Source of the DNA: Streptomyces sp. SID13031
GTDB taxonomy: Bacteria > Actinomycetota > Actinomycetes > Propionibacteriales > Kribbellaceae
DNA: 64,000 nucleotides
Assembly (NCBI RefSeq): GCF_010548305.1
Contig: NZ_JAAGLV010000012.1
Location: 124,001 to 188,000, forward strand
Direction of reading: 5' to 3'
Shown here: in pieces, positions 1 to 64,000 of the stretch
Layout: each line of letters starts with the position of its first letter
Position numbering within the stretch: the stretch's first letter is position 1
The notes under the pieces: model-generated
Seen by the model: the letters and a program-made list of their open reading frames with translations, nothing else
Told to the model about the DNA's origin: nothing
Databases searched by the model: none
Position numbers and translations under genes: made by a program

Positions 1-829
1 CCGAGCTGAAGCGGAAGTGCCCGATCAGCTCCTTGATCTTGTCTTTCTCTTCCTTCGTGCAGACGTTGATGCTGGTCAGCGCCTGGGCGCGCTCCAGGGC
101 GGAGGCCTGGGTGAAGTGGACGACGTACACGGGGGACTGGTGGGTGACCAGGAGCTCGGTGAGCGTCTCGTGCAGCGGCGAGGTGACGTACTTGTAGATC
201 AGCGGCACCGGTCGCTCGGCCGACGACACGATCGAGGTCGGCCGGCCGGTTCGCCGGGCCAGGTCGATCTTGAAGCGCTCGACGTCGCCGAGGGTCGCGG
301 ACATCAAGATGAACTGCGCCTTCGGCAGCTCCAGCAGCGGGACCTGCCAGGCCCAGCCGCGATCGGGCTCGGAGTAGAAGTGGAACTCGTCCATCACAAC
401 CTGGCCGACGTCGGCCTCGGAGCCTTCGCGCAGCGCGATGTTCGCGAGCACCTCGGCGGTGCAGCAGATGATCGGGGCGCCGGCGTTGACGGACGCGTCA
501 CCGGTCAGCATGCCGACCTTGTCGGCGCCGAAGACGTCACACAGCGCGAAGAACTTCTCCGAGACGAGCGCCTTGATCGGCGCGGTGTAGAAAGTGCGGG
601 TCCCGTTCGCGAGCGCGGCGAAGTGCGACCCGGTGGCGACCAGGCTCTTCCCGGAGCCGGTCGGGGTGGACAGGATCACGTTCGATCCGGTCATCACCTC
701 GATCAGCGCCTCCTCCTGCGCCGGATACAGCGAGATCCCCTGCTCGCCCACCCAGGTGGCGAAGGCGTCGTACAGGGCATCGGCGTCGGTGGTCCCGGGC
801 AGCTTCTCGGTCAGCGTCATCGGTTCCAT
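1..829 (-). CDS. DEAD/DEAH-box helicase, Ski2-like (DUF3516 type), 5' part only
   Basis: The frame is open from an ATG at 829 to the left window edge (276 codons, no stop), so the gene is truncated by the window. The N-terminal RecA-like domain shows a Q-motif-like LYPAQEEAL (about residues 34-42), Walker A STPTGSGKS (54-62), motif Ia APIKALVSEK, a DEFH box (147-150) and SAT motif III. DEFH and the overall spacing match the Ski2/Mtr4-like helicases that carry a C-terminal DUF3516 in actinobacteria, usually about 830 residues. It should be a cytosolic ATP-dependent nucleic-acid helicase; the substrate is unknown. A second in-frame ATG at 820 is a possible alternative start. Confidence 0.9.
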   Translation of the reverse strand, partial: MEPMTLTEKLPGTTDADALYDAFATWVGEQGISLYPAQEEALIEVMTGSNVILSTPTGSGKSLVATGSHFAALANGTRTFYTAPIKALVSEKFFALCDVFGADKVGMLTGDASVNAGAPIICCTAEVLANIALREGSEADVGQVVMDEFHFYSEPDRGWAWQVPLLELPKAQFILMSATLGDVERFKIDLARRTGRPTSIVSSAERPVPLIYKYVTSPLHETLTELLVTHQSPVYVVHFTQASALERAQALTSINVCTKEEKDKIKELIGHFRFSS

Positions 830-888
830 TGTCCCTTGCGTCCGAAGAAGTGAAGGTGACGCCCCTCCAGTTGTTCGGACGCAAGGTT

Positions 889-1482
889 TCAGAAGAGGGC
901 TGCGAGGAGGTCGGCGGGGTGGTGGGACGTGGGCCAGTCGCTGATCTGGCCGTCGGTGAGCCCGGCGATTCGCCAGGCGCCGTCGGTACGGCGTACCAGG
1001 TCGACGGTCACGAAGGGGAGCGCCAGATCGGTGACGAGCGGCTCGATCTCGACCAGGTCCGGCGTGTCGGGAAGCTGGCCGGGCGTGTCGGGGTGGGGCG
1101 TCGTCAGGGTGCAACGCCCGCCGATCCACCAGGTCCGCACGACCGGGCCGGAGGACTGCTCCAGTACTACGGCCCGCAGCGCATCAGACCAGCGGGAGCG
1201 GTCCTGAGCAATCGAAAAGTCGTCGGGACTCGTCCGCAGGGTCACCCGGCGAGCATCGAGCACCTTGGCGAAGGCGGTGTACTCAGCCGGCGTCATCGCC
1301 CACCCGCGGTAGACGGCGTCATCGGCAGCCGGTACGGCCGCCACCACGTCTTCCCAATGCTCCCGTGCACTGTGATCGACGACGGCCACCGGTACTCCGA
1401 GGGTGCGCGCGGCGCTCGCCTCGGCCGCGAAGCGTGGATCCACGCTTCGCGGGTCGAGCGGGTCCCCCGGTAGCAGCAGCAT
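889..1482 (-). CDS. ATP-grasp domain protein (R2K-like)
   Basis: This 197-aa frame starts at ATG 1482 (MLLLPGDPLDP); upstream in-frame codons exist but that extension is low-complexity and basic. The N-terminal part (LLLPGDPLDPR, later YRGWAMTPAEY and LRTSPDDF) and the C-terminal VDLVRRTDGAWRIAGLTDGQ resemble small ATP-grasp proteins of the R2K type, which are probable carboxylate-amine ligases. The substrate cannot be deduced. It lies 59 bp downstream of the helicase start on the same strand, so the two may share a transcript. A perfect 28-bp palindrome sits close behind the start codon. Confidence 0.7.
   Translation of the reverse strand: MLLLPGDPLDPRSVDPRFAAEASAARTLGVPVAVVDHSAREHWEDVVAAVPAADDAVYRGWAMTPAEYTAFAKVLDARRVTLRTSPDDFSIAQDRSRWSDALRAVVLEQSSGPVVRTWWIGGRCTLTTPHPDTPGQLPDTPDLVEIEPLVTDLALPFVTVDLVRRTDGAWRIAGLTDGQISDWPTSHHPADLLAALF
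1425..1452. repeat. Perfect 28-bp palindrome inside the ATP-grasp gene
   Basis: Both halves of 1425-1452 are exact reverse complements, centred on GGATCC at 1436-1441. The segment is in frame and encodes residues about 11-19 of the ATP-grasp protein. In RNA it could form a long hairpin roughly 30 nt after the start codon. Confidence 0.8.
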
Positions 1483-1602
1483 GAATCGAATTGTCCCTGG
1501 CCGGGCTGTTCTTCGCTTGCTCCTTGCGCGCGGCAGGCCGAAGACTTCGACTTGTAACGAGCGGAAACACAACCGGTCATTGCGCCTTGTAGCTTCGCCG
1601 GT

Positions 1603-1824
1603 GTGACAGTTTCGTCGTCCCGGCGCCGGGTTCGCCTGTGGTTCGGTCAACATCAGATCGGTGACTACATCGGTGACGCGGCGCACGCCGATCGCTATGA
1701 GGCCGCCATGCGCCGCCGCTTCCCAGGGCTGGAGATCACCAATGAAGCCCTGGCGGCTCGGAGCCCCTCAGCCGCGAGCCGCCAGGTGTTCGAGGGAGTT
1801 ACCTCAGCTCGTACGCCCGTTTGA
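1603..1824 (+). CDS. Small uncharacterised protein, 73 aa
   Basis: The frame starts at GTG 1603 and encodes a protein with a basic N-terminus, a short strand-like RVRLWFG, then DRYEAAMRRRFPGLEIT. That pattern resembles small uncharacterised actinobacterial proteins. It converges with and overlaps the 3' end of the subtilase gene by 26 bp. No strong ribosome binding site is visible. I cannot assign a function, and a spurious frame remains possible. Confidence 0.5.
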   Translation: MTVSSSRRRVRLWFGQHQIGDYIGDAAHADRYEAAMRRRFPGLEITNEALAARSPSAASRQVFEGVTSARTPV

Positions 1825-4800
1825 TGGTCTGGGTGACCTTGTTGCCTGCGGCATCGATGGCGACGGAGCGCAGGGTGACGAAGCCGCTCGAGGGCTGGTC
1901 GACGGTGGCCTTGAAGGTGTTGATGCCAGCACGGCGTACCGGCACCTGGTGCCACGAGCCGCCGTCGTCGAAGGAGGCTGAGACCTGCAGGGAGACGATC
2001 GGCTTGGCGGGGGCCAGGAAGGCCGTCTGTACGGTCACCGGGAACTCGAACTTGCCACCGGCCGCACGGTTGCGATCGTCCAGCGGAGGCGTGTAGCGCA
2101 CGTTCAGCAGCGGCAGCGCGGTGTCGACACCGTCCGGCGTCCGCTTGGACCGGAAGGTCCACTCCGAGGAGATCTCCGTCGACAGCTTGGTCCACACAGC
2201 ACCCGGCTTGACCACCTTCGCCAACCGGTACGTCGCCTCGTCGGCCGGTAGCGCGAAGGTCTGGATGGCCACCGAATCCGACGAGCCGAGCTGCTGCCCG
2301 TTGCGGAACAGCGTGGTCTGCTCGGAGGTACTGCTCACGTCACCGAGCCGACTGGGTGCGCCGTCGGAGAAGGTCGGCACGTAGACGCTCAGGCTGTCGC
2401 CATCGCGCGCCACCCACGGCAGCGCCGGGCGCCCCGGGTTACCGATCCGCGGGTCAGGCAGGCTCGGCCCGAAGACACCACGCTCCCAGTCGAGTTTCGT
2501 GGTCTTCCCGGCCCGGAAGTTGTAGACCTCGGAGTCGACCAGCGAGTGGTACTCATAGCCGTTCTCCTCGCTGAAGCTGAAGACCTCGTTGCTGAAGGCC
2601 CACGCCACCCCCTTCGTCGAGTAGTACTCGTCCCGCCGGAACGGCAGGCTCATGCTGATCGTCGGCGTGAACACGAACAGCGGCAGGCGCGTGCCGTCGG
2701 CGGCCGGATGCGGATCGGTCGGGAAGCCGTAGTTGTCGGCGTAGAAGCCCGGCTCACCGGCGTACGAGGCGTCGATGTGCGCGAAGTCGCGGGGGTTGGT
2801 GATGACCGACGGGTGCGCCGGGATCCGGCCAGGCCAGACGGACACATCGTGGTAGAGGTACGGGCTGTTCAGGAAGGAGCCGACGCCGGGGACCGGGCCG
2901 TCGGGCGCGCCGGCCCAGGCCACGTGCGCGTAGGCCGTGTAGTTCTTCGCTGTGCCGGTCTTGTTCGGTACGACGTAGAGCTCAGGCTCCGCGTTGGGAA
3001 CGCCGCTCCCGTCGAGGCCGACACCGCCGACGTAGGTCCCGGTGGCGAGTGTCCGGTTCATCCCGATCCCGCCGGTCGCCGCGGTGGCACCAGTGACCGG
3101 AGCCTTGAAGGCGACCTTCGCTGCCCTGCGCCCGTCCAGCACAACCGGCCCGGTCTTGCCGATCACCAGGTCACCCTCGGTGTAGTAGGTGATCTCCTGG
3201 AAGCCCGGCGCACCGGACCTGAGGGTGGCGGCATATCCGTCGACCAGGTAGTGCCCGGCCGGGAGCTTGACGGTCTGGCCGGCCGCGACCGAATACGCCT
3301 GCCGGCGCTCGACATCGATCAAGTAGGTGCCGGCCAGATGCAGGTCGTCGTTGGTGGCGGGCGCACCGGTGCGATCCGTCATCTGCAGGGTGTGAGAGTA
3401 GGTGGACACCTCTTTGCCGACGCCGATCGTGCTGCGGATCGTCGATCCGTTGCCGCTGGCAACAAGCCAGGCAGCATAGGCGCCCTCGGCCTCCGGGCCG
3501 GAGGTGGTCGCGGTGACGTTGACGATCGCGCTGCCATTGGCGGGCACGGTGACGGCGGTCCGGTCGAGGCGGAACAGCTTGGCGCCTTCGAGACGGAGTG
3601 TCAGGCGGACGGGGCGGTTGCCCTTGTTTACATAGGTCACCGGCTTCGTGACCGGCTTGTCGTCGTTGTGCGGTGCTGCCTGGAGCCCGAGGTTGAGGTT
3701 GCTCGGCATCGCCAGCACTTGCTGCTTGATCGCCTGCGCGACATCGACCCGCCCGGCGCCCTGGGTGTAGATCCCTTGGCCGCCCAGCTCGAGCGACGAG
3801 CCCATCAGCGCCGACTTCAGCTCCGGGGCCTTCCAGTCCGGGTGCTGCTGGGCGATCAGGGCGGCTGCGCCGGTAACGTGCGGCGCGGCCATCGAAGTAC
3901 CGGACAGTTCGGCGTACGAGTCGTTGATCGCGAAGGGCGCCAGCGGGGTGTTGGCGGCGCGGGCTGCGACGATCTTGCTGCCCGGTGCGGAGATCTCGGG
4001 CTTCACCGACAGGTCGCCGACGCGTGGGCCCTGGCTGGAGAAGTCGCTGTGGGTGTCGGACTTGGTCACCGACGCGACGGCGAGGGCGGCATCCGCGGCG
4101 GCCGGCGTCGACACGCTCTGCTCAGCGCCGAAGTTGCCGGCCGAGATGACGAAAAGCGTCCCGGTACTAGCGGTCAGCTCGTTGACGGTCTCGGACAGGA
4201 TGTCCGTGCCATCGGTGGGTCCGCCGCCGATGCTCATATTGACCACCCGGGCGCCGGAGCCGGCCGCCCACTGCATGCCGGCGATCATCGCGGACGACTC
4301 GCAGTTGCGGTCGCCGCACACCTTGCCGATCATCAGGTCGGCATCCGGAGCGACGCCCTTGTACTTGCCATCCGACGCGGCTCCGGTACCAGCCACCGTC
4401 GAGGCGGTGTGGGTGCCATGGCCGACCCGGTCGACGACGTCGTTCTCGTCGACGTGGCCCTCATCGTCGGCGGTGAATCCCTTGGTCGCGATCACCCGGC
4501 CCTTGAAGTCCGGGTGCGTCGCGTCGTAGCCGGAGTCGAGGACGGCGACCTTCACGCCCTTGCCGGTGAAGCCGGCCTGCCAGGCGGCCGGGGCGCCGAT
4601 CTGCGGGACGCTGCGGTCCACGTTCGGGGTGACGCCGCCGTCCAGCCAGACCTTCTTCACGCTGCCGGCCAGGCCGGTCTTGCGCCTGGCCTGTGGGCTG
4701 TTCAGCCAGTTGAACCACAGGTCACCGGCCTGCGAACGCTCCTGGCCGATCGCGACGGCGTCGATGATCGGCAGTTCGCGCTTGACCGTGGTGCCCTCCG

Positions 4801-5275
4801 GCAGGGCGGAGCGGACGGTACGGGCAGCGCCGCCGGCGGCGTACTGGACCAGGAGGGGGAGACGGGGTGACGACTTGTCGTCCAGGCCGAGGTTGGCGAG
4901 CAGGCTGACGTCGAACAGCCGCTCGTCGACCACGCCCGAGGTCACCAGTGCGAAGGCGTCCAGCGGGACGACGAGTTGCTTGTCCTTGAAGGAGACCTTG
5001 TGGAAGGCCATTGTTTCGCGACCGGAGCCGGGCTGGACGTTGACGGGTACGTAACCGCCGGCGGTTCGCCGTACGGTCACCTTGTCGCCGGTCACGAGCG
5101 TGATGGTCAGCGGTGCGACGGACGTACCGGCCGGCCCAGCGTCGGCCCCGTCAGTGCCGGCGCTGGGCAGGCTGGTCGGTGGTGGGCTCTGGAGACCGGC
5201 GGCAGGGACCGCCAAAGCTGCAATGGCCGCGAGGGACAGCGCGGTGGCCGCCGCCAGCTTTTTGGATCGGGACAA
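1799..5275 (-). CDS. Secreted S8 family serine peptidase (subtilisin-like), 1158 aa
   Basis: A Sec signal peptide (basic MSRSKK, then a hydrophobic Ala/Leu stretch to about residue 28) precedes a prodomain and a subtilase domain. The catalytic triad is visible: Asp about 247 (VAVLDSG), His about 286 (GHGTHTAST) and Ser about 461 (SGTSMAAPHVTGAAAL), with the oxyanion Asn in SAGNFG about 381. The 600-plus residues after the catalytic domain are beta-rich and probably form Ig-like and jelly-roll extensions. The start is TTG at 5275, supported by an AGAGGTGA ribosome binding site about 5 nt upstream. It should be an extracellular degradative protease. It sits downstream of an ECF sigma/CU044_5270 pair on the same strand. 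Confidence 0.95.
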   Translation of the reverse strand: MSRSKKLAAATALSLAAIAALAVPAAGLQSPPPTSLPSAGTDGADAGPAGTSVAPLTITLVTGDKVTVRRTAGGYVPVNVQPGSGRETMAFHKVSFKDKQLVVPLDAFALVTSGVVDERLFDVSLLANLGLDDKSSPRLPLLVQYAAGGAARTVRSALPEGTTVKRELPIIDAVAIGQERSQAGDLWFNWLNSPQARRKTGLAGSVKKVWLDGGVTPNVDRSVPQIGAPAAWQAGFTGKGVKVAVLDSGYDATHPDFKGRVIATKGFTADDEGHVDENDVVDRVGHGTHTASTVAGTGAASDGKYKGVAPDADLMIGKVCGDRNCESSAMIAGMQWAAGSGARVVNMSIGGGPTDGTDILSETVNELTASTGTLFVISAGNFGAEQSVSTPAAADAALAVASVTKSDTHSDFSSQGPRVGDLSVKPEISAPGSKIVAARAANTPLAPFAINDSYAELSGTSMAAPHVTGAAALIAQQHPDWKAPELKSALMGSSLELGGQGIYTQGAGRVDVAQAIKQQVLAMPSNLNLGLQAAPHNDDKPVTKPVTYVNKGNRPVRLTLRLEGAKLFRLDRTAVTVPANGSAIVNVTATTSGPEAEGAYAAWLVASGNGSTIRSTIGVGKEVSTYSHTLQMTDRTGAPATNDDLHLAGTYLIDVERRQAYSVAAGQTVKLPAGHYLVDGYAATLRSGAPGFQEITYYTEGDLVIGKTGPVVLDGRRAAKVAFKAPVTGATAATGGIGMNRTLATGTYVGGVGLDGSGVPNAEPELYVVPNKTGTAKNYTAYAHVAWAGAPDGPVPGVGSFLNSPYLYHDVSVWPGRIPAHPSVITNPRDFAHIDASYAGEPGFYADNYGFPTDPHPAADGTRLPLFVFTPTISMSLPFRRDEYYSTKGVAWAFSNEVFSFSEENGYEYHSLVDSEVYNFRAGKTTKLDWERGVFGPSLPDPRIGNPGRPALPWVARDGDSLSVYVPTFSDGAPSRLGDVSSTSEQTTLFRNGQQLGSSDSVAIQTFALPADEATYRLAKVVKPGAVWTKLSTEISSEWTFRSKRTPDGVDTALPLLNVRYTPPLDDRNRAAGGKFEFPVTVQTAFLAPAKPIVSLQVSASFDDGGSWHQVPVRRAGINTFKATVDQPSSGFVTLRSVAIDAAGNKVTQTIKRAYELR

Positions 5276-5388
5276 GGGTTCACCTCTCAGAATGGGCGTT
5301 TCCGGGCAGGGTGAAGCGCGGTGGCGGCGTGTTGGCCGGCACCGGAACGAGCGAGGGGCTCTAGCGGGGCTCCGCGGCGGGGGAGGGT

Positions 5389-6549
5389 CTAGCGGATGGC
5401 GCGCGAGGGCGGCGTGGGCTTCTCGTCGGTCCAGCCGGATTCGAGGACGACGATGGCACCGCTCTTGGCGCGGCTCTCGGAGCCGTCGAAACTCTGGCTC
5501 AGCAGCCGGCCGGTGGACGGATCGACGATGAAGTCGGTGCGGCCGTCGTACAACCTCGTCGGGCTGCCGGAGGGCCGGCCGCGCTTCACCCAGTCCATGC
5601 TGATCTGGGTGCCGACCCGGCCGATCGGGTCCTTGACGTTCTCCTGGAGCCGGACCCCCGGCAGCATCGACAGCACCCGCAGCGCGGCGCCCCGCAGTTT
5701 CGGCGGCGACGGCATCTCGAACAGCAGCCGGCCGGCCGCGCTGAAGACCTGGTAGTTGAGGTCGTCGGCCGTCAGATCGTGGTCAGGATCCGCCGCGAGA
5801 ACTGCGCGGAGCTTCTCGGGATCGGTCGGCAGCGCCTGGATCTGCTGGGCGGTCACCGGCTTCACGCCGCTGAGGTAGTAGCCCGGCGGCACCTCGTCGA
5901 ACGTCATCTTGTTGACGACCGGCTCACCCGGCGCCATCGTGACCGGATCCGTCTCGGTCATCGGCCACTGCGTGGGCGAGCCCTGGGCCTGCCATTTGGC
6001 GGTGTCCGCACGAGTCACCGGCCGGGCGCCGAGGTCGACCCAGCCGAACCAGGACTCGACCCCTTGGCGCATCGGCATCCAGCTCTCGGTGATGCTCTTC
6101 TGCTCGATCTTGTACTTCGGTGAGCCGACCTCCATCAGACCGCGGATCTGCAGGTTGCGGACCCGGAAGTACTTGCCGGACACCTTCTCGTTGCTCTCCT
6201 GCTTGATGGCGAGCTGGACCAGGACCTGGCTGGCCGTGATCAGCCGGGGCGTCGCCGGCGTGACCGTGCTCGGCACGGGTCCCGCGTCCCCGGCACCGGA
6301 GCCGGGCGAGAGGATGAGCGGCGTCGCGAGCGCGGCGAGTGCCACGGTGGCGGCCGTCGCGGTCAGCACGACTCCCACCCGGCCGGACTTCGCGGCGGCG
6401 TACCAGCGGTCGCGGCGGCGGGCGGTCTGCGCCTCGTTCTGGGCCTCGCGGATCAGCGCCTGGACCTGCCGGCGGGCCTTGACGGTCGCGTCCGTGGACG
6501 GGCCCGGCTGCTCGGGGAAGGCTTTGCGGATCTTGTCGAACTCGTTCAT
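5389..6549 (-). CDS. CU044_5270 family protein (ECF sigma partner)
   Basis: The 386-aa protein has a cytosolic N-terminus (MNEFDKIRKAFPEQPGPS), one transmembrane segment at about residues 65-85 (VGVVLTATAATVALAALA) and a large extracytoplasmic domain. This matches the CU044_5270 family encoded next to ECF sigma factors, presumed to sense a signal or regulate the sigma factor. ATG 6549 lies one base after the sigma stop codon (TGA-G-ATG), so translation is probably coupled. A GTG at 6564 in the same frame would overlap the sigma gene and is less likely. Confidence 0.8.
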   Translation of the reverse strand: MNEFDKIRKAFPEQPGPSTDATVKARRQVQALIREAQNEAQTARRRDRWYAAAKSGRVGVVLTATAATVALAALATPLILSPGSGAGDAGPVPSTVTPATPRLITASQVLVQLAIKQESNEKVSGKYFRVRNLQIRGLMEVGSPKYKIEQKSITESWMPMRQGVESWFGWVDLGARPVTRADTAKWQAQGSPTQWPMTETDPVTMAPGEPVVNKMTFDEVPPGYYLSGVKPVTAQQIQALPTDPEKLRAVLAADPDHDLTADDLNYQVFSAAGRLLFEMPSPPKLRGAALRVLSMLPGVRLQENVKDPIGRVGTQISMDWVKRGRPSGSPTRLYDGRTDFIVDPSTGRLLSQSFDGSESRAKSGAIVVLESGWTDEKPTPPSRAIR

Positions 6550-6550
6550 C

Positions 6551-7192
6551 TCAGACCTCGTCACGAGTTGCGGTGGGATCGGTGTTGCCGAGGTGTTCGC
6601 GGACCACCCGGCGGGCGCGGGACAGGCGTGAGCACACGGTCCCGTAGGCGATGCCGAGAGCGGCCGCGACCTCGTCGTAGGTGAGTTCGCCGAGAGCCAC
6701 GAGCATGAGTACCTCGCGGTCCTTGGTGGACACCTTTGCCAGCGCTGCGGCCAGCTCGCGGCTGGCGCCCTGCGCGGTCACCTGGGCGGCGACCCGCTCC
6801 TCGTGCCCGCTCGACGGCGACGGCAGCGGCAACTTGGCCGTCGCCCGCCACGCCCGTACCTCGTCGCGGCGGTGGCGCCGGATCAGGTTGGTCGCGATCC
6901 CGTACAGCCAGGCACGCACGACGCCGTTGCGGCTGTCGAACTTGGCCCGCTGCCGGAACGCGATCAGGAACGTCTCCGCTGACAGGTCGTCGGCCAGATC
7001 GGTGCCCAGCCGGCGGGCGACGTACGAGTGCACCTGCGGGAAGTACCGGTCGAAGATCAGCGTGAACCGGTCGGGTTCGCGTGCCGACGACTCGAGGATC
7101 CGGGCGTCCTCGTCCGGGACCACCTCGATCCGGCTGGACACCAGCGGCCGGCCGGGCAACGCGAGCGTCGCCAGGGCGAGGTCGGGCGTCAT
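6551..7192 (-). CDS. RNA polymerase sigma factor, ECF (sigma-70) family
   Basis: This 213-aa protein has region 2 at about residues 42-110 (FDRYFPQVHSYVARRLG, DDLSAETFLIAF, VRAWLYGIATNLIRRHRR) and region 4 at about 150-200 (KVSTKDREVLMLVALGEL, TYDEVAAALGIAYGTVCSRL). The ATG at 7192 follows a GAGGAG ribosome binding site. It is followed directly by the CU044_5270 gene, as is typical for this ECF group, and probably autoregulates the pair from the 7193-7366 intergenic region. Confidence 0.93.
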   Translation of the reverse strand: MTPDLALATLALPGRPLVSSRIEVVPDEDARILESSAREPDRFTLIFDRYFPQVHSYVARRLGTDLADDLSAETFLIAFRQRAKFDSRNGVVRAWLYGIATNLIRRHRRDEVRAWRATAKLPLPSPSSGHEERVAAQVTAQGASRELAAALAKVSTKDREVLMLVALGELTYDEVAAALGIAYGTVCSRLSRARRVVREHLGNTDPTATRDEV

Positions 7193-7366
7193 CGAACTCC
7201 TCGTGCCGTCGGCCGGACGTACGCCGGGACCTGTCGATCCCGTGGCAGCGCTGGTGCTGCCGTCCGGCTCACCCTGTTCTTGTCCGATGTCCCCGATACC
7301 CTTCTCGACCCCTCTGACAGTCCGCGATCATGACGCGCTGAGGGGCGATCCGGATGACAACGAGGG

Positions 7367-7711
7367 TCAGAAGGAGTTGAGGAATCCTCGGGCGGCCTGC
7401 TCGTCGGCGGGCCAGACGTAGACACTCCAGCCCTGGCCGGTGCCCTGTTTGGTGCGGGCGGCGGTCGCCTTGATCCCGAAATCCTTCAGCATCGAGACTT
7501 TCACCCGCGCCTCGTTGTACGTCTGGACGCTGCCGACGTCGACCAACAGTCCGAAACTGTCCTTTTCGGCGGCCGAATAGTCAGTACGGCGCACCAGGGA
7601 TCCGCCTTTGGCCTTGGAGAAGGCCCATCGGGTGAGCAGCACCATGACCCCGGCCAGCGCTATCGCCACGACCGGGAAGAGAAAATAGTGCTCCGCGAAC
7701 ACGGACACCAT
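7367..7711 (-). CDS. Small single-pass membrane protein, 114 aa
   Basis: Starting at ATG 7711 the protein has one N-terminal transmembrane helix (YFLFPVVAIALAGVMVLL). A cytosolic domain follows that ends in WSVYVWPADEQAARGFLNSF, and it looks like a small alpha/beta fold comparable to DUF2007-like domains. The longer frame back to 7837 would overlap the divergent STAS gene and encodes basic low-complexity sequence, so the internal ATG is preferred. Function unknown. Confidence 0.75.
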   Translation of the reverse strand: MVSVFAEHYFLFPVVAIALAGVMVLLTRWAFSKAKGGSLVRRTDYSAAEKDSFGLLVDVGSVQTYNEARVKVSMLKDFGIKATAARTKQGTGQGWSVYVWPADEQAARGFLNSF

Positions 7712-7835
7712 TGTCTCGCGAAATGGAAGGTCTCGAAGTCTTGGCAACCTAACGTGTCGCCAGGGAGTCTTTACCAACACACGCTGCAAGCGCGGCCGAT
7801 TCTCGGGGGCCGCCGGAAGAGCGGAGGGCACGGAC

Positions 7836-8144
7836 ATGCTCGCACCGACCCCTGTGATCTATCTGACCGGACTATTGGACGTTCGCTCGGTGGGCGAAGT
7901 ACGGCAACAGCTCAACCAGCTGATCGACAACTCCGAAGGCGACGTCATCGTCGACCTGGAGTCGCTGGACGCTCTGGACGCGACCGGCCTCGGGTTGCTG
8001 GTGGCAACCCACCGCCGGACCCAACTCCTCGGCCGCCAACTGGTACTACGCCACCCACTCCCGGCGGTGATCCGCATCCTCGCGGTCACCCGCCTCCACC
8101 GAATCCTCCACGTAGAACGGACCCCCCTCCCGATCTCGGCCTGA
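7836..8144 (+). CDS. STAS domain protein (anti-sigma factor antagonist-like)
   Basis: The 102-aa single-domain protein shows the STAS core: an N-terminal strand pair (VIYLTGLLDVRSV), VIVDLESLDALDATGLGLLV, and a C-terminal helix region. In SpoIIAA/RsbV proteins a Ser in the D-S-S/T-G-L loop is phosphorylated by the partner anti-sigma kinase; here the equivalent position is Thr50 (LDATGLG). It probably works in a partner-switching pathway. No anti-sigma kinase gene is adjacent; a MEDS/HATPase protein is encoded at 52402-53331. Confidence 0.88.
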   Translation: MLAPTPVIYLTGLLDVRSVGEVRQQLNQLIDNSEGDVIVDLESLDALDATGLGLLVATHRRTQLLGRQLVLRHPLPAVIRILAVTRLHRILHVERTPLPISA

Positions 8145-8157
8145 GTACCCCCTCGCA

Positions 8158-8886
8158 CTAAGCGGCGGTGAACAACGCGGCGTTGAGGAAGTCGGCGCCG
8201 AATAGTCCCTCACGGTCCGGCCGGACGGCACGCAGTTCGACCGGGTTCAGTGGGGAGAAGATCCCTCGGAGGTCGTCGAGTGTGAAGGCCAGCCCGCCGT
8301 CGGTGTCACCCGTCAGTACGATCTCGGCGTCGGTTGGGGTCTTCATTCGCTCGGCGGCGAAGGTGACGATGCCGAAGCGGCCTCCGGTGCAGATGGCTGG
8401 GAGGACGCGTTCGAGGTAGGTGAGTCGCCGGTGCGGGGCGATGTGGTGGAAGCAGCCTGAGTCGTAGACGAGGTCGAACTGTCCGGCGGGCAGCGGCTCG
8501 CGCAGGACGTCGAGCGCCGTGAGGGTCACCGTTGCCGGCATCGTCGGTCGAATGCTGTCCAGCAACGGTGCTGCCAGGTCGATGCCCTCGACCGTGGCAC
8601 CTTGCTGGGCGAACCAATTGGTGTTGCGCCCACCGCCGCACCCGATGTCCAGCACGCGGGCGCCGGTCAGGTCGCCGAGGAGTCCACGCTCATGCCAGTC
8701 GGCCAGCGCCTCGTCCGGCAGTTGCGTCGCCAGCGGATGGCCGGGCCTCGTCAGCATCTCGGTCCAGAACTCGGCGGAGGTCTTCTGCGACCGATCTCCC
8801 CGGGCGCTGGCCGCCACCACTTGGTCGAGGACGTCGAGCAGTTGATCGACAGTATGAATCCGGGGACCGCTTTCGCCGTTCACCAC
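8158..8886 (-). CDS. Class I SAM-dependent methyltransferase
   Basis: The 242-aa protein carries the Rossmann motif I VLDIGCGGGRNTNWFAQQG at about residues 77-95, the acidic ribose-binding loop VEGID, and post motifs (FDLVYDSGCFHHI, GGRFGIVTFAAERM). An N-terminal helical cap (about residues 1-75) may contact substrate. The substrate is not predictable. The start is GTG; tandem GTG codons at 8886 and 8883 make the exact start uncertain by one residue. Confidence 0.88.
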   Translation of the reverse strand: MVNGESGPRIHTVDQLLDVLDQVVAASARGDRSQKTSAEFWTEMLTRPGHPLATQLPDEALADWHERGLLGDLTGARVLDIGCGGGRNTNWFAQQGATVEGIDLAAPLLDSIRPTMPATVTLTALDVLREPLPAGQFDLVYDSGCFHHIAPHRRLTYLERVLPAICTGGRFGIVTFAAERMKTPTDAEIVLTGDTDGGLAFTLDDLRGIFSPLNPVELRAVRPDREGLFGADFLNAALFTAA

Positions 8887-8943
8887 CGAATTTTACCGTC
8901 CGAACCGGTCAGTTCACCGGCTCCAGGAGCTGCCCCGGCCGGG

Positions 8944-9672
8944 TCAGGGCTGGAACAGTTTCCATTGGCCCTCGGAGACGATCTCGACCGTGCCGTCGAC
9001 CACCTTGATGGCGGTCTGGTCGTCGATCGCGTAGGTCGGGGCAGGAATCCGGGCTGCCCACTTCTCGGCGTTGGCCAGGGAAGCGTCTGGGTGGTGCTCG
9101 TGCTCCAGGTGCGGGATGACCGCGAAGTCGACGAGCCCCGCTCCCTGTCCGGTGACCAGGGTTCTGTTGACGTCACCGTCGGGTGTGGTGAAGACGATGT
9201 CCTCCGACTTCACCGCTCCATGGTTCCCGCGGGGCGGTTCGGTGTAGGTCTCGACGAAGGTGGAGGTGACAGCCATGCTCCCGGCGCTTACCCCCACGTA
9301 GACCGCCTCGGAGCGCAGCGTCGGCAGGAGATCGGCCAACCCGGAGCGCCGCATCCAGTCAGCGAGGAACAGCGGGTCGCCGCCCCATACCAGCAACGCG
9401 TCGGCGTCCCGGACCGCCGGCACCCAGGCGTCCTCCTCGATGCTCGGCAACACCGACAACTCCAAGAGCCCCAACGATTTCCAGCCCAGGTTGCCCAACG
9501 CCGACGGCCCGGTGATCGACTGCCACGCCATCCCGGCCCCGCCGGGAAAGGGGTAGATGCCGGTCGGTATGAAGAGGGCGCTGGACTCGGCGATCGGCTT
9601 GCCCAGCAGTTCGACCAGCGCATCGCGGATGCTGTCGTTCTTGATCCCGCTCGACGTGAGAAGAGCTCTCAT
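8944..9672 (-). CDS. Type 1 glutamine amidotransferase-like / S51 family peptidase (peptidase E-like)
   Basis: The 242-aa protein shows the S51 nucleophile elbow GVSAGSM with Ser about 129, a preceding LLVWGGDPLFL loop, and the GLVDFAVIPHLEHEHH segment that carries the catalytic His in peptidase E relatives. The expected role is cytosolic hydrolysis of Asp-containing dipeptides or a related amide. ATG 9672 is preferred over GTG 9696 because an AAGGG-type ribosome binding site lies about 8 nt upstream. Confidence 0.85.
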   Translation of the reverse strand: MRALLTSSGIKNDSIRDALVELLGKPIAESSALFIPTGIYPFPGGAGMAWQSITGPSALGNLGWKSLGLLELSVLPSIEEDAWVPAVRDADALLVWGGDPLFLADWMRRSGLADLLPTLRSEAVYVGVSAGSMAVTSTFVETYTEPPRGNHGAVKSEDIVFTTPDGDVNRTLVTGQGAGLVDFAVIPHLEHEHHPDASLANAEKWAARIPAPTYAIDDQTAIKVVDGTVEIVSEGQWKLFQP

Positions 9673-9835
9673 CTTCCGACCCTTCTGAGTGGCCACCTGA
9701 CGGCGGGATGCTGGTCCGTGCCGTAGTTCCTACCAGCACGGTGGGTCAGGTGCTCTCGGGGTGTGACCTAGTCCGCTTATGACACCAGTCACGGGAGGGG
9801 GACTCACAAGGGCACATAGTCCTACTCTCGGGTAC

Positions 9836-11845
9836 ATGACGACCGAGAAGGACCGGGGCGGTGCGGCGGGGAAGGCGATCGACCGCCCGTGGGTGATGCG
9901 GACGTATGCCGGCCACTCGTCGGCCGCGGAGTCGAATGCCTTGTTCCGGCGCAATCTGGCCAAGGGGCAGACGGGGTTGTCGGTCGCCTTCGACCTGCCG
10001 ACGCAGACCGGGTACGACGCGGATCACCCGCTGGCGAAGGGTGAGGTCGGCAAGGTCGGCGTACCGGTGGCTCATCTCGGCGATGTCCGGGCGTTGTTCG
10101 AGCAGATCCCGCTCGCGCAGATGAACACCTCGATGACGATCAACGCGACCGCGATGTGGCTGCTCGCGCTCTACCAGGTCGCCGCGCAGGAGCAGGGCGC
10201 GTTGCCGGACGAGCTGACCGGCACCACCCAGAACGACATCGTCAAGGAGTACCTCTCCCGCGGCACGTACGCCTTCCCGCCCGAGGCGTCGCTGCGGCTC
10301 AGTACGGATCTGATCGCGTACACGGTCTCCAACGTCCCCAAGTGGAACCCGATCAACATCTGCAGCTACCACCTCCAGGAGGCCGGCGCGACTCCCGTGC
10401 AGGAGTTGGCGTTCGCGTTGTCGACGGCGATCGCGGTACTGGATCGCGTCCGCGACGGCGGCCAGGTTCCCGCCGACCGGTTCGGTGACGTCGTCCAGCG
10501 GATCTCCTTCTTCGTCAACGCCGGCGTGCGGTTCATCGAGGAGACCTGCAAGATGCGCGCGTTCGTGCGCCTGTGGGACGAGATCTGCCTCAACCGGTAC
10601 GGCGTCACTGACGCCAAGGCGCGCCGGCTGCGGTACGGCGTCCAGGTGAACTCGCTCGGCCTGACCGAAGCGCAACCCGAGAACAACGTGCAGCGGATCG
10701 TGCTCGAGATGCTCGGCGTCACGCTCTCGAAGAACGCGCGGGCCCGGGCCGTCCAGTTGCCCGCCTGGAACGAGGCGCTCGGCCTGCCCCGACCGTGGGA
10801 CCAACAGTGGTCGCTCCGGATGCAGCAGGTGCTCGCGTATGAGTCGGACCTGCTCGAGTACGAGGACATCTTCGACGGCTCGTACGTGATCGAGGCCAAG
10901 GTGAACGAGTTGGTCGCCGGGGCGCAGGAGGAGATCGACCGCGTGCAGGCGATGGGCGGTGCCGTCGTTGCGGTGGAGAGTGGTTATCTCAAGCAGGCGC
11001 TCGTCGCCTCGCACGCCGAGCGCAGGCAGCGGATCGAGTCGGGGGAGCAGGTCGTTGTCGGCGTCAACAAGTTCGAGAACACCGACCCGTCACCGCTGAC
11101 CGCTGACCTCGACGGCGCGATCCAGACGGCGGACCCGCAGGCCGAGGCCGCCGCGCTGAAGTCCTTGCAGGAGTGGCGCGACCACCGGGACGCGAAGGCG
11201 GTCGAGGATGCGCTCGCCAGACTGCGCGAGGCGGCGAAGGGCACCGAGAACCTCATGCAAGCCACCCTCAGCTGCGTCCGCGCGGGCGCGACGACGGGGG
11301 AGTGGTCGGGCGTACTGCGGGAGATGTTCGGCGAGTACCGCGCTCCCACCGGTGTCTCCGGATCGGTCGGCGTCTCGGGCGGAGGCGAGGCGATCGCCGC
11401 CGTCCGGGCGAAGGTCGCGAAGACTTCGGAGGAACTCGGCGGCCGGCTGCGGTTCCTGGTCGGCAAACCCGGGCTGGACGGCCACTCGAACGGCGCCGAG
11501 CAGGTCGCGGTACGGGCTCGCGACGTCGGGTTCGAGGTGATCTACCAGGGGATCCGCCTTACCCCCGAGCAGATCGTCGCCGCCGCCGTCGCCGAGGACG
11601 TGCACTGCGTCGGCCTGTCGATCCTGTCCGGCTCCCACATGGAACTCGTCCCCCAGGTCGTCAAAGGCCTGCGCGAGGCGGGCCTCGAAGACGTCCCGGT
11701 CGTCGTCGGCGGCATCGTCCCCGACGCCGACGCCCGAGCCCTCCAGTCGCAGGGCGTAGCCGCCGTCTACACCCCGAAGGACTACGACCTGACGGGAATG
11801 ATGTCGAACGTGGTGGACGTCATCCGCCGCGCGAACCACCTTTAA
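9836..11845 (+). CDS. meaA: Ethylmalonyl-CoA mutase (MeaA-type, B12-dependent)
   Basis: This 669-aa protein joins an acyl-CoA mutase TIM-barrel domain (about residues 1-520) to a C-terminal cobalamin-binding domain with the DxHxxG motif (D548-G-H550-S-N-G553). The TTQNDIVKEYLSRGTYAFPP segment keeps the Arg that binds the substrate carboxylate, and RTYAGHSS keeps the matching Tyr, as expected for a dicarboxylic acyl-CoA substrate. One-chain architecture and TTQND rather than TIQND fit ethylmalonyl-CoA mutase/MeaA better than methylmalonyl-CoA mutase. It would convert (2R)-ethylmalonyl-CoA to methylsuccinyl-CoA in the ethylmalonyl-CoA pathway. ATG 9836 (MTTEKDR) is preferred to ATG 9779. Its pathway partner Ccr is about 41 kb away. 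Confidence 0.88.
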   Translation: MTTEKDRGGAAGKAIDRPWVMRTYAGHSSAAESNALFRRNLAKGQTGLSVAFDLPTQTGYDADHPLAKGEVGKVGVPVAHLGDVRALFEQIPLAQMNTSMTINATAMWLLALYQVAAQEQGALPDELTGTTQNDIVKEYLSRGTYAFPPEASLRLSTDLIAYTVSNVPKWNPINICSYHLQEAGATPVQELAFALSTAIAVLDRVRDGGQVPADRFGDVVQRISFFVNAGVRFIEETCKMRAFVRLWDEICLNRYGVTDAKARRLRYGVQVNSLGLTEAQPENNVQRIVLEMLGVTLSKNARARAVQLPAWNEALGLPRPWDQQWSLRMQQVLAYESDLLEYEDIFDGSYVIEAKVNELVAGAQEEIDRVQAMGGAVVAVESGYLKQALVASHAERRQRIESGEQVVVGVNKFENTDPSPLTADLDGAIQTADPQAEAAALKSLQEWRDHRDAKAVEDALARLREAAKGTENLMQATLSCVRAGATTGEWSGVLREMFGEYRAPTGVSGSVGVSGGGEAIAAVRAKVAKTSEELGGRLRFLVGKPGLDGHSNGAEQVAVRARDVGFEVIYQGIRLTPEQIVAAAVAEDVHCVGLSILSGSHMELVPQVVKGLREAGLEDVPVVVGGIVPDADARALQSQGVAAVYTPKDYDLTGMMSNVVDVIRRANHL

Positions 11846-11860
11846 AAGCAGGGGTGGGCT

Positions 11861-12352
11861 TCAGCCTTCTTGCTGCTTGGCCGCGATCAGGTCTTCGACG
11901 GCCTTGGGGATGGTGGTTTCGAAGTCGAGGAGTTTGGCCCAGGTGAGGGTGACGGTGATGACGGCCATCTCGGTGTAGAGGGCCTTCACGCCTTCGAGCC
12001 AGTCGCCGTACTGGTCCTCGGTCATCACCTTGCGGCCGGCCACCAGGTAGCCCTCGGGGATGCCCTGGAGCAGCTCGACCTCGGCGGTGCCGCGCAGCAG
12101 CAGCACCTTCGGCGGGAAGGCGCCGGTGTCGATGGTGAGCGCGACCTTCGGGTTCTTGCGCAGCGCCGCGACCTTCGCCGCCTTCGGGACGGTGGCCATC
12201 AGGAGCTGGTCGCCCTCGATCCAGAACCCGATCGGGATCACCCGCGGGTCGCCGTCCAGGCCGTCGTACGCGAACCGGGCCGGCTCCGGGCCGTTCAGGA
12301 GCTGCTGGGCGTACGGCTTGGCGAGGATCTCGGCGATCTCGGTCTTGTTCAT
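11861..12352 (-). CDS. Pyridoxamine 5'-phosphate oxidase-like flavin protein
   Basis: The 163-aa protein begins EIAEILAKPYAQQLL and continues with a split-barrel pattern (RVIPIGFWIEGDQLLMATV, KVAALRKNPKVALTID). This is typical of the PNPOx-like family that binds FMN or F420, so a small cytosolic oxidoreductase is likely, of unknown substrate. The start has an AAAGGA ribosome binding site. It converges with the ethylmalonyl-CoA mutase gene with a 15-bp gap. Confidence 0.88.
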   Translation of the reverse strand: MNKTEIAEILAKPYAQQLLNGPEPARFAYDGLDGDPRVIPIGFWIEGDQLLMATVPKAAKVAALRKNPKVALTIDTGAFPPKVLLLRGTAEVELLQGIPEGYLVAGRKVMTEDQYGDWLEGVKALYTEMAVITVTLTWAKLLDFETTIPKAVEDLIAAKQQEG

Positions 12353-12431
12353 GATGATGTCCTTTCAAAAGGGGGCTCTCAGTCAGGGGACGAAGCTGCC
12401 GCGACCTTCTCTACCTCGCTAGGTTGGGAAA

Positions 12432-14351
12432 ATGCGGGAAACCTTCGACTTCGGGGCCGGGCAGGTCGAGCTGAGCGAGGACGGGGCGGTTGCAGCGGTG
12501 CTGCACCCCACCCGGAAGCAGTCCGTGCTGCTCACCGACGGACCTGTGCACGACCCTGCGCACTACTGGGGCAAGGGCTTCGTGATCTCCAGCAAAGGCA
12601 GCCACCGCTTCGATGCGCCCGAGTTCGCCCGCTGGCGGCAGACCGGGATCGACCTCCTGTACCGCCTGGGCGACCTCGAATTGCGGGTCGGCCGACGGTT
12701 CGGGGAGCACTGGACCGAGACGTACGAAGTACGGAACACGGCCGGCGAAGCCATCGAGATCGGGTCACTAGCGACCAGTACCCCGTATCGCGACGTCTAC
12801 AGCTCCAGCCGCGAGAGCCTCAGCAGCGCGGTCCACGCGCACGTCTGGACGGGCGGCGCCGACTCGTGGGTCTGGGCGCAGCCGATGGACGGCAGCGGCC
12901 CCGGTCTCGGGCTGCAACTCACCGAAGGCGAGCTCTGGGCGTACTCGGTCGAGTCGCGCGACGCCGACACCGGCAGCAACATCCGCGGCCACCTGTACCT
13001 CCACCTCACCGACCACGCCCGCGCGCCGCACGCGATGGGTGGTCAACCCCGCCTCGTCCTCAACCCCGGCGAGTCCCACCGCTGGACGTGGCAACTCGCC
13101 TGGCACGACACGCTCGCGGCCTTCCACGCCACCCGCAGTCCACTGATCGACGCGACCACTCTGGTCGCCGAGGTCGGCGAGTCGATCCCCATCCGGCTGG
13201 CCGACCACGCGACCGGCCCGGCGACGGTCACTTCGGAGGCCGCCGGAACGCAGTACGTCGAGGCAACCGACGGTACGGTGAAATCCCGGATCAACGTGCT
13301 CTTCCACGAACCCCTGCGCGAGATCGTCGAGCGACGGGTGCGCTTCGTGCTCGACCACCAGCGGCCGGTCGAGCTGACGGACAGCCGCCGCTTCGCCTTC
13401 GTGCCCTACGACAACGAGACCGGCCTCCGCGTCCTCTCGGCTGCCTGGCGCGACTGGTCGGACGCGCGGGAACGGATCGGCACCGCATTGTTGCTCCAGG
13501 CAACCAGGGACCGCGGCTGGGGCGATCGCGCCGAGCTGGACGAGGCACTGACCGGCTACCAGCAGTTCGTCACGGAGTACCTGGTCGCTGTTGACGGTAC
13601 GGTCGCCGACGACAGCCTGCACGAGAGCCGGGTCCGCCTCTACAACTTCCCGTGGTTCGCCCGCTTCTTCCTCAGCCAGGGTGATACCGAGCTGGCGATC
13701 CGCATCATCGACCGGTACTACGAGCTCGGCGGCGACCACTTCCTGGCGTTCGACCTGGGACCGCTCCTGCGCGAGTTGGCCCTGCTCCCCGAGGTGGGCC
13801 AAAGGATGCGCGGCCACCTGGCCAAGCACGCGCAAGCCTTCCTCGACTACGGGGACGACCTGCCGCCGCACGAGGTCAACTACGAGCAGTCGATGGTCGC
13901 GCCGCTCCTGGAGCTGCTGATAGCGGCGTACGCCGAAGCGCCCGACTCCTTCGACCCGGCAGAACTCACCCGCCGTCTACCGTGGCTGACCGCCTTCGCC
14001 GCGGACCAGCCCGACGTACGCCTGCGACACGTTCCCATCCGCCACTGGGACGGCTACTGGTTCGGCCTGCTGCGCCTCTGGGGCGACGTCTTCCCGCACT
14101 ACTGGTCGATCCTCAGCGCCGCCGTCTACCTCACCTGGCCGCGCGACCTCGTCACCCCGACGGAAGCCGACCGGCTCACCACAGCCGGCCACGCAATCCT
14201 CCGAGCCAACCTGGTCAACTTCAACCCGGACGGCTCGGCAACCTGCGCCTTCGTCTACCCCAGCGCCGTCAACAATCGCCCCGCCCACACAGCAGACCCC
14301 CTGGCCAATGACCAGGACTGGGCGCTCGTCTACGCGCTCCGCTACAGCTGA
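12432..14351 (+). CDS. Uncharacterised 639-aa protein, possibly glycosidase-like
   Basis: I do not recognise the family with confidence. There is no signal peptide or transmembrane segment. Residues about 1-260 look beta-rich (repeated short strands such as AVAAVLHPTRKQSVLL). Residues about 290-639 look alpha-helical, with aromatic clusters (LYNFPWFARFFLSQGDTELA, HWDGYWFGLLRLWGDVFPHY). A beta-sandwich followed by a helical toroid recalls six-hairpin glycosidases such as rhamnosidase-like enzymes, but I see no signature catalytic motif. It converges with the cyclase gene (5-bp gap). Confidence 0.7.
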   Translation: MRETFDFGAGQVELSEDGAVAAVLHPTRKQSVLLTDGPVHDPAHYWGKGFVISSKGSHRFDAPEFARWRQTGIDLLYRLGDLELRVGRRFGEHWTETYEVRNTAGEAIEIGSLATSTPYRDVYSSSRESLSSAVHAHVWTGGADSWVWAQPMDGSGPGLGLQLTEGELWAYSVESRDADTGSNIRGHLYLHLTDHARAPHAMGGQPRLVLNPGESHRWTWQLAWHDTLAAFHATRSPLIDATTLVAEVGESIPIRLADHATGPATVTSEAAGTQYVEATDGTVKSRINVLFHEPLREIVERRVRFVLDHQRPVELTDSRRFAFVPYDNETGLRVLSAAWRDWSDARERIGTALLLQATRDRGWGDRAELDEALTGYQQFVTEYLVAVDGTVADDSLHESRVRLYNFPWFARFFLSQGDTELAIRIIDRYYELGGDHFLAFDLGPLLRELALLPEVGQRMRGHLAKHAQAFLDYGDDLPPHEVNYEQSMVAPLLELLIAAYAEAPDSFDPAELTRRLPWLTAFAADQPDVRLRHVPIRHWDGYWFGLLRLWGDVFPHYWSILSAAVYLTWPRDLVTPTEADRLTTAGHAILRANLVNFNPDGSATCAFVYPSAVNNRPAHTADPLANDQDWALVYALRYS

Positions 14352-14356
14352 CTTGG

Positions 14357-15265
14357 CTAGCCGACCTTGGCGTAGGCGCGTACCGGGAAGGTACCGAGCC
14401 CGGCGATGCGTGGGGCGGTGGCGGTGAAGGTCGCGCCGGTGGGTGGGACCTGTGCCAGGCTGGTGAGATGTTCGACGATCCCGATGCCCGCCCCGAGCAG
14501 AAGGGTGTGGGCGGGACGCGTTCCGTCGGTCATGTCGTCGATGTTGGCCGCGTCGATCCCGACCAGCACCGCACCGTTGGCGATCAGCCACTCGGCGCCG
14601 TCACGGGTCAGGAAGTGCGCCTCTTCGACGTACTGCGGGGTGTTGAAGCGGGCATCGTCGCCGGTGTGCAGCAGCACCGCCTTGCCGCGAACGTCGTATG
14701 TCGCCAGGGCGGCCGCGTCGATCCCGAGGCTCCCGCTGTCTTCCAGGCGGACGACGACCGCGGGCAGGTCGGCGGTGCGGTCGAGGGTGTAGCCGGTCAG
14801 GTCGTGCCCGTCGGGGTAGCGGTGGTACGGGCTGTCGAGGTAGGTGCCCGTGTTCGTCACCATCGTGATCAACCCGATCTCGAACTCCGTGCCCGGTGCG
14901 TAGATCTCCCGCGACGCTTCCCGGGTCAGCTGTTTGCCGAGCACGGGCCCAGGCAGGTTCGGCAGCGTCACCATCCCATCGCGGATCACATGATTGAGCT
15001 CCACGTACTTCGCCTGCCCACCGCTCGCGGGGCCGTCGGCCGCAGGGCCTCCGCGGGTGCCCTTGTGAGCCGCCTCGACGATCTCCAGGTTGGCGAGTTG
15101 GACCTCTCCGGCCATCAGCAGCCCGAGCGAGTCGAGGAAGAGTTCGCCGACCTGTACGGACGTCACCTCCGCCGAGGGGACGTCGACGAGGAACCCGTGG
15201 ACCTGCAGGCCGCCCCCGTTCGTGAAGGTGACGGTGGCATCGAAGCGCGCGCGATAACTGGGCAT
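14357..15265 (-). CDS. Cyclase family (KynB-like) metal hydrolase with N-terminal extension
   Basis: Residues about 86-302 match the cyclase/arylformamidase family (YVELNHVIRDGMVTLPNLPG, LITMVTNTGTYLDSPYHRYP, GKAVLLHTG). The family metal motif HxGTHxDxPxH appears as N138-T-G-T-Y142-L-D144-S-P-Y-H148: two His are replaced while Asp and the last His remain. The first 70 or so residues form an extra small domain ending AHKGTRGGP. ATG 15265 is chosen; a GTG at 15280 is in frame. The gene is divergent from a lipoprotein alpha/beta hydrolase, and the two may act on one ester or amide substrate (inference). Confidence 0.85.
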   Translation of the reverse strand: MPSYRARFDATVTFTNGGGLQVHGFLVDVPSAEVTSVQVGELFLDSLGLLMAGEVQLANLEIVEAAHKGTRGGPAADGPASGGQAKYVELNHVIRDGMVTLPNLPGPVLGKQLTREASREIYAPGTEFEIGLITMVTNTGTYLDSPYHRYPDGHDLTGYTLDRTADLPAVVVRLEDSGSLGIDAAALATYDVRGKAVLLHTGDDARFNTPQYVEEAHFLTRDGAEWLIANGAVLVGIDAANIDDMTDGTRPAHTLLLGAGIGIVEHLTSLAQVPPTGATFTATAPRIAGLGTFPVRAYAKVG

Positions 15266-15315
15266 ACCCACCATCCTCACCCATCCCGGTGGCCCGCTGC
15301 GCCGAACCCCTTCTC

Positions 15316-16200
15316 ATGATCACTCGACGGAAGATCCTGCTCGCCGGAGCCGGTGGCATCGCGTCCGCCGGACTGGCCGGCTGCGGCCCGGGCTCCAGCT
15401 CGGGCTCGGGCTCGGCCTCGGGGGAGTCACCGTCGAAGAAGGGCAAGCCAGTGACGATCTCGTATGGCGCCGACGAGTCGCAGGTCGCGGAGCTCTACCT
15501 TCCCGAGGGCGACGGCAAGGTGCCGGTCGCCGTCGTGATCCATGGCGGGTTCTGGATGAGCAGCTACGGCCGCGAGCTGGCCACGCCGCTGGCCGAGGAT
15601 CTCGCCGCACAGGGGATCGCCGGGTACGCGATCGAGTACCGGCGGGTGGGCAACGGCGGCGGTTGGCCGACGACCTTCGAGGACGTCGCGGCGGCGATCG
15701 ACAAGCTGGCCGACCAGCCGCGCCTGGACCTCACCAAAGTGGTTGCCGTCGGCCACTCAGCGGGCGGGCATCTCGCCGTCTGGGCCGCGAGTCGCCCTGG
15801 TCTGCCGCCAGGCGCTCCAGGCGCCGCGCCGCGCGTAGTACTGACTGGGGCCGTTTCGCAGGCCGGGGTGCTGGATCTGGTCAACGCATACGACGAGAAG
15901 GTCGGTGGCGACGCCGTTCCAGCCTTCGTCGGTACGACGCCGGCCAAGGATCGTGCGCGCTACCAGCTGGCGTCGCCGTACGAGCGGTTGCCGCTGAAGG
16001 TGCCGGTCGCGCTCGTGCACGGCACCCGCGACGGGCAGGTCCCGATCGAGCAGAGCCGCCGCTACCGTGATGCCGCGATCAAAGCCGGCGACCAGGTCAA
16101 GCTGACCGAGCTGGAGCATGTCGGCCACTTCGAGCTGATCGACCCGCAGGACAAGGCCTGGCTAACCTGTCGCTCGGAAGCCCAGCGTTTGCTGACCTGA
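15316..16200 (+). CDS. Lipoprotein alpha/beta hydrolase (esterase-like)
   Basis: The protein starts MITRRKILLAG, a twin-arginine-like hydrophobic signal ending in lipobox L-A-G-C23, followed by a Ser/Gly linker, so it should be a membrane-anchored exported lipoprotein. The hydrolase fold shows the oxyanion motif VIHGGFWM (about 74-81), nucleophile GHSAGG with Ser148, acid D239 (HGTRDGQVP) and His271 (EHVGHFEL). The HGG motif places it among carboxylesterase/kynurenine formamidase-like enzymes. Its stop lies 9 bp before a PNPOx-like gene, suggesting co-transcription. Confidence 0.9.
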   Translation: MITRRKILLAGAGGIASAGLAGCGPGSSSGSGSASGESPSKKGKPVTISYGADESQVAELYLPEGDGKVPVAVVIHGGFWMSSYGRELATPLAEDLAAQGIAGYAIEYRRVGNGGGWPTTFEDVAAAIDKLADQPRLDLTKVVAVGHSAGGHLAVWAASRPGLPPGAPGAAPRVVLTGAVSQAGVLDLVNAYDEKVGGDAVPAFVGTTPAKDRARYQLASPYERLPLKVPVALVHGTRDGQVPIEQSRRYRDAAIKAGDQVKLTELEHVGHFELIDPQDKAWLTCRSEAQRLLT

Positions 16201-16209
16201 GGAGCCGAG

Positions 16210-16680
16210 ATGCCCGACCGCGTCGCCATTGCCCGCAAGCTGATCACCGATAGCCTCTACCTGTCGCTCGGCACAGCAGACGCAGCCGGTACTCCGTGGG
16301 TGACCCCGGTCTTCTTCACACCGGACGGCTACACGGACTTCTACTGGGTCTCCTCACCCGAGACCCAGCACTCACGCAACCTCGGCGAACGCGCGGAGGC
16401 CGCCATCGCGATCTTCGACACCCACGCCGTGATCGGCGCTGCTGAGGCCGTCTACCTGAAGGCCACAGCGGGCCAGGTCTCCGACGCTGACCTGGAGCCC
16501 GCTCTCGCGATCTTCAACGGCAAGCTGCCCGAGTCGAAACACTTCGAGCTTGCGGAGCTGGTCGCGCCGGCCGCCTTCCGCCTCTACCGTGCGACGGCCG
16601 TGGAGCAGTCCGTGCTGATCCGCGGCGGCGACCCGGAGTACGGCAAAGGCGCCGACTCCAGGCTCGTCGTCACCCTCTGA
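16210..16680 (+). CDS. Pyridoxamine 5'-phosphate oxidase family protein
   Basis: This 156-aa split-barrel protein begins with an ATG preceded by GAGGAG. SLYLSLGTADAAGTPWVTPV, FYWVSSPETQHSRNL and AAIAIFDTH follow the usual PNPOx strand order (substrate-side strand, His-containing loop, third strand). A flavin- or F420-dependent reductase role is likely; the substrate is unknown. Its stop codon abuts the stop of the opposite-strand PEP-mutase gene with no intergenic base. Confidence 0.88.
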   Translation: MPDRVAIARKLITDSLYLSLGTADAAGTPWVTPVFFTPDGYTDFYWVSSPETQHSRNLGERAEAAIAIFDTHAVIGAAEAVYLKATAGQVSDADLEPALAIFNGKLPESKHFELAELVAPAAFRLYRATAVEQSVLIRGGDPEYGKGADSRLVVTL

Positions 16681-17454
16681 TCAGGTCAGCTCGGGCAGCA
16701 GCTCCCGCAGCGCGTCGGTGGTGAAGTTGTGCAGGCTGGTGCCGTAGGAGATGCGGGTGGCGCCGAGGGCGATCAACGCTGACGCGGCTGGGCCGTTCGG
16801 CTTGGCGTGCGCATTGAGCGGGCCGCCGATCTCGGTCGCCAGCGTTTGCAGGATGTCGAGCGGCGCGAAGATCGGGTAGACGCAGTCGACTCCGGCGCGG
16901 CGGTAGGCGCGGCCCCGGGCGATCACGTCCTCGACGGTCTTGCCCTCCTCGCACCCGCTCGCGAAGAAGCCGTCGATGCGGGCGTTGATGACCAGGTCGG
17001 CGCCGGCGGCAGCTCGTACCGCGCACAGGTAGTCGGCCTGCTGCTGGACGTCGACCAGCTTGTCGTCGAGCGAGTCCTCCAGGTTGCAGCCGACCGCGCC
17101 GGTCGCCAGGAGCCGCTCGGCGAACTCGGCCGGGTCGAGCCCGTAGCCGGCCTCCATGTCGGCCGTCACCGGTACGTCGACCGCGCGGGCGATCCGGGCG
17201 ACCGCCTCGAACATCTCGGCCGGCGGGGTCAGCTGGCCGTCGTCGTACCCGAGCACCCGGGCGACCGCACCACTGCTGGTGGCGATCGCCGGATACCCGG
17301 CCCCGGCGACGGCGCGGGCGCTGACCGGGTCCCACGCGTTCGGCAGGATCAGCGGCGTCGGCCCGTGGTGCAGGGCGCGGAAGGCTTCCGCCGTACGCCG
17401 GTCCGCGTGGCTGCGGTCGGCCTGGTTGCGGTCGGTCTGGCTGGGGGTAGTCAT
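16681..17454 (-). CDS. Isocitrate lyase/PEP mutase superfamily protein
   Basis: The 257-aa protein has a TIM barrel from about residue 30 (LILPNAWDPVSARAVAGAGY). It shows the family motif TADMEAGYG in place of ADxDxGYG, CNLEDS, and VINARID. Members cleave or form C-C or P-C bonds of small oxo-acids in the cytosol; the substrate here is unassigned. The N-terminus has a short Asp-Arg repeat (TDRNQADRSHADRR), probably disordered. It lies 6 bp downstream of the AhpD-like gene in one operon, divergent from a MocR regulator. Confidence 0.88.
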   Translation of the reverse strand: MTTPSQTDRNQADRSHADRRTAEAFRALHHGPTPLILPNAWDPVSARAVAGAGYPAIATSSGAVARVLGYDDGQLTPPAEMFEAVARIARAVDVPVTADMEAGYGLDPAEFAERLLATGAVGCNLEDSLDDKLVDVQQQADYLCAVRAAAGADLVINARIDGFFASGCEEGKTVEDVIARGRAYRRAGVDCVYPIFAPLDILQTLATEIGGPLNAHAKPNGPAASALIALGATRISYGTSLHNFTTDALRELLPELT

Positions 17455-17460
17455 CTCGCG

Positions 17461-17925
17461 TCAGCTCGGGTTGTAGTGGCCGGGCTCGATGCGGCAGGTG
17501 ACGCCGACCCGGTTCCACGCGTTGATCATGATGATCAGCCCGATCAGCTGCGCGAGCTCCTTCTCGTCGAACGCGTTCGCGGCGATCTCGTAGACGTCGT
17601 CCGGAACGTGGTCGACGCTGATCAGGGTGATCGCCTCGGTCAGCGCGAGGGCCGCCTGCTCCTGCTCGGTGTAGAACTTGGGCGCCTCGTGCCAGGTGGC
17701 GACCACGTTGACCCGCTGCGCGGTGTCGCCCTCGTGCAGGGCGTCCAGCGTGTGCATGTCGAGGCAGTAGGCGCACCCGTTCAGCTGGGAAGCGCGAATC
17801 CGCACCAGGTGCGCGAGCTTCGGGTCCAGCCCGAGTGCGGACACCTCGTCCAGCGCGATCAACGCCTGGTAGAACTCCGGCGCGTGAGTGGGGATCTTGA
17901 CCCTACGGCGTGTGTTTGTGCTCAT
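17461..17925 (-). CDS. Carboxymuconolactone decarboxylase/AhpD-like protein
   Basis: The 154-aa protein has the CxxC peroxidatic motif and its downstream His in LNGCAYCLDMHTLDAL (Cys51, Cys54, His58), then APKFYTEQEQAALALTEA, as in AhpD-like alkylhydroperoxidases. ATG 17925 is chosen; the frame stays open far upstream, but that region overlaps the divergent MocR gene. The expected role is thiol-dependent peroxide reduction. It is the first gene of a two-gene operon with the PEP-mutase-like protein. Confidence 0.9.
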   Translation of the reverse strand: MSTNTRRRVKIPTHAPEFYQALIALDEVSALGLDPKLAHLVRIRASQLNGCAYCLDMHTLDALHEGDTAQRVNVVATWHEAPKFYTEQEQAALALTEAITLISVDHVPDDVYEIAANAFDEKELAQLIGLIIMINAWNRVGVTCRIEPGHYNPS

Positions 17926-17972
17926 GCCGACAACGCTAGTCCCCGACCGGCCCAGGTGTATGGTCCACTTCC

Positions 17973-19460
17973 ATGGAAGATCCAAGGGCCAATTCACCCG
18001 CCGGTGCAGACCTGCACCTGGATCTCGGCGGCACCCGAGGCCGCAGCGACCTCGTCCACGCACTCCACGAGTCGATCCGCACCGGCCGCCTCCCAGCCGG
18101 CACCCGCCTCCCCTCATCCCGCTCCCTGGCCAAGGACCTAGGCATCGCCCGCAACACCGTCGCCGACGCCTACGGCCAACTAGTAGCCGAAGGCTGGCTA
18201 ACGGCCCGCCAGGGCTCCGGCACCGTCGTCGCCGACCGAATCCTCCCCGTCCACCGCCCCACCACCCCCATCCCCGGAGCCCCGCACTCCGCCAACCCCG
18301 CCGCCCGCGCCGGAGCTCCTCACCCCACCGACCCCACCGCCCGCGCCTTCGCCTCTTCGTCCGGAATTTCCTTGCTGGAGGCAAGGAAATTCCGGTACGA
18401 CCTGACCCCGGGGTCACCGGATGTCTCGACTTTCCCGCGGAGCGAGTGGTTGGCGGCTGCCAGGAAAGCCTTGCCCGCGGCACCCAACGACGCCTTCGGA
18501 TACGGCGATCCGCGGCGCCGGATCGAGTTGCGGGAGAATCTGGCCGACTACCTCGCGCGGGCGCGCGGCGTCTGGGCCGACCCTGACCGCATCCTCATCT
18601 GCTCCGGCTACGTCCAGGCCCTCAACCTCCTGACCGACGTACTCCGCCTGCAAGGCGCGCAGACCATGTCCGTCGAGGAGTTCGGCTACAACCTCCACTG
18701 GGACGTGATCCGCTCCCGCGGCCTCCAGCCAACCCCAGTACCGGTAGACGAGCACGGCGTCCGCTCCGACCTCCTCGAAGGCCAGGCGGCCCTCCTGACC
18801 CCCGCACACCAGATGCCGTTGGGAGTACCGCTCGCGCCAGACCGGCGTACCAAAGCAGTCGAGTGGGCGCGCGAATCGGGTGCGATCCTCATCGAGGACG
18901 ACTACGACGGCGAGTTCCGCTACGACCGCCAGCCCGTGGGCGCCCTCCAAGCCCTCGACCCGGACCGGGTCGTCTACACCGGTACTGCGAGCAAAAGCCT
19001 CGCGCCCGGCCTGCGACTCGCCTGGATGGTGTTGCCGGAGCACCTGATGGAGCCGGTCCTCGAGGTCAAACGCACCACCGACCTACTGACCGCGACCCTC
19101 GACCAGCTGATCCTCGCGGAGTTCATCGCCTCCGGACACTACGACCGCCACGTACGCCGTACTCGCCAGCACTACCGTCGTCGCCGCGACCACCTGGTGG
19201 AGTTGCTGGCCGTCCGAGCCCCAGGCGTCACCGTGGCCGGCATCTCGGCCGGCCTCCACGTGCTCGTCGATGTACCAGGCGACGCCGCCGAGCTGGTCGC
19301 CCGGGCCAAGCGCCAGGGGCTGCTCATCGCGTCCCTCGACAGGTACGCCTTCACTCCCGACCCAGCCGCTCGCCAAGCCCTGATCGTCGGCTACGGCACC
19401 CCGCCCGACCACTCCTACAACGGCGCCCTCGACCTGCTCTGCCAGATCCTCGCCGTCTAG
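17973..19460 (+). CDS. MocR/PdxR-type GntR-family regulator with aminotransferase domain
   Basis: The 495-aa protein has an N-terminal GntR winged helix (residues about 20-90: LVHALHESIRTGRLPAGTRL, LAKDLGIARNTVADAYGQL). A Pro/Ala-rich linker (about 90-140) leads to a fold-type I aminotransferase domain with the PLP lysine in TASKSLAPGLRLAW. MocR proteins sense PLP or amino-compound ligands and usually control a neighbouring gene. The 47-bp gap to the divergent AhpD-like gene makes that operon the probable target. A perfect 15-bp inverted repeat lies in the linker at 18361-18395. Confidence 0.93.
   Translation: MEDPRANSPAGADLHLDLGGTRGRSDLVHALHESIRTGRLPAGTRLPSSRSLAKDLGIARNTVADAYGQLVAEGWLTARQGSGTVVADRILPVHRPTTPIPGAPHSANPAARAGAPHPTDPTARAFASSSGISLLEARKFRYDLTPGSPDVSTFPRSEWLAAARKALPAAPNDAFGYGDPRRRIELRENLADYLARARGVWADPDRILICSGYVQALNLLTDVLRLQGAQTMSVEEFGYNLHWDVIRSRGLQPTPVPVDEHGVRSDLLEGQAALLTPAHQMPLGVPLAPDRRTKAVEWARESGAILIEDDYDGEFRYDRQPVGALQALDPDRVVYTGTASKSLAPGLRLAWMVLPEHLMEPVLEVKRTTDLLTATLDQLILAEFIASGHYDRHVRRTRQHYRRRRDHLVELLAVRAPGVTVAGISAGLHVLVDVPGDAAELVARAKRQGLLIASLDRYAFTPDPAARQALIVGYGTPPDHSYNGALDLLCQILAV
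18361..18395. repeat. Perfect 15-bp inverted repeat inside the mocR linker
   Basis: CCGGAATTTCCTTGC (18361-18375) and its exact reverse complement (18381-18395) flank a 5-nt loop. The hairpin is AT-richer than the surrounding gene and falls in the interdomain linker, in frame. Confidence 0.8.
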
Positions 19461-19467
19461 GCATGTC

Positions 19468-19884
19468 TCAGCGGCGGAGCTTGCGAAGGATGCCGGCCAG
19501 CTCGGCCCGCTCCGCTTCGCTGAGGATGCTGAAGTAGGCCTCGGCCTCGGCGTCGCGGGAGGCGCGGATCGCCTCGCCGACCCGGGTCCCTTCGCCGGTC
19601 GGCGCTACCAGCGTCGCCCGCCGGTCCTGAGGGTCGGGACGCCGTTCGACCAGCCCGCGATCCTGCAGGGCGTCGACCACTTCGGTGGTCGAGCGCGCCG
19701 CGATGCGCAGGTGCTCGGAGAGCTCGTTGAGCCGTAGCGGGCCCTGGCGCGTGAGGACACCGAGGGCGCGCGCGTGGGACGGCGCGATATCCCACGGGGC
19801 CAGGGTCTCCTTCCGCAGGTGCCGCAGCTGATGAGCGACTCCCCAGAACGTCTCGGGGAGGGTCTCCTCTTCGTCATCGGCCAT
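19468..19884 (-). CDS. MarR family transcriptional regulator
   Basis: This 138-aa winged-helix protein has the MarR pattern SHARALGVLTRQGPLRLNEL followed by recognition helix AARSTTEVVDALQDRGLV and the wing RRPDPQDRRATLVAPT. It is divergent from an ABC exporter. The repeat-rich 19912-19936 intergenic site suggests it represses both itself and the exporter until a drug-like ligand binds. Confidence 0.92.
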   Translation of the reverse strand: MADDEEETLPETFWGVAHQLRHLRKETLAPWDIAPSHARALGVLTRQGPLRLNELSEHLRIAARSTTEVVDALQDRGLVERRPDPQDRRATLVAPTGEGTRVGEAIRASRDAEAEAYFSILSEAERAELAGILRKLRR

Positions 19885-19911
19885 GGGAATAGCGTACCAA
19901 CCAATCGTGTT

Positions 19912-19936
19912 GTAACCTCATTATGAGGTAACCTCA
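19912..19936. promoter_or_regulatory. Probable MarR operator in the marR/ABC exporter intergenic region
   Basis: GTAACCTCA occurs twice in direct orientation (19912-19920 and 19928-19936). Between them TGAGGTA gives an inverted partner, so that GAGGTAACCTC at 19925-19935 is itself palindromic. The site lies 24 bp before the exporter start and 27 bp before the marR start, the usual place for a divergent MarR operator. Confidence 0.6.
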
Positions 19937-19959
19937 GTATATTCGTCCCCGACAGAACG

Positions 19960-21768
19960 GTGTTTGCCTTGGAACACGAAAATCTGGAGCGAGGTCGCCG
20001 AGGCGGCCCGAAGTCAGCCACAGCCGCCGAGAAGGCGCAGGCCCGCGAGGTATCGCTGGCCCGCATCGGACGGCTCTTCACCCCCCACAAACTCTCCCTC
20101 GCCGTCGTCACGGCGATCATCGTCGCATCATCCGTGGTGGCCATGGCGTCACCCTTCCTGCTGCGCGCCGTCATCGACACGGCGCTGCCACGCCAGGACC
20201 TCAAGCTCCTCATCTGGCTGGTGATCGGCATGGTCGCCGTCGCCGCCATCACCTCAGCCCTGGGCGTCGTCCAGACCTGGATCAGTACCACGGTCGGCCA
20301 GCAGATCATGCACCGGCTGCGGACCGACGTCTTCGCCCACCTGCAGCGCCAGTCGATCGCCTTCTTCACCCGGACCCGCACCGGCGAGGTGCAGTCGCGG
20401 ATCACCAACGACATCGGCGGCATGGAGCCCGTCGTCACGTCGACGGCCACGTCGATCGCCTCCAACCTCACCACGGCGATCGCCACCATCGTGGCCATGC
20501 TCGCGTTGTCGTGGCAGCTCTCGCTCATCTCGCTGGTGGTGATGCCGCCGTCCATCTACCTGACCCGCAAGGTCGCCCGGATGCGCCGGGCCATCACCGC
20601 GCAACGACAGCGCGAACTGGCCGATCTCAACGTCACGGTCGAGGAAGGCCTGTCGATCAGCGGTATCCAGCTCAGCAAGACCATGGGCACCGCCGCGACC
20701 CTGATCGAGCGCTTCACCGCATCGTCGGCCCGGTTGATCGATCTGGAGCTCCGCTCGGAGCTGGCCGGCCGGTGGCGGATGGCCTCGATGAGCGTCATCT
20801 TCGCGGCCATCCCGGCGATCATCTACCTGAGCGCCGGTCTGCCGATCACTGCCGGAACCCTGTCCATCGGCACCCTGATCGCCTTCACCACCCTGCAGGC
20901 CGGGCTGTTCCGGCCGCTGATGGGGCTGCTCAACGTCGGCGTCGCACTGACCAGCTCGCTGGCCCTGTTCGCGCGGATCTTCGAGTACCTCGACCTGCCG
21001 ATCGACGTGAACGACCCGGCCGACCCGGTCGAGATCGACCCGTCCCGGATCGAGGGCCACGTGCGCTTCGAGGACGTCACCTTCGTCTACCCGGGTAGCG
21101 AGACGGCCGCGGTGGCCGGCGTCAGCCTGGACGTGCCGGCCGGTACGACGCTGGCGCTGGTCGGTGAGACCGGCTCGGGTAAGAGCACCCTCGCCTCGTT
21201 GGTCGCGCGGCTCTACGACCCGACCAGCGGACGCGTCACCATCGACGGCATCGACCTGCGCGACCTGCGGCTGGCCGATCTTGCCGGCGTGGTCGGCGTC
21301 GTCAGCCAGGAGACCTATCTGCTGCACACCACGGTGCGCGAGAACCTCCGCTACGCCAAGCCCGACGCCACCGACGCGGAGATCGAGGACGCAGCCCGGG
21401 CCGCCCAGGTGCATGAGTTGATCGCCGGGCTCCCGGACGGCTACGACACCATGGTCGGGTCTCGGGGGCACCGCTTCTCCGGAGGGGAGAAGCAGCGGAT
21501 CGCGATCGCCCGGACGCTCCTGCGCAACCCTCGTGTCCTGGTACTGGACGAGGCCACCAGTGCGCTGGACACCGAGACCGAGCGGGCGGTCCAGCAGGCG
21601 TTCGACCGGCTCGCCGAAGGCCGTACCACCATCACCATCGCCCACCGGCTGTCGACGGTGCGCGACGCCGACCAGCTCGTCGTGGTCGACCACGGACGGG
21701 TGATCGAGTCAGGAACCCACACCAGCCTGGTCGAGAGCAACGGCCGCTACGCCCGCCTGGCCACCTGA
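19960..21768 (+). CDS. ABC transporter, fused permease-ATPase (exporter type)
   Basis: The 602-aa half-transporter has six predicted transmembrane helices (residues about 45-330), then a nucleotide-binding domain. That domain has Walker A GETGSGKST, Q-loop VVSQETYLLHTTV, signature FSGGEKQR, Walker B VLVLDEATSALD and H-loop IAHRLST. It should dimerise in the membrane and export a hydrophobic compound or drug. Start GTG 19960. The adjacent divergent MarR gene suggests inducible resistance. Confidence 0.93.
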   Translation: MFALEHENLERGRRGGPKSATAAEKAQAREVSLARIGRLFTPHKLSLAVVTAIIVASSVVAMASPFLLRAVIDTALPRQDLKLLIWLVIGMVAVAAITSALGVVQTWISTTVGQQIMHRLRTDVFAHLQRQSIAFFTRTRTGEVQSRITNDIGGMEPVVTSTATSIASNLTTAIATIVAMLALSWQLSLISLVVMPPSIYLTRKVARMRRAITAQRQRELADLNVTVEEGLSISGIQLSKTMGTAATLIERFTASSARLIDLELRSELAGRWRMASMSVIFAAIPAIIYLSAGLPITAGTLSIGTLIAFTTLQAGLFRPLMGLLNVGVALTSSLALFARIFEYLDLPIDVNDPADPVEIDPSRIEGHVRFEDVTFVYPGSETAAVAGVSLDVPAGTTLALVGETGSGKSTLASLVARLYDPTSGRVTIDGIDLRDLRLADLAGVVGVVSQETYLLHTTVRENLRYAKPDATDAEIEDAARAAQVHELIAGLPDGYDTMVGSRGHRFSGGEKQRIAIARTLLRNPRVLVLDEATSALDTETERAVQQAFDRLAEGRTTITIAHRLSTVRDADQLVVVDHGRVIESGTHTSLVESNGRYARLAT

Positions 21769-21828
21769 GGCCGCCGTCCGATAGCAGTACGACGTACGCA
21801 AGGCCTGCTCATCGCGGTCCGAACCGTG

Positions 21829-22731
21829 CTAGACGGTCGTGATCGTGAGCACAGCAGTGGTGTGAGCCAGTGCGGCGACCTTGATCGTCGTCACCGCCCC
21901 GAACTTACGATCGCCGAGCCGCGCCGAACTCCCCACCGACCGCAGCAGATTGATCCCGCTGCCGTTGCCGCCAAAGCGATCCCGGATCGCCACCGATCCC
22001 GCCACCACCGTGATGGACAGGGTGTGAGTCCCGGCCATGAACAGCTCCGTCTTACCGACGAGGACCTGACAGGTACCGTCCTGACAGGCGGCGAAATTGC
22101 TCTTGTCCTTCGCGGGCGGCAGCGTCGCACCCGGCGTCGGCTTGGCCACGGCCGGATCGCACTGCGGCGCCAGCTGATAGGCAGTCGTCAGCCGTGGATC
22201 GGTCTTCGCCGCGTCGGCCAGCGCGGACGCCGGTGGCTCGACGGTCTTCATCAGCGCCAGCACCTGCTTCATCCGCTGCACGTCCGCCGGCGACGGCTCG
22301 GTCATGTTCGCGCTGGGGTTGCTCAGTGTCGACACCTCCGGGCGGACCTTGTGCAGCCGCTCGACGATGCCAGTCACCACTTTGTCGCCGGCCGCCACCC
22401 CCGACGGCTCCAGCTGGCCGAAGACCTCCGAGTAGCGCTCCACCATGTCCGCGGCACCCTGCAGATAGGTGCTGATCGCGATGCCCGTGTACGGCGAGAC
22501 GGCTGCCGCCTGGAGAGCGTCCGTCGGCAGGTCGTGGTCGCGCTGGAGCGCCTTGATCGCTCCGCAGACGGTGTCGGCCCAGACGACCAGCTCGCGCGTC
22601 GTGTCCTTGACCTCCACGGCCTTCCCATCTGGCCCAGCCAGAGGCGTCGTCTCGGCCTGTGGCTCCGGATCCGAAGTACAAGCCGTCAGGAGGACTGCCA
22701 GTACTGCCGTCAGCGCGGCCAGTCGCTTCAT
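21829..22731 (-). CDS. Uncharacterised lipoprotein, 300 aa
   Basis: MKRLAALTAVLAVLLTACTSD is a lipoprotein signal with lipobox L-T-A-C18. The mature part is mostly helical to about residue 180 (VWADTVCGAIKALQRDH, YLQGAADMVERYSEV). A beta-rich C-terminal domain follows (AACQDGTCQVLVGKTELFMA, HTLSITVV). Function unknown. Its ATG follows the D-amino-acid oxidase stop by one base (TGA-G-ATG), so the two are probably translated together. Confidence 0.85.
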   Translation of the reverse strand: MKRLAALTAVLAVLLTACTSDPEPQAETTPLAGPDGKAVEVKDTTRELVVWADTVCGAIKALQRDHDLPTDALQAAAVSPYTGIAISTYLQGAADMVERYSEVFGQLEPSGVAAGDKVVTGIVERLHKVRPEVSTLSNPSANMTEPSPADVQRMKQVLALMKTVEPPASALADAAKTDPRLTTAYQLAPQCDPAVAKPTPGATLPPAKDKSNFAACQDGTCQVLVGKTELFMAGTHTLSITVVAGSVAIRDRFGGNGSGINLLRSVGSSARLGDRKFGAVTTIKVAALAHTTAVLTITTV

Positions 22732-22732
22732 C

Positions 22733-23656
22733 TCAGATCGCCTGGTTGACCATGCTGAGGACCTCGTCGGCGCAACCCCAGGACAGGGTGATGCCGGAGC
22801 CGCCGTGGCCGTAGCAGTGGATGACGTGGCGGTCGCCGGTGCGGACGCTCTCGCAACGGACGGAAGGGCGGGCCGGTCGCAGCCCGACGCGATGCTTGAT
22901 GACTTTCGCCTTGCGCAGTTGGGGAATCAGCGCGGCGCAGCGGTCGAGGATGTTCCCAGCGGTCTTGTCGTCGACCGTGAGATCCCAGTTGCCCGGCTGG
23001 CCGGTGCCGCCGACCACGATGTCGTTCGACCGCGGTACGACGTACGCGAGATCTTCCGGGCCGTTGTCGGCCAGCAGCCACTCGGTCAGGCCGAATTGCT
23101 CGACGGTGAAGACCTGCCCGCGAATCGGCGTGACAGTCGGGTCCTGAGCGGTCAGCCGGGCGCCGAGGCCGGTGCAGTTCACCACGATCCCGGCGGTGTT
23201 CGGCAAGGCCGACAGCGCGGCCCGGTTGAGCGTGCCGCCGGCCGCTTCGAGCCGTTTCACCAAGTACTGCAGGTACATCGGCATCTCCACGATCGGTGTC
23301 GTGAACGACCAGCCGTCGCGGAATCCCGGCGGCGGTGACCCGACGCGCTGCAGGTCGGGGAGTACGTCGGCCCAGACCGGATCCGGTGTCGGCTCGAGCA
23401 GATACTCCTTGCCGTGCCGCAGCCGCACCGACGGCTCGCTCTCGGCCAGCTTGACGAACTCGTGGTACGACGAACGCGCCCAGCCGGTGACCCGATCACC
23501 CGCCGACAGGAACGGGTACCAGATCGCCGCGGCGACCGCGGAGGTCGTCTCCAACGGCAGATCCCTGGCGAACACCGCCACGTCGTACCCGGACTCAGCC
23601 AGCCGAACAGCACAACTGAGCCCGATCACACCGGCTCCCACCACAATGACGCGCAT
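22733..23656 (-). CDS. FAD-dependent D-amino-acid oxidase family protein
   Basis: The 307-aa protein begins with a dinucleotide fold MRVIVVGAGVIGLSCAVRLA. It shows DAAO hallmarks: AAIWYPF, GIVVNCTGLGAR, HRVGLRPARP with the carboxylate-binding Arg, and YGHGGSGITLSWG near the C-terminus. It should oxidise a neutral D-amino acid to the oxo acid, ammonia and hydrogen peroxide. It is followed by a lipoprotein gene in a one-base-spaced pair. Confidence 0.92.
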   Translation of the reverse strand: MRVIVVGAGVIGLSCAVRLAESGYDVAVFARDLPLETTSAVAAAIWYPFLSAGDRVTGWARSSYHEFVKLAESEPSVRLRHGKEYLLEPTPDPVWADVLPDLQRVGSPPPGFRDGWSFTTPIVEMPMYLQYLVKRLEAAGGTLNRAALSALPNTAGIVVNCTGLGARLTAQDPTVTPIRGQVFTVEQFGLTEWLLADNGPEDLAYVVPRSNDIVVGGTGQPGNWDLTVDDKTAGNILDRCAALIPQLRKAKVIKHRVGLRPARPSVRCESVRTGDRHVIHCYGHGGSGITLSWGCADEVLSMVNQAI

Positions 23657-23768
23657 TCACGCATTGTGTCTGCCTTCAGCCACCCCCGCTACCCGTGCTG
23701 TGGTTTGCGGGGTACTGCGGTGAGGACGACGGTAGAGCCCCGTTGCGGAATGGGACAGTGTGCATAAC

Positions 23769-23850
23769 GGCAGGAAGTAGTGCCCGTACTGCGGCCGGGC
23801 GCCGCCTCCGTGAGCGTGGCGCCCGGCCGAACGCCCGACTACTTCCTGCC
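23769..23850. repeat. 82-bp nested inverted repeat (terminator-like)
   Basis: Outer arms of 13 bp (23769-23781 and 23838-23850) and inner arms of 12 bp (23792-23803 and 23818-23829) are both perfect inverted repeats around a 14-nt loop. The 282-bp gap that holds it contains no convincing gene. It lies downstream of the phytase-like esterase and upstream of the oxidase, both leftward, so it could end the first transcript. There is no T-run. Confidence 0.7.
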
Positions 23851-23938
23851 CTTGTGTACAGCCACCCCGGATCCCGGGCCTTTCCGCAGCCCCCGCCACC
23901 TGAACGAGAGTGGCTAGAGGCAACGACCAGTGCAGGTA

Positions 23939-25060
23939 TCAGTGCAGGTTGACGGCGAGCGAGTAGAGCCGGGTGATCTGGGTGGCGCCGTTGTTGTCGT
24001 CTGACAGCAGGTAGAGCTGCCGGCGGCCGTCTGCGAGGAAACCGCCGAGGGCGAGGCCTTCGACGTTGTCCAGCAGCGGGTTCGGCTGCGGCTGCTTGGC
24101 GACCGCGCCCGACGGCGGGCAGTTCACCAGGTCGAAGAGCAGCTTCTTCTTGAGGAACACCGTGTCCGGAGCGTCCGCGAGCGAGGCCTGCGTGCTCACG
24201 TCCTTCGCCCCGCTCAGCGAGACGCTGAAGACCCGGATCGTGTTGCCGACGCCTGGTGTGAAGGTGCGCTCCATCGAGACGAGTTGGTCGCGGTGGACGT
24301 AGGCGAGCTCGACCAGCGCGAGCCCCGGGTCGGGCTTGTAGGCCAACTGCCTCGCGACGGCGTACGCGCCGCCGGGGCGACCGGCGTACTGGAGGATGCG
24401 GTTGCGGGTGCGGCCCTGCGCATCGGTGCCGTCCGAGGCGAGCGGGCCTTCCATTCCGGCGTACAGGGTGTTGCCGTTGGTGCTGATCGCGAGCGACTCG
24501 AAGGTCGCATTGGTGCTCGCCTCGCCGGCAGGCGCGACCTGGAACCGCGACGGCACCGGCAGCGACGCGAGCTGCTTGCCGTCGGCGAGGCTGAAGCGCC
24601 GGATCGACGGCTCGCGCTCGGAGGTGGCGAGAACGGTTGTGCCGCCGAGCTCCGTGACGAGACCTTCGCCGTCGAAGTCCTGCCCGGTGTACGGCGTGCC
24701 GTCCGGCCGGCGCAGGATCGTCACGCTGTCCACGGCCACCTCGGGCTTGCCGTGATCGTCGCCCAGCTGCAGCCCGAAGACCCGGGCCGGCGTCGTACCG
24801 ACGTTGTCGACCAACGCGAGCGCGTGCTTCGGTCCGTTGAGGCTGATGGCCGACAATCCGCCGACCGACAACCCGTCGTACGTCGTCTTGTCCAGGCTGT
24901 CGCTGAAGCCGAGGAACCGCGCGTCCGGCGAGCACTTGCCCGCAGAATCGCCAGAGCCGCCGTCCGCACCGGTGGGGACCGGCGCAGCGGCGGCTGCGGA
25001 GAGCGAAGTGGTCAACGCGGCCAGTACGGCGGCCGCGGCGAGAGGTGTCTGCCAGCGCAT
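23939..25060 (-). CDS. Secreted esterase-like activity of phytase family protein
   Basis: The 373-aa protein has a Sec signal (MRWQTPLAAAAVLAALTTSL). A six-bladed-propeller-like domain of the esterase-like phytase family follows, with LGFSDSLDKTTYDGLSVGGL, FESLAISTNGNTLYAGMEG, MERTFTPG and VEGLALGGFLADGRRQLYLL. It is probably exported and may hydrolyse phosphoesters; substrate unproven. ATG 25060 follows a GGAGGATC ribosome binding site, which rules against the longer frame from 25105. Confidence 0.9.
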   Translation of the reverse strand: MRWQTPLAAAAVLAALTTSLSAAAAAPVPTGADGGSGDSAGKCSPDARFLGFSDSLDKTTYDGLSVGGLSAISLNGPKHALALVDNVGTTPARVFGLQLGDDHGKPEVAVDSVTILRRPDGTPYTGQDFDGEGLVTELGGTTVLATSEREPSIRRFSLADGKQLASLPVPSRFQVAPAGEASTNATFESLAISTNGNTLYAGMEGPLASDGTDAQGRTRNRILQYAGRPGGAYAVARQLAYKPDPGLALVELAYVHRDQLVSMERTFTPGVGNTIRVFSVSLSGAKDVSTQASLADAPDTVFLKKKLLFDLVNCPPSGAVAKQPQPNPLLDNVEGLALGGFLADGRRQLYLLSDDNNGATQITRLYSLAVNLH

Positions 25061-25130
25061 CAGGGATCCTCCGGGTTTCGATGTCTGTCGCCCATCGAAA
25101 CCCATCCCACGAAACGCCAGGTGAACGGGT

Positions 25131-26951
25131 CTACTCGACGGTGACCGACTTGGCCAGGTTGCGGGGCTTGTCGACGTCGTGGCCGAGGGCGACCGCGGCG
25201 TAGTACGCGATGATCTGCAGCGGGATGGTGAGCAGGATCGGGTCGAGCTCCGGCTCGTTCTTCGGCACCTCGATCACCGCGGCGGCGCCGGCCGGGACGT
25301 CGACGCCCGGGTGGGTGACGACGTACAGCGGGCCGGAGCGGGCGGCGATCTCGTGCAGGGCGCCGATGTTGCGGTCGAGCAGCTCGTCCCTCGGGACGAT
25401 CGCGACGCTCGGCACGTCCGGCGAGATGAGCGCCAGCGGGCCGTGCTTCAGCTCGGAGGTCTGGTACGCCTCGGCGTGCCGGTAGGAGATCTCCTTGAGC
25501 TTCTGCGCGCCTTCGCGGGCGACCGGGTAGCCGCGGGTGCGGCCGACGAAGAAGATGCTCTCGTGCTGGGACAGCCGGCCGGCGATCTTGGCCAGCTCCT
25601 CCTCCTGCTCCACGATCGACTGGATCTGGTCGGGGATCTTCTTCAGGCCCTCGATCAGCCGCCGGCCGTCGGCCGGCGAGACGTCGCGGATCCGGCCGAG
25701 GTGGATCCCGAGCATCGCGAACGCGACGGCCATGTTGGTGAGCGCCTTGGTGGACGCGACCGAGACCTCCGGGCCGGCGTGCAGGTAGACGCCGCCGTCG
25801 ACCTCACGGGCGATGCTGGAGCCGACCGCGTTGACCAGGCCGATCACCCGGCCGCCCTTGCGCTTCAGCTCCTGTACTGCGACCAGGGTGTCCAGCGTCT
25901 CGCCGGACTGGCTCACCGCGATGTACAGCGTGTCGCGCTCGACCACCGGGTTGCGGTAGCGGAACTCGGACGCGGGCTCGGCGTCGGCGGGGATCCGGGC
26001 GACCTCCTCGATGAACTGGGCGCCCATCTGGCCGGCGTAGTACGCGGAACCACAACCGAGGATCTTGACCCGCTTGATCTCGCGGGCCTCGCGGGCATCC
26101 ATGTTGAGACCGCCCAGGTGGACGGTGTGGAAGCGCTCGTCCAGGCGGCCGCGCAGGGCCCGCTGGACGGCCTCCGGCTGCTCGTGGATCTCCTTCATCA
26201 TGAAGTGCTCGTGCAGGCCGCGCTCGTACTCGTCGGCGCTCCACTCGACCGTCGTGGGGGTGTTCGTGGTGGCCCGGGCGTCCTGGGTGAAGGTGCGGTA
26301 GCCGTCGGCGCGGACGGTGGCCAGCTCGCCGTCGTCCAGGTAGACGACCTGGCGGGTGTAGCGGATCAGCGCGGCCGCGTCGGAGGCGACGTGCATCTCG
26401 CCGTCGCCGACGCCGAGGATCAGCGGGCTGCCGTTGCGGGCGACGACGATCCGGTCGGGGAAGTCCAGGTCGACCACGGCGATGCCGTAGGTGCCCTCGA
26501 TCCGGCGCAGGGCGGCCATCACCTTCTCCTCGAGGGTGTCGCCGTCGGCCTGCTCGATCAGGTGCGCGAGAACCTCGGTGTCGGTCTCGGAGCGCAGCTT
26601 GACGCCGGCGTCTTCCAGCTGGGAGCGCAGCGCGCCGGCGTTGTCGAAGATGCCGTTGTGGACGACGGCGATCCGCTCGCTGCCGCTGGCGTGCGGGTGC
26701 GCGTTGTCCTTGCTCGGGCCGCCATGGGTGGCCCAGCGGGTGTGGCCGATGCCGACCTTGCCGCCGAAGCGCTTCGGCAGCGAGGCCTCCAGCTCACGAA
26801 CCCGGCCGGCGTCCTTGTGCACCTTCAGCTCGCTGGATCCGATCACGGCGACTCCGGCCGAGTCGTAGCCGCGGTACTCCAGCCTGGCCAGGCCGTCCAC
26901 CAGGATCGGCGCGGCCGGCTTGGTGCCGACATATCCGACGATTCCGCACAT
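25131..26951 (-). CDS. glmS: Glutamine--fructose-6-phosphate aminotransferase (isomerising)
   Basis: The 606-aa length is standard for GlmS. The N-terminal glutaminase domain starts with catalytic Cys2 (MCGIVGYVG) and has the loops YRGYDSAGVAV and GHTRWATHGGPS. Two SIS domains follow (GCGSAYYAGQMGAQF, SQSGETLDT, GRTRGYPVAREGAQKLKEIS), and the C-terminus ends KPRNLAKSVTVE. It makes glucosamine-6-phosphate for peptidoglycan and mycothiol. An AAGGA ribosome binding site lies about 10 nt upstream. I see no glmS ribozyme in the leader. Confidence 0.97.
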   Translation of the reverse strand: MCGIVGYVGTKPAAPILVDGLARLEYRGYDSAGVAVIGSSELKVHKDAGRVRELEASLPKRFGGKVGIGHTRWATHGGPSKDNAHPHASGSERIAVVHNGIFDNAGALRSQLEDAGVKLRSETDTEVLAHLIEQADGDTLEEKVMAALRRIEGTYGIAVVDLDFPDRIVVARNGSPLILGVGDGEMHVASDAAALIRYTRQVVYLDDGELATVRADGYRTFTQDARATTNTPTTVEWSADEYERGLHEHFMMKEIHEQPEAVQRALRGRLDERFHTVHLGGLNMDAREAREIKRVKILGCGSAYYAGQMGAQFIEEVARIPADAEPASEFRYRNPVVERDTLYIAVSQSGETLDTLVAVQELKRKGGRVIGLVNAVGSSIAREVDGGVYLHAGPEVSVASTKALTNMAVAFAMLGIHLGRIRDVSPADGRRLIEGLKKIPDQIQSIVEQEEELAKIAGRLSQHESIFFVGRTRGYPVAREGAQKLKEISYRHAEAYQTSELKHGPLALISPDVPSVAIVPRDELLDRNIGALHEIAARSGPLYVVTHPGVDVPAGAAAVIEVPKNEPELDPILLTIPLQIIAYYAAVALGHDVDKPRNLAKSVTVE

Positions 26952-27014
26952 GGGGAGGGTGTTCCTTTCGCGTGGTTTCTTTGATCGGGGTGGTGGGGTG
27001 GGGAAGGTATCGAG

Positions 27015-27290
27015 CTAGCCGTAGACGATGCGCCGCAGTTGACGGGCCGACAGCTCTGGTGAGCGGACCGGCCAGTGCCGTAGTTCGGTTCCGAGCCGGG
27101 CGAAGATCTCGTCGTTGCGGGCGCCGTAGGTCTGCAGTTCGCGATGCCGGCGCCGGACGTACTGCTCGGTCGTCTCGGTGAAGTAGGCCAGGACGTCGGC
27201 GACCACCCGGCGGGCATCGTCCGGCGTCAGGCCGGTGGTGCGGCTGACCTGGTCAACGAGGTCCTCGCTGGGATCCGCCGCCTCACTCAT
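27015..27290 (-). CDS. Small conserved helical protein, 91 aa
   Basis: The protein is helix-rich, with VSRTTGLTPDDARRVVADVL followed by YVRRRHRELQTYGARNDEIF and the C-terminal LSARQLRRIVYG. The basic, HTH-like C-terminus recurs in small uncharacterised actinobacterial proteins as I remember them. ATG 27290 (MSEAADPS) is preferred to GTG 27302. It lies 63 bp upstream of glmS on the same strand. Function unknown. Confidence 0.7.
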   Translation of the reverse strand: MSEAADPSEDLVDQVSRTTGLTPDDARRVVADVLAYFTETTEQYVRRRHRELQTYGARNDEIFARLGTELRHWPVRSPELSARQLRRIVYG

Positions 27291-27382
27291 CACTCGGCCC
27301 ACTTTGCAGTGAAACGGGGGGCAATGCCAAAGATCTGCCCGAAATCGGGCAGGCTTTACCTAGATCACACACTGTACTCGGG

Positions 27383-28042
27383 TCAGAACAGGCGGAGTAC
27401 GTCGGATTCCATCCCGCGGAGGAGGTCGTAGTCGACGGTGACGCACTCCAGGCCGCGGTCGGTGGCGAGGAACTGGGCCTGGGGCTTGATCAGCTGGGCG
27501 GCGAAGATGCCGCGGACCGGGGTCAGCAGCGGGTCGCGGTTCAGCAGCTCGACGTACCGGGTGAGCTGTTCGACGCCGTCGATCTCGCCCCGGCGCTTGA
27601 TCTCGACGGCGACGTGCTTGCCCTCGGCGTCGCGGCAGAGCAGGTCGACCGGGCCGATCGCGGTCGGGTACTCCCGGCGGACCAGGGTGAAGCCCTCGCC
27701 GAAGGTGTGCACGTGCTCGGCGAGCAGCTCCTGCAGGTGCGCCTCGACGCCGTCCTTGATCAGCCCGGGATCCAGGCCGAGCTCGTACGACGAGTCGCTG
27801 AGCACCTCCTCGAAGGTGATCCGCAACTCCTCGCCGGCCTTGTTGGTGACGCTCCAGACGCCCTCTTCCTCCGTCAACTTGCACGGGGGAGACATCCAGT
27901 TCAGCGGCTTGTACGACCCGCCGTCGGCGTGGATCAGGACGGAGCCGTCCGCCTTCACCATCAGCAGCCGCGGCGCCATCGGAAGATGGGCGGTCAGCCG
28001 GCCGGAGTAGTCCACTGAGCAACGAGCAATCACCAGGCGCAC
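27383..28042 (-). CDS. nucS: Endonuclease NucS (EndoMS), mismatch-specific
   Basis: Starting at GTG 28042 ([20 protein letters not shown]) the 219-aa protein matches actinobacterial NucS. It has an N-terminal DNA-binding beta-sandwich and a RecB-like nuclease core with the acidic residue in GPVDLLCRD and the E-x-K of VAVEIKRRG. The Gln of EQLTRYVE and a hydrophobic C-terminal tail (DVLRLF) follow; the tail is used for sliding-clamp contact in this family. NucS cuts both strands at mismatches and replaces MutS/MutL in many actinobacteria. It is divergent from the TfoX-like gene. Confidence 0.95.
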
Positions 28043-28115
28043 GAGAAAGCACCGTAGTCCACTCGCGACGGTTCCTGCATGGCGCCCGGCGGCGTGGCGG
28101 TGAGAGGCTGGCGGA

Positions 28116-28439
28116 ATGAAGCCGAAGATCAGCCTGAAGACGCGGTTGGAGTATGACGCGGTCGCCAAGGGGCTTGCCGACGCCGGGGTGGTCGAGGGCA
28201 GCATGTTCGGCATGCCGGCCCTGAAGATCGAGAAGAAGATGCTGGCCGGTCTCTACGGCGACGCGATGACGTTCAAACTCCCGCCGGAGCCCCGCGAGGA
28301 AGCCCTGAAACTGACCGGCGCAGAGCCCTTCGACCCCGGCATGGGCAGCCCGATGAAGGAATGGGTCGTAGTCCCCCTGGAACACTCCTCCACCTGGCCT
28401 ACCTACGCCGAACAAGCCCTGGCTTTCGTCCGCCCGTGA
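28116..28439 (+). CDS. TfoX/Sxy N-terminal-like small protein
   Basis: The 107-aa single-domain protein has [20 protein letters not shown] and DAMTFKLP, the MFG-centred strand-turn pattern of TfoX N-terminal/YjbR-like folds. Function in actinobacteria is unknown. It starts 73 bp from the nucS start on the opposite strand. A short hairpin with 7-bp GC arms (28449-28455 and 28464-28470) follows its stop and may attenuate transcription. Confidence 0.75.
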
Positions 28440-28494
28440 ACCTCATCTGCCCGGCCCGCCTGAGCCGGGCGAGCATCAGCCCGCCGGGCCGCAG

Positions 28495-28947
28495 GTGATC
28501 CGCGCCGGAGTCGTCCTGCTGACCGGCAGCGGTCTCGCCGCGATCGAGCGGGTGCGGGACGGTATGACGTACTACACCCTTCCAGGCGGGGGAGTCGAGG
28601 AAGGCGAGAGCCCGCAAGAGGCTGCGCGGCGCGAGTCGTACGAGGAGCTCGGGCTGATCGTGCGTGTCGACGGTCTGGTCGCGGTGGTCAACTTCCGGGG
28701 GAGCACGCAGTACTACTACCGGGCCGAGGCGCTCGGCGGGGAGTTCGGCACGGGAACCGGGGAGGAACTGGCGAGCCCGGCCCACTCGAAGGCGGGCAGC
28801 TACCGAGCCGTCTGGATCGAGCCGCGGCAGCTCGCAGTACGGGACGTCAGGCCGGTCTCGATCGCGGAGGCACTGGCAGCAACCCCGGAGCACGAACGAC
28901 TCCTCGACGACTGGACCAGGACACCTTTGGTCGTCGACGAGGTGTGA
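28495..28947 (+). CDS. NUDIX hydrolase
   Basis: The 150-aa protein contains a complete Nudix box, GGGVEEGESPQEAARRESYE followed by ELGL, with the REXXEE metal ligands intact. The rest of the alpha/beta fold (VVLLTGSGLAAIERVRDG, YYYRAEALGGEFGTGTGEE) fits small nucleotide-pyrophosphatase members. Substrate unassigned. The GTG start at 28495 has only a weak ribosome binding site. Confidence 0.9.
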   Translation: MIRAGVVLLTGSGLAAIERVRDGMTYYTLPGGGVEEGESPQEAARRESYEELGLIVRVDGLVAVVNFRGSTQYYYRAEALGGEFGTGTGEELASPAHSKAGSYRAVWIEPRQLAVRDVRPVSIAEALAATPEHERLLDDWTRTPLVVDEV

Positions 28948-29011
28948 GGTTTCCGACGCTCGTGACACAGCTCATGTGCGGACCAGTGTGGTGACTGGCA
29001 CACTTCGAGCC

Positions 29012-30790
29012 ATGGCGCGCGAACTGAAGACGGTCGGAGTGGTCGGTCTCGGCACGATGGGTGCCGGTATCGCGGAGGTGTTCGCCCGGCACGGGCTGAC
29101 CGTCGTCGGCGTGGAGCGTGATCAGGCTGCGGTCGATCGCGGTCGTGGGCACATCCAGCACTCGACCGATCGCGCGGTCAAGCGCGGCAAACTCTCGACC
29201 CAGGACCAGCAGGCGCTGTTCGACCGGGTCACCTTCGCGACCGAGATCGAGGCGCTGGCCGACTGCGACCTGGTGATCGAGGCCGTGATCGAGCGGCTGG
29301 AGCTCAAGCGCGAGATCTTCTCCGCGCTCGACAAGGTGGTCCGCGAGGACGCGATCCTCGCCACGAACACGTCGAGCCTGTCGGTCACCGAGATCTCCGT
29401 GGCCACCCAGCGCCCGCGCCGGGTGGTCGGCATGCACTTCTTCAACCCCGCCCCCGTGCAGGAGTTCGTCGAGGTGATCAAGACCGTCGTGACCGAGCCG
29501 GACGTCGTCGAGGACGTGCTCGAGCTCGCCCGCCGGCTCGACAAGGTCCCGGTCGTCGCGGCCGACCGCGCGGGCTTCATCGCCAACGCGCTGCTGTTCG
29601 GCTACCTGAACCACGCGGTCTCGATGGTCGAGTCGCACTACGCCACCCGCGAGGACGTCGACGCGGCGATGCGGCTGGGCTGTGGCTACCCGATGGGTCC
29701 GCTCGCGCTGCTCGACCTGATCGGCCTCGATACGGCGTACGAGATCCTCGACACGATGTACAAGCAGGGCCGCAACCGGCTGCACGCGCCGGCGCCGATC
29801 CTCAAGCAGATGGTCACGGCCGGGCTGCTCGGCCGCAAGACGGGTCGCGGCTTCTACACCTACGAGTCGGCTGACTCGCCGGTCGTCGTCGATGACGACC
29901 TCACCCCGTCGACCTCGGACGGCGCGCCCGCCATCCGCCGGGTCGAGCAGGTCGGCGTGGTCGGCTCCGGCACGATGGCCGTCGGCATCATCGAGGTCTG
30001 CGCCAAGGCCGGGTACGACGTCCTGTACGTGGCCCGCGGCACGGAGAAGGTCGACCGCGTCCGCGCGGCGCTCGAACGCTCGCTGGAGAAGGGCGTCCAG
30101 CGCGGCAAGCTCTCCTCGGAGGAGCGCGACGCGGCGCTGACCCGGATCACCGGTACGGCGAAGCTCGACGACCTCGCGACCGCTGACCTGGTGATCGAGG
30201 CGGTGGTCGAGGAGCTCAGCGTCAAGCAGGCGCTGTTCGAGACGTTCGACGAGATCTGCAAGCCGGGCGCGATCCTCGCGACCACCACGTCCAGCCTGCC
30301 GGTGATCGATCTCGCGATGGCGACCAAGCGGCCCGCGGACGTCGTCGGCCTGCACTTCTTCAACCCCGCGCCGGTGATGCGGCTGGTCGAGGTGGTCAGC
30401 ACGGTAAGCACCGCGCAGGACGTCGCCGACACGGTCGCCGCGGTGGCAGTTGCCGCAGGCAAGCATCCGGTACGGTGCGGCGACCGGGCCGGGTTCATCG
30501 TCAACGGCCTGCTCTTCCCGTACCTGAACGACGCGGTCCGGATGCTCGAGGCGCACTACGCCGGTGTCGACGACATCGACGCCGCGATGAAGCTGGGCTG
30601 CCGGTTGCCGATGGGCCCGTTCGAGTTGCTCGACGTGGTCGGCCTGGACGTCTCGCTGGCGATCCAGCGCACCCTGTACCTCGAGTTCCGCGAGCCCGGG
30701 TTCGCCCCGGCCCCGCTCCTCGAGCACCTGGTCACCGCGGGCTACCTCGGCCGCAAGACCTCGCGCGGATTCCGCGACTACTCCAGCTGA
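29012..30790 (+). CDS. 3-hydroxyacyl-CoA (3-hydroxybutyryl-CoA) dehydrogenase, tandem duplication
   Basis: The 592-aa protein holds two complete copies of the about 285-residue dehydrogenase. Each has a Rossmann motif (GVVGLGTMGAGIAEV; GVVGSGTMAVGIIEV), an NTSSL or TTSSL loop, and the catalytic-His motif (GMHFFNPAPVQEF; GLHFFNPAPVMRL). Each also has a C-terminal helical domain (GYPMGPLALLDLIGLD; CRLPMGPFELLDVVGLD). It oxidises or reduces 3-hydroxyacyl-CoA/acetoacetyl-CoA with NAD(P), feeding beta-oxidation or crotonyl-CoA supply to Ccr. ATG 29012 is chosen; the upstream frame overlaps the Nudix gene. Confidence 0.93.
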   Translation: MARELKTVGVVGLGTMGAGIAEVFARHGLTVVGVERDQAAVDRGRGHIQHSTDRAVKRGKLSTQDQQALFDRVTFATEIEALADCDLVIEAVIERLELKREIFSALDKVVREDAILATNTSSLSVTEISVATQRPRRVVGMHFFNPAPVQEFVEVIKTVVTEPDVVEDVLELARRLDKVPVVAADRAGFIANALLFGYLNHAVSMVESHYATREDVDAAMRLGCGYPMGPLALLDLIGLDTAYEILDTMYKQGRNRLHAPAPILKQMVTAGLLGRKTGRGFYTYESADSPVVVDDDLTPSTSDGAPAIRRVEQVGVVGSGTMAVGIIEVCAKAGYDVLYVARGTEKVDRVRAALERSLEKGVQRGKLSSEERDAALTRITGTAKLDDLATADLVIEAVVEELSVKQALFETFDEICKPGAILATTTSSLPVIDLAMATKRPADVVGLHFFNPAPVMRLVEVVSTVSTAQDVADTVAAVAVAAGKHPVRCGDRAGFIVNGLLFPYLNDAVRMLEAHYAGVDDIDAAMKLGCRLPMGPFELLDVVGLDVSLAIQRTLYLEFREPGFAPAPLLEHLVTAGYLGRKTSRGFRDYSS

Positions 30791-30817
30791 TCCTGCTCCG
30801 CCGGCTGCCCGTCAGGT

Positions 30818-31606
30818 TTACGGCTCGGCGTTGGCGTAGTCGCCACACGGACCGCCGCCGATGGCCTCGGCGATGACGGTGGTCCGCCGGTCGGGACGGA
30901 CGAGCGGGTTGTAGAAGCCCGCGATCTCGATGCTCTCCTCGGGGATGTAGTGGAAGATCAGTGAGCGGCGGAAGCGTTCGGTGCTGGTGTTCGGCCGGGA
31001 GCCGTGGACGACGCTGCCGTGGAAGAACAGCACGTCACCCGCTTTCATCCGGGTCTGCACCTTGCCGAGACCGTCGGGAATCGGTACTTCGGCATTGGTG
31101 AACGACACGGTCAGGTCGGCCGCCTCGGGGCAGACCAGCTCGACCTCGTGCGACCCGGGAACCACCGCTAGCCCGCCGTTCTCCGCGTCCACGTCGTCGA
31201 TCGCGATCCAGGCGGCCAGGCAGGTCTCCGGGTGTGCCCGCAGGAACGTGTTGTCCTGGTGCATCGCCTGCCCGCGCGCGCCTGGCGGCTTGAAGTAGAA
31301 CATCGACTGCGCACCGAGCGCGGGCCCGATCAGGGTCTCGACGACATCGAGGATCCGGCTGTCTAGCATCCACTCCAGCGCCAGCCGGCCGGCCTCCACC
31401 TCGGTCCGCCGATGCGGGTGGACGAACCGTGGGTACTGCGCGAGCGGGTCCTCTGCTGGTACGCCGTCGTCGATCGCCAGCGAGTGATCCACCGCGACCT
31501 GGGTCATGTATGCAGCCTTGATCTGCTCGACTTCGGCCGGACTGAGCAACCCGGGGACCTGGGCGATCCCGTCCCGCGCGTATACCTCTGCAACTGTGCT
31601 GGTCAT
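30818..31606 (-). CDS. Phytanoyl-CoA dioxygenase (PhyH) family protein
   Basis: The 262-aa double-stranded beta-helix protein has the iron facial triad H116-x-D118 (AMHQDNTF) and H201 (GSVVHGSRPN). A 2-oxoglutarate-binding Arg follows about 11 residues later (RFRRSLIFHY). It should hydroxylate a small molecule using Fe(II) and 2-oxoglutarate. The gene is divergent (49-bp gap) from an AraC regulator that heads an amino-acid ABC importer, so the imported compound may be its substrate (inference). Confidence 0.9.
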   Translation of the reverse strand: MTSTVAEVYARDGIAQVPGLLSPAEVEQIKAAYMTQVAVDHSLAIDDGVPAEDPLAQYPRFVHPHRRTEVEAGRLALEWMLDSRILDVVETLIGPALGAQSMFYFKPPGARGQAMHQDNTFLRAHPETCLAAWIAIDDVDAENGGLAVVPGSHEVELVCPEAADLTVSFTNAEVPIPDGLGKVQTRMKAGDVLFFHGSVVHGSRPNTSTERFRRSLIFHYIPEESIEIAGFYNPLVRPDRRTTVIAEAIGGGPCGDYANAEP

Positions 31607-31655
31607 GTCTCCAGGATCCGCCGTGGTGGCGTCCGTGGGGATAACCTATCGAACT

Positions 31656-32480
31656 GTGAACCTTCGAGATCCTGCTAAACCGGACTCCTTCACGCCGACC
31701 GTCCGTCGGCTCCTGGCCGGTGAGTTCGACGAAGGCCCGGCGTACTCCACCTACCGCCGTCGCGGTACGACGGACTGGCTGCTGATCCACACGCTCGATG
31801 GCCGGGGCAGCTTCGGCAGCGGGATCTCCGCCGATCCCGGCGTCACCACGCTGATCAGCCCAGGCACCTTGCAGGACTACGGCACGGCTCGCGACCGCTG
31901 GCACTTCCTCTTCGCCCATTTCCACCCCAGGCCGGACTGGCTACCGCTCCTCGACTGGCCTTCCGTTGCCCCCGGCATCCTCCAGTTGCAGCCGAGCCCG
32001 ACTGCTGCGGAGCGGATCACCAGCGCCTTGTCCGAGGCAGTCCGCCACCAGGACAGCGTCCTACCCCAAGGCGAGCTCCTCAGCTTCAACGCCCTCGAAG
32101 CCGCCCTGCTCTGGTGCGACACCCAGAACCCCAAGGCAGCCCAGCTCGACGACCGCCTGCTCCGCGCCATCGAGTGCGTCGACCGCAATCTGCGCGCCGA
32201 CCTCTCGGTCGCAGTACTGGCGCGGACGAGCACCCTCTCGGTCTCCCGCTTCGCCCACCTCTTCCGCACCCAACTCGGAGTCACGCCCCAGCAATTCGTC
32301 GAACGCCGCCGCCTCGACGCCGCCGCCCGCCTCCTCGAACTCACCACCCGCCCCATCTCCGCGATCGCCACCGACGTCGGTTTCGCCAACCCGCTCTACT
32401 TCTCCACCCGCTTCCACACCCACACCGGCCACAGCCCCACGCAGTACAGACGGCAGTTGGGCTCTACGCTTCTGCCATGA
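31656..32480 (+). CDS. AraC family transcriptional regulator
   Basis: This 274-aa protein has an N-terminal cupin-like effector domain (about residues 1-150: TTDWLLIHTLDGRGSFGSG, TLISPGTLQDYG). Two HTH subdomains follow (DLSVAVLARTSTLSVSRFAH; PISAIATDVGFANPLYFSTR). Start GTG 31656; other in-frame starts upstream fall in the PhyH intergenic region. It probably controls the divergent PhyH gene and the ABC genes behind it. Its stop overlaps the next start (ATGA). Confidence 0.92.
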   Translation: MNLRDPAKPDSFTPTVRRLLAGEFDEGPAYSTYRRRGTTDWLLIHTLDGRGSFGSGISADPGVTTLISPGTLQDYGTARDRWHFLFAHFHPRPDWLPLLDWPSVAPGILQLQPSPTAAERITSALSEAVRHQDSVLPQGELLSFNALEAALLWCDTQNPKAAQLDDRLLRAIECVDRNLRADLSVAVLARTSTLSVSRFAHLFRTQLGVTPQQFVERRRLDAAARLLELTTRPISAIATDVGFANPLYFSTRFHTHTGHSPTQYRRQLGSTLLP

Positions 32481-33334
32481 CTGCTCGTTCAGCAATGGTT
32501 GTTGTGGCCGCGCTCGCTGTCGTCGGGCTTGCCGCCTGTGCGCCGGAAGACAGCACGGCCGGTAGCGCGTCGCCGTCGTCGGCCGATACCTGTGGCAAGG
32601 ATCAGCTCGCGGTGAAGACCGCCGGGACGTTCTCGGTCGGCACCGACAAACCGGCGTACGAGCCGTGGTTCTCGGGCGACGACCCGGCGAACGGCAAGGG
32701 GTACGAGTCGGCCGTCACCTATGCGGTGGCCAAGAAGCTCGGGTTCGAGGCGAGCGAGGTGAAGTGGCAGACGGTGCAGTTCAACGCCGCCTTCGCGCCG
32801 GGGCCGAAAAAATTCGACCTGGACGTCAACCAGGTGTCGATCTCCGCGTCTCGCGCCAAGGCCGTCGACTTCTCCACCGGGTACTACGACGTACGGCAGA
32901 CGGTGATCACCACCGCCGGGAGCAAGATCGCCGGCGCCACCACGATCGCCCAGCTGGCGGACGCGAAGCTCGGGGCGCAGGTGGGGACGACGAGCTACAC
33001 CTCGCTGCGGGACGTGATCAAGCCGAAGCAGCAGCCGGCCGTCTACGACTCCAACGATCTGGCCGTGCAGGCGCTGAAGAACAAGCAGATCGACGGCATC
33101 GTGGTCGACCTGCCGACCGGGTTCTACATGACCGCCGCGCAGCTCGACGATGGCAAGATCGTCGGCCAGTTGCCGGCGACCGAGAAGCCGGAGCAGTTCG
33201 GCTTCGTCCTGGAGAAGGGCTCGAAGCTCACCGGGTGTGTGTCGCAGGCAGTGGACGCACTACGGGCTGACGGCACGCTGGCCAACCTGCAGAAGCAGTG
33301 GCTGACCTCGGAAGGCGCACCGGAACTCTCGTGA
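32477..33334 (+). CDS. Amino-acid ABC transporter substrate-binding lipoprotein
   Basis: The 285-aa protein has a lipoprotein signal (MVVVAALAVVGLAACAP, lipobox L-A-A-C). The solute-binding family 3 domain shows VGTDKPAYEPWFSGD, GKGYESAVTYAVAKKLGF and SASRAKAVDFSTGYYDVRQT. It should bind a polar amino acid outside the membrane and deliver it to the permease at 33363. ATG 32477 overlaps the AraC stop by 4 bp, so regulator and importer are co-translated. Confidence 0.92.
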   Translation: MTARSAMVVVAALAVVGLAACAPEDSTAGSASPSSADTCGKDQLAVKTAGTFSVGTDKPAYEPWFSGDDPANGKGYESAVTYAVAKKLGFEASEVKWQTVQFNAAFAPGPKKFDLDVNQVSISASRAKAVDFSTGYYDVRQTVITTAGSKIAGATTIAQLADAKLGAQVGTTSYTSLRDVIKPKQQPAVYDSNDLAVQALKNKQIDGIVVDLPTGFYMTAAQLDDGKIVGQLPATEKPEQFGFVLEKGSKLTGCVSQAVDALRADGTLANLQKQWLTSEGAPELS

Positions 33335-33362
33335 GCGACCGGCGGCAGCTCGGGAGTCAGGC

Positions 33363-34247
33363 GTGAGCGAGTCGGGCGTGAGCGAGCCGGGATCGGCGGA
33401 CGGCTGGCGGCCGTCCGCGCTCCAGCTCGAGCGGCTGGCCTATCGCCGGCAGCGGACCGTTCGGTCCGGCCTGATCGCCGGCATCAGCACAGTGGTGCTG
33501 CTGGCATTGGTGGTGTTCGGGGTCGGGTCGACGCCGGGGTGGCCGCGGGTGCGGGCGACGTTCTTCGACTTCCACCGTGGGTGGGAGGCGTTGCCGGTCG
33601 TTGCCCAGGGCCTCTGGCTGAACGTCCGGGTGATGCTGGTCTGCGCGGTGCTGATCGTGATCTTCGGGTTGACGCTGGCGATCATGCGGACATTGCGTGG
33701 GCCGATCTTCTTCCCGTTGCGGATCTTCGCCGCCGCTTACACCGACGTCTTCCGCGGTTTGCCGTTGCTCCTGGTGATCTTCCTGCTGGGCTTCGGCGTA
33801 CCGGCGCTGCAGTTGCGCGGATTGCCCAACCAGGCGGTCGTCTGGGGCGGCGCCGCGCTGGTGCTCACCTACTCGTCGTACGTCGCCGAGGTCTTCCGCG
33901 CCGGCATCGAGTCGATCCACCCCTCCCAGCGAGCTGCGGCGCGGTCCCTTGGGCTTTCCCACCAGCAGACGCTGCGCTTCGTAGTACTGCCTCAGGCGGT
34001 ACGCCGGGTGCTCCCGCCGCTGCTCAACGATTTCGTCTCGCTGCAGAAGGATTCCGGGCTGATCGCAGTACTGGGTGTCATCGACGCGATCCGCGCGGCG
34101 CAACTGGAGACGGCGGAGGACTTCAACTTCACCCCGTACGTCGTGGCCGGGCTACTCTTCGTCGCGCTGACGATCCCGCTGACCCGGCTGACCGACTGGG
34201 TGGCGCGGCGGCAGGGCTGGTACGGCGCCGGGGGAGGTGTGGTGTGA
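33363..34247 (+). CDS. Amino-acid ABC transporter permease
   Basis: The 294-aa HisM/GlnP-type permease has five predicted transmembrane helices (GLIAGISTVVLLALVVFGV and later segments). The cytoplasmic EAA loop is clear: EVFRAGIESIHPSQRAAARS, LGLSHQQTLRFVVLPQA. Only one permease gene is present, so the pore is probably a homodimer. The start is GTG with a Ser/Glu-rich N-terminal tail. The stop overlaps the ATPase start (GTGA). Confidence 0.92.
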   Translation: MSESGVSEPGSADGWRPSALQLERLAYRRQRTVRSGLIAGISTVVLLALVVFGVGSTPGWPRVRATFFDFHRGWEALPVVAQGLWLNVRVMLVCAVLIVIFGLTLAIMRTLRGPIFFPLRIFAAAYTDVFRGLPLLLVIFLLGFGVPALQLRGLPNQAVVWGGAALVLTYSSYVAEVFRAGIESIHPSQRAAARSLGLSHQQTLRFVVLPQAVRRVLPPLLNDFVSLQKDSGLIAVLGVIDAIRAAQLETAEDFNFTPYVVAGLLFVALTIPLTRLTDWVARRQGWYGAGGGVV

Positions 34248-34975
34248 GCCTGCTGTCCATCCGCGGCGTGCGGAAGTCGTTCGGAAGCAACCTCGTGCTG
34301 GACGACTTCAGCCTGGAGGTCGAGGCGGGGGAGTGCGTGGTCCTGATCGGCGCCTCCGGCTCCGGCAAGTCCACCTTGCTGCGCTGCGTGAACCTGCTCG
34401 AGACAGTCGACGACGGCGTGATCGAACTCGACGGCACCGACATCACCGACCCCCGCATCGACACCGACCGGGTCCGCTCGGGCATCGGCATCGTCTTCCA
34501 GTCCTACAACCTCTTTCCCCACCTCTCGGTCCTGGACAACGTCACCCTCGCCCCGATCCGAGTCCACCGCGTACCCAAAGCCGTCGCCCGCACCCGGGCG
34601 CTGGAGATGCTCGACCGAGTAGGCCTGGCCGCCAAGGCCTCCGCCAAACCCGACGAACTCTCCGGCGGCCAGCAACAACGAGCCGCCATCGCCCGAGCCC
34701 TGGTCAACTCCCCAAAACTCATGCTCCTCGACGAGATCACCTCGGCCCTCGACCCAGAACTGGTCGGCGAAGTCCTTGACCTCCTCGGCGAGCTGAGCTC
34801 GGAGGGCATGACCATGCTCCTCTGCACCCACGAAATGACCTTCGCCCGCCAGGTCGCCGACAAAATCTGCTTCCTCGACCAAGGCCGCCTACTGGAGCTG
34901 GGCCCACCCGAGCAGGTCCTGGAGCACCCGGCAGAGCCCCGCACCCAGGAGTTCCTCCGCCGCATCCGGTTGTGA
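34244..34975 (+). CDS. Amino-acid ABC transporter ATP-binding protein
   Basis: The 243-aa ATPase has Walker A GASGSGKST, Q-loop VFQSYNLFPHLSV, signature LSGGQQQRAAIARAL, Walker B LMLLDEITSALD (Ile replaces the usual Pro after DE) and the H-loop CTHEM. It energises the 32477-34247 importer. It starts at GTG 34244, overlapping the permease stop. Its own stop lies 3 bp before repeat element copy A, which probably terminates the operon. Confidence 0.93.
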   Translation: MSLLSIRGVRKSFGSNLVLDDFSLEVEAGECVVLIGASGSGKSTLLRCVNLLETVDDGVIELDGTDITDPRIDTDRVRSGIGIVFQSYNLFPHLSVLDNVTLAPIRVHRVPKAVARTRALEMLDRVGLAAKASAKPDELSGGQQQRAAIARALVNSPKLMLLDEITSALDPELVGEVLDLLGELSSEGMTMLLCTHEMTFARQVADKICFLDQGRLLELGPPEQVLEHPAEPRTQEFLRRIRL

Positions 34976-34978
34976 CCT

Positions 34979-35078
34979 GTCCCGACGGACAGGACATAGT
35001 CGCCGGCCAGCCTGCTCGCCGCGCTCAGGGAGGCCGCGACTCGGCGCGATATGGGGACTATGTCCTGTCCGTCGGGAC
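34979..35078 (+). repeat. 100-bp palindromic element, copy A
   Basis: The element is exactly 100 bp with perfect 22-bp inverted ends (34979-35000 and 35057-35078; outer bases GTCCCGACGGACAGG, inner bases GACATAGT). A 56-bp centre holds two short conserved pairings (CGCC/GGCG and GCCT/AGGC). It sits between convergent genes, 3 bp after the ATPase stop. Its right arm encodes the last residues and TAG stop of the nuclease-like gene. Copies B and C share length, ends and orientation. Confidence 0.9.
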
Positions 35079-35978
35079 GCCACACCTCTGCGCAAGCGCC
35101 TCCCGAATGGTGGCGATCACCCAATCCGGCTCATTCAGCACCTGGTGATAGGTGAATCTCAGCACCAGCCAGCCTTCCGCGACCAGTTCGTCGTAGCGGC
35201 GGCAATCGGCAGCGAAGTCCTGACTCGATCCGTGGAACTCGTATCCCTCGGCCTCCAGCGCGATCTTGGCCTGCCGATGCCCGAGATCCACTCGCGCGCG
35301 GAACCACCCTCTCTCGATCACGACCTGCGGTTCGAAACCCTCGATGCCGTTCTGGATCAGCAACGCACGCAGCATCGACTCGAGAAAGCTCTCGCCCGCT
35401 GCGGTGGCCAGCGCGGCTACCTGACGGGCCTTGGTGCAGCCGGATCCACGCATCGCCGTGGTCGCCGCGATCAGTTCTCGGCGGGTCAGCCCACGGTTCA
35501 AGCTGGAGTCGACGACCGCGAGCGCCTCGCCGAAGGGCAGGATCCGGGCGCAATCAGTCACCGATCGAAGCATTGAGGTCAGACGACTCGACTGGTCCTC
35601 CGCAGAGGTTGAGGCCCAGTGCAGCACCGCGGGCGGTCCGGAGCGAGGGCGGCGCTTCTTCGGCAAGGTGATGTGCGGCTTCTGGGGTGGCGCGAGCAGT
35701 GGCAGTTTCCACGCGAGTGCTGCGCTCAAGTGGGACACGACTCCGTCGTAGGCGACGGCAATGAGTTGATCAGTCGACGGACCAGGCAGGCCGTAGACAC
35801 CACGCGCCAGCCGCTGGACGCAACCATCCCGCACGGCTGCCGCGAGTTCTCGTTTCGAGGCGACGTGGGTCAACTCGGCGAAGGTGGCTCGACCACCCAG
35901 CCGGGCCAGTACCTCAGGCAGGGATTCCACCGGCAGATTCTGCCGCCTGGTGCCCTGCCCGCGCTGAAGTTCATCCAC
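35058..35978 (-). CDS. AbiEi-type winged helix plus DUF559 (VSR/RecB-like nuclease) protein
   Basis: The 306-aa protein begins with a wHTH resembling AbiEi-type antitoxin N-termini (VLARLGGRATFAELTHVASK, DGCVQRLARGVYGLPG). It ends with a DUF559-like nuclease fold: candidate catalytic residues D231 (RARVDLGHR) and E242/E244 (IALEAEGYEFHG), then GWLVLRFTYHQVL. GTG 35978 (VDELQRGQGTRRQ) is preferred to ATG 36002, which lies inside repeat copy B. The last six codons and the stop lie inside copy A. No partner toxin gene is adjacent. Role unknown: possibly DNA processing or defence. Confidence 0.85.
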   Translation of the reverse strand: MDELQRGQGTRRQNLPVESLPEVLARLGGRATFAELTHVASKRELAAAVRDGCVQRLARGVYGLPGPSTDQLIAVAYDGVVSHLSAALAWKLPLLAPPQKPHITLPKKRRPRSGPPAVLHWASTSAEDQSSRLTSMLRSVTDCARILPFGEALAVVDSSLNRGLTRRELIAATTAMRGSGCTKARQVAALATAAGESFLESMLRALLIQNGIEGFEPQVVIERGWFRARVDLGHRQAKIALEAEGYEFHGSSQDFAADCRRYDELVAEGWLVLRFTYHQVLNEPDWVIATIREALAQRCGVPTDRT

Positions 35979-35983
35979 AGGCT

Positions 35984-36083
35984 GTCCCGACCGACAGGAC
36001 ATAGTCGCCAGACAGCCTGCTCGCCACGCTCACGGAGGCGGTGGGCGGGCGCGCTGACGGCACTATGTCCTGTCGGTCGGGAC
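35984..36083 (+). repeat. 100-bp palindromic element, copy B
   Basis: Perfect 22-bp inverted ends (35984-36005, 36062-36083) and a 56-bp centre that aligns to copies A and C without gaps. It differs from copy A at end position 9 (C instead of G) with the matching change in the other arm, so pairing is kept. It lies between the nuclease-like gene start (6 bp away) and the hxlR-type gene. Confidence 0.9.
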
Positions 36084-36121
36084 GGACCCCTACCCAACGC
36101 TGGGTGAGCTACGCTCGAATA

Positions 36122-36517
36122 GTGAGTAACTCCTCAGTCACGTACGAGGCGTACATGCACGACTGTCCCGCGGTGGCGTTGCTGTCGACGATCAGCAACC
36201 GGTGGGTCAGCCTGACGATGTGCACCCTCGGGTCGTTCGGCGAGCCGATGCGCTACAGCCACGTCAGCCGGGAGATCCCCGGCGTCAGCCAGAAGATGCT
36301 CACCCAGACCCTGCGCATGCTCGAGCGGGACGGAATGGTGCAACGGACGGTCACCCCGACTGTGCCGGTCCGCGTCGACTACGAGCTGACCCCGCTCGGG
36401 AAAGGCCTGTACGGCTTGCTGGCCCAGGTGCGCGACTGGGCCGCCGACAAGACCGACGAGGTCGATGGGGCGCGAGCGCACTATGACACTCAGAAGACCG
36501 GCAAAGTAACGCACTAA
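36122..36517 (+). CDS. HxlR family transcriptional regulator
   Basis: The 131-aa winged-helix protein has a near-N-terminal Cys (YMHDCPAVALLSTISNRWVS) and the HxlR pattern FSREIPGVSQ-like (YSHVSREIPGVSQKMLTQTL) with the wing DYELTPLGKGL. HxlR proteins often sense electrophiles or redox state through that Cys and control adjacent oxidoreductases. Start GTG 36122. It most likely regulates the quinone-oxidoreductase-like gene 86 bp downstream. Confidence 0.92.
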   Translation: MSNSSVTYEAYMHDCPAVALLSTISNRWVSLTMCTLGSFGEPMRYSHVSREIPGVSQKMLTQTLRMLERDGMVQRTVTPTVPVRVDYELTPLGKGLYGLLAQVRDWAADKTDEVDGARAHYDTQKTGKVTH

Positions 36518-36534
36518 AAAGTGCCTACTTACTA
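36511..36534. promoter_or_regulatory. Possible HxlR operator ahead of the oxidoreductase
   Basis: GCACT-AAAA-AGTGC (36511-36524) is a short palindrome across the hxlR stop codon. It is followed by TACTTACTA (36526-36534). The reverse-complement word TAGTGAGTA, one mismatch away, lies at 36120-36128 over the hxlR start. The shared word near both starts suggests a common operator. Confidence 0.4.
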
Positions 36535-36603
36535 ATCGATCGTAACTCCCCTAGCGTTCATAGCGTTCACAACGTTCGAACAGCAAAGGGAAGAGTGAAG
36601 ATC

Positions 36604-37527
36604 ATGCGCGCAGCAGTCGTGCGGAAGACCGGTGGACCCGAGGCCGTCGAGGTCCTGGAGGTCCCCCTCCCGGAACCAGGTCCCTTCGAGGTCCGCATCA
36701 AGGTAGCTGCGGCGGCGCTCAATCCCGCCGACGCCGCTGTCTGGGCCGGGTTCTTCAGTCCGTTGGAGGAGGTCGACCACACCGGTCTCGGGCTGGACGC
36801 CGCCGGGACGATCGACGCGGTTGGCGTGGGTGTCTCCCTGAAGGTCGGCACCCCGGTGATCGTGTTCGACGCCCCGGTACTGCGCCCGACGAAGGCCCAG
36901 GCCGAGTACGTGGTGACGGATCTCAACTCCATCGCCCCGGCCCCCGATGGGATGGACCTGACGCTCGCGGCGACGATCCCTCTCAACGCGATGACCGCCT
37001 CACTGGCCCTGGATCAGCTCCCGCTCCGCCCCCGCGACACTCTGCTTGTCACCGGCGCGGCGGGGGCCGTTGGCGGCTATGCCGTCGAGTTGGCTCGGAC
37101 GCGGGGCGTGCGGATCGTCGCGCAGGGGCGGCCCGAGGACGAGGAGTTCCTTCGCGGTCTTGGCGCCACTTGGTTCGTGTCGCGCGACGAGGAGCTGAGT
37201 GAGGCGGTCCGCCGGTTCGTGCCGGAAGGTGTGGACGGCGTGCTCGACGCGGCGGCGTTGGGCGCGCCGGCATTGGCGGCTGTTCGCGACGGCGGCATCT
37301 TTGTGAGCGTGAGGGCTGACGTGCTGCCGGAGCCGCAGCGGGGCGTGGCGGTGCGGCTCACCACCGCCGGTCCCGAAGCGACCCGGCTCTCGTACCTGTC
37401 CGCGCTCGCCGAGGTTGGCGTGCTGACGCCTCGCGTGGCGCAGATCTACCCCCTGTCGCAGGCTGCCGAAGCCCATGCTCAGCTGGCCCGGGGCGGCCAG
37501 CGCGGCCGGATCGTGCTGGTGCCGTGA
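36604..37527 (+). CDS. NADP-dependent zinc-free alcohol dehydrogenase/quinone oxidoreductase family protein
   Basis: The 307-aa MDR-family protein has the N-terminal GroES-like domain (MRAAVVRKTGGPEAVEVLEV, NPADAAVWAGFF) and a Rossmann domain with TGAAGAVGGYAVELARTRG. It lacks the zinc-ligand pattern of classical alcohol dehydrogenases and so is quinone-reductase-like. ATG 36604 is preferred to GTG 36595 because of the GGGAAG ribosome binding site spacing. It is likely under control of the upstream HxlR protein and overlaps the SRPBCC gene (GTGA). Confidence 0.9.
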   Translation: MRAAVVRKTGGPEAVEVLEVPLPEPGPFEVRIKVAAAALNPADAAVWAGFFSPLEEVDHTGLGLDAAGTIDAVGVGVSLKVGTPVIVFDAPVLRPTKAQAEYVVTDLNSIAPAPDGMDLTLAATIPLNAMTASLALDQLPLRPRDTLLVTGAAGAVGGYAVELARTRGVRIVAQGRPEDEEFLRGLGATWFVSRDEELSEAVRRFVPEGVDGVLDAAALGAPALAAVRDGGIFVSVRADVLPEPQRGVAVRLTTAGPEATRLSYLSALAEVGVLTPRVAQIYPLSQAAEAHAQLARGGQRGRIVLVP

Positions 37528-37997
37528 ACGCCGGGAGCGACACTGGGGAAGGCCCTGTAGCCACCGCGGTAACCAGGATCTCCGCTCCGGTGGAGGACGT
37601 GTGGCGCGTGCTCGTGGCCGTCGACCAGTACGCGCAGTGGCACCCGGTCCTGTCCCTCGACGCGAAGCCCGAACAGGTCGTGACCGGGGCGGAGATTCCG
37701 GGTCGCCGCTCGGGCGGCGGCGCCGCTGAGCAGGACGTCATCCTGAGGATCCTCGAGGTGGAGGCTCCCCGCCGGCTGGTCTGGGAGGGCGGATCGTTGG
37801 ACGCGATCCTCGGCAGACACTCGTTCGTGCTCACCGCGCAGCCGGACGGCACCACCGAGTTCACCGACTCGGAGGAGTTCTTCGGCGCCGCTGCTGCCGA
37901 ACTCATCCCGGCACTCGACCAGCTCAGCGAGGAGTACTCCCGCTACGGAGCCGCTCTGCGGGCACGCGTGGAGGACGGGCTCACCCCAGCGGGTTGA
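37524..37997 (+). CDS. SRPBCC family protein
   Basis: The 157-aa START/Bet v1-like domain is recognised from ATAVTRISAPVEDVWRVLVA, VDQYAQWHPVL and the C-terminal helix LDQLSEEYSRYGAALRARVE. Members bind a hydrophobic ligand or act as polyketide cyclases. It overlaps the oxidoreductase stop by 4 bp and so belongs to that HxlR-controlled unit. Its 3' end overlaps the convergent YciI gene by 17 bp. Confidence 0.85.
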   Translation: MNAGSDTGEGPVATAVTRISAPVEDVWRVLVAVDQYAQWHPVLSLDAKPEQVVTGAEIPGRRSGGGAAEQDVILRILEVEAPRRLVWEGGSLDAILGRHSFVLTAQPDGTTEFTDSEEFFGAAAAELIPALDQLSEEYSRYGAALRARVEDGLTPAG

Positions 37998-38397
37998 TCT
38001 CCTCGAAGTCGGCGTCCTCCATCACCCGGCGGACGCCGATCGGTTGCTGGATCGGCACGCCGCCGGGGCCTGGCACCTGCGAGACCAGGGCCGCGATCTC
38101 GAGCGCGCGCTCCAGCGACTCGACATCGACCATCTGGAAGCCGGCCAGCATCTCCTTGGACTCCACGAACGGCCCGTCCGTCACCACCGGCGCCGACTTC
38201 CCATCGGAGACCACCGTCTTGGCCTCCTCCGGCCAGCTCAGCGCGAGGTGCTCGACCAGCTCCCCGCTGGCCCGCAACTCGTCGTTCAACGCCCCGTAGT
38301 ACGCCATATGCGCCTTCACATCCTCCGGCGCCCACTCGGTCATCGGCGTCTCGATCACGCCGGGCTGGTAGTCCACGATCAGCAAGAACTTCGTCAT
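37981..38397 (-). CDS. YciI/DGPF-domain family protein
   Basis: The 138-aa protein shows the DGPF signature VVTDGPFVESKEMLAGFQMV and the YCII-type ferredoxin-like fold (MTKFLLIVDYQPGV, ALEIAALVSQVPGPGG). Such proteins are often encoded beside ECF sigma factors; here no sigma gene is adjacent. Function unproven. Confidence 0.9.
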   Translation of the reverse strand: MTKFLLIVDYQPGVIETPMTEWAPEDVKAHMAYYGALNDELRASGELVEHLALSWPEEAKTVVSDGKSAPVVTDGPFVESKEMLAGFQMVDVESLERALEIAALVSQVPGPGGVPIQQPIGVRRVMEDADFEEINPLG

Positions 38398-38464
38398 CGC
38401 TCAAATCTCCCATCGCATCAGGTGCTTACACCCGGGGGACGAAGCCACGGAGGCGTTCTCTACA

Positions 38465-39112
38465 TCACCGGGATGACAAATAAGTGAGGACCGCCATCAC
38501 GCGACGGTTGTCGTCCTCTGATGGGGGGAGGTCGAGTTTGGCGAAGATGTTGTTGGTGTGTTTGGAGACGGCTTTCTCGGTGACGAAGAGGGCGGCGGCG
38601 ATGGCTGCGTTGGAGCGGCCTTCGGCCATCAGGCCCAGTACTTCGGACTCGCGCGGGGTGAGCCGGCTGATGGGCTCGTCGCGGGTGTTGCGAGCGAGGA
38701 GCTGGCCGATCACATCCGGGTCCATCGCCGTACCACCGCCCGCGACCCGGCGGACCGAGTCGAGGAAGTCCGCGACGTTCGAGACCCGGTCCTTGAGCAG
38801 GTAGCCGACCGCGCCGCCGCCTCCGGTGAGGAGTTCGCGGGCGTAGAGCTGTTCGACGTACTGCGACAGCACCAGCACCGGCAGCCCGGGCACCTGCCGT
38901 CGCGCCTCGATGGCTGCCTTCAGACCCTCGTCGGTGAAAGTCGGGGGCAGCCGGACGTCGACGACGGCCACGTCCGGCCGGTGTTCGACGAGCGCCGGGA
39001 CCAGCCGGGGGCCGTTGTCGACGGCTTCCAGGACTTCGAAGTCGTGGGCTTCCAGCAGCCGGATCAGGCCGTCCCGGAGGAGGGCGTGATCTTCAGCGAT
39101 GACGACTCGCAA
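38465..39112 (-). CDS. Two-component response regulator, NarL/LuxR type
   Basis: The 215-aa protein has a receiver domain with acidic pocket E7-D8, phosphoacceptor D52 (VAVVDVRLPP) and Lys in LLKDRV. A LuxR-type HTH follows (about 150-195: LTPRESEVLGLMAEGRSNAA, VTEKAVSKHTNNIFAKL). It overlaps the upstream histidine kinase gene by 49 bp in another frame, so the pair is co-translated. Target genes are not evident. Confidence 0.94.
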   Translation of the reverse strand: MRVVIAEDHALLRDGLIRLLEAHDFEVLEAVDNGPRLVPALVEHRPDVAVVDVRLPPTFTDEGLKAAIEARRQVPGLPVLVLSQYVEQLYARELLTGGGGAVGYLLKDRVSNVADFLDSVRRVAGGGTAMDPDVIGQLLARNTRDEPISRLTPRESEVLGLMAEGRSNAAIAAALFVTEKAVSKHTNNIFAKLDLPPSEDDNRRVMAVLTYLSSR

Positions 39113-40362
39113 GGCAACTCCATGATCACAGTGGTCGGCCCGCCGGTCGGGCTGGCCACGGTCAACGTACCGTCGAAGGCGGCCAACCGCCTTTCGATAC
39201 CGTACAGACCGCCGCCGGGCCGGACCGTCGCGCCACCGACTCCGTCGTCACCGACCAGGATGTGCAGGCGTTCGTGCTCGTGGGTGATCTGGACCCAGGC
39301 CGTGGTCGCCGCCGAGTGCTTGAGCGCGTTCGCGAACGCCTCGGCGACCGCGAAGTACGCCGCGGACTCCACCGGCGCCGGCGGCCGGCCGGGCAGGTCG
39401 ATCGTCACGTCGACCTTGAACGGCAGGCTCAGGGCGAGCGCCTTGACCGCGCCTTCCAGCCCACGGTCGGCCAGGACCGGCGGGTGGATGCCACGGACGA
39501 GGTCGCGCAACTCGGAGAGCGCAGTACTGGCGGACTCGCGGGCCTCGGTGAGCAGCGCTGCCGCCTGGGCGGGGTCGCGGGCCACCATCTCCTCGGCCAT
39601 CCCGAGGCTCATGCTCAACGCCGCCAGCCGGGCCTGCGCGCCGTCGTGCAGATCACGCTCGATCCGGCGCAGCTCGGCCGCCTGGGTGTCGACGGTCTCG
39701 GCGCGGGACTCGGACAGCTCGCGGACCCGGATCGCCAGTTGCGCGCTCTCGGTCGGGCCGAGCAGCGACTTGCCGATGTACGCGGTCGCCTTGAGCAGCC
39801 GTTCACCCGAGCCGAGCCAGATCAGGAACGCGATCAGACCGACCGGGACCACCAGGAAGCTGGTCCACACGTTGACGGTGTACAGCCCGCCGAACGGCTC
39901 GGTGAAGACGCCGTCCGGGGTGACCCAGACGAGGAACGGGTAGATCAGGTAGAAGACTCCGGTCAGGAACAGTACGGCCGAGAGCAGCGTCAGGGTGAAG
40001 CCGATGACCGCGTTCACCAGCAGCCAGGCGATGTCGCGCCAGGTCGCCGGGTCCGTCAGCGTCGTCCGCAGCCACATCAGGATGCCCGGCATCGGGGGCT
40101 TCTTGTACGGCTTGGGGATCACGGATCCGGTGAAGCCGGCGTACAGGACGCGGTGGCAGTTCGCGAACCAGCGGGTGCACGGCACGAACACGAGCAGTAG
40201 CGGGATCCCGACCCAGACCGCGATCAGCGGCACGGCGACGACGTTCAGGACGAAGAAGGCGATCCCGACCTGGGCGAGGATCGCCAGTGCGAGCGCGATG
40301 AAAGGCTGCGCCAGCGGAGGGAACCGCATCGGTACCTTCGGCGCCTGCTGAGTGATCGTCAT
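39064..40362 (-). CDS. Sensor histidine kinase (NarL-partner, HisKA_3)
   Basis: The 432-aa protein has an N-terminal membrane sensor domain with four predicted helices (residues about 20-65 and 110-185). A dimerisation helix with phospho-His about 239 (RRIERDLHDGAQARLAALSM) and an HATPase domain (AVAEAFANALKHS, VGDDGVGG, GGLYGIERRLAAFDG) follow. It partners the overlapping response regulator. ATG 40362 (MTITQQAPK) is chosen; ATG 40374 is four codons upstream. Confidence 0.92.
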   Translation of the reverse strand: MTITQQAPKVPMRFPPLAQPFIALALAILAQVGIAFFVLNVVAVPLIAVWVGIPLLLVFVPCTRWFANCHRVLYAGFTGSVIPKPYKKPPMPGILMWLRTTLTDPATWRDIAWLLVNAVIGFTLTLLSAVLFLTGVFYLIYPFLVWVTPDGVFTEPFGGLYTVNVWTSFLVVPVGLIAFLIWLGSGERLLKATAYIGKSLLGPTESAQLAIRVRELSESRAETVDTQAAELRRIERDLHDGAQARLAALSMSLGMAEEMVARDPAQAAALLTEARESASTALSELRDLVRGIHPPVLADRGLEGAVKALALSLPFKVDVTIDLPGRPPAPVESAAYFAVAEAFANALKHSAATTAWVQITHEHERLHILVGDDGVGGATVRPGGGLYGIERRLAAFDGTLTVASPTGGPTTVIMELPCESSSLKITPSSGTA

Positions 40363-40553
40363 GGGAACCATCATGACGGAGAGTCAGGCCGGGCTCAGGG
40401 GTGCTAGCTCCACTGTCGCCCGGGCGGCAGCACCCCGCCGTACTGAGGTAGTAGCACTCATGATTTCGGAGGATCCAGCGACCAGGCTGAATGCACTACG
40501 CTGGCCCGCGGCTGAACGCCTAGGCCTCCCCACCGCTCTGAGATGAGGACTCA

Positions 40554-41621
40554 ATGGCACAGCCCATTGCGCTCGCCCGTACCCGGGAACGAACAGCCAC
40601 GAAGGGCAGCGATTTCGCGCCGTTGCTTCGCGAAGTGAAGGAAGCAGGGCTGCTGGAACGCCGTACTGCGTCCTACGTGATCGCGATCTCCTTGAACGTG
40701 GCCCTGATGGCGGCGACCTGGGCCGGGGTCGTCCTGCTCGGCAACTCCTGGTTGCAGTTGCTGCTCGCGATCCCGCTGGCGATCTTCACCACCCGCGCGG
40801 CCTTCTTCGGGCACGACGCCGGCCACCAGCAGGTCGGCAGCTCGCGCAAGCTGCACGACGTACTGGGCATGCTGCACGGCAACTTCGTCTGCGGGATGTC
40901 GTATGGCTGGTGGAATGACAAGCACAACCGGCACCACGCCAACCCGAACCACACCGACAAGGACCCCGATGTCGGCGAGGGCGTCCTGGTCTGGACGCTG
41001 GAGCAGGCCGAGGGCCGTACCGGCCTGTACGGCTGGCTGACCCGCCACCAGGCGAAGATCTTCTTCCCGCTGCTCACCCTCGAAGGCCTGAACCTGAAGG
41101 TGTCGAGCGTGCTCTTCCTGTGGGCCCGCCGCAACAAGCACGAGGCCCGCGTCGAGCTCGGCCTGATGGCCGCCCACCTCACCCTGTACTTCGGTGCGCT
41201 GTTCCTCATCATGTCGCCCGGTAAGGCGATCGCCTTCGCCGCGCTGCACCACGCGCTCTTCGGCCTGCACCTGGGCAGCGTCTTCGCCCCGAACCACAAG
41301 GGCATGGAGATGCCGGACGCCGCCACGAACTGGGGTCACCTGGAGAAGCAGGTGCTGACGTCGCGCAACGTGAAGGGCGGCCTCGTCACCGACTGGCTGA
41401 TGGGCGGCCTGAACTACCAGATCGAGCACCACCTCTTCCCGAGCATGCCGCGCGCCAACCTGCGCTTCGCCCAGCCGCTGGTCGAGGCGTACTGCGGCAA
41501 GATCGGGATGCCGTACGTGAGCACCGGCGTGGTCGAGTCGTACCGGATGGGCCTCGGCCACATGCACGAAGTAGGCAGCGAACTGCGCGACCTGAGCAAA
41601 GAGCCGAGCAAAACAGCCTGA
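40554..41621 (+). CDS. Membrane fatty acid desaturase
   Basis: The 355-aa integral membrane diiron desaturase has all three His boxes: H87-DAGH91, H124-NRHH128 and Q289-IEHH293. Hydrophobic pairs around residues 42-80 and 205-240 are predicted membrane segments. The order and spacing fit acyl-lipid/acyl-CoA desaturases of the DesA3/Des type, which adjust membrane fluidity. GAGGA precedes the ATG. The upstream 179-bp gap shows no other feature. Confidence 0.93.
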   Translation: MAQPIALARTRERTATKGSDFAPLLREVKEAGLLERRTASYVIAISLNVALMAATWAGVVLLGNSWLQLLLAIPLAIFTTRAAFFGHDAGHQQVGSSRKLHDVLGMLHGNFVCGMSYGWWNDKHNRHHANPNHTDKDPDVGEGVLVWTLEQAEGRTGLYGWLTRHQAKIFFPLLTLEGLNLKVSSVLFLWARRNKHEARVELGLMAAHLTLYFGALFLIMSPGKAIAFAALHHALFGLHLGSVFAPNHKGMEMPDAATNWGHLEKQVLTSRNVKGGLVTDWLMGGLNYQIEHHLFPSMPRANLRFAQPLVEAYCGKIGMPYVSTGVVESYRMGLGHMHEVGSELRDLSKEPSKTA

Positions 41622-41703
41622 GGCACTCCGCGTAGGCGAGCGGCCCCGGACGGTATCGACTACGGTCGATCCTCTCGGGGCCGATCTCGTGAGGAGACCC
41701 TGC

Positions 41704-43095
41704 ATGACCGAAACGTCCGGTATGAGTCGTCGCGGCCTGCTTGCCGGTGTTACCGCGGCTGCTGCGGCCACCGCGTTGCCCGCCGCCCCCGCCTGGGGTG
41801 TCGACGACCAGCGGCCAGGCGCGGTACGAGCCCCGGCGCTGGACCGGGACGACCGGCACATCGTCGGCCGGCTGTCGTCCGAGCGGGCGCTGCGTCATCT
41901 CGAGGTGCTGTCCGAGGAGATCGGGCCACGGATCGGCGGTACTGCGAGCGAGAAGCGCGCGGCCGACTATCTCGAGGGGCAACTGCGCAGCTTCGGGTAC
42001 CAGACGCGGTACGAGCCGTTCCCGGTCGCAGACAAGTTCCTGGCGCAGATCGGTGACCCGCGCAACCTTCTGCCCGACGACATCTGCTGGCAGGCGGGTG
42101 CGGCGGCCGGCGGCAAGCTCGATGTGACCGTGACGGGTCCGGCTCGCGATGTCGGGCCGGCGACGGCGCCGGTCTGGCCGGCTGATGTCGCGGGTGCTGT
42201 CGTACTGGCGGATGACACGGCGGCCGCGCGACCTGGGTTTGTCGCTGAGGCGGCTGCTCGGGGTGCGGTGGCCGTCGTACTGTTGCCGGCCGATCAGGTG
42301 TTCCCGCGACGTGCTTCGGCGTTCTCGCCCAGTGGGCTGACTGCGGCGCCGATCCCGGTCATCGGGGTTGCACAGGTGCAGAAGCGGTTGTTGCGGGAGG
42401 CATTGGCCGTTGTCACGTCGTTGCCTTTGACAATCAGTACTGCGGCGCATCGCGGGCTGGTCTCCAACAACGTGATCGGCGAGCGGCCGGGCAAGGACGC
42501 TGATGCGCCGATCGTGATGGTGAGTGGGCACTACGACACGGTGATCGGGGCGCCGGGCGCCAATGACGACGGCTCCGGTACGGCGCTGACGCTGGAGGTC
42601 GCGCGGGTGATGAGCAAGTATCCGACGGAGGCGACGCTGCGGTTCGCGTTCTGGGGGTCGGAGGAGCAGGGCATCATCGGGTCGCGGTATCACGTGAAGC
42701 AGCTGACGCAGGACCAGCGCGATCGGTACCGGGCGGTGTTCCAGAACGACATGGTGGCGACGAGTTGGGATCCGGCGATCGTCTACTGGCTGCTGTCCTT
42801 CGACGGGCTGGCGAACGCGGCGACGTCGGCGGTACGGGCCTCGAGCCAGCGGCTTGGGTACGAGCCTCAGCTGGTCGGCCCGGTACTGCGGGGATCGAGC
42901 GATCACCAAGCGTTCCAGGAGGTGGGGATCGCGGCCGCCAACTTCTCCTGGCGGGGCGAGTCGTCGCCCGCCTTGCTGGAGCCGCCGTACCACTCGCCGG
43001 AGGACACGATTGCGAAGAACGTGTCACTGGAACGGTTGCAGGTCTCGATGGAACTCATCGGTACGGCGGCCTACAAGCTGGCCAAGGAGATCTAG
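41704..43095 (+). CDS. Exported M28 family metallopeptidase (Tat signal)
   Basis: The 463-aa protein has a Tat signal (MSRRGLLAGVTAAAAATAL), a PA-type inserted domain (about residues 125-255) and an M28 aminopeptidase core. Zinc ligands and the catalytic acid are visible: MVSGHYDTV, GANDDGSGT, GSEEQGIIGS, FQNDMV and PPYHSPEDT. It should remove N-terminal residues from peptides outside the membrane. ATG 41704 follows GAGGAGA, a strong ribosome binding site. Confidence 0.93.
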   Translation: MTETSGMSRRGLLAGVTAAAAATALPAAPAWGVDDQRPGAVRAPALDRDDRHIVGRLSSERALRHLEVLSEEIGPRIGGTASEKRAADYLEGQLRSFGYQTRYEPFPVADKFLAQIGDPRNLLPDDICWQAGAAAGGKLDVTVTGPARDVGPATAPVWPADVAGAVVLADDTAAARPGFVAEAAARGAVAVVLLPADQVFPRRASAFSPSGLTAAPIPVIGVAQVQKRLLREALAVVTSLPLTISTAAHRGLVSNNVIGERPGKDADAPIVMVSGHYDTVIGAPGANDDGSGTALTLEVARVMSKYPTEATLRFAFWGSEEQGIIGSRYHVKQLTQDQRDRYRAVFQNDMVATSWDPAIVYWLLSFDGLANAATSAVRASSQRLGYEPQLVGPVLRGSSDHQAFQEVGIAAANFSWRGESSPALLEPPYHSPEDTIAKNVSLERLQVSMELIGTAAYKLAKEI

Positions 43096-43222
43096 CGCTC
43101 CGCGAGCGACCTAACTCGAGGGCGAACTGTCCGTAGAGGCGTGGGCGAAGCGCGCCGCTGGCTGCCAGGGAGGCTGCCTCGCGCAAGATCTCGCCGGAGT
43201 GGCCGATACTCTTGGACTTGTC

Positions 43223-43522
43223 ATGGTCTCCCGCAAAAAGAAGCCCTCGAAGCACACGCGACCGGTCAGCGACCGGCCGCTGCTCGGTGGGCACCAGGCG
43301 CGGGAGTCGCGCTCCGACGGCGAGTGGATGGTCCGCCATGTCACCGGCTCCGCGGCAGGCAAGTCGTACCGCTGCCCCGGCTGCGACCAGACCATCCTTC
43401 CCGCCACACCGCACGTGGTCGTCTGGCCCGAGACCCCGAGCCTGCTCGCCGCGATCGGCGGCGGCCAATCCCTCGACGAGCGCCGCCACTGGCACAAAGC
43501 CTGCTGGCAGCGCCACCGCTGA
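43223..43522 (+). CDS. Small zinc-ribbon-like conserved protein, 99 aa
   Basis: The protein has a basic N-terminus (MVSRKKKPSKHTRP), a CxxC pair in SYRCPGCDQTILP, and HWHKACWQRHR, which together form a likely Cys/His zinc site. The family is widespread in actinobacteria and often mislabelled as an ATP/GTP-binding protein; no P-loop is present here. Function unknown. Repeat element copy C lies 80 bp downstream. Confidence 0.8.
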   Translation: MVSRKKKPSKHTRPVSDRPLLGGHQARESRSDGEWMVRHVTGSAAGKSYRCPGCDQTILPATPHVVVWPETPSLLAAIGGGQSLDERRHWHKACWQRHR

Positions 43523-43602
43523 CCCCGGCTGACCTACTCCACGCCGGCTTGCTCACCTTGCCCGGTCAACTCCGCCCGGCGGAACCTCGCGCGGTATGTC
43601 CT

Positions 43603-43702
43603 GTCCCGAGCGACAGGACATAGTCGCCGATCGGCCTACCGTCCACGCTCACGGAGGCGGTGAATCGGCGGGATAGAGGGACTATGTCCTGTCGGTCGGG
43701 AC
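43603..43702 (+). repeat. 100-bp palindromic element, copy C
   Basis: The same exact 100-bp length, 22-bp ends (43603-43624, 43681-43702) and orientation as copies A and B, with one uncompensated mismatch at end position 8. The centre can pair CGCCGAT with ATCGGCG (43625-43631, 43664-43670). A further TATGTCCTGTC at 43595-43605 pairs with GACAGGACATA at the left end, like the remnant of another arm. It lies between two rightward genes. Confidence 0.88.
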
Positions 43703-43818
43703 GCGACCACCCTCACCATGCCCCGGTCGGCGGGGAGTACGGGGTCCCGGCGGAGTGGGTGGTGAGTGGTTCGGGAGAATGGGGTGGTTAGGTCGTGGGT
43801 TCGGGCGAGAGGGTGTTG

Positions 43819-44583
43819 ATGAAGCTTCCTGTTACGGCGTACGGCGAGAGTGGGTCGCCGGTTGTCGTCATGCACGGGTTGTTCGGGTCGGGGCGGAACT
43901 GGATGACGGCTGCGCGGCGGTTGGCGTCGGCGCATCGGGTGTACGCGTTCGATCTGCGGAACCACGGAAGCTCGCCGCACACCGACACGATGAGCTATCC
44001 CGAGATGGCGCAGGACGTGGTCGAGACGATCACCGACCTCGGCGTCGGCCCGGTCGGCCTGGTCGGCCACTCGATGGGCGGCAAGACCGCAATGCTGACC
44101 GCTCTGCGCCACCCCGAGGTGGTCGACCGCCTCGTCGTAGTCGACGCAGCGCCGGTCACCTACCCACCGGCATTCGTCGCCTACGCCCAGGCGATGCGCA
44201 ACGCGGACCTCTCGAACGTCCAACGCCGAGCCGACGTCGACGCGCAGCTGGTCGACGCCGTCGACTCGCCTGGCACCCGCGCTTTCCTGCTGCAGAACCT
44301 GGTCCTCGACGACGAGGGCGCCCGCTGGAAGCCGAATCTCCCCGTCATCGAAGCAGCCCTGCCGGCAATCTCGGGTTGGCCGGACGACGAGAACGGCTCG
44401 TACGACGGACCTACGCTCTTCGTCTTCGGCGGCAAATCCGACTACGTGCAGCCGCAGTACCGCGACACCATCAAGCGCTACTTCCCCCACGTCCAATACA
44501 CCGAAATCCCCGAAGCCGGCCACTGGGTCCACGCCGAACGCCTAGACGACTTCCTAGCCGCCGTCACCCCGTTCCTCGCGTAA
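43819..44583 (+). CDS. Alpha/beta hydrolase (YbfF/ABHD11-like esterase)
   Basis: The 254-aa protein has VVVMHGLFGSGRNWMTAARR, the YbfF/ABHD11 signature, nucleophile elbow VGHSMGGKTAM, an acid in FGGKSDYVQPQ and catalytic His in AGHWVHAE. An acyl-CoA or ester hydrolase role is plausible. ATG 43819 is preferred to GTG 43795 because of the GAGAGGGTG ribosome binding site. Confidence 0.9.
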   Translation: MKLPVTAYGESGSPVVVMHGLFGSGRNWMTAARRLASAHRVYAFDLRNHGSSPHTDTMSYPEMAQDVVETITDLGVGPVGLVGHSMGGKTAMLTALRHPEVVDRLVVVDAAPVTYPPAFVAYAQAMRNADLSNVQRRADVDAQLVDAVDSPGTRAFLLQNLVLDDEGARWKPNLPVIEAALPAISGWPDDENGSYDGPTLFVFGGKSDYVQPQYRDTIKRYFPHVQYTEIPEAGHWVHAERLDDFLAAVTPFLA

Positions 44584-45201
44584 ACCCCACGCCTGCCACC
44601 CACCCCAGGCGCGGACTCCTCCGTCGCCCGCTTGTTGAAAGCATCAACTGGCGCCGCCACTCGCATTGCTGGGGCTCGTGCGAGTCGGCGGTTGGTGGTG
44701 GCCAGTCCCGAGCCGAACGGTGAGACCGCTGAGTCGGTCTGGACGCCGATTGCCGAGATCGCCGGGCTGTCGCGGTCCGCGGTGGTCGATGTGGGGGTCG
44801 ACCTGGCGCTGACCACTCCGGCCACCGGTCATGCTGCCGGGGTCCCCGTAGGCGGCCTGATCAGGCACTGAGGCCGGGCGATCGGGTACGTTCCGCGGCC
44901 GCCCACCCCGATCGACGGGCCCTCCCTCGACAATCCGTTCAACGCAGATCACACTCCGGCCACCGATCCGCCGGACGGGTGGTCACGAATGGCCTGAAGA
45001 GGGGCTACGTGCGAGGGATCACGTAGTACCGAGGATGGATTAATCGAGAGAATGCTCCTGCTGGGGAAGTAAGGTGAGACTTACTCATGGTCAGCCCGAC
45101 CGAAAGTGATCCGAGGCCTGGGGGTGGGTGGACATCATCCAGATGAAGGGTTGTGACAACGGTAGTCAGCGGCGGGTCCCGATGGCCGCGGTGACTCGAT
45201 C
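44584..45201. other. 618-bp stretch without a convincing gene
   Basis: Short open frames exist on both strands (for example 44632-44871 rightward), but none has a ribosome binding site, actinobacterial third-position bias throughout, or a recognisable fold. Some may be a decayed gene. The right end carries the 45068-45085 inverted repeat and presumably the promoter of the diiron gene. Confidence 0.5.
45068..45085. promoter_or_regulatory. Short inverted repeat upstream of the diiron protein gene
   Basis: AGTAAG (45068-45073) and CTTACT (45080-45085) are inverted around GTGAGA, 117 bp before the 45202 start. The size fits an operator half-site pair; no regulator is adjacent. Confidence 0.35.
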
Positions 45202-46116
45202 ATGACTGCGGACAAGCCGGTACCACGGGGCGAGCGCGGCCGTCGCAGGCCGTTCTCTGTCGAGGGGCGGCTGGCCGAGCATGTCGACCGGCTGGCCGAG
45301 GAGCATCCGCCGATCCCGGTGGACAGTGCGGACTACACGATGGTGCGGCCGGAGTTGCTCGCCGAGCAGTTCGGGCCGGTACTGACGTACATGTCCCGCG
45401 TCGAGCTGGAAGTCGAGCGGAACGTGCTCGAGCTCAACCTCCTGCTCCCGGATCCGCCACCCGTGGATCAGCATTTCTACGCCGACGTGTGGCTCCCGCA
45501 GGAGGTCCATCACGGGCTGCTGCTGGACCGCTTGCAGCAGCTGGCCGGCCTGCCGGAGTCGGAGCCGAACCTCGACAAGATCGCCTTCAACTTCAAGGTG
45601 CTCGGCGCACTCGGGCGCTTCGGCGCGGTCGAGGATGTGAGCCGGATGCTCTACTACCTCACCGGTGTCGCGACGGAGCAGTCGGCGATCCTTGCCTACA
45701 ACAAGCTTCACCAAGGTCTCCTGGACCTGGGGGAGAAGGCCGTCGCCTCGACGATCGTCGCGCCGATCCGCCGCCAGGAGCCGGGCCACTTCGCGTACTA
45801 CAAGATCGCGGCCCAAGGCTTGTGGAGCGAGCTGGTCCCGTGGCAGAAGTGGCTGGTCAGGACGCTGCGCCGCTACACCTTCGAGCCGGTCGGTGCGTAC
45901 ACGAAGAAGCAGTGGGCCCAGTTCGGTGACGTGATGACCCACCTGGGCATCACCACGAAGGGCAACGAGGTCGAGCTGGACCGCTACGCCCAGCAGATCG
46001 GCCGCTTCGAACTGGAGCTCCTGTACGCCCACCGCGAGGGCCTCCGCGTCCCGACGTACGTCATCGACTCCCTCCACCGCGCCGCTCGGCTCGCCGACCG
46101 CCGCCGCCGCAAGTAG
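45202..46116 (+). CDS. Ferritin-like diiron protein (type II acyl-desaturase-like)
   Basis: The 304-aa helical protein carries two ExxH motifs, E101-V-H-H104 and E193-P-G-H196, each preceded by a helix with a candidate Glu ligand (VELEVERN about 67-74; ATEQSAI, E159). That E...ExxH...E...ExxH layout is the diiron site of ferritin-like acyl-ACP desaturases and related oxygenases. Members are often mislabelled as LepA GTP-binding proteins; no GTP-binding motif is present. Substrate unknown. The ATG lacks a strong ribosome binding site. Confidence 0.75.
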   Translation: MTADKPVPRGERGRRRPFSVEGRLAEHVDRLAEEHPPIPVDSADYTMVRPELLAEQFGPVLTYMSRVELEVERNVLELNLLLPDPPPVDQHFYADVWLPQEVHHGLLLDRLQQLAGLPESEPNLDKIAFNFKVLGALGRFGAVEDVSRMLYYLTGVATEQSAILAYNKLHQGLLDLGEKAVASTIVAPIRRQEPGHFAYYKIAAQGLWSELVPWQKWLVRTLRRYTFEPVGAYTKKQWAQFGDVMTHLGITTKGNEVELDRYAQQIGRFELELLYAHREGLRVPTYVIDSLHRAARLADRRRRK

Positions 46117-46153
46117 TTCCCTGCGTCCGATGGTCCTCGACGTGGAGAAAGAA

Positions 46154-46189
46154 CGGTGACCGTGAACACGGGACTGTTCACGGTCACCG
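46154..46189. terminator. Bidirectional hairpin terminator
   Basis: A perfect 15-bp stem (46154-46168 with 46175-46189) around the loop CGGGAC sits in the 79-bp gap between the convergent diiron and secreted-protein genes. There is no long T-run on either strand. Confidence 0.7.
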
Positions 46190-46195
46190 CTCAGG

Positions 46196-46942
46196 TCACT
46201 TACAGGGGGCGTTGAACGGGACTTGCTTCACCTCAGGCGTGGCTGCCTTCAGCGAGCTGACCAGATCAGCCGCGGTCTTGCCGGCCAGCTGGTCCTCGAG
46301 ATCGGCGACAGCGCCGGCCTCGGCGGCATCGGTACGGGCCTCGCCGACGGTCTGCACCGCCCCCTCGTTCTCGCCGGCGCCGATCACGCCGCCGTCGAAC
46401 GGGAGTTCGGAGCCTTCGCCGAGCCCCATCCACCGGCCCGCTTCGGGAGTTTCTTCAGGGGAGCAGCGCGGTCCGTCCCACGCAAGAGCGATCACGTACT
46501 GGTGTCCTGTCTCCATCCGCGGCCGCTCGTGCAGAGCCACCGGCGTCGGGTCCTCGAGTTTTCCGCCGGTGAACGCCCAGCCGGTCGCGTTGTACTCCCA
46601 GCTCTTCGGGGCGGGTTGTGCCGCGGTCTTGCTGGACCAGAGCACTTTCTGCACCTGAAGGCTGACCTTGCGCCCGATCAGGCCCTCGCCCCGTTCGGTC
46701 TCCGTCTGGGTCGGCTGGAGTGCCTTCTCGGAAACGACCTTCACGACGACCACGTGGTCGGCGTACGTGACCCAGTCGGCAGCGGTACCACTGGGCAGCC
46801 GGTCGTCGCCGTCGGCGAGCAGCACGGCCGGGCGGTCCGCGGCCGTAGTACTGGTGGAGGAAGAAGCAACGGCGAAGCCGACTCCGGTGGCCGCGACCGC
46901 GGCGATCCCGAGACCGGCGGTGATACGAGTGAAACGACTCAT
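46196..46942 (-). CDS. Secreted uncharacterised protein, 248 aa
   Basis: ATG 46942 follows a near-perfect TAGGAGGCC ribosome binding site. The signal/anchor (MSRFTRITAGLGIAAVAATG) leads to an exported domain with beta-rich stretches (HVVVVKVVSEKALQP, LQVQKVLWSS). It ends with a helical tail rich in Ala/Asp and a terminal Cys (NAPCK). No family recognised. It is 10 bp downstream of the metzincin-like gene, so the two are probably co-expressed. Confidence 0.8.
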   Translation of the reverse strand: MSRFTRITAGLGIAAVAATGVGFAVASSSTSTTAADRPAVLLADGDDRLPSGTAADWVTYADHVVVVKVVSEKALQPTQTETERGEGLIGRKVSLQVQKVLWSSKTAAQPAPKSWEYNATGWAFTGGKLEDPTPVALHERPRMETGHQYVIALAWDGPRCSPEETPEAGRWMGLGEGSELPFDGGVIGAGENEGAVQTVGEARTDAAEAGAVADLEDQLAGKTAADLVSSLKAATPEVKQVPFNAPCK

Positions 46943-46952
46943 GACAGGCCTC

Positions 46953-47579
46953 CTAGTAGGTCGCGTTGATGTTTTCGCGGTTGTTGGCACCGAGGGCGTT
47001 GTGGCCGTCGGAGGGGGTCAGCAGACAGCCGAGCCGGGTGTCGGTGTGCTTGTTGAGCTGCGGGCTGGCTATGTCGCCGTGCTGCAGACCGACCGCGTGC
47101 CCGGTCTCGTGACAGACCCGGGCGTAGGTGTAGTAGCCGTTGCCGCGGATGCGGATGTACTGCTGGTCGCAGTCCCGTACGTCGCCGCCGGCCGCGTCGC
47201 ACCAGGTCATACCGGCAGCGGAGTCCGGCAGCCCCGCGGAGCCTTCCTGGTAGATGATGTCCGTCTCTCCGCTGCCCGAGAAGACCGGCGTCGAGTCGTA
47301 GTGGAAGGCGAGGTCGGTCGGCCGGTACTCGCCGTCGATCGCGTTGTTGACGGTCTGCTTGTCGACGGCCTCGAGCATGTTCTCGCCGCCGCTGTCCATG
47401 TAGAAGTAGACATCCTTGTTGTCGGTCTGGCAGGGAGCGCCGTGGCCCATACCGGTCTGGCAGTAGCCGAGGGTGTGCGAGGTCGGGAACATATTGTCGG
47501 TCGCGGCAGCCCAGGCCAGGCCGGCCACCACCAGCAACGGCGCCAGTGCGAGCGCGACCACCGCGGTGAGTCTCTTCAC
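46953..47579 (-). CDS. Secreted metzincin-like zinc peptidase, 208 aa
   Basis: A signal peptide (MKRLTAVVALALAPLLVVAG, cleavage near AWAA-AT) precedes a small domain with H157-ETGHAVGLQH167, the complete HExxHxxGxxH zinc motif of metzincins. The usual Met-turn Met after it is not seen; the corresponding loop reads RLGCLLTPSDGH. Cys pairs (C40/C50, C127/C137, C156/C185) suggest disulfides. It is likely an extracellular peptidase and pairs with the downstream secreted protein. Confidence 0.85.
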   Translation of the reverse strand: MKRLTAVVALALAPLLVVAGLAWAAATDNMFPTSHTLGYCQTGMGHGAPCQTDNKDVYFYMDSGGENMLEAVDKQTVNNAIDGEYRPTDLAFHYDSTPVFSGSGETDIIYQEGSAGLPDSAAGMTWCDAAGGDVRDCDQQYIRIRGNGYYTYARVCHETGHAVGLQHGDIASPQLNKHTDTRLGCLLTPSDGHNALGANNRENINATY

Positions 47580-47729
47580 TCTTTCTCCTTCAGGGGACGA
47601 GGCGGGGATGGAGAAACATCCCGCTCAGCCTCACCGCTCGCCGGCGACCTGTCCGCGATCTCGAACGAAGTCGAACAGCGGTGCTGCGGCGCCGGCTCCC
47701 AGGCGCTTTGCTTCGCCTTCTGACAACAG

Positions 47730-47763
47730 CGACGCCCGGGAAGCCGTAGCTTCCCGGGCGTCG
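47730..47763 (-). terminator. Hairpin terminator after the AI-2E permease gene
   Basis: A perfect 14-bp GC-rich stem (47730-47743, 47750-47763) with a 6-nt loop lies 17 bp beyond the stop of the leftward permease gene. Confidence 0.75.
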
Positions 47764-47779
47764 TTCACGTCAGCCGGTA

Positions 47780-49141
47780 CTACGACTCGTCGGCCTTGCG
47801 GACCCACACCTCGCGGACGATCAGCAGGATCGCGGCGGCGGTGGGGATCGCCATCAACGCGCCGACCACGCCGAGGAGCGCGCCGCCGAACAGCGCCGCG
47901 ATCACCGTGACGGCGCCGGGGATGTTGACCGCGCGGCGCATGATCCGCGGCGCGATGACGTAGTTCTCGATCTGCTGGTAGATGACCCCGTACGCCACGC
48001 AGGCGAGCCCGGTCACGAGCCCGTCGGTGAAGCCGATCAGCGCGACCAGCACGACGCCGATCAGGCCACCGACCATCGGGATGAACGCGGTGAACATGAC
48101 GCAGATCGCGAGCGCCACGGCGTACTGACCGAGGCCGACGATCTGCAGGAAGATGAACATGATGCAGCCGGCGCACAGCGCGACCAGGAACTGGCCACTG
48201 ACGTAACCGCCGACCCGGCCGAGCACCTCGTCGCCCAGGATCGAGACCCGGCTCCGGCGGCTGGCCGGAACCAGGCTGTACGCGGCGCGCTTCACGGTCG
48301 GCAGCGAGGCCAGGAAATACAGCGTCAGGATCAGGATCGTGAACGCGGAGAACAGGGCGTTCGCGACGACCTTGCCGACGCCCAGGACGCCGCCGAAGGC
48401 CTTCTGCGCCAGTGCCGGATCCTGGATGTAGTCGGTGGCCTTCTGGATGAAGTGGTACTTGTCGTTCAGGGTGTTCAGCGTCTTGGACTTGGTCAGCAGG
48501 TCGAGCCAGCTGGGGGCGTTCCTGATCAGACCGTCGATCTGGTCGGTCACCACCGGCACGATCGCGAAGCCGACGCCGGTGACCGCGAGGATCATCAGCA
48601 AGAAGACGACGCCGACCGCGAGTCCGCGCTTGATCCCGCGGCGCATGAACCACTCGACCAGCGGGTTCAGGCCGACCGCGATGAACATCGAGACGACCAG
48701 CAGGATCAGGACCGACTTGGCCTGGCCGAGCGCGTGCCACAGGCCGTAGGCGACCAGACCGCCGAGGACCGCGAAGAAGCCGAACACGAACGGGTTGGAC
48801 CGGTGCAACGGCGGGCCGGGACGGCCCATCCCCTCGGACGGATGCCGCTCGTCGATCAGTAGCTCACCGACGACGCTCTCGTCCTGACCGACCGCCTTGG
48901 CGTTCGCGGCGGCCAGCTCGGAGTTCTTGGCGGCGGTCTCCGCCAGCTCCGCAGCAGTCTCGGAGTGCTCGGCGGCGGTCTCCGACTCGTCCGCCGACGT
49001 CTCCGACTGCTCCGCGGACTTCTCCGCATCGTCGGCCGCCGCTTCGGCCTCGGCCGCGGCGGCCTTCGCCTCGCGGGTAGCTTCCTCGAGCTTCGCTACC
49101 TGGGTCTTGTCGTTCTCATCCTGGTCGCCGGCAGGCGTCAC
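47780..49141 (-). CDS. AI-2E family transporter with N-terminal coiled coil
   Basis: The C-terminal 340 residues form the multi-helix AI-2E/PerM family permease (NPFVFGFFAVLGGLVAYGLW; LILTLYFLASLPTVKRAAYS; FTAFIPMVGGLIGVVLVALI). The first 90 residues are soluble and Ala/Glu-rich with 7-residue repeats (SAEQSET, SADESET, AAEHSET, AAELAET), a probable coiled coil. Family members transport small molecules or sodium; the substrate is unknown here. GTG 49141 overlaps the stop of the DivIVA-like gene by 4 bp. Confidence 0.9.
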   Translation of the reverse strand: MTPAGDQDENDKTQVAKLEEATREAKAAAAEAEAAADDAEKSAEQSETSADESETAAEHSETAAELAETAAKNSELAAANAKAVGQDESVVGELLIDERHPSEGMGRPGPPLHRSNPFVFGFFAVLGGLVAYGLWHALGQAKSVLILLVVSMFIAVGLNPLVEWFMRRGIKRGLAVGVVFLLMILAVTGVGFAIVPVVTDQIDGLIRNAPSWLDLLTKSKTLNTLNDKYHFIQKATDYIQDPALAQKAFGGVLGVGKVVANALFSAFTILILTLYFLASLPTVKRAAYSLVPASRRSRVSILGDEVLGRVGGYVSGQFLVALCAGCIMFIFLQIVGLGQYAVALAICVMFTAFIPMVGGLIGVVLVALIGFTDGLVTGLACVAYGVIYQQIENYVIAPRIMRRAVNIPGAVTVIAALFGGALLGVVGALMAIPTAAAILLIVREVWVRKADES

Positions 49142-50784
49142 TTCTCATCCTTCGCGGCTTTGCCGTCGCCGGCCTTCTTCGCGTCGTCCAGCGCGTCGTC
49201 ACCCTCGTCGTCGTCCTCGGCGTCATCCGCCTTGGCCTTCAGGTCGGTGAGCCGGAACTCGTCGATCCGCGTCTCGTCGCGGGGCGGCTGGGCGGCCCGC
49301 AGGTCGCCGGCGTCCACCCGCAGGTTGGTGTCGATCCGCGTCTCGTCCACGCGCGCCTCACCGGCGTCCGCGCCGAGGAACGGGCTGCCACCGGCGAACG
49401 GGTTGCCGCCGCGCCCGAGCTCGGCCTCTTCCGGGTCGACCTCGGTGGTGTACGTCCCCGTGGCGTCCTCGGGACCGGGGGAGTAGATCGCCGGAGCATC
49501 GTCAGAGCTCGCGCTGTACGTCGCCGGGGCGTCGCTGTACGAGGGCGCTGCGAACGGGCTGCTCGCCGCGCTGCCAGACGTAGTACCGGCCGGTGCCGTG
49601 AAGCTGCCCGAGGAGCTGCTCGGCGCGTCATCCCCGTACGCCGGAGCCGCGAACGAACTGGCAGCCGGGGCCGCGGATGCAGCCGAGGCGCCCGCGGCCG
49701 GCCCCGCGAACGGGTTGCTGTACGGCGTGGCGGTCTCCGAGTCGAGCTCGGCGGCCTGGCGCGCGATGTTGCTGGCGATGTCGTTCAGTCCGGCGATCTG
49801 CGCCAGGATGCCGTCGCGGCGCTTGGCGAGCCGCTCGGTCTCCCGGGCGACGATCGTGCGCGACCGCTCCGCCTCGTCGGCGGCGTTGGCCAGCTCGGCC
49901 TCGGACCGGGTGCGCGCGGTGGTGAGCAGCTGCTCGGCCTCGCGCCGGGCGCGGGACAGCGTGCGCTCGGCGGACTCGTCGGCCTCGGCGCGGATCTTGC
50001 GCGCCTGCTCGGTGGCCTCGGCGACCCGGCGCTCCGAGGCCTCGGCGGCCTCGCGCATCTGGGTGGTCAGGTTCTCCGTGTCGGCGGCGATCTTGGAGTG
50101 CTTATCGGCGAGCTCCTTGGCCTGCTGCTCGCGCTCGTCGGCGAGCCGCGCGCGCAGGGCGGCGGACTCGCGCTGGATCGCGGTACGGATCTTCTCCGCC
50201 TCGTGCAGCGCGCCGTTCTTCATCGTGCTCGACTCGGACTCGGCCGTCAGCTGCAGCGTCTCCGCCTTGCGACGGGCGGCCGCGAGCACCTCACCGGACT
50301 CGGTGTCGGCGGTCCGGCGGATCTCGGCGGCATCGCCTTCCGCGGTACGGCGCATGCTGTCGGATTCGTTCAGCGCGACCGTACGGATGTCCTGGGCCTC
50401 GCGCTCACCGGTCGCCCGGGCGGCAGAGGCCTCCTTTGCCGCCGTGTTGCGGAGCTCGTCGGCCTCACGACGGGCCTCCTCGAGCGCCTCGGAGGCCTGG
50501 TCCTGGGCGAGCCGCAGGATCTGCGCCGCCCGGTCACCGAGCCCGGCGTACGACGGGTTGGCGCTGGCCTCGAGCTGCCGCTTGGACTCCTCGAGCTGGC
50601 GCTGCAGGGGAGCGGAGTTGGCTTGCGACTCCTCCAACCGCCCGCGAGCGTCGGCGAGCTGCATCTCCAGCGCGCGGACGTAGTCGTCCACCGCTTGTTT
50701 GTCGTAGCCGCGACGTCCCACGGGGAAGCCACCCGCGGCGGTCGCAGTACGATCGAAAAACGGCAGGCTCGACTCGTCAGCCAT
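49138..50784 (-). CDS. DivIVA-family coiled-coil scaffold protein
   Basis: The 548-aa protein begins with a DivIVA-like membrane-targeting segment (FFDRTATAAGGFPVGRRGYD, KQAVDDYVRALEMQLADAR). A coiled coil of about 300 residues follows, with Ala/Arg/Glu heptads and recurrent REAxxxR blocks. A low-complexity Ala/Ser/Pro tail then ends in an acidic DDDEGDD stretch and Lys-rich terminus. This plan fits Scy/FilP/DivIVA-like polar growth organisers. ATG 50784 has an AAGGGA ribosome binding site. It is the first gene of a coupled pair with the AI-2E permease. Confidence 0.85.
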   Translation of the reverse strand: MADESSLPFFDRTATAAGGFPVGRRGYDKQAVDDYVRALEMQLADARGRLEESQANSAPLQRQLEESKRQLEASANPSYAGLGDRAAQILRLAQDQASEALEEARREADELRNTAAKEASAARATGEREAQDIRTVALNESDSMRRTAEGDAAEIRRTADTESGEVLAAARRKAETLQLTAESESSTMKNGALHEAEKIRTAIQRESAALRARLADEREQQAKELADKHSKIAADTENLTTQMREAAEASERRVAEATEQARKIRAEADESAERTLSRARREAEQLLTTARTRSEAELANAADEAERSRTIVARETERLAKRRDGILAQIAGLNDIASNIARQAAELDSETATPYSNPFAGPAAGASAASAAPAASSFAAPAYGDDAPSSSSGSFTAPAGTTSGSAASSPFAAPSYSDAPATYSASSDDAPAIYSPGPEDATGTYTTEVDPEEAELGRGGNPFAGGSPFLGADAGEARVDETRIDTNLRVDAGDLRAAQPPRDETRIDEFRLTDLKAKADDAEDDDEGDDALDDAKKAGDGKAAKDEK

Positions 50785-50902
50785 CCCAAAGAGTCCCTTC
50801 TGGCGGCTCGGATGATCCCTCACCCTAAAGCCTGTCAGAACCGGTCCACACCACGCCAACCGGGGAGGCCTACCGGTCGCGACCGCCTATCGGTCGCGAC
50901 TG

Positions 50903-52240
50903 CTACCGGTCGCGGAAGCGGTTGATCTTCGTGAGGTGCTGTTCGCGGAGTTCGGCGTTCCTCACGCCGAGGCCCTCGGTGGGAGCCAGTGTCAGGACGC
51001 CGACCTTGCCCTGGTGCAGGTTGCGGTGGACGTCGTACGCCGCCTGGGCCGTCTCCTCCAGCGGGTAGGCGCGGCTCAGGGTCGGGTGGATCATGCCCTT
51101 GGCGATCAGCCGGTTCGCCTCCCACGCCTCGCGGTAGTTGGCGAAGTGGGAGCCGATGATGCTCTTGAGGTTCATCCACAGGTACCGGTTGTCGTACTCG
51201 TGCATGAAACCCGATGTCGACGCGCAGGTGACGATCTTGCCGCCCTTGCGAGCGACGAAGACCGACGCGCCGAAGGTTTCCCGGCCGGGATGCTCGAAGA
51301 CGATGTCCGGGTCGTCGCCACCGGTCAGCTCACGGATCTTCGCGCCGAGCCGCTTCCATTCCTTCTGGTCCTGGGTGTGCTCGTCCGACCAGAACTTGTA
51401 GCCCTCGGCCGACCGGTCGATGATCAGCTCAGCGCCCATCGCCCGGCAGATCTCCGCCTTCTCCGGCGACGACACCACACAGACCGGGATCGCCCCGCCG
51501 TTCAGCGCGAACTGCGTCGCAGAGGACCCGAGGCCGCCCGACGCACCCCAGACCAGCACGACGTCGCCCTGTTTCATGCCGGCGCCGTTCGACGACACCA
51601 GCTGCCGGTACGCCGTACTGTTCACCAGCCCCGGCGTTGCGGCCTCTTCCCAGGTCAGGTGCGCGGGCTTCGGCATCAACTGGTTCGACTTCACCAGCGC
51701 GAGCTCGGCCAGCCCGCCGAAGTTCGTCTCGAAACCCCAGATCCGCTGCTCCGAGTCGAGCATCGTGTCGTTGTGCCCGTCGGGTGACTCCAGCTCGACC
51801 GACAGGCAGTGCGCGACGACCTCGTCGCCGGGCTTCCACGCGTTCACGCCGGGCCCGGTCCGCAGTACGACGCCGGCCAGATCGGAGCCGACCACGTGGT
51901 ACTGCAGGTCGTGCCGTGCGGTCAGCGGCGACAGCTTCCCGTACCGCTTGAGGAAGGTGAAGGTGGAGACCGGCTCGAAGATCGACGTCCACACGGTGTT
52001 GTAGTTGATCGCGCTCGCCATCACCGCGACCAGCGCCTCGCCCGGCCCGAGCTCGGGCGTCGGTACGTCGTCCAGGTGCAGGCTCTTGCGCGGATCCTTC
52101 TCCTTGGTCGCCAGCCCCTCGAACATCCCGGCCTCGTCGGCGTGCACGGTGATACCGCGGTAGTGCTCCGGTACTTCGAGCCGCCCGAACTCCTCCGCGG
52201 GGGTGTCGCCGGCCAGGATTGCGTCGAGGATCTGCTTCAC
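50903..52240 (-). CDS. ccr: Crotonyl-CoA carboxylase/reductase
   Basis: The 445-aa MDR-superfamily protein matches Ccr along its length (WTSIFEPVSTFTFLKRYGKL, VVGSDLAGVVLRTGPGVNAW, LVWGASGGLGSSATQF). The four CO2-holding residues known from Kitasatospora Ccr are present at the same numbers: N81, F170, E171 and H365. It reductively carboxylates crotonyl-CoA to (2S)-ethylmalonyl-CoA with NADPH, the key step of the ethylmalonyl-CoA pathway. The 161-bp upstream gap presumably holds its promoter. Confidence 0.97.
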   Translation of the reverse strand: MKQILDAILAGDTPAEEFGRLEVPEHYRGITVHADEAGMFEGLATKEKDPRKSLHLDDVPTPELGPGEALVAVMASAINYNTVWTSIFEPVSTFTFLKRYGKLSPLTARHDLQYHVVGSDLAGVVLRTGPGVNAWKPGDEVVAHCLSVELESPDGHNDTMLDSEQRIWGFETNFGGLAELALVKSNQLMPKPAHLTWEEAATPGLVNSTAYRQLVSSNGAGMKQGDVVLVWGASGGLGSSATQFALNGGAIPVCVVSSPEKAEICRAMGAELIIDRSAEGYKFWSDEHTQDQKEWKRLGAKIRELTGGDDPDIVFEHPGRETFGASVFVARKGGKIVTCASTSGFMHEYDNRYLWMNLKSIIGSHFANYREAWEANRLIAKGMIHPTLSRAYPLEETAQAAYDVHRNLHQGKVGVLTLAPTEGLGVRNAELREQHLTKINRFRDR

Positions 52241-52401
52241 GTCGTACCTCCATGTCGGTGGAGCCGTGCTGAACGCGCAATCTACCGATGAGTATGCCCG
52301 GCCAGAAGGGTTCTGTGAGGCAGGTCGCAGCCGTTGAGACGACTGTCACTTTTTCAGTCCACTGTGTTTAGTGGTCTTATCCGGTCCAGTGGCCTTCGAT
52401 G

Positions 52402-53331
52402 TCAATCCAGACCACTGTGCAACCGGACTTGCGTCCCGGCGCTGCCGGACCTGAGCTGGACCAGGTCGCAGAGCTGGTTCGCCAGCCAGACGCCGCGTCC
52501 GCCGAGCCCGTCGGTCGGTGGCCGGAGCCGCCCGACCAGCACGTCCTTGATCCGGCCGCTGTCCGCGACGTCGAGGACCAGCGTGCGGTCCTGCGCCCAG
52601 AGCGACAACGTGCCCCGGCCGCCGCCGAACCGGACGCTGTTCGTGCAGATCTCGTGCAACGCCAGCGCCAGATCGTCCACCCGGTCGGCCGGCAATCCAT
52701 GGGATCGCGCCCAGTCAGCGGCCCATCGGCGTACTGCGGTCAGCTCGTTCAGCCCGAACTCACGTCGCTCAGCCTTCTCCGGTACTGCGGGCAGCGGCGA
52801 CCCGAAGAGCCTCAGAGCAGCCTCGGCCGCGGGGTGCTCGCAAGCCGTGACCGGGTGGGTCTCGACCGGATCGAGGTCGGGCGAGAGCACCGTCGCGGAG
52901 TACAGGCAGCGGAGCCGGAACGGGCCGGAGCGCTCGAAAGCCACATTGAGCAAGGCCTCGTGGAGCTTGGCCTCCGCGTACTCCGCCTCGTTCCGTCCCG
53001 GGTACGCCGGTTCGCCGAGCGCGCGGATCGGGCGGCCGCGGTACTGGCTCAGCACGTCGGCCCACAGCGAGATGATCCGGGCCGGGTTGCGGCCGGCAAC
53101 GGTGATGTCGATGAAGGCGATCTGCTCGGCGAGGTCGCCGAGTTCCCTGCGGAGCAAGGAGAAGCGCGCTGCCGGCAGGGCGGCCAGCACTACCTCGCCC
53201 GCGATCAGGCCGTCGCGAAGGAACGGAGCTGCTCGGCGCACGAACTCATCGTCATCGGCATAGACGAAGGCATCGTGCTGGAAACCGGCGGGACCACCGT
53301 TCACTGCGTCAGGGGCGCTGTCGATCAGCAC
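52402..53331 (-). CDS. MEDS-domain/HATPase anti-sigma-type regulatory kinase
   Basis: Residues about 15-175 match the MEDS sensory domain (HDAFVYADDDEFVRRAAPFL, GRPIRALGEPAYPGRNEAEY). Residues about 200-309 form a GHKL ATPase domain like RsbW-type kinases (LALALHEICTNSVRFGGG as N-box, VADSGR, GLGGRGVWLANQLCD). It may phosphorylate or release a STAS partner; the only STAS protein seen is at 7836-8144. No sigma factor gene is adjacent. Confidence 0.88.
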   Translation of the reverse strand: MLIDSAPDAVNGGPAGFQHDAFVYADDDEFVRRAAPFLRDGLIAGEVVLAALPAARFSLLRRELGDLAEQIAFIDITVAGRNPARIISLWADVLSQYRGRPIRALGEPAYPGRNEAEYAEAKLHEALLNVAFERSGPFRLRCLYSATVLSPDLDPVETHPVTACEHPAAEAALRLFGSPLPAVPEKAERREFGLNELTAVRRWAADWARSHGLPADRVDDLALALHEICTNSVRFGGGRGTLSLWAQDRTLVLDVADSGRIKDVLVGRLRPPTDGLGGRGVWLANQLCDLVQLRSGSAGTQVRLHSGLD

Positions 53332-53415
53332 CCGCTCAGAGTAGTCCCGAATCGGGGCCGTGGCGCTGTGACGTGCGGGTCGTCACCCTCGGTCGAGAGT
53401 GGTGACTCGCGGCGC

Positions 53416-53850
53416 TCAGGCGGCCGGCTCGACCAGCTCGATCAGTACGCCGCCGGTGGAGCGCGGGTGCAGGAAGTTGACCCGCGATCCCGCAGTACCG
53501 CGGCGCGGCTGGTCGTACAGGAGGACGGCGCCGCGTTCGCGCAGGGTGGCCGAGACGGCGTCGAGGTCGCGGACGCGGTAGGCGATCTGCTGGATGCCGG
53601 GGCCGCGCTGGGTCAGGAAGCGCGCGATCGGCGAGTCGTCCGACAGCGGCGCGAGCAGCTGGATCGAGGAGCCGCTGTCGCCGACCGAGAGCATCGCCTC
53701 GCGGACGCCCTGGTCCTCATTGATCTCCTCGTGCGCCACGGTCATGCCGAACGTCTCGGCGTAGAACCGGACCGCCTCGTCGAAGTCCGCGACGGCGATG
53801 CCGACGTGGTCGATCGCCTCGAAGAGGGTCTGGGTGCTGGTGACGTCCAT
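53416..53850 (-). CDS. mce: Methylmalonyl-CoA epimerase
   Basis: The 144-aa VOC-fold protein has IDHVGIAVADFDEAVRFYAE, NEDQGVREAMLSVGDSGSSI, LLYDQPRRGTAGSRVNFLHP and GVLIELVEP, the epimerase pattern. The metal-binding His of the family's G-x-H-H-x-A-F segment reads GIQQIAYRV here. It interconverts (2S)- and (2R)-methylmalonyl-CoA (and ethylmalonyl-CoA in this pathway). It is divergent from the acetyl-CoA acetyltransferase gene with a 94-bp gap. Confidence 0.92.
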   Translation of the reverse strand: MDVTSTQTLFEAIDHVGIAVADFDEAVRFYAETFGMTVAHEEINEDQGVREAMLSVGDSGSSIQLLAPLSDDSPIARFLTQRGPGIQQIAYRVRDLDAVSATLRERGAVLLYDQPRRGTAGSRVNFLHPRSTGGVLIELVEPAA

Positions 53851-53944
53851 AACCCCAGATTGGCCTAGTTCGGGCGCGGTTTCCAACTGAGTGTGACCCG
53901 ATCGACAGCTCCGTACCAGTGTGCTCGCAGGTATCGTGGCAAAC

Positions 53945-55162
53945 ATGTCTGACACCACTCGCAGCTCGCGGAACACCACTGTCATAGTCGCCGGCGCGCG
54001 GACGCCGATCGGACGGCTGCTGGGTGGCCTGAAAGGCTTCACCGGCGCCGACCTCGGTGGCTTCGCGATCAAGGGCGCACTGGCCAAGGCCGGCGTCGCG
54101 CCGGAGCAGGTCGAGTACGTGATCATGGGTCAGGTGCTGCAGGCCGGCGCCGGCCAGATCGCCGCTCGCCAGGCCGCGGCCAAGGGTGGCATCCCGATGA
54201 CGGTGCCGGCGATCACGATCAACAAGGTCTGCCTGTCCGGCCTGAACGCGATCGCGATGGCCGACCAGCTGATCCGCGCCGGCGAGTACGACGTGGTGGT
54301 GGCCGGCGGGATGGAGTCGATGACGAACTCGCCGCACCTGCTGCCGAAGTCGCGCGAGGGCTTCAAGTACGGCGACACGACGCTGGTCGACTCGATGGCG
54401 TTCGACGGACTGTGGGACGCCTTCACCGACCAGGCGATGGGCGCGCTGACCGACCAGGCCAACGAGTCCGGGCTGAAGCTGACCCGCGAGGAGCAGGACC
54501 AGTTCAGCGCGCGGTCACACCAGCTGGCCGCGGAGAGCTGGAAGAACGGGATCTTCGCCGACGAGGTCGTGCCGGTCGAGGTGCCGCAGCGCAAGGGTGA
54601 CCCGATCGTCTTCGACACCGACGAAGGTGTCCGGGCTGACACGTCCGCCGAGTCGCTGGCTCGGTTGCGGCCGGCCTTCGGCAAGGACGGCACGATCACC
54701 GCCGGCTCGGCTTCGCAGATCTCCGACGGCGGTTGTGCCGTCGTCGTGATGAGCAAAGCGAAGGCCGAGGAGCTCGGACTGACCTGGCTCGCCGAGATCG
54801 GCGCGCACGGCTCGGTCGCCGGACCGGACTCGTCGCTGCAGAGCCAGCCGGCCAACGCGATCGTCAAGGCCTGCGCGAAGGAAGGCATCGAGCCCGGCGC
54901 ACTGGACCTGATCGAGATCAACGAGGCCTTCGCCGCCGTCGGGATCGCCAGCGCCCGCGAGCTGAACACCGACCTCGACAAGGTCAACGTCAACGGCGGC
55001 GCCATCGCCCTCGGCCACCCGATCGGCATGTCCGGCGCCCGCCTCGTCCTCCACCTCGCCCTCGAGCTCCAACGCCGAGGCGGCGGCACCGGCGCCGCAG
55101 CCCTCTGCGGCGGCGGCGGCCAAGGCGACGCCCTAATCATCCGAGTCCCCCAACAAAGCTGA
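53945..55162 (+). CDS. Acetyl-CoA C-acetyltransferase (thiolase)
   Basis: The 405-aa protein shows acyl-enzyme Cys96 ([15 protein letters not shown]), NEAFAAV, the catalytic His in [16 protein letters not shown] and second Cys in [10 protein letters not shown]. It condenses two acetyl-CoA to acetoacetyl-CoA, the entry to the ethylmalonyl-CoA pathway, or runs in reverse. ATG 53945 is chosen. It is followed by a 279-bp gap with two strong hairpins before meaB. Confidence 0.94.
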
Positions 55163-55182
55163 CCCGCACCCACAGCAACGCC

Positions 55183-55247
55183 CCCACTTTGTGCACCCAC
55201 CATTCACTTCAACCCTGTATCGGTGACCACCCGGTGCACAAAGTGGG
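55183..55247. terminator. 15-bp inverted repeat after the thiolase gene
   Basis: CCCACTTTGTGCACC (55183-55197) is the exact reverse complement of 55233-55247, with a 35-nt loop, 20 bp beyond the thiolase stop. The long loop is unusual for a simple terminator and an operator is also possible. Confidence 0.5.
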
Positions 55248-55341
55248 CACGCAGCCGCACCACGCGCCGCGCACCCGCGCCACGTACGGCGCTGCATGCG
55301 CCACAAGCACAGTCCGCTTCTCCGCCACCCCGTTCCTTGCA

Positions 55342-55375
55342 CCCGCACCGCGCCCCCGCAGGGGCGCGGTGCGGG
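55342..55375. terminator. Strong GC hairpin ahead of meaB
   Basis: A perfect 15-bp stem (CCCGCACCGCGCCCC at 55342-55356 with 55361-55375) closes a CGCA tetraloop, 66 bp upstream of the meaB start. It may end the thiolase transcript or attenuate read-through into meaB. Confidence 0.6.
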
Positions 55376-55441
55376 GGACTGGGGACCAGCCAGCGGTAGC
55401 GTGGCCGACTAGTAGCCATCCCCGAGCTGACAGAGATACCG

Positions 55442-56398
55442 ATGCCCCGACGGACTGCCCCGGTTGCCGAGTTGGTCGAGCGCGCCCGGGGTGGGGACGC
55501 CAGGGCGGTGGCGCGGCTCATCTCGTTGGTAGAGGACGAGTCACCGTTGCTACGTGAGGTGATGGCAGCCCTCGCACCCCATGCCGGCCAGTCGCACATC
55601 ATCGGGATCACCGGCTCGCCAGGGGTCGGCAAATCGACATCGACCTCGGCGCTCGTCTCGGCGTACCGGGCGACCGGGAAGCGGGTCGGAGTACTGGCTG
55701 TCGATCCGTCGTCGCCGTTCTCCGGCGGCGCACTGCTCGGCGACCGAGTGCGGATGCAGGACCACGCGACCGACCCCGGCGTCTTCATCCGCTCGATGGC
55801 CTCTCGCGGCCACCTGGGCGGCCTGTCGTGGACGACACCCCAGGCGCTCCGGGTGCTCGACGCGGCCGGCTTCGACGTCGTACTGGTGGAGACCGTCGGC
55901 GTGGGCCAGTCCGAGGTCGAGATCGCCGGTATGGCCGACACGACGATGGTGCTGCTCGCCCCGGGGATGGGTGACGGGATCCAGGCCGCCAAGGCGGGCA
56001 TCCTCGAGGTCGGCGACATCTACGTCGTCAACAAGGCCGACCGCGACGGCGTCCAGAACGTCACCCGCGACCTGCGCTCGATGCTCGCGCTGGCCGACCG
56101 CGCCCCGGACGCCTGGGTGCCGCCGATCCTGAAAACAGTTGCCTCCCGCAACGAAGGCATCGACGAGGTGGTCACCGCGATCGAGGACCGGCTGACCTGG
56201 ATGCGCGGCAACGGCGTACTGACCGAGCGCCGCCGCAGCCGGGCCCGCGACGAGATCGAGGCGATCGCGATGACGGCACTGCGCTCGCGGTTCGCGCATC
56301 TGCACGGCGACGCGCGACTCGACGTACTCGCCGCGAAGGTCGCCGACGGAAGAACCGACCCGTACTCCGCGGCCGACGAACTGATCGACGCGCTCTGA
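55442..56398 (+). CDS. meaB: Methylmalonyl-CoA mutase-associated GTPase MeaB
   Basis: The 318-aa G3E-type GTPase has Walker A GSPGVGKST (58-66), VLAVDPSSPFSGGALLGDRV with the switch Asp, DVVLVETVGVGQSEVEIAGM and NKAD. It loads cobalamin into and protects B12-dependent acyl-CoA mutases. Clients in this window are the mutases at 9836-11845 and 61593-63266, neither adjacent. It follows the thiolase on the same strand after a hairpin-rich gap. Confidence 0.96.
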   Translation: MPRRTAPVAELVERARGGDARAVARLISLVEDESPLLREVMAALAPHAGQSHIIGITGSPGVGKSTSTSALVSAYRATGKRVGVLAVDPSSPFSGGALLGDRVRMQDHATDPGVFIRSMASRGHLGGLSWTTPQALRVLDAAGFDVVLVETVGVGQSEVEIAGMADTTMVLLAPGMGDGIQAAKAGILEVGDIYVVNKADRDGVQNVTRDLRSMLALADRAPDAWVPPILKTVASRNEGIDEVVTAIEDRLTWMRGNGVLTERRRSRARDEIEAIAMTALRSRFAHLHGDARLDVLAAKVADGRTDPYSAADELIDAL

Positions 56399-56741
56399 TC
56401 GACGAGCCCTGACCGCCGAGCCTGACCGCCAGGCCCTGACCGATTGGCTCCGATCGGCTCTTGTCCAGTTGGTGAGCAGGATCACTCGGTCGGCGCACTG
56501 ACACACTTGGCGACTCTCTGTCACATCCGAATACGGGCAAGTAACCGACGAATCCGCCCTTCTGCACTACCTTCGTCTCACGGCGGCGCGCCGGTGGGTG
56601 CCATGCCCCCTGATCCGTTACAGAATGGACCTTGAAGCTGGTGGGCATTGTGCGGTGGGCTGTGTTCAGTCAGTGACAGTTGGTGACTATCCGTGATACA
56701 AACACAGTCGACCGAGTTGGTTGCGAACGAGGAGTGGTGAC
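56399..56741. other. 343-bp intergenic region upstream of the small membrane protein
   Basis: The left part holds three CCTGACCG words in tandem array (about 56410-56446) and a CCGATTGGCTCCGATCGG-like short hairpin. I see no open frame with coding bias. The right part presumably carries the promoter of the 52-aa protein. Confidence 0.45.
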
Positions 56742-56900
56742 ATGCCGAAGAAGCTGCTGATCTGGCTGGTCATCGCCTTTGCGGCGTTCTATCTGTTCAC
56801 ACAGCCGGAGAACGCCGCAGATGCCGTAGGAGGTGCGTTCTCGGCCGTCGGCGATGCGTTCGGGAGCGTGATCACGTTCCTGTCCGCCCTGTTCAACTGA
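56742..56900 (+). CDS. Small membrane protein, 52 aa
   Basis: ATG 56742 follows GAGGAG at a 7-nt spacing. The peptide begins MPKKLLIWLVIAFAAFYLFT, a basic start and one transmembrane helix. A Gly/Ala-rich amphipathic stretch follows (ENAADAVGGAFSAVGDAFGS), then a hydrophobic end VITFLSALFN. A clean terminator-like hairpin follows its stop by 8 bp. This strongly suggests a real, separately transcribed small gene of unknown role. Confidence 0.8.
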   Translation: MPKKLLIWLVIAFAAFYLFTQPENAADAVGGAFSAVGDAFGSVITFLSALFN

Positions 56901-56907
56901 TCCTTCG

Positions 56908-56948
56908 GCCAAGTGTCCCGTTACGAGCATTCGTGCGGGACACTTGGC
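56908..56948 (+). terminator. Hairpin terminator after the small membrane protein gene
   Basis: A 13-bp perfect stem (56908-56920, 56936-56948) encloses a loop that can itself pair ACGA with TCGT. It lies 8 bp after the stop codon. Confidence 0.75.
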
Positions 56949-57007
56949 TGTAGCGACGCAGGTGAGGGCCGTCAGGCCGACAGCGGGGTGGACAGGGGAG
57001 TGAGTGG

Positions 57008-57736
57008 ATGGCCGGAATAGGCCTCTTCAGGATCTTCGATCCCAAGGTGAGGCGCCACCTGATCTCGGACGAGGGCGAGGTTGTCATCGACGAGGTGCGG
57101 CACCACTGGGTGGTGTTCACCGTGCCGATGCTCGAGGTCGTGCTCGCGACCGCGCTGCTGGTGGCGATGCTCTGGTTGTCGATCACCGGCGCCGGTGTGT
57201 TACTGGTGATCGTGCTGGTGCTTCTCGGGCACGCGTTCTGGCAGTTCCTGACCGAGCATCGTGACCGCTTCGTGGTCACCAACATGCGCGTGATGCGGAT
57301 CCGCGGCGTCTTCTCGCAGACCGTCGCGACCACCCCGATCGCGCGAATCCTCGACATCACCCTGCAGAAGCCGATCATCGGCCGGATGTTCGGCTACGGC
57401 CACTTCGTCTTCGAGTCCGCCGCGCAGGACCAGGGCTTCCGCGAGATCAAGTACGTGAGCCGTCCCGACGACCGCGACCTGACGATCCAGCGAGTCATCC
57501 AGCGCACCGGCCTGCGAGCCTCCGCCAGCGTCGACGTCGTCCAGGGAGACGACGACGATTCCGACGACGACGGTACCGGCCCGATCGGGATGAACTCCGC
57601 CGCCGAGGTGACCACGACAACCACCACCACGGCCCCCAGCCACCACGCCACCTCCACCCGGGTCGCCGGCAACTCCAGCAAATCGATCTTCAACTCAGAA
57701 CGAGCCAACTGGACCGACGACCTAGACCACGACTAG
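57008..57736 (+). CDS. PH domain-containing membrane protein (bPH2, YdbS-like)
   Basis: The 242-aa protein has two transmembrane helices (WVVFTVPMLEVVLATALLVA; LLVIVLVLLGHAFWQFL). A bacterial PH domain follows (RFVVTNMRVMRIRGVFSQTV, ARILDITLQKPIIGRMFGYG, GHFVFESAAQDQGFREI). An acidic/Thr-rich C-terminal tail (QGDDDDSDDDGTG; TTTTTTT) is likely disordered. Function is unknown; related proteins sit at the cell membrane. Confidence 0.9.
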   Translation: MAGIGLFRIFDPKVRRHLISDEGEVVIDEVRHHWVVFTVPMLEVVLATALLVAMLWLSITGAGVLLVIVLVLLGHAFWQFLTEHRDRFVVTNMRVMRIRGVFSQTVATTPIARILDITLQKPIIGRMFGYGHFVFESAAQDQGFREIKYVSRPDDRDLTIQRVIQRTGLRASASVDVVQGDDDDSDDDGTGPIGMNSAAEVTTTTTTTAPSHHATSTRVAGNSSKSIFNSERANWTDDLDHD

Positions 57737-57969
57737 CCGGTACTACGCCCGCCTCGCACCTCCCGTGATGGCGCTCGGCCTCTCGCGCCCGACTGGCCCC
57801 CTGCTGTACCGCGGCCCATCGCGCATCTCCTCCGTCGACGGCCCAGCTACCCGTCCGCGTGCCGATCGAGAAAGATGGCGCCGGCCGTAACCGGTCAGGA
57901 ATCGAGAAGCGTGGGGGAATCGGTGGAATTAGGTTTGTGGGTAAGGAGAAACCCACTAGTTCGGGAGTG

Positions 57970-58320
57970 ATGATGAGCGCTACTCAGGGAATCAAGACCG
58001 TGTTGCATCCGGTGTCGGACCTGGTGAAGGCGACGGAGTTGTACGCCGCTTTGCTGGGGATTCGGCCGCAGGTTGAGTCGGCGTATTACGTGGGGTTCGA
58101 GACGGCGGGGCAGCAGATCGGGTTGGTGCCGAAAGGCTCGCAGAGTCCGGAGGGGCCGTTGGCCTACTGGCACGTGGACGACATCGAGGCGAAGCTGGCC
58201 GAGGTGACGGCGGCGGGGGCGACGGTGAAGGACGCGCCGAAGGATGTCGGTGGTGGGCGGTTGGTTGCTGAGTTCACCGATCAAGACGGCAACGTGCTGG
58301 GGCTGGTTCAGGACAAGTGA
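57970..58320 (+). CDS. VOC family (glyoxalase-like) protein
   Basis: The 116-aa protein has one glyoxalase fold of two beta-alpha-beta-beta-beta units: GIKTVLHPVSDLVKATELYA, then LAYWHVDDIEAKLAEVTAAG and VAEFTDQDGNVLGLVQD with the terminal D/E metal-ligand region. Adjacent ATG codons at 57970 and 57973 follow GGGAG; the first is given. It may bind a small metal-coordinated substrate or toxin. Confidence 0.85.
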   Translation: MMSATQGIKTVLHPVSDLVKATELYAALLGIRPQVESAYYVGFETAGQQIGLVPKGSQSPEGPLAYWHVDDIEAKLAEVTAAGATVKDAPKDVGGGRLVAEFTDQDGNVLGLVQDK

Positions 58321-58338
58321 TCCCTAAGATCTCGCCCC

Positions 58339-59145
58339 ATGGAACAGGGTGAGATCGACGCGGGGATCCAGCACTACTACTCGAATGTCTTCGATGAGGA
58401 TGCGCGGCTGACTACTCGTTCTGCGCAGAGTGCGCTCGAGTTCATCCGGGTGCAGGAGTTGGTCGGCGACAGGATCGGGGCCGGGTCCAAGGTGGTCGAC
58501 ATCGGCGGGGCGACGGGGATCCACGCCGCACCGCTGGCGGCCGCGGGACACGAGGTGACGCTCGTCGATCCGGTCGAGGAGCAAGTGGCGAAGGCCCAAC
58601 GCCACGGGACTTTTCCAGCAGAGGTCGGGGACGCCCGGCAGTTGCGGTTCGCCGATGACAGCTTCGATGTGGCGTTGCTCTTCGGCCCGCTGTACCACCT
58701 ACGGACACCAGAGGATCGCCTCAAGGCACTCCGGGAGGCGGCGCGCGTCGTCGTACCGGGTGGCTGGGTGTTCGCCGCAGCGATCCCACGCTTCATCCAC
58801 CACGCAGCCGTCAGCCTGGGCCGGGAGGCACCAAACCCGTACCCGGCCGCGTGGATCGAGCTGCTCGAATCCGGCACGCCCATCCCCGGAGGCCGTTTCC
58901 CCGCCGGCCACCTCCACACGGCCGAGGAACTCCAGACCGAACTCACCACCGCCGGCCTCACCGCCATCGAACTCCACGCCATCGAAGGCCCCGCCGGCTT
59001 CGCGCTGGAACAACTCCCCAGCGACGAAGACCTACTCCAAGCAGCCCTAACCCTGGTACGACGAACCGGCCACCTCAAAGCCATCCGCGACCTGACCACC
59101 CACCTAATGGCCATCGGCCGCACCCCGTCCCCCACAACCCCATAA
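58339..59145 (+). CDS. Class I SAM-dependent methyltransferase
   Basis: The 268-aa protein shows motif I KVVDIGGATGIHAAPLAAAG (about residues 51-70), VTLVDPVEEQV, FDVALLFGPLYHL and REAARVVVPGGWVFAAAI. The C-terminal 60 residues become Thr/Pro-rich toward the adjacent C-rich repeat region. Substrate unknown. It is 18 bp downstream of the VOC gene and probably co-transcribed. Confidence 0.88.
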   Translation: MEQGEIDAGIQHYYSNVFDEDARLTTRSAQSALEFIRVQELVGDRIGAGSKVVDIGGATGIHAAPLAAAGHEVTLVDPVEEQVAKAQRHGTFPAEVGDARQLRFADDSFDVALLFGPLYHLRTPEDRLKALREAARVVVPGGWVFAAAIPRFIHHAAVSLGREAPNPYPAAWIELLESGTPIPGGRFPAGHLHTAEELQTELTTAGLTAIELHAIEGPAGFALEQLPSDEDLLQAALTLVRRTGHLKAIRDLTTHLMAIGRTPSPTTP

Positions 59146-59209
59146 CCCTTTTCCATACGTCGACCACCCGCCCCAGCCACCCAACCCGCCCCCACATCGA
59201 GCACCTCAC

Positions 59210-59275
59210 CAACCACCGCCCGCCAACCACCGCCGCCAACCACCGCCGCCAACCGCCGCCTGCCAACCGCCGCCT
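59210..59275 (+). repeat. C-rich tandem repeat
   Basis: About four to five units of GCCAACCACCGCC and its variant GCCAACCGCCGCCT run head to tail (clear units at 59222-59234, 59235-59247, 59248-59261, 59262-59275). It marks the left border of the repeat block. Confidence 0.75.
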
Positions 59276-59290
59276 CCCTCCCTCCCGCTT

Positions 59291-59373
59291 CTCGGGGGTT
59301 AACCCCTCAGAAGCTGGGTTGCCCCATGAGAATCCGGCTGGGCAACCCGCACTCTGAGGGGTTAACCCCCGAG
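59291..59373 (+). repeat. 83-bp palindromic element, copy 1
   Basis: Perfect 21-bp outer arms (59291-59311, 59353-59373, containing GGGGTTAACCCC) and perfect 9-bp inner arms (GGGTTGCCC 59316-59324, GGGCAACCC 59340-59348). 56 consecutive bases (59295-59350) are identical to 59982-60037. Confidence 0.88.
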
Positions 59374-59388
59374 ACGGCGGGTCAAGGT

Positions 59389-59962
59389 GAGCGTCGCGCT
59401 GTCAAGAAGGTCGGCCGGTGACACGCAGCGGCCGTACGGACCGGTCCGCAGCGTGATGGCTGGCTGCTGCCAAGTTGCTGGTCGTCGAAGGTGCGGTCGG
59501 CCGAGGCGTCTAGTGCTTCAGCGGGGGTTCGTGGTGGTGGGCGGCGGGCGCGGACGGCCACCACTCACCAACCTGCTGTTTCCGTCCGGGAGCGGGCCTG
59601 CGCACGGTGGGCTGGGTGTGATCAGGTGAGGTTGGTGAGTGGTGGCGGTCCGGCGTATCGCGTCGACCGCACGCTGAACATCACGAACTCCGGCGGTAGC
59701 ACTAGAGACGCTGGGGCAGGGCTGTGGAAGGCGCAGGCGTGGACAGCGTGGTGCTCATTAACCGGTCCGGGGAGGATTTTCGCTGGCGCCCGGGGTGTGC
59801 GCCCGGGGCGGATTTTCCCCCGGATCAGAACACACCCCGGATCGGGGGTGAAAGTCTCCCCGGTCGCTGTTCCTCACGGCGCTGTCGCGCGGCTGGCAGT
59901 TCGTCGGCGGCCAGTGGTCGGAGAGGGCGTCATTGGCCGACCTTCTTGACAGCGTGACGCTC
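59389..59962. repeat. 574-bp segment with 28-bp inverted ends (possible non-autonomous element)
   Basis: The ends 59389-59416 and 59935-59962 are inverted repeats with 27 of 28 matches. No target-site duplication is obvious. Inside are further inverted pairs (59551-59574/59629-59652; CCGGGGTGTG 59790-59799 with 59831-59840; CCGGGGAG 59767-59774 with 59856-59863). Open frames inside lack protein-like composition. It could be a small mobile element or a structured RNA. Confidence 0.6.
59551..59652. repeat. 24-bp inverted repeat pair inside the 574-bp segment
   Basis: 59551-59574 and 59629-59652 match as inverted arms at 23 of 24 positions (core GCCACCACTCACCAACCT) with a 54-nt loop. Confidence 0.8.
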
Positions 59963-59981
59963 GGCTTAGCTAACCGACATT

Positions 59982-60056
59982 GGGGTTAACCCCTCAGAAG
60001 CTGGGTTGCCCCATGAGAATCCGGCTGGGCAACCCGCCAGCTGAGGGGTTAACCCC
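59982..60056 (+). repeat. Palindromic element, copy 2
   Basis: Direct-orientation copy of 59291-59373: 16-bp perfect outer arms (59982-59997, 60041-60056) and the same 9-bp inner arms (60003-60011, 60027-60035). It differs from copy 1 by three bases in the centre-right and in its flanks, with no length change. Confidence 0.88.
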
Positions 60057-60068
60057 TGAGACGTCGCC

Positions 60069-60122
60069 GGGGTGGGGACAGGCGGGGTGGGGACAGGCGG
60101 GGTGGGGGCAGGTGGGGTGGGG
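60069..60122 (+). repeat. G-rich tandem repeat, G-quadruplex-capable
   Basis: About 3.6 units of a 15-bp repeat GGGGTGGGGACAGGC run from 60069 to the stop codon of the leftward MDMPI gene. The runs of four or more G on the plus strand satisfy the G-quadruplex pattern. Confidence 0.8.
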
Positions 60123-60869
60123 TTAGGTGGTGCACTCTGCGACTCGGGCTCGGAACTCTTGTGCTGCGGCGTCGTTGCCGGCTGATTGGTCCAGGTTCAG
60201 GTCGCGCCGGCCCCAGAGCCATAGGTAGATGTCGTCTGGGTCGCCGAAGACCTCGGCGTCGACATCTCCTTCGGCGCCCGCGACGACTGTTGCGCTGGTG
60301 GCGTCGAGGCGGGTGGTCCAGGAGCGGCCGGCGGCGGTGATGCGGATGGTGGCGTCGACGGGGTGCTCGGTGTCGCCTTCCTCCCACCAGGGGCCGCCGA
60401 GCATCAGGGTGAGGATCTCGTCGATGCCGTCCAGAGCGAGCTCGCGGTCGACGGGGGTGACGACGTTGTGGGCGAGCTCGGCGTCGACCCGGTGAACGGC
60501 TGTCTCGAGCGCCATCCGGCGGTACCAGAAGGCTGAGGTCTTGTCCGTGGGCGAGAACGTCCACGTCGGCAGCTCGGTGCCCGCCTCCGAGAGGGCGACC
60601 ACGATCGCGGCGCGCGATTCGTCGTACAGCTCAAAGGCGTCGCGGTGGTCGAGCTCAGGCGGCCACGGGTCGGGGCGGGCGCCCAGGCGGAGGATCTCGA
60701 TCTTGTGGAGATAGACCTGCGCGACGTGCCGCAGCACGGACTCGACCGTCCAGCCGGGGCAGCTCGGAACCTCGGCCGGCAGGCCGAAGCGGCCCACCTC
60801 CGCGAGGCGGGCGGAGTCGGCCTGGAGGCAGGCGAGATAGAAGGCGGCGCGTTCGGGCGGCAAAGACAT
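60123..60869 (-). CDS. Maleylpyruvate isomerase family mycothiol-dependent enzyme (MDMPI/DinB-like)
   Basis: The 248-aa protein has the N-terminal four-helix MDMPI domain (PSCPGWTVESVLRHVAQVYL, YRRMALETAVHRVDAELAH) with the His residues used for metal binding. A C-terminal sterol-carrier-like domain follows (TIRITAAGRSWTTRLDA, FGDPDDIYLWLWGR). It is a probable mycothiol-dependent transferase or isomerase; substrate unknown. ATG 60869 is preferred. Its 3' end abuts the G-rich repeat. Confidence 0.9.
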   Translation of the reverse strand: MSLPPERAAFYLACLQADSARLAEVGRFGLPAEVPSCPGWTVESVLRHVAQVYLHKIEILRLGARPDPWPPELDHRDAFELYDESRAAIVVALSEAGTELPTWTFSPTDKTSAFWYRRMALETAVHRVDAELAHNVVTPVDRELALDGIDEILTLMLGGPWWEEGDTEHPVDATIRITAAGRSWTTRLDATSATVVAGAEGDVDAEVFGDPDDIYLWLWGRRDLNLDQSAGNDAAAQEFRARVAECTT

Positions 60870-60982
60870 GTCGCAGAGCATGGCAGCTGCCACCGACAGT
60901 TTCACCTTCCGGCAGCGCGCGCCGGGCAACGGGCGCAGACGATCAACGCACTTGCCAGGGGCGAAAGGGCTAACCTTCCGGC

Positions 60983-61489
60983 ATGGCGAGGAAGAAACCG
61001 TTGCCGTTCGACCCGATCGACGAGGCTTCGCGGCAGTGGGGGCGCCGCTGGGGTGCCGTCGAGCAGATGCGCGCGGTCACGTCGCTGATGCGCGCCCAGC
61101 AGATCGTCATCGGCGAACTCGATGAGATCCTCAAGCGTCACGGCCTCACCTTCGCCCGGTTCGAGGCGCTCGTCCTGCTGACGTTCTCGCGCCGCGGCTC
61201 GCTGCCGCTGGGCAAGATGGGCGAGCGACTGCAGGTGCACCCGACGTCGGTCACCTCGATCGTCCGGCGGCTGGAGACGGCCGGCCTGGTCACCCGTACG
61301 CCGCACCCCGACGACGGCCGCGCGATCCTGTGCGAGATCACCGCCGAGGGTCGCGACCTGGTCGAGCGCGCCACCGCCGACCTGGTCGCCGCCGACTTCG
61401 CCCTGCGCGGCCTCGATGACGACCAGCTCAAGATGCTCTGGTCCGTCCTGCTCCCGTTGCGCCAAACCGCCGGCGACTTCGAGGACTGA
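60983..61489 (+). CDS. MarR family transcriptional regulator
   Basis: The 168-aa protein has a MarR winged helix (LTFARFEALVLLTFSRRGSL, GERLQVHPTSVTSIVRRLET, TPHPDDGRAILCEITAEG). It sits 103 bp upstream of the mutase gene on the same strand and is divergent from the MDMPI gene, so it may control either or both. Confidence 0.92.
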   Translation: MARKKPLPFDPIDEASRQWGRRWGAVEQMRAVTSLMRAQQIVIGELDEILKRHGLTFARFEALVLLTFSRRGSLPLGKMGERLQVHPTSVTSIVRRLETAGLVTRTPHPDDGRAILCEITAEGRDLVERATADLVAADFALRGLDDDQLKMLWSVLLPLRQTAGDFED

Positions 61490-61510
61490 TAGAAGGACTG
61501 AAAGCTCGAA

Positions 61511-61529
61511 CCTATGCAAGACCTATGCA
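61511..61529. promoter_or_regulatory. 11-bp-spaced direct repeat upstream of the mutase gene
   Basis: CCTATGCA occurs at 61511-61518 and 61522-61529, one helical turn apart, about 65 bp before the mutase start. It could be an operator or activator site. Confidence 0.4.
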
Positions 61530-61592
61530 CGAAGTGGTATTTAGTAGGACGTCCAAGTACTTTGGGGAGGAGACCACTCCCAGGAGGACGTC

Positions 61593-63266
61593 ATGGACGC
61601 CGAGCAGATCGCTGCCGGACAGAGCCGTTGGCAGCAGCGCTACGACGCGTCACGCCGCCGCGAGGCCGATTTCACCACCCTCTCGGGCACTGAGGTCGAG
61701 CCCGTCTACGGCCCGCCGGAGGGTCACGACGACCCCCGGATGGAGCGGATCGGCTGGCCCGGCGAGTTCCCGTTCACGCGTGGCCTGCACGCGACCGGGT
61801 ATCGCGGCCGCACCTGGACGATCCGCCAGTTCGCCGGTTTCGGCAACGCGGAGGACACCAACGCGCGGTACAAGATGATCCTCAGCTCCGGCGGTGGCGG
61901 CCTGTCCGTCGCGTTCGACATGCCGACCCTGATGGGCCGCGACTCCGACGATCCGAAGGCGCTCGGCGAGGTCGGCCACTGCGGCGTCGCGATCGACAGC
62001 GCGGCCGATATGGAGCGGCTGTTCAAGGACATCCCGCTGCAGGACGTCACCACCTCGATGACGATCTCCGGCCCGGCGGTACCGGCCTTCGTGATGTACC
62101 TGGTCGCTGCCGAGCGGCAGGGCGCAGACATCACCAAGCTCAACGGCACGCTGCAGACCGATATCTTCAAGGAGTACATCGCGCAGAAGGAGTGGCTCTT
62201 CCCGCCCGAGCCGCATCTGCGCCTGATCGGCGACCTGATGGAGTACTGCGCCGCCAACATCCCGGCGTACAAGCCGTTGAGCGTCTCCGGCTACCACATC
62301 CGCGAGGCCGGGTCGACGGCCGCGCAGGAGCTCGCGTACACGCTGGCCGACGGGTTCGGCTATGTCGAGCTGGGGCTCGAAAGAGGCCTCGACATCGACA
62401 AGTTCGCCTCCGGCCTGTCGTTCTTCTTCGACAGCCACCTGGACTTCTTCGAGGAGATCGCCAAGTTCCGCGCCAGCCGCCGGATCTGGGCCCGCTGGAT
62501 GCGCGACGTCTACGGCGCCAAGACCGACAAGGCCCAGTGGCTGCGATTCCACACCCAGACCGCGGGCGTCTCGCTGACCGCCCAGCAACCGACGCTCAAC
62601 GTCGTCCGTACTGCGGTCGAGGCGCTCGCCGCCGTCCTCGGCGGCACCAACTCGCTGCACACCAACGCGCTCGACGAGACGCTCGCGCTGCCGACCGACC
62701 AGTCGGCCGAGATCGCGCTGCGGACCCAGTCGGTGCTGATGGAGGAGATCGGCGTCACCAACGTCGCCGACCCGCTCGGCGGTTCCTGGTACGTCGAGGC
62801 GCTGACCGACCAGATCGAGGCCGAGGCCGAGGAGATCTTCGCCCGGATCAAGGAGATGAGCCCCGACGGCACGATGACCGGCGGGATCCTGCGCGGGATC
62901 GAGGACGGCTGGTTCATGGCCGAGATCGCCGACGCCGCCTTCGAGTACCAGCAGAAGCTGGAGAAGGGCGAGAAGAAGATCGTCGGCGTGAACACCCAGA
63001 CCGACACGGTCGCCGGCGGGCTGGAGATCCTCCGGGTCAGCCACGAGGTCGAGGTCGAGCAGTGCCGGGTGCTCGCGGCGCGCAAGACGCAACGCGACGA
63101 GGACCTGGTGCGTCGTACGCTAACGGCGCTGGTCGAGGCGTCCAGAGGGACCGGCAGTCTGATCGAACCCATGCTGGAGGCGGCGCGTGCGGAGGCCACG
63201 ATGGGGGAGATCTGTAACGTTCTTCGGATCGAGTGGGGCGAATACAGAGAGCCCGCCCGCTTCTGA
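61593..63266 (+). CDS. icmA: Isobutyryl-CoA mutase large subunit (acyl-CoA mutase, B12-dependent)
   Basis: The 557-aa protein is only the TIM-barrel subunit (no DxHxxG cobalamin domain), as in IcmA, and needs a separate B12-binding partner that is not in the window. Position 80 is Phe (TIRQFAGFG) and 198 is Gln (TLQTDIFKEYIAQ). These are the isobutyryl-CoA mutase residues; methylmalonyl-CoA mutase has Tyr and Arg there. It interconverts isobutyryl-CoA and n-butyryl-CoA, linking valine breakdown to the crotonyl-CoA pool. An AGGAGGA ribosome binding site precedes the ATG. Confidence 0.88.
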   Translation: MDAEQIAAGQSRWQQRYDASRRREADFTTLSGTEVEPVYGPPEGHDDPRMERIGWPGEFPFTRGLHATGYRGRTWTIRQFAGFGNAEDTNARYKMILSSGGGGLSVAFDMPTLMGRDSDDPKALGEVGHCGVAIDSAADMERLFKDIPLQDVTTSMTISGPAVPAFVMYLVAAERQGADITKLNGTLQTDIFKEYIAQKEWLFPPEPHLRLIGDLMEYCAANIPAYKPLSVSGYHIREAGSTAAQELAYTLADGFGYVELGLERGLDIDKFASGLSFFFDSHLDFFEEIAKFRASRRIWARWMRDVYGAKTDKAQWLRFHTQTAGVSLTAQQPTLNVVRTAVEALAAVLGGTNSLHTNALDETLALPTDQSAEIALRTQSVLMEEIGVTNVADPLGGSWYVEALTDQIEAEAEEIFARIKEMSPDGTMTGGILRGIEDGWFMAEIADAAFEYQQKLEKGEKKIVGVNTQTDTVAGGLEILRVSHEVEVEQCRVLAARKTQRDEDLVRRTLTALVEASRGTGSLIEPMLEAARAEATMGEICNVLRIEWGEYREPARF

Positions 63267-64000
63267 GACGGCGGCAGACCCCGACGGAACGGCCGAGTCA
63301 GGCGGCGGCGACGGTGGAAAGCCACCCCGCCGGTGGGGCGGCGGTGGCAAGCCCCCGGAGGGCGGCGGTCCGGCGCCGTCGGGTGACGGCCGTGGTGTCG
63401 TCGTCTGTGGCTCCGACCGGACCATGCTCCGGGTGGTCACCGAGCTGGTGAGCTCCGGCGAGCACGTGACGGCCATCGTCAACCCCGACTCGCGCCACTA
63501 CGAGCGGATCGGCGAGCTCGGCGCCCAGGTGATGGGCGTCCGGGTGGTCAGTGAGTCCGTACTACGCCGCGCCGGCATCGATACCGCCGACGACTCGGCT
63601 CTCAGCGCGCGGGCCCTGGTGCTGCTCGACGCCGACGACGTCCGCAACGTGCACACCGCGCTGACCGCGCGCGACATGGACCCGAACCTGCGGATCGTCA
63701 TCCAGATGGTCAACCCGCGCCTCGGCAGCCAGTTGCACGAGCTGCTCGGCGACTGCGTCGTCATCTCCGGTCCGTCGCTCGCGGCGCCCGCCTTCGTGGC
63801 CGGCGGATGGTGGCCGGCCCGGCCGACCTGATCCGCGATCCGCATCTCACCGTGCTGGCCGACACCACCTCGTCGGCGACGCCGGTCCTGCTGCCGGACG
63901 GGATCTCCGACCACAGTGACGACATCGTGCTCGGCGTGGGCGTCCAGCCGGTCTGGCGGACCAAGGACGTCCGCCGGGCGGGCTGGCTGATGGCGACCCG
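63187..64000 (+). pseudogene. TrkA-N NAD-binding/ion-channel-type protein, frameshifted and 3'-truncated
   Basis: From GTG 63187 the frame encodes a Gly/Pro-rich leader, then a TrkA-N Rossmann domain (GRGVVVCGSDRTMLRVVTEL, LDADDVRNVHTALTARDMDP, CVVISGPSLAAPAFVA). It hits TGA at 63829. The continuation typical of two-RCK potassium-channel-like proteins (DLIRDPHLTVLADTTSSATP, LLPDGISDHSDDIVLGVGV) is in another frame, open from about 63801 to the window end. About one base is missing near 63800-63807, by mutation or assembly error. The start overlaps icmA by 80 bp and is uncertain. Confidence 0.7.

Follow-up and report, generated by a model that had tools for sequence, protein, structure and literature searches.

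Among described systems, REPIN/RAYT pairs come closest to the locus analysed here. PMC2817692, PMC8266576 and PMC3116915 describe palindromic doublets with conserved inverted ends and a spacer of set length but variable sequence, which are dispersed extragenically, together with a single gene lying between two elements of its own; gene and elements co-evolve, and element abundance tracks the gene. A second point of comparison is given by the AbiEi antitoxins of type IV toxin-antitoxin systems, including Rv2827c: according to PMC7319586, AbiEi and Rv2827c bind inverted repeats, and AbiEi antitoxins autoregulate. The protein considered here resembles them in its N-terminal domain, by profile and by fold, but its C-terminal half is a predicted nuclease, not an antitoxicity domain. 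The closest well-fitting fold of that catalytic domain belongs to I-Bth0305I, an EDxHD/Vsr-like homing endonuclease that lies in an intron, whereas the nuclease described here is fused to an AbiEi domain, and its gene stands between palindromes that occur in many copies. A full-text search of the literature, with most subscription papers and all preprints outside its scope, returned no description of this association between DUF559 and a palindrome.

The window, that is, the whole stretch of 64,000 nucleotides analysed, carries on its minus strand (35058..35930, likely GTG start at 35930, TAG at 35060-35058) a gene for an AbiEi-like wHTH domain fused to a DUF559 (Vsr/EDxHD-like) nuclease. The gene lies between copy A (34979..35078, plus strand) and copy B (35984..36083, plus strand, oriented as copy A and about 53 bp upstream of the likely start) of a palindromic element, and the whole element-gene-element unit spans 34979..36083. 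The likeness to REPIN/RAYT covers the paired inverted ends, the set length, the dispersal, the flanking of a gene by its own elements and the co-divergence of arms and gene. REPIN/RAYT, however, has an HUH/Y1 tyrosine transposase where we find an AbiEi domain and a Vsr/EDxHD-type nuclease, and compensatory pairing, common in REPINs according to PMC3116915, is mostly missing here. The system thus appears to work like REPIN/RAYT but is not one, because the defining HUH transposase is absent. The initial annotation had likened the locus to REP/RAYT systems, but with another kind of protein, one that might process, mobilise or be carried by the element; the results support this proposal.

The coordinates of the gene and of both copies bear out the earlier statement that the gene lies exactly between A and B. 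Each copy is exactly 100 bp long, with near-perfect inverted ends of at least 22 bp (end sequence GTCCCGANNGACAGGACATAGT), and the two are 83% identical; the inverted arms of copy A read GTCCCGACGGACAGGACATAG, with a CGCTCA motif at the centre. As had been noted, copy A supplies the last six codons of the nuclease (V-P-T-D-R-T) and its TAG stop. The longest ORF (35058-36002, minus strand) begins at an ATG at 36002 within copy B. This alternative start, which the initial annotation had pointed out, is present but probably not used, because translation more likely begins, judging from aligned homologues, at GTG 35930, which is not part of copy B. The scanned neighbours of the gene encode a transporter permease, an HxlR regulator and an alcohol-dehydrogenase-like protein, and no AbiEii nucleotidyltransferase toxin was found among these neighbours at the window locus. 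An Rfam scan of the window at gathering thresholds gave no match.

As judged from profiles and a predicted structure, the protein is an AbiEi-like DNA-binding domain joined to a putative nuclease of the Vsr/I-Bth0305I kind. The DUF559 profile scored 30.9 bits (cut-off 20.6), and the PADLOC AbiEi profiles matched residues 39-177 (3.6e-12); AbiEi_4, at E up to 1, was found in 25/25 homologues, with E 0.01, below cut-off, for the window protein. Residues D230, E241, H248, D257 and R260 are invariant across the 25 homologues and form what we take to be the catalytic acidic/His/Arg motif expected of such nucleases. The AlphaFold model was mediocre (mean pLDDT 65). In a Foldseek search with it, a T. 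gondii mitoribosome protein ranked first with a poor TM (at most 0.27), AbiEi (6y8q) second with a low TM, the I-Bth0305I catalytic domain (3r3p) fourth with a TM of 0.81 by target length and 2.7 Å over 100 columns, and Vsr 23rd. A profile search of PDB sequences weakly recovered the endonuclease-like 3hrl and 3r3p (E 0.02 and 0.8). No Y1 transposase was present among the 11 Pfam families matched by the 25 homologues at E<=1, which are led by DUF559, MTES_1575 and AbiEi_4; by its domain content, the protein is not a RAYT.

Homologues were collected by a protein search over 38 Kribbella genomes, and we sorted them into three similarity classes. The elements beside them are 85-110 bp long, with conserved inverted arms of about 20-22 bp, a variable interior and the motif CACGCTCA at the centre. 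Those of the window type measure 99-101 bp in all 36 paired copies; their arms are 92-93% identical, the interiors only 50% on average (28 oriented 100-bp copies). The central motif, ACGCTCA or its complement, occurs exactly in 26/80 class I and 18/40 class II flanking elements (mononucleotide-shuffle means 0.33 and 0.18, respectively), and with one mismatch allowed it sits, in the interiors searched, at 0.52 of the length of the element (s.d. 0.05). The set of 36 comprises elements in which both arms were recognised; L050, L058 and L063, in which one arm is degraded or absent, were left out, as was the chance match L039. Four elements (L038, L043, L050, L063) have mixed arms, ACATAGT following GACAGG at one end and TAGTGCACC or TAGTACT standing at the other, as though one end had come to be recognised differently.

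With up to three mismatches, the arm pattern had 6 matches in the window against 0.16 expected from shuffles. The three copies reported earlier (A, B and the solo copy C with class I arms, an arm-pattern match at 43603..43702, plus strand) are real, but the window also holds a fourth class-I-type copy (23760..23859, minus strand), whose GGCAGGAAGTAGTG arm variant resembles the arms flanking the second class I nuclease gene of the genome, on contig C9. Furthermore, a class II-type element with arms CGGACGGCCACCACTCACCAACC lies at 59551..59652 (plus strand; exact core 59558-59645). This element, together with L299, L290, L291, L293, L294 and L298, occurs in a repeated context in the window genome and in G042, with flanks that read about GTTCGTGATGTT from either side; in G042 the likeness of these elements exceeds that of their flanks. 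The covariance-model search suggested in the initial annotation was carried out with a model, R1, built from 29 element copies, and it found at least 61 distinct class-I-type places in the window genome (E up to 0.0014); the true number may be higher, since scoring was limited to 150 of 16105 candidates. Two elements of this genome, L044:138-262 and L051:2976-3100, have upstream flank sequence in common, and five elements of the relative G028 start 125-210 bp from contig starts; both observations hint that the element may be part of a larger repeat. In another relative, G004, an array-like cluster of three elements occupies about 760 bp (L101:4065-4826).

The initial annotation had spoken of hairpin elements of constant length. 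The constant length held, whereas the arms look like two DNA sites and not like a conserved hairpin RNA, because base-pair covariation between them is lacking. RNAalifold does pair the stem, but only 2 of the 18 predicted pairs had any two-sided change that keeps the pair; the others are invariant or broken by one-sided changes, and positions 8-9 vary freely. Conserved RNA structure was accordingly rejected as a description of the element.

Bracketing by such elements proved to be the rule for this gene family. Four genes of the window genome passed the PF04480 cut-off, and the protein-query search added more distant ones. A first count, in which only 1/4 PF04480 genes stood beside an ACATAG-type arm, had pointed to a passenger gene; it was overturned when the covariance model and hairpin scans revealed variant arms. 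The contig C9 DUF559 gene, a degraded copy, likewise lies between two elements, with a different arm (GACAGGAAGTAGTG). Only two pairs among the 61 class-I-type places are less than 1.1 kb apart (on C31 and C9), and both enclose a DUF559 gene; random placement gives about 0.5 such pairs, and two or more in 8% of trials. A de novo scan beside each gene for inverted repeats of 85-125 bp (at least 16/20 complementary) was then applied to the Kribbella homologues: 88 loci, of which 86 had a tblastn match (L198 and L199 had none), left 70 genes after removal of 16 duplicate loci. An inverted repeat was found on at least one side of 67/70 genes and on both sides of 50/70, against 8 of 420 control windows (1.9%). 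Further class II genes gave 16/20 on at least one side, with no separate control, and distant class III genes only 2/12 (L305, L198) clearly bracketed by matching arms. Outside Kribbella, where the count covers the 20 genes fetched among those listed, 17/20 had a repeat on at least one side and 9/20 on both (control windows 4/120). A random distribution of elements with respect to DUF559 genes, which the initial annotation had held against its own proposal, is thereby refuted; as to its other objection, orthologues free of the element, those of Kribbella are nearly always flanked, by arms of their own lineage. Six nuclease genes with stops or frameshifts (L097, L170, L175, L176, L178, L185) still adjoin inverted repeats, which suggests frequent decay. 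The relative orientation of the flanking elements varies, being direct at the window locus and inverted in L195; by score, 31 of 60 genes have direct and 29 inverted pairs, most of them weak, which speaks against LTR-like direct repeats.

The arms follow the gene that they flank. For the 60 of the 70 genes whose hairpins reached at least 15 on the upstream and 14 on the downstream side, which also served for the orientation counts, the arms of one gene's two elements gave a mean UP-DN score of 19.85, compared with 8.21 between genes, and none of 5000 permutations reached 19.85. Arm similarity correlated with protein identity (Mantel r 0.70; maximum of 1000 permutations 0.12), also within class I alone (r 0.42), although part of this co-divergence would be expected from shared descent at orthologous loci. 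Solo elements matched the arms beside the class I genes in their own genome better (mean score 17.7) than under permuted genome labels (13.0; maximum of 10,000 permutations 16.3). This test covered 19 solo elements of 13 relatives and left out the gene-flanking L082 and L089, the window genome itself and G011, which has no class I gene. The own genome scored best in 9/19 cases; R1 matches such as CAGGCAGTAGT in G004 and GCTAACGACAGGAGGTAGT in G007 carry the arm of the resident class I gene, whereas G012, G014 and one of two elements in G015 misfit theirs. These own-arm copies of the relatives were recovered although R1 had been built on the arm of the window genome.

At the level of whole genomes, R1 matches were found in 31/31 genomes with a class I gene, broken ones included, and in 2/7 without one (Fisher p 4e-5, phylogeny ignored and flanking elements counted), so that the co-occurrence is partly circular, gene-flanking elements being matches themselves. 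Zero matches were seen in 5/38 genomes, all five without a class I gene. Elements outlive or do without a resident enzyme in G029 (27 matches) and G011 (4), which have no class I gene, and in G042 (58, both strands counted), where the gene is broken. The class II arm pattern occurred in 14/38 genomes, its reversed control giving 0 matches, and its copies were found chiefly in genomes where a class II gene had been fetched whose arm is identical or differs at a single base (Spearman -0.48, 33 genomes; the 3 mismatches of G025 reflect a 20-nt frame that lost its first base, and G035, with 4 copies, falls outside the comparison, which covered genomes with a fetched class II locus). As exceptions, G036 has the arm and 0 exact copies, and G007, G010 and G024 have 1 copy each. 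Outside the genus, the GTCGGACGACCA arm pair occurred in 3/20 genomes: G129 and G198, whose genes carry the arm, and G068, with one copy away from its fetched gene. On these comparisons, there is a tendency, with exceptions, for solo copies to fit the nuclease of the genome in which they lie.

These data bear on whether the gene is cargo. MITEs associated with DDE transposases are likewise short, non-autonomous and bounded by terminal inverted repeats, and an unrelated transposase might move such elements in trans, with the DUF559 gene simply caught between two of them. Small size, the elements of G029 and G011, and the variable orientation of the flanking pair all agree with that account, yet we regard it as unlikely: the same gene family, spanning 39-83% identity and other genera, is bracketed nearly always, the close R1 pairs of the window genome enclose only DUF559 genes, and the arms are common to both sides of a gene, whereas cargo would not be expected to co-diverge with the ends. 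Target-site duplication is also absent at the element borders, unlike in DDE MITEs, and the associated gene encodes a nuclease: an exact repeat of at least 4 bases was found at the borders of 0/36 copies, the longest repeats with shifted borders being 6, 5 and 5. Because matching arms adjoin the gene in lineage after lineage, we argue that the protein probably acts on the element rather than only being carried by it.

Comparison with relatives next addressed mobility. The initial annotation had called for a site lacking the gene and an element, and the close relative G042 lacks the whole unit where G028 has it: in G042, the stop codon of the ABC-ATPase gene is almost directly joined to sequence matching window position 37980 onward, while G028 carries element, gene and element in 1107 bp, with a single base difference between the two elements. 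Next to this ATPase gene, G038 and G034 also have a unit, but its arms are of another variant. The adjoining stretch beyond copy B (36110-37972: the HxlR regulator, the alcohol-dehydrogenase-like gene and the next ORF) is absent from this place in both G028 and G042, which implies a gain in the lineage of the window genome or a loss in each of the two relatives. When the flanks of solo copies were joined and compared with five relatives, 6/10 loci aligned across the junction without the element (nine alignments), the exact borders being blurred by indels or divergence. L031 and L062 had a model match at matching places in G028, where the element was kept, and 98 unaligned bases lay at the element place for L046 in G042 and L049 in G028. 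Among nine class II-like copies of G042 (81-87 of 87 positions identical), the cores of L290 and L295 are identical at 87/87 while their flanks are unrelated (26% and 34% identity). The presence or absence of the unit as a block, the insertion polymorphism of solo copies and the identical cores at unrelated sites show that the elements have been mobile. A plasmid search gave two weak matches.

A doubtful alternative is that the nuclease only cuts existing copies, which are then rewritten from one another, so that arms stay matched by homing-type concerted evolution with no de novo insertion. It fits I-Bth0305I, a homing endonuclease, being the best convincing fold match, the near-identity of the two G028 elements, and five of the G042 copies, whose flanks are similar on both sides (53-70% identical, with cores identical at 85-87 of 87; a sixth is similar on one side). 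Homing alone, however, leaves unexplained both the empty sites and the new sites with unrelated flanks (L292, L295, L297), although rewriting of this type may act in addition.

Of the 36 copies, 24 begin no more than 80 bp from where a gene oriented towards them ends, a placement shared by 18% of 298 random positions outside ORFs and by 10% of 1440 random positions overall; 7/36 lie between convergent genes. Both observations would suit transcription terminators or stabilisers of mRNA 3' ends maintained by selection, with the nuclease association secondary. We consider this highly improbable, given that arm changes are mostly uncompensated, that no T tract is present in the element consensus and that arm type follows nuclease lineage. 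Alternatively, the elements may be fixed operators, where an AbiEi-like regulator or nucleoid protein would bind beside its own gene and at a regulon of paired sites scattered over the genome, with nothing mobile. Binding of inverted repeats and autoregulation by AbiEi antitoxins (PMC7319586), the behaviour of the arms as DNA sites and not paired RNA, and the nearly fixed length of 100 bp are in line with operators. But relatives differ in whether they have the solo copies and the gene unit, identical cores stand at unrelated places, and a position just after the stop codons of genes reading towards the copies is unexpected for operators, which makes this reading quite improbable.

From these results, a two-part selfish system emerges as the probable explanation: a short palindromic element and a one-gene nuclease that recognises the arms of the element, in which, we infer, the nuclease drives the spread. 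The following mechanism may be proposed. The AbiEi-type N-terminal domain would bind each arm in its double-stranded form, probably pairwise across the inverted repeat; because the arms vary independently, recognition of a double-stranded site is suggested rather than of a hairpin, unlike in RAYTs. The Vsr/EDxHD-type domain would then cut at the element, or at a target that closely follows a stop codon, and repair would seal a copy of the element into the new site, often near a stop codon. Two neighbouring elements and the gene between them could move as one composite, thereby spreading the nuclease gene, and the same binding could allow the protein to regulate its own gene through copy B. On balance, we lean towards a new class of bacterial mobile elements, in which AbiEi-guided Vsr/EDxHD-type nucleases would be the dedicated mobilisers of cognate palindromic miniature elements, a REPIN/RAYT lifestyle evolved independently with double-stranded arm recognition, present in Kribbella and related genera of the order, with several nuclease-element specificities within one genome.

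If so, a widespread domain of unknown function, DUF559, gains a testable role, and the REPIN/RAYT way of life has apparently been reinvented with an unrelated enzyme. The natural series of nuclease-arm pairs could be used to decode DNA recognition by AbiEi-type domains. Should the nuclease move DNA and leave no target-site duplication, the enzymes known to spread mobile elements would be joined by a new class.
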